Below, one piece after another: positions 1 through 7,266 of a stretch of 7,266 bases of DNA (position 1 is the first letter of the stretch; each line of letters starts with the position of its first letter). Source of the DNA: Candidatus Tectimicrobiota bacterium (GTDB taxonomy: Bacteria > JACPSX01); contig JACPSX010000174.1 of the NCBI GenBank assembly GCA_016193065.1, positions 1 through 7,266 of the forward strand, given 5' to 3'. The translations under genes and the position numbers were made by a program. The notes beneath the pieces were generated by a model, which was given only the letters and a program-made list of their open reading frames with translations, had not been told where the DNA came from and ran no database searches.

Positions 1-110
1 CCCCCTCACCCTCGGCTTCGCCTCCACCCTCTCCCAAGAGGAGCGGGAGAACTTATTTTGAATTTCCTTCTCCACTTGGGAGAAGGTGCCCCGAAGGGGC
101 GGATGAGGGG
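1..110. repeat. Imperfect inverted repeat, intergenic palindrome
   Basis: The left part (about 2-46) and the reverse complement of the right part (about 65-110) both read CCCCTCA-Y-CC, then a short C-rich CTTCG-containing segment, then CACC-Y-TCTCCCAAG and a GGAG block. The centre is AT-rich (50-64). Each arm also has small hairpins of its own, for example CCCC-TTCG-GGGG. It sits about 35 bp past the end of the leftward gene cluster, so its RNA could serve as a processing or termination structure. Similar CCCCTCA-type palindromes are common as dispersed intergenic repeats in several bacterial groups. The left boundary may lie outside the window. Confidence 0.6.
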
Positions 111-144
111 CTAGATCACCTAGAATATTTTTCATCTCACTCCC

Positions 145-294
145 CTATCGGATCCCGGCCAGCTTGCCGCGAAACGAGGGCCATGCTGCGATTCCCCCTC
201 CTGCAGCGACAATGAGGACCAGCAGCCCCCACACCATTTTTCGCAGAGGCAAAGACACTTTGGGAGGAGGTCCCTTCACCGCTGCCGTTCCCAT
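145..294 (-). CDS. Small single-pass membrane protein (49 aa), unrecognised
   Basis: A 49-residue frame starts at ATG 294 and ends in TAG at 145. A GGAGGG ribosome-binding sequence lies 5 nt before the start, inside the codons for the last Asp box of the propeller gene. The start lies upstream of the propeller stop (276-278), so the two genes overlap by 19 bp in different frames, which suggests translational coupling. The N-terminus is Lys/Pro-rich (residues 7-19). Residues about 20-41 form one hydrophobic helix (MVWGLLVLIVAAGG at its core), followed by a short basic tail containing R42, K44 and R49. I do not recognise a family. It could anchor or accompany the exported propeller at the membrane. 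The good ribosome-binding site and tight overlap are the main reasons to call it a gene; length alone would not support it. Confidence 0.55.
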   Translation of the reverse strand: MGTAAVKGPPPKVSLPLRKMVWGLLVLIVAAGGGIAAWPSFRGKLAGIR

Positions 295-1175
295 GTTGTC
301 CCTCCATCGGTGCTCCGGAAAATGACCCCGCTGGCGGTCGAAGCGTAAACCCCGCTGGGCTGCTTCGGGTTCACCGCTACTGCGGCCAGATTTTTGAGTC
401 CTTTCCCCACAGGCTTCCATTTCTCACCGGCATCTACGTTTTTAAAGAGCCCATCCCGCATCGCGGCGTACATGACCTTAGGATCTGCCGGGTTCACCGC
501 AAAGCCGTTCACCGTCCGGTTGGCAGGCAGACCGCCCACCGCTTTCCACCCTCAGAAGCAATCCGGGTTGCGTTGGAGACCCTCGGCGGTACCCGCATAG
601 AGGTAGATCCCGCCCATCCCCGTCGGGATGTTGACCGAGGTGAGGACCTTGATCTCTCCTTCTGGACCGTCATCCACGCGGGTCCACTTGCCGCCGCTCT
701 CTGTGGTCCGGTAGATTCCAGCCCCTTTCTCCCGGACCGCCGCGTGCAGTTTCATGGGGGCATTGGGATCCAGTGCGAGGCCGTGGACATCAAGCCCCCC
801 GAGGCCGGAGTTTATCTCGGCCCAGATTGCTCCACCGTCTCGGCTCCTCAGGACGCCTGCTTCATGGGTCCCTACGTAGATAGTCCGCGGATCCTTTGGA
901 TCCACGGCGATGGTCATCACATCCAGGTTGGCGTGTTTCATGGACACCGGGACCCGCTGCCAGGTTTTCCCCCGATTCTCGCTTCTAAAGAGGCCGGTGT
1001 GTGCTCCCAGAAAGAGAGTTTTCCCCTCTGAATCCATGACCAGGGCATGGACATGCTGGAACATGTCGCCCACCTTCTTGGAAGACCCAGCGCCCGCCGC
1101 TGAGACGGGCAGGGTTCCTGAGAGGAGAACCGCGAAGACCAAGAATGCTGGAAAGGCCCATAGGTGCTTGTGCAT
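276..1175 (-). CDS. Exported six-bladed Asp-box propeller, candidate selenoprotein (UGA at codon 208)
   Basis: The frame starts at ATG 1175, with AGGAG 9 nt upstream, and runs 299 codons to TGA at 276-278 if the in-frame TGA at 552-554 is read through. Residues 1-27 are a signal peptide (hydrophobic core, then VSAA). Six repeats follow, each ending in a 12-residue G-x-x-R/K-[ST/N]-x-D/N/E-x-x-x-x-W turn: W72, W118, W164, W210, W253 and W295. This is the Asp-box pattern of YCF48/BNR/sortilin-like propellers, which are binding scaffolds or glycosidase-like proteins. In blade 4 the turn reads RNPDCF-UGA-GW, in perfect register with RSTDGGTTW of blade 6, so the UGA codon occupies a normal blade position two residues after Cys206. 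A SECIS-like hairpin follows (522-540). The alternative is a nonsense mutation, perhaps of a Cys TGC/TGT codon, giving a pseudogene. The intact 91 downstream codons, the kept repeat register and the hairpin favour selenocysteine. No substrate can be assigned. Confidence 0.72.
522..540 (-). promoter_or_regulatory. Bacterial SECIS-like hairpin downstream of UGA
   Basis: Counting the U of UGA as nucleotide 1, nucleotides 15-21 (GGUGGGC) pair with 27-33 (GCCUGCC) as seven consecutive pairs, two of them G-U wobbles. They close a five-base loop GGUCU at nucleotides 22-26. In E. coli fdhF, as I recall its sequence, the SECIS loop also carries GGUCU at nucleotides 22-26 after UGA, encoding Gly-Leu at Sec+7/+8. 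Here the same two codons GGT CTG encode Gly215-Leu216 at the same offsets. SelB recognises the loop G and U bases. The hairpin is inside the coding sequence, as is usual in bacteria. Confidence 0.65.
552..554 (-). other. In-frame UGA, candidate selenocysteine codon (Sec208)
   Basis: The codon TGA is read on the minus strand between TTC (Phe207) and GGG (Gly209). The residues before it, NPDCF, and after it, GWKAVGGLPANR, form one continuous Asp-box turn and the start of the next strand. The motif would be Cys206-Phe-Sec208, a C-x-U pair. No frameshift is needed to join the two halves. Confidence 0.65.
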
Positions 1176-1242
1176 CTTGAGTTGCTCCTATTCTGGAGTA
1201 ATTGGAATGCTATCGGGTCGCTTGAAGTGGTGAGGAACCTGC

Positions 1243-1587
1243 TCAGACAGTAGGAGGTGCCCGGTCGCGAAGAGAGCTCCAGGTCCAGACAAGAGTTGGA
1301 AGGGATCGATAATCAGAGGAAAGGAGACCCAACGGCACGTTAAGATTGAGTGCCGGGCTGGAGCCGCTAGCAAGGAATAGGGCCGGCGCATCATGATGAC
1401 TCGCACCCTGAGGGCATAAGGCTTTAAACGCTTGCGAGGTTTGGCAGGACTCGTCGGAGAACCAGGTCCAGGTGGCCGCCGATACTCCGCAGAGAGGAAC
1501 TGCAAAGGCAAGGATTACTGCCAGCAGTGACCAGCGAACTGTCTGAAAGCCTGGGCGGAACAACGATGGATTCATGCCTCCCCACAT
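1243..1587 (-). CDS. Small secreted protein (114 aa), unrecognised
   Basis: The frame runs from ATG 1587 to TGA at 1243-1245. A second in-frame ATG lies at 1575. Neither start has an ideal ribosome-binding site: GGGGAGG sits only 1 nt before the second ATG, and nothing clear precedes the first. Residues 19-37 are a signal-peptide core (SLLAVILAFAVPLCGVSA), so the mature protein is about 75 residues. It has two cysteines ten residues apart (C48 and C58), a His pair (H64, H65) and ends in RAPPTV. Short exported proteins with this kind of Pro-rich tail occur beside metal-related or TonB-dependent genes, but I cannot name the family. It is the first gene of the leftward cluster, 67 bp upstream of the propeller gene, and may share its transcript. 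The overlap with another leftward frame and the weak start lower the confidence. Confidence 0.5.
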   Translation of the reverse strand: MWGGMNPSLFRPGFQTVRWSLLAVILAFAVPLCGVSAATWTWFSDESCQTSQAFKALCPQGASHHDAPALFLASGSSPALNLNVPLGLLSSDYRSLPTLVWTWSSLRDRAPPTV

Positions 1588-1612
1588 TACCGGGAAAAGC
1601 GCAAGTGGTCAA
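1584..1612 (-). promoter_or_regulatory. Possible leftward promoter
   Basis: On the minus strand TTGACC (1612-1607) is followed 17 bp later by TAATGT (1589-1584), which keeps the first two bases and the last base of the -10 consensus. Initiation would fall near 1577. If this promoter is used, translation cannot begin at ATG 1587, which lies inside the -10 element, and the almost leaderless ATG at 1575 would be used instead. The -10 match is weak. Confidence 0.3.
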
Positions 1613-1629
1613 GGGCGCTGATTTTGGTC

Positions 1630-1661
1630 TTGACTTTACTGTCCACTGGAAAGTTTATATT
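1630..1661 (+). promoter_or_regulatory. MerR-type promoter with 20-bp spacer
   Basis: TTGACT (1630-1635) and TATATT (1656-1661) are separated by 20 bp. That spacing is too long for an ordinary sigma-70 promoter but typical of promoters that MerR-family activators untwist. Initiation near 1668 would give a short leader containing the ribosome-binding site of the 62-aa gene at 1686. The overlapping dyad is listed separately. The regulator encoded at 1930-2367 is the obvious candidate to act here. Confidence 0.65.
1633..1654 (+). promoter_or_regulatory. MerR-family operator dyad
   Basis: Left arm ACTTTACTGT (1633-1642) and right arm ACTGGAAAGT (1645-1654) flank a central CC. They match as an inverted repeat at 8 of 10 positions. 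The dyad starts on the last three bases of the -35 box and ends two bases before the -10 box. This placement matches the E. coli zntA operator as I recall it (arms ACTCTGGAGT and ACTCCAGAGT around CG, 20-bp spacer), so a ZntR/CadR/PbrR-like metal regulator is expected to bind. Confidence 0.65.
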
Positions 1662-1685
1662 GTTGAGGGAAGGGAGGTGATGGCC

Positions 1686-1874
1686 ATGGAGGTGAAGCAG
1701 AAGGTTTCCCTGTGTCCGGAATGCGATGCCTGCCCGGAGGTGGAAGTCCTCCACGAGGGGCGCAGGCCCGTGGCGGTCCGGATCGGGGAGGGCGGTGAGC
1801 AGATCACCCTTCCTATAGGGGCGTGGAACACCCTCGTACGGTACGTCAGGGAAGGGATCTTGAACACCTTGTAA
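1686..1874 (+). CDS. Small Cys-rich protein with CxxCxxC motif (62 aa)
   Basis: The preferred start is ATG 1686, because GGGAGGTGA ends 5 nt before it. An in-frame ATG at 1680 would add two residues but overlaps that site. Three cysteines at residues 10, 13 and 16 form CPECDACPEV, a compact C-x2-C-x2-C set that could bind a thiophilic metal. The rest is predicted to be a short beta region (VAVRIGEGGEQITLP) ending in a helix with W46. It resembles unnamed 60-70-residue proteins that share a CPxV start, an acidic glycine turn and a C-terminal W-x-x-L-V helix; this is from memory and has no assigned function. It is cytoplasmic, with no signal or membrane segment. It is monocistronic: a MerR-type promoter lies directly upstream and a terminator directly downstream. 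A metal-buffering or sensing role is inferred from that control. Confidence 0.75.
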   Translation: MEVKQKVSLCPECDACPEVEVLHEGRRPVAVRIGEGGEQITLPIGAWNTLVRYVREGILNTL

Positions 1875-1881
1875 CTGAATA

Positions 1882-1918
1882 GAGGGGGCCGGCTCTTCAG
1901 CCTGGCCCCCTCTTATTT
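1882..1918 (+). terminator. Rho-independent terminator
   Basis: GAGGGGGCC (1882-1890) pairs with GGCCCCCTC (1904-1912). An inner GGC/GCC extension closes a TCTTCA loop, with one unpaired T at 1903. TTATTT follows. It begins 8 nt after the stop of the 62-aa gene and separates it from the MerR gene; partial read-through could still feed the regulator. Confidence 0.8.
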
Positions 1919-1929
1919 AGGAGCATCCG

Positions 1930-2367
1930 ATGGCAGAGGGTGGATTCTTTATCGGCGTGGTGGCTGCACGGGCGGGAACCAACCCGAAAACAATCCGCTA
2001 CTATGAAACGATCGGGCTTTTGCCCAATCCCCGACGAGGCGAAAACCGATACCGGCTCTACTCGCAGGACGTGGTCGAGCTGCTCGCGTTCATCAAGAAG
2101 GCACAGGAGTTCGGTTTTACGCTGTCCGAGATCAAGGAAATCGTTGCCCTCCGACGAATGGGCCGCGAGCCCTGCGTCCACGTGCGGGCTCTGCTGGAAC
2201 GGAAGATCAGCGATCTCGAGCAGATGCTTGACGATCTGGTCACATTGAAGGAGAACTTGAAACGCCTGTTGGCCCGTTCCCAAAAGCGGGAGAAGCGGCG
2301 GAGGATCAAAGCGGTCATCTGTCCTCATATCGAAGGCATTTCCCCGGAGCCAAAGCGGCAAGGTTGA
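1930..2367 (+). CDS. MerR-family metal-responsive regulator (145 aa)
   Basis: The start ATG 1930 follows AGGAG at 7 nt. Residues 8-44 are the classic MerR DNA-binding winged helix (IGVVAARAG then TIRYYETIGLL and NRYRLY). Residues 47-76 complete the second helix-turn-helix with FGFTLSEIKEI. Residues 86-118 form the long dimerisation helix. Cys82, in REPCVHV, lies where MerR and ZntR place their first metal ligand at the start of that helix. A second cysteine, Cys131 in ICPHIEG with His133, fits the C-terminal metal loop. Hg-type MerR proteins have two C-terminal ligand cysteines and this has one, so Zn, Cd, Pb or Co sensing is as likely as Hg. Length is normal for the family. Its likely target is the dyad at 1633-1654. 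It ends 6 bp from the stop of the convergent gene. Confidence 0.93.
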   Translation: MAEGGFFIGVVAARAGTNPKTIRYYETIGLLPNPRRGENRYRLYSQDVVELLAFIKKAQEFGFTLSEIKEIVALRRMGREPCVHVRALLERKISDLEQMLDDLVTLKENLKRLLARSQKREKRRRIKAVICPHIEGISPEPKRQG

Positions 2368-2373
2368 GTGAGG

Positions 2374-2817
2374 TCAGGGAATCCTAGGGGATTCAGAAGG
2401 AAGATGGAAGAGGTGGCTCAAGCAGCCGCGGCGGCAGTCACCGCAGCCGAACCGGGGTGCGATGACCCGGGCATCCGGAAGACACTGAACCCGGAGGTTC
2501 AGGGTGCATTCGCGGCGCCGCCTGCCGGGGAACAAGAGCACGCGGTTGATGTGTGCCCAGGGGGCTGCCAGGAGATAATCAATGTGCCAGTAGGGGATTT
2601 TGTGATCCGACAGGTGGCGGCTCACCCGCCCCTTCAAGCCTGCCAGAGCGCTCCCTGTGTAGACGTAAGTTCCCGCCGGAAAGAGGAACTCCCCCAGGCG
2701 ACTTACGGCGATGTGGCACGGGGAGTTCACCTGAATCAGGAGCTGGTAGCAACCCGGACCCGATGCGGCTTCAGGCCATGGAGAGCTTCCTCGTTCGGGG
2801 AAAAGTTCCAGAACCAT
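2374..2817 (-). CDS. DUF123 / GIY-YIG-type nuclease-like protein (147 aa)
   Basis: The chosen start is ATG 2817, because AAGGAG lies 5 nt upstream; a GTG at 2832 is in frame but has no such site. The sequence matches the DUF123 (COG1833, Uri-type) branch of the GIY-YIG fold. Visible signatures are GCYQLLI (residues 22-28, the GIY strand), GTYVYTGSALAGL (49-61, the YIG strand), R64 and H68 of the first helix, WHIDYLL (77-83), EC at 103-104 and FGCGDCRRGCLSHLF (123-137). Family members are about 110-150 residues, and some are fused to endonuclease III. The biochemical role of the stand-alone form is not settled; a DNA repair or processing role is inferred. The protein is cytoplasmic. It is convergent with the MerR gene and does not look like part of the metal-related functions around it. 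Confidence 0.88.
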   Translation of the reverse strand: MVLELFPERGSSPWPEAASGPGCYQLLIQVNSPCHIAVSRLGEFLFPAGTYVYTGSALAGLKGRVSRHLSDHKIPYWHIDYLLAAPWAHINRVLLFPGRRRRECTLNLRVQCLPDARVIAPRFGCGDCRRGCLSHLFHLPSESPRIP

Positions 2818-2841
2818 GATCTCTCCTTGCACTTGCGTGAG

Positions 2842-2849
2842 ATTATAAT
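2842..2849. promoter_or_regulatory. Palindromic -10 box, possible bidirectional promoter
   Basis: ATTATAAT is its own reverse complement and gives a perfect TATAAT on both strands. Leftward initiation would fall about 18 bp before the ATG at 2817; rightward initiation would give a leader of about 90 nt for the gene at 2944. No good -35 hexamer is visible in either direction, so an activator or a chance match are both possible. Confidence 0.3.
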
Positions 2850-2943
2850 GGATTCTGAATTTGGTATGCGCTTTGCTTAGTAGCAGATCTGGTTGGTTTT
2901 TTGGGCAGCCCGTTTAACCGTTGAGGATGGAGGAAGGAAACGA

Positions 2944-4053
2944 ATGAGACAGAAACGTTGGCTTATGGGCTTTCTTACTTTGGCTTTGGTTTTGGCATGG
3001 AGCCTGGACTCCTGGGCACAGCCCCGCGGCGGCCAGCGGGGGGAGAAGAGTCCGGGTCAGGGAATGATGGGCCCGGGAGGAGGCATGATGGGGCAGGGCG
3101 GAATGGGAGGGATGATGGGCTCTCCCGGCGGCGAGATGATGGGCCCGGAGGGTGCCGGGAGGACATTGGGTCCGGAATCTCCCTGGATCTCGATCATCCT
3201 CAGGTTCCGCAATGAGTTGCAACTGACCAAAGAGCAGGTTTCTTCCCTGGAAAAACTCCGCTTTGAGTTTGAGCGCCAGGCGACCAAGCTGCAGGCCGAT
3301 CTCCGTCTTGCGGAGTTAGATCTAAACCAGCTTCTTTCTCAAGAGACTGTGAGTCTCCCTCAGGCCAAGACCAAAATTGAGGAAGAGGCGAGGATCAGCG
3401 CGGAGCTGCGCTACCGGCGATTGGAAGCCATCACCCAGGGTCGCAGCGCACTCACTGCGGAACAGAGAGACAAGTTACAGTCTCTGGTGAGCCGGAGCCC
3501 GCAAGCTCCGGGAGGGCGCAGCCCGCAAGGAGCGCCGCCCAGCAAAGGAATGCCCCGGAAGGGGTCTGGTGGAATGATGGGTCCCGGAGGCGGGGGGATG
3601 ATGGGCCCGGGAAGCATGCTGGGCCCCGGGAATGATGCGATCTCCAGCGCAGGGGAGATTCGGAAAGTTGCGGCTACATCGACCTCTTTGGCACAGGTAG
3701 ATCAGCGAGATTCCGTAACCGTGGAGGTGACCCCGGTCACTCCACCGGTCCAGGGGAAGATCAAGTTCAAGGTGGTCCTGGATACCCACTCGGTGTCCCT
3801 GGATGACTACAAGCTGGAGACGCTTGCGACCTTGCGGTCTGGTGGCGGCGAGGCGGTCAAAGCCCTGGCCTTGGAATCAGGGGAGGGGAGTGGGCATCAT
3901 CGCTCGGGCGTCCTGGTCTTCCCCGACAAGGATTCCAAGGGCAAATCTCTACTGAATTCGGCCAACAAGAGTCTAGAGCTTCTGATCAAGAACGTGGGCG
4001 GGAATTCCACTCGAATCTTCCGCTGGAACTTGCCTCTTCCAAAATCCTCCTGA
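2944..4053 (+). CDS. Met-rich exported Spy/CpxP-like protein with C-terminal extra domain (369 aa)
   Basis: ATG 2944 is chosen because a GGAGGAAGGAA purine tract precedes it and it begins a clear signal peptide (residues 1-25, cleavage likely after SWA). An upstream in-frame extension lacks these. Residues 39-69 are a Gly/Met tract with repeated GMMG units. Residues 86-182 are helical with two LTxxQ-type motifs (LTKEQ at 94-98 and LTAEQ at 170-174), the hallmark of Spy/CpxP/CnrX-type periplasmic proteins that bind unfolded proteins or sense metals. A second Met-rich tract covers 203-229. Residues 258-364 form a beta-rich domain with DTHS (280-283), GHHRSGVL (317-324) and FRWNLP (359-364). I know this domain from unannotated exported proteins but it has no agreed name. 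The Met tracts and histidines suggest Cu or similar metal binding in the periplasm. Paired LTxxQ motifs are normal; the fusion and doubled Met tracts are less usual. Confidence 0.85.
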   Translation: MRQKRWLMGFLTLALVLAWSLDSWAQPRGGQRGEKSPGQGMMGPGGGMMGQGGMGGMMGSPGGEMMGPEGAGRTLGPESPWISIILRFRNELQLTKEQVSSLEKLRFEFERQATKLQADLRLAELDLNQLLSQETVSLPQAKTKIEEEARISAELRYRRLEAITQGRSALTAEQRDKLQSLVSRSPQAPGGRSPQGAPPSKGMPRKGSGGMMGPGGGGMMGPGSMLGPGNDAISSAGEIRKVAATSTSLAQVDQRDSVTVEVTPVTPPVQGKIKFKVVLDTHSVSLDDYKLETLATLRSGGGEAVKALALESGEGSGHHRSGVLVFPDKDSKGKSLLNSANKSLELLIKNVGGNSTRIFRWNLPLPKSS

Positions 4054-4068
4054 GAATGACCCCCCCGG

Positions 4069-4112
4069 GGGATGGGGCTTGCCTGTTAGAAGCCAGGCCC
4101 CATCCCTCTTGC
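4069..4112 (+). terminator. Terminator-like hairpin
   Basis: GGGATGGGGC (4069-4078) pairs perfectly with GCCCCATCCC (4097-4106) around an 18-base loop, starting 15 nt after the stop of the Met-rich gene. Only a short pyrimidine run (TCTTGCC) follows, so termination may be partial. Confidence 0.6.
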
Positions 4113-4320
4113 CAAATTGTCACACCAGGCGGCTCGATCACCTTCTCTTTTGCCACATTGTCATCAGCCCCTGAAAAATCCTGAATCCCGCTGATTACCA
4201 CAGGAAAACTCCCATATCATCAATGGGATCCATCCTCCCCTGAAAAGTCCGGATTTGGCATTTTGCTTGCTTATCTCAAGGGCAAATGCGTCTTGAGAGG
4301 AGAGGCTCAAGGAGGTCAGC
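4109..4320 (+). other. Intergenic leader region with short direct repeats
   Basis: No gene is visible here. Two pairs of direct repeats occur: TTGCCAAATTGTCA (4109-4122) with TTGCCACATTGTCA (4150-4163), and CCCCTGAAAAATCCTGAAT (4168-4186) with CCCCTGAAAAGTCCGGATT (4237-4255). An inverted repeat TCTCAAG/CTTGAGA (4274-4280 and 4292-4298) lies just before the ribosome-binding site of the next gene. No convincing sigma-70 promoter was found. Confidence 0.45.
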
Positions 4321-4506
4321 ATGTGGGAATTCCTGAAAGATAACGGACTGTGGATTGCGCTTGTGGGCGTGTTCGTCGTGATGCACCTCTTTGGCGCAGG
4401 GTGCTGCGGGGGGCATCGGAAGCGCTCGGAGACGGAGGGCAAAGAGGATCCTCCGGGGACTAAAGAGGGAGCGCCCCAGGTAGGCAAAACGGGAAGCTGC
4501 CACTAG
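4321..4506 (+). CDS. Small single-pass membrane protein with CCGGH motif (61 aa)
   Basis: ATG 4321 follows AAGGAGGT at 5 nt, a near-perfect ribosome-binding site. Residues 9-26 form one membrane helix (start WEFLKDNG, core LWIALVGVFVVMHLFGAG). Cys28-Cys29-Gly-Gly-His32 follows directly at the membrane face. The tail is charged and Pro/Gly-rich and ends in Gly-Ser-Cys-His. The layout recalls DUF2933-type small proteins (a membrane helix with MHLF followed by a Gly/His/Cys cluster), which are often found near heavy-metal genes; the match is by appearance. A metal-handling accessory role is inferred. The TAG stop directly abuts the MITE-like repeat. Confidence 0.75.
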   Translation: MWEFLKDNGLWIALVGVFVVMHLFGAGCCGGHRKRSETEGKEDPPGTKEGAPQVGKTGSCH

Positions 4507-4644
4507 CAGGCCACTGAAAAACCGGGTACCCGTCCTGGGTGTGCGTTGTTGGCTGCGTTGCTCGTCGTTGCGGCGTACCTAACCACGTACGCCTCACTCC
4601 TCGCTCCTTGCCGCCTAGCATCCGGGACGTTTTTGAGCAGCCTG
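4507..4644. mobile_element. MITE-like short inverted-terminal-repeat element (138 bp)
   Basis: The left end is CAGGCCACTGAAAAAC (4507-4522). The right end, reverse-complemented, is CAGGCTGCTCAAAAAC (from 4644-4629), 13 of 16 identical. The interior carries a palindrome GGCGTAC/GTACGCC (4572-4578 and 4587-4593). No gene is encoded. Elements ending in CAGGCTGCTGAAAAA are, from memory, widespread as dispersed copies in deltaproteobacterial-type and related genomes. It lies immediately after the TAG of the preceding gene. No clear target-site duplication is visible. Confidence 0.6.
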
Positions 4645-4696
4645 CGGTTCACAGGATTTTTTGACTTCTCATTAGATCGGGGCGCAAGCGGTTCGA

Positions 4697-4743
4697 GAAC
4701 GCTGAGGAATCCGAGATCCTCGGTGGGGAGCTCCTCAGCGTTC
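4697..4743. repeat. Long perfect-stem hairpin upstream of the 81-aa gene
   Basis: GAACGCTGAGGA (4697-4708) pairs with TCCTCAGCGTTC (4732-4743), 12 perfect base pairs. Inside it CCGAG/CTCGG (4711-4715 and 4719-4723) forms a second small hairpin with loop ATC. No T run follows on either side, so it is not a typical terminator. It ends 35 bp before the next start codon. Confidence 0.6.
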
Positions 4744-4778
4744 CGGCTCCCGCCGGCTGCTGTGCCCCGGAGACTCTC

Positions 4779-5024
4779 ATGCAGCGCACGATTCTCCTGC
4801 CCGGAATACTGGTTGTGGGTCTTCTTCTTGTCTGGGTTTGGGTCCAGGCCTGGCTGGGGGAATCGATCTGGGACCTGAAGTTTGCTGAGGCCTACACGGT
4901 GGATCCTCCTAAGCTCCAGGCTCTGCAAACCGTTGAGGCAGACCCGGGACCGCTGCTCACCCTGATCGAGCTTGTAAATGGGTTGGAGTTGGAGCTGACC
5001 GGCCAGTCGGGCCACAGTCATTAG
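4779..5024 (+). CDS. Small membrane-anchored protein (81 aa), unrecognised
   Basis: ATG 4779 follows GGAGA at 6 nt. Residues 5-25 are a hydrophobic helix (LLPGILVVGLLLVWVWVQAW) that looks like a membrane anchor or uncleaved signal. The remaining 55 residues are acidic and soluble (DPPKLQALQTVEADPGPLLTLIEL) and end in Gly-His-Ser-His. The start of the large membrane protein gene lies 4 nt after the stop, so the two are almost certainly co-translated. The protein may be a small partner of that enzyme-like protein. I know no family for it. Confidence 0.65.
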   Translation: MQRTILLPGILVVGLLLVWVWVQAWLGESIWDLKFAEAYTVDPPKLQALQTVEADPGPLLTLIELVNGLELELTGQSGHSH

Positions 5025-5028
5025 CCTC

Positions 5029-7266
5029 GTGTTGCCCTCTGAGCACGCACAACCCTCGATCCGCTCCCAGGCTCTTCGTTTTCCCCTCTACCTCCTCTGC
5101 GTGTTCGTGATTGGCCTGAGCGTCCTGTCCTACGAGATCATTCTGACCCGATTCTTCTCAGCTCTGTTTTCCTATCATTTCGTGTTTGTCGCTGTGTCCC
5201 TGGCTGTTCTTGGTTTGGGCTTGGGAGGACTGCTCGCCGCCAGGCTCCCAAAGCCGCGGGGAGCTGCACCCCTTGTGTACGGAGTCCTGCAGGGGAGAGC
5301 CGCTTTCTTCCTGGGTCTTTCACTGGTTGTTGTACTTGTTTTGTTTGCCTATTTTCCCTGGATGCGACGTGTGTGGTTTTTGAGCCTGATCGCTCTGCCG
5401 CCATTTGGCGCAGCCGGGTATTCTCTCGCTCTGACAATGCGGTTATTCTCCAGCGAGAGTTCCCGAGTCTACTGGGCTGATCTCAGCGGCGGGGCACTGG
5501 GCACTCTCCTCGTTGTGGTTGGGCTCCAAAAGTGGGGGCCCGTGGTTACCCTCCTCCTTCTCGTTGCTCTGATCACTCTGATTTCAGGGTTGTGCTTTCT
5601 CCAGGCGCGCTCCTGGAAGTGGTTAGGTGCAGTCGCAAGCCTTTTCTTAGCCCTCCTTCCTTTGTGGGAATTGAGCACTCCTGGCGGACCAGTTGATTTG
5701 CGCCTGAACCGCAGGCAGGGATCAGGAAATCAACTGAGCCGGCTGTTTCAAAATCCCGCGCCGGGGACGACTCTGGTCTCAAGTGAATGGAACGCTTTCG
5801 CCCGCACGGACGTGGTTGAGATCTGGGAGGATGGAAGGCGGGCTCGATTCCTGTTCACGGACGGCGGCGGCGCCTCCCGGATTCCGCAATTTCCCCGTGA
5901 CTTGCTGGAGCGTTCCTGGGTTGAGGAAGATCCGGGGTTGTTCCCCTTTCTCGCTGCTGCTCCCAGGAAAGTTCTGGTGATCGGAGCGGGCGGCGGGCGG
6001 GACGTCCTTCTTTCCCTCCGGGGCGGAGCTGAAGAGATTACGGCGGTGGACGTGAACCCGGAAGCCCTAAGGGCCGTGAGACGCTACGCGGGGGATCTGG
6101 CCCGGCTCAAGAACGTACGCTGGGTTGTAGATGAAGGGAGAGGATTTTTGCAGCGCAGCAAGGAACGCTACGATCTCATCTATCTGCCCCTGGTCTACAC
6201 CGACCGCCCCGAGGCCATCAGCTACTCTCTGGTGGAAAATTACATCTTTACCCGCGAGGCGTTCCGGGAGTATCTCAACCATCTCACGGAGCGAGGACTG
6301 CTGGTCATCCGGGCCCACGATTTCAACGACTTTACCCGGGCTGCGCTGACCGCTCTGGAAGCCCTGGAGGGCCGGAGCGGAAATGATTCCAGAGCCATGC
6401 GCCACCTGATCGGCGTGCACCGCAGTGAAGGGTTCCTCCTGGACCCCCAGGCGATGAGCTACCCACTGTTGCTCGTTCGCAATACTCCCTATCAACCCCA
6501 GGAGTCCTCCCGCATCCTTAAGATTGCACTTGGGGCCGGGCTGTATCCAATTTTCATCCCGGAGCTCGTGGCCCGGTCCCCGTTTTCGGCTCTTGCCGCC
6601 GGCGGGGAAACCCCGCAGCAATTCAGCCGTCGCTTTCCTCAGAACCTCTCTCCCACTTGGGATGATCGGCCGTTCTTCTATCAAACGAATCGATTCCCGC
6701 CCCGGCCGTTGCTGCTTTTGCTGCTGTTCGTTTCCGCTGTCTTGCTGGCCTTGCTCTTTGTCTACCTGCGGCGAGGAGAAGATTTTCCCGTTCGGCGCCC
6801 TCTAAAAGCGGCGGCTCTCTATTTCTCCGCCCTGGGGGTAGGATACATGTTGATTGAAGTGGCTCTCCTGCAGCGCTTCATCCAGATCCTCGGGTTTCCC
6901 ACTCTGACGTTTTCCGTCCTCCTGTTTGTCCTTCTCCTTTCAGGAGGGGTGGGGAGCTGGTGCAGCCGCTTGATCCCCGTCGAGCGCGGCACCCGGTTTA
7001 TCTTGGTTCTGGGTTTTCTCCTTCTCGTTGCGAGTTTCCTTTTTTTCCGGACTTTGCCTTCTCTGGTTTCCTGGGCTGCCTCCCAGGAGCTCTGGGCGCG
7101 ATCTCTGGTGTCCATGGGGGTTCTTTTTCCGCTGGGCTTTGTCCTGGGGATCCCTTTCCCCCTTGGGGTCCGTCTCCTGGAGGATCGAGGTCTGGCGTCG
7201 GAGATCCCCTGGATGTGGGGGCTCAACGGGGTCGCTTCGGTGCTGGGATCGGTGGCGGCTGTGGCG
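5029..7266 (+). CDS. Membrane-embedded spermidine-synthase-like SAM-domain protein, cut by window end
   Basis: The frame is open from GTG 5029 (TTG 5032 is also possible) to the window edge, 746 codons without a stop. No ribosome-binding site is seen, but the start is 4 nt after the previous stop, fitting coupled translation. Residues about 18-210 contain six or seven membrane helices, with YEIILTRFFSALFSYHF near the start and ADLSGGALG at the loop before the later helices. Residues about 255-490 are a soluble Rossmann methyltransferase-like domain: KVLVIGAGGGRD (314-325, SAM loop), VDVNP (340-344, ribose-binding Asp341) and DEGRGFL (368-374, adenine side). A second membrane block follows from about residue 560, with GYMLIEVALLQRF, a FPTLTFSVLL segment and WMWGLNGVASVLGS at the end. 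This is the known long fusion type of SpeE-like proteins. The strand after motif III reads YDLIYLPLVYTDRP and lacks the usual catalytic D-S/T-x-D-P, so true polyamine synthesis is doubtful. Confidence 0.88.
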   Translation, partial: MLPSEHAQPSIRSQALRFPLYLLCVFVIGLSVLSYEIILTRFFSALFSYHFVFVAVSLAVLGLGLGGLLAARLPKPRGAAPLVYGVLQGRAAFFLGLSLVVVLVLFAYFPWMRRVWFLSLIALPPFGAAGYSLALTMRLFSSESSRVYWADLSGGALGTLLVVVGLQKWGPVVTLLLLVALITLISGLCFLQARSWKWLGAVASLFLALLPLWELSTPGGPVDLRLNRRQGSGNQLSRLFQNPAPGTTLVSSEWNAFARTDVVEIWEDGRRARFLFTDGGGASRIPQFPRDLLERSWVEEDPGLFPFLAAAPRKVLVIGAGGGRDVLLSLRGGAEEITAVDVNPEALRAVRRYAGDLARLKNVRWVVDEGRGFLQRSKERYDLIYLPLVYTDRPEAISYSLVENYIFTREAFREYLNHLTERGLLVIRAHDFNDFTRAALTALEALEGRSGNDSRAMRHLIGVHRSEGFLLDPQAMSYPLLLVRNTPYQPQESSRILKIALGAGLYPIFIPELVARSPFSALAAGGETPQQFSRRFPQNLSPTWDDRPFFYQTNRFPPRPLLLLLLFVSAVLLALLFVYLRRGEDFPVRRPLKAAALYFSALGVGYMLIEVALLQRFIQILGFPTLTFSVLLFVLLLSGGVGSWCSRLIPVERGTRFILVLGFLLLVASFLFFRTLPSLVSWAASQELWARSLVSMGVLFPLGFVLGIPFPLGVRLLEDRGLASEIPWMWGLNGVASVLGSVAAVA

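Follow-up and report, generated by a model that had tools for sequence, protein, structure and literature searches.

In the 7,266-nt stretch of DNA analysed here (the window), a minus-strand frame resembling a β-propeller protein is interrupted by one TGA. Does this codon end the protein, or is it read as selenocysteine (Sec)? Based on sequence comparison, we conclude that the gene at 276–1175 very probably encodes a selenoprotein in which UGA is read as Sec. The relevant features are:

276–1175, minus strand: predicted selenoprotein gene, exported Asp-box/BNR six-bladed propeller, 299 aa with Sec at 208 and terminal stop TGA at 276–278 (assigned from Pfam, homologues and AlphaFold2)
552–554, minus strand: in-frame TGA, proposed Sec208 codon
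558–560, minus strand: codon for Cys206, the proposed partner of Sec208 (C-F-U); Cys is kept here in 27 of the 28 Sec forms and in all 8 Cys forms
615–617, minus strand: codon for Met187, a possible third soft ligand, its placement taken from predicted secondary structure
522–540, minus strand: SECIS-like hairpin GGUGGGC-GGUCU-GCCUGCC, 7 bp, loop at 529–533
1095–1175, minus strand: probable Sec-type signal peptide, residues 1–27, read by eye from the translation (pLDDT <50 for residues 1–35)
1185–1189, minus strand: AGGAG, likely ribosome-binding site upstream of the ATG at 1175

A propeller with a TGA in its fourth Asp-box

Read from 1175 to 276, the frame has a single internal TGA before the terminal one. 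Pfam models for propeller repeats match the product (Sortilin-Vps10, 2.2e-14; PSII_BNR, 1.8e-08). The AlphaFold2 model, for which nine homologues served as input, is all beta (pLDDT 85.7, pTM 0.82), and its PDB neighbours in Foldseek are propellers, namely GH74 enzymes, a BNR glycosyl hydrolase and Ycf48, with E about 1e-14. The sequence contains six Asp-boxes (RSENRGKTW, RSRDGGAIW, RTTESGGKW, RNPDCFUGW, KNVDAGEKW and RSTDGGTTW), the repeated S-x-D-x-G-x-x-W hairpins by which Asp-box/BNR β-propellers are recognized, and the TGA lies within the fourth. Six blades, as proposed in the initial annotation, are supported by the predicted structure together with these six copies.

The closest NCBIfam model for the window protein, the F510_1955 family glycosylhydrolase (NF045728), gives 110.2 bits, under the curated cut-off of 175, and Ycf48 (NF010237) gives 38.7 bits, under a cut-off of 326. 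The Asp-box propeller fold is shared with Ycf48/HCF136 and BNR glycosyl hydrolases (GH74, 3b7f), at 14–21% identity in Foldseek, but a DCF(C/U)xW turn stands here in place of the ordinary Asp-box (DGGxxW). GH74 xyloglucanases are recognized by a catalytic Asp pair and tandem propellers, whereas the window protein is a single 299-aa propeller.

To what extent is the TGA conserved? The first search returned one close homologue (JAUYMQ010000225), from a Deltaproteobacteria-labelled MAG, 63% identical and with TGA in the same place. Scanning species genomes brought in a Rokubacteria MAG, again with TGA, and seven Rhizobiales/Pleurocapsales loci with Cys. We then searched 95 genomes of the phylum containing the Rokubacteria MAG and recovered 26 close loci, spread over 24 genomes; every one has TGA at the Sec column and none has Cys. 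Together with the window and the first homologue, these loci make a set of 28 sequences from 26 genomes, and TGA occupies one column in all 28. This agrees with the initial annotation, which had noted coherent sequence on both sides of a lone TGA; the sequence 3′ of the codon stays in frame and is conserved.

Sec forms extend down to 39% identity with the window protein (39–51% at the low end). In all homologues with 38–45% identity (Rhizobiales and one cyanobacterium), Cys falls exactly at the TGA column, giving PDCFCGW versus PDCF-U-GW. More distant copies from Tritonibacter and Burkholderia likewise have Cys at residue 208. Thus, both an in-frame UGA with conserved flanks and a Sec/Cys pair, two hallmarks of selenoproteins, are found at this locus. 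Across 36 aligned members, Asp205, Cys206, residue 208, Trp210 and Met187 are invariant, with only the Cys/Sec exchange at 208 and a single Sec206 as exceptions. This Sec206 occurs in locus L119 (G078:C235:1513-2361), where the Cys206 position is also TGA (MD-U-F-U-GW), an apparent double-selenocysteine U-x-U form; in L121, closely related to it, the motif is C-F-U. In a tree with some long-branched rows, Sec and Cys forms group strongly by type (2 changes, versus 9.8 in shuffles), and one or several origins of Sec both fit.

A constrained hairpin and the selenocysteine machinery

Bacterial SECIS (bSECIS) elements are modelled with a loop of 3–9 nt, an upper stem of 4–16 bp, G within the first two loop positions, a distance of 16–37 nt from UGA and an MFE of at most –7.5 (PMC13188914). 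The window hairpin fits these constraints, with a 5-nt GGUCU loop, a 7-bp stem and 18 nt between UGA and loop, and the 57-nt stretch that holds it has an MFE of –16.6 kcal/mol. One caveat is that its folding energy as a lone sequence is no better than that of shuffled GC-rich sequence (z = +0.6). The single-sequence fold is no proof; the above-chance signal is conservation. An Rfam search of the whole window gave no match.

That signal is strong. Codons +5, +7, +8, +9 and +10 past the UGA (alignment columns) are GTG in 28, GGC in 28, GGT in 26, CTG in 28 and CCC in 27 of the 28 sequences. For these five V-G-G-L-P codons, 137 of 140 are identical, compared to a codon identity of 0.32–0.40 expected from usage, and they rank top of 109 five-column windows across the gene. 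Outside the hairpin, codon identity is near the 0.3–0.4 expected from usage, in genes that have otherwise diverged. The consensus in Sec forms is GGUGGGC-GGUCU-GCCYRCC, with a GGUCU loop in 26/28 and GGGCU in the other two. The outermost stem pair is lost in 9/28 and the inner ones are kept in all. Stem substitutions are almost all one-sided, the sole two-sided change being U-A to C-G in L108, which has one additional codon before the stem; there the hairpin is kept but shifted, as seen after realigning the one-codon insertion. In the Rhizobiales and Pleurocapsales Cys homologues, neither the GGUCU loop nor the stem is present at the hairpin site.

The initial annotation placed the start of the hairpin at the same distance from UGA as the fdhF SECIS loop. 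In both the window gene and E. coli fdhF (read from NC_000913), GGUCU occupies nucleotides 22–26 counted from the U of UGA. A GGU at 15–17 is also common to the two. The window hairpin differs from that of fdhF in its 7-bp stem, its 5-nt loop and the pairing of U17, bulged in the fdhF SECIS, with A or G.

Is the host equipped to insert Sec? The window's genome (G000), a MAG 86% complete and in 294 contigs, encodes a SelB of full length (372 bits against a cut-off of 242) along with two SelD genes on separate contigs, L131 (C120) and L056 (8412-9380, C175), each with an internal TGA. The C175 SelD lies on the SelB contig, with its TGA at the catalytic site (CAG-U-AGK). Host SelB and SelD, both expected for a selenoprotein, are therefore found. 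Among the sel genes listed for checking in the initial annotation, selB and selD are accounted for; searches of this MAG for selA and tRNA-Sec gave neither. RF01852 matches above cut-off in G000 were other tRNAs by ARAGORN, and an anticodon-arm pattern search of the genome for tRNA-Sec gave chance-like matches only.

On its contig SelB starts as early as base 254, and relatives have the gene order selC-selA-selB, so the absence of selA and tRNA-Sec is best read as an effect of the contig edge. In the other two Sec-form MAGs checked first, selA was also not found and SelB fell below cut-off. In the phylum to which 24 of the Sec-form genomes belong, 83 of the 95 genomes have a SelB match above cut-off and 83 a SelA match; of 18 selB regions read, 15 have a tRNA-Sec (anticodon tca) close by. 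Given these 83 genomes with SelA, its absence from the first three Sec genomes is probably explained by incompleteness.

These data bear on two other interpretations of the TGA. It could be a nonsense mutation, the mark of a pseudogene, or an assembly error, such that translation would yield a 207-aa truncated propeller or no protein at all. Standard gene calling treats TGA as a stop, and the terminal stop of this gene is formed by TGA as well. However, the same TGA in 28 homologues, the aligned Cys in others, the in-frame conservation downstream and the frozen hairpin codons make this explanation very improbable; sequencing error, a concern raised in the initial annotation, and pseudogene status are ruled out by conservation of the TGA in 26 genomes. 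Alternatively, UGA could be read as another amino acid (e.g. Trp) or passed by general stop-codon read-through. Frame continuity alone would be compatible with such decoding, but we regard it as scarcely credible: the homologous residue is Cys and never Trp, and TGA terminates neighbouring genes, arguing against Trp recoding and general read-through. Nor does it suit a genome with SelB and a UGA-containing SelD, or a SECIS-like hairpin with the fdhF loop. Selenocysteine at codon 208, first put forward as a candidate, is instead supported by the conserved UGA, the Cys homologues, the constrained hairpin codons and the presence of SelB and SelD.

Copper and thiol-redox genes around the family

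The genes next to Sec-form propellers suggest a setting for the family. Two neighbours in the window recur at other loci:

1930–2367, plus strand: predicted MerR-type metal-responsive regulator, co-occurring with the propeller; its cluster is found in eight loci, the window included
2941–4053, plus strand: predicted exported Met-rich LTXXQ-like protein (PF07813 below cut-off); its cluster is found in six loci, the window included

The 2941–4053 product is rich in Met and Gly, with MMGPGGG repeats and a weak LTXXQ match, and is a possible Cu(I)-binding partner. Elsewhere in the window, 4321–4506 encodes a 61-aa single-span protein with a Cys/His tail (GAGCCGGH...GSCH), which is similar to the small membrane proteins seen at copper loci but matches no Pfam model. 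A DUF123 protein is encoded at 2374–2832 on the minus strand, and 5029–7266, which runs off the contig, encodes a polytopic membrane protein with a spermidine-synthase-like methyltransferase domain. The intergenic regions 1–118 and about 4507–4660 have the look of dispersed repeats, with an inverted CTCTCCC...GGGAGA element and a GCTGCGTTGCTCGTCGTTGCGGCGTACC element. A search of phage records gave no match.

Among 27 Sec-form loci, multicopper oxidase is present in ∼15, TlpA/redoxin in 16 and DsbD_2/CcdA in 15; none of TlpA, CcdA and multicopper oxidase is on the window's own 7.3-kb contig. Proteins of the PCYCGC family (PF13798) repeatedly adjoin the Sec propeller (L144 4489-5025, with the same cluster in L142, L145, L149 and L154). 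As a CYCXC-family selenoprotein under PF13798 has been catalogued (PMC13188914), these neighbours may have Sec forms too.

Cys forms lie in plasmid operons with DsbE, TlpA, SCO, DUF1573, DsbA, CcdA and DUF411, alongside mercury or copper genes, among them those for CueR, copper ATPases and multicopper oxidases. The copper/mercury-operon propellers of Rhizobiales, Tritonibacter and Burkholderia share the DCFC turn, Met187 and operon partners with the Sec family, and differ in having Cys for Sec. They are annotated as 'hypothetical', 'sialidase family' or 'YCF48-related'. Two propeller genes per copper/mercury plasmid operon are seen in Jiella (L079) and Sinorhizobium M14 (L080); the second Jiella copy keeps DCFC, and in the alignment an ordinary Asp-box of the second M14 copy falls at this place. 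By sequence, the DCF(C/U)xW motif defines a wider predicted family of propellers whose genes lie in copper and thiol-redox operons, and copper together with thiol-redox chemistry is probably the setting of the propeller family.

A possible soft-metal or redox site

Because Cys206, residue 208 and Met187 are conserved and the neighbours are copper and thiol-redox genes, we propose a C-x-U soft-metal or redox site in the periplasm. Cys206 and Sec208 are the sole thiol and selenol in the window protein. In the predicted structure, a single blade carries Met187 in its a-b loop and C206/U208 in its c-d turn, suggesting that they share a face. In the proposed mechanism, SelB and Sec-tRNA would decode the UGA at codon 208, guided by the hairpin 11–29 nt past it, and the chain would end at the terminal UGA. 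The exported product would be a periplasmic six-bladed Asp-box propeller, in which the blade 4 turn, normally S-x-D-G-G-x-x-W, is changed to N-P-D-C-F-U-G-W. The reduced C-x-U pair, possibly with Met187, would form a soft-metal or redox site for periplasmic Cu(I) or Hg(II), and neighbouring TlpA-like thioredoxins and a DsbD/CcdA membrane electron carrier may hold the pair reduced. We have high confidence in the overall reading of a periplasmic selenoprotein with hairpin-guided recoding and a C-x-U soft-metal or redox site.

The chemistry of that site is less certain. The selenoprotein may be a redox catalyst: its C-x-U pair would form a selenenylsulfide, be recycled through TlpA/CcdA, and repair or reduce the thiols of periplasmic proteins such as SCO or the factors that assemble cytochrome oxidase. 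The TlpA, DsbE, DsbA, SCO and CcdA neighbours are in line with this, Cys206/Sec208 is the protein's one redox-active pair, and selenoproteins are mostly thought to be redox proteins (PMC13188914). We give redox catalysis an appreciable chance, somewhat under even, since the same loci carry multicopper oxidases, MerR/CueR regulators and copper ATPases, and an invariant Met187 apparently on the same face suits a soft-metal site. From the neighbourhood and the motif, metal ligation rather than pure selenenylsulfide exchange has a little less than an even chance. A more specific version, in which the Asp-box turn has been remodelled into a TlpA-CcdA-reduced Cys-x-Sec site (with Met) for Cu(I)/Hg(II), U-F-U in L119, is offered tentatively.

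The spacing itself has precedent. Bacterial C-x-U selenoproteins (thioredoxin-like Sec.1, ferredoxin-thioredoxin reductase and UshA-like; PMC13188914) also have Sec two residues past a conserved Cys, Cys homologues and a downstream bSECIS. These belong to thioredoxin-fold, FTR or UshA families, in contrast to the propeller described here.

Has this family been described before? The 2026 work of Deng et al. is said to predict unlisted candidate selenoproteins in groundwater MAGs, reportedly 63 in one Methylomirabilota MAG. Our literature search, whose reach excluded that study and Haft and Tolstoy 2025, found no earlier report of a propeller selenoprotein, and the June 2026 NCBIfam release holds no selenoprotein model for the window protein. 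The initial annotation knew of no selenoprotein of this type, and a 2026 catalogue of 119 prokaryotic selenoprotein families likewise has no propeller among them (PMC13188914). Thus, 276–1175 very probably represents a family of bacterial selenoproteins, absent from the catalogue, that has a propeller fold, although an earlier mention is possible.

If so, a propeller fold would join the prokaryotic selenoproteome, where characterized families are mostly thioredoxin-like. Standard gene calling would cut Sec-form proteins off at residue 207. The DCF(C/U)xW motif would unite 'sialidase', 'YCF48-related' and hypothetical genes of copper/mercury operons, and the family would tie selenocysteine to the way in which widespread, uncultured soil and groundwater bacteria handle copper and thiols in the periplasm.
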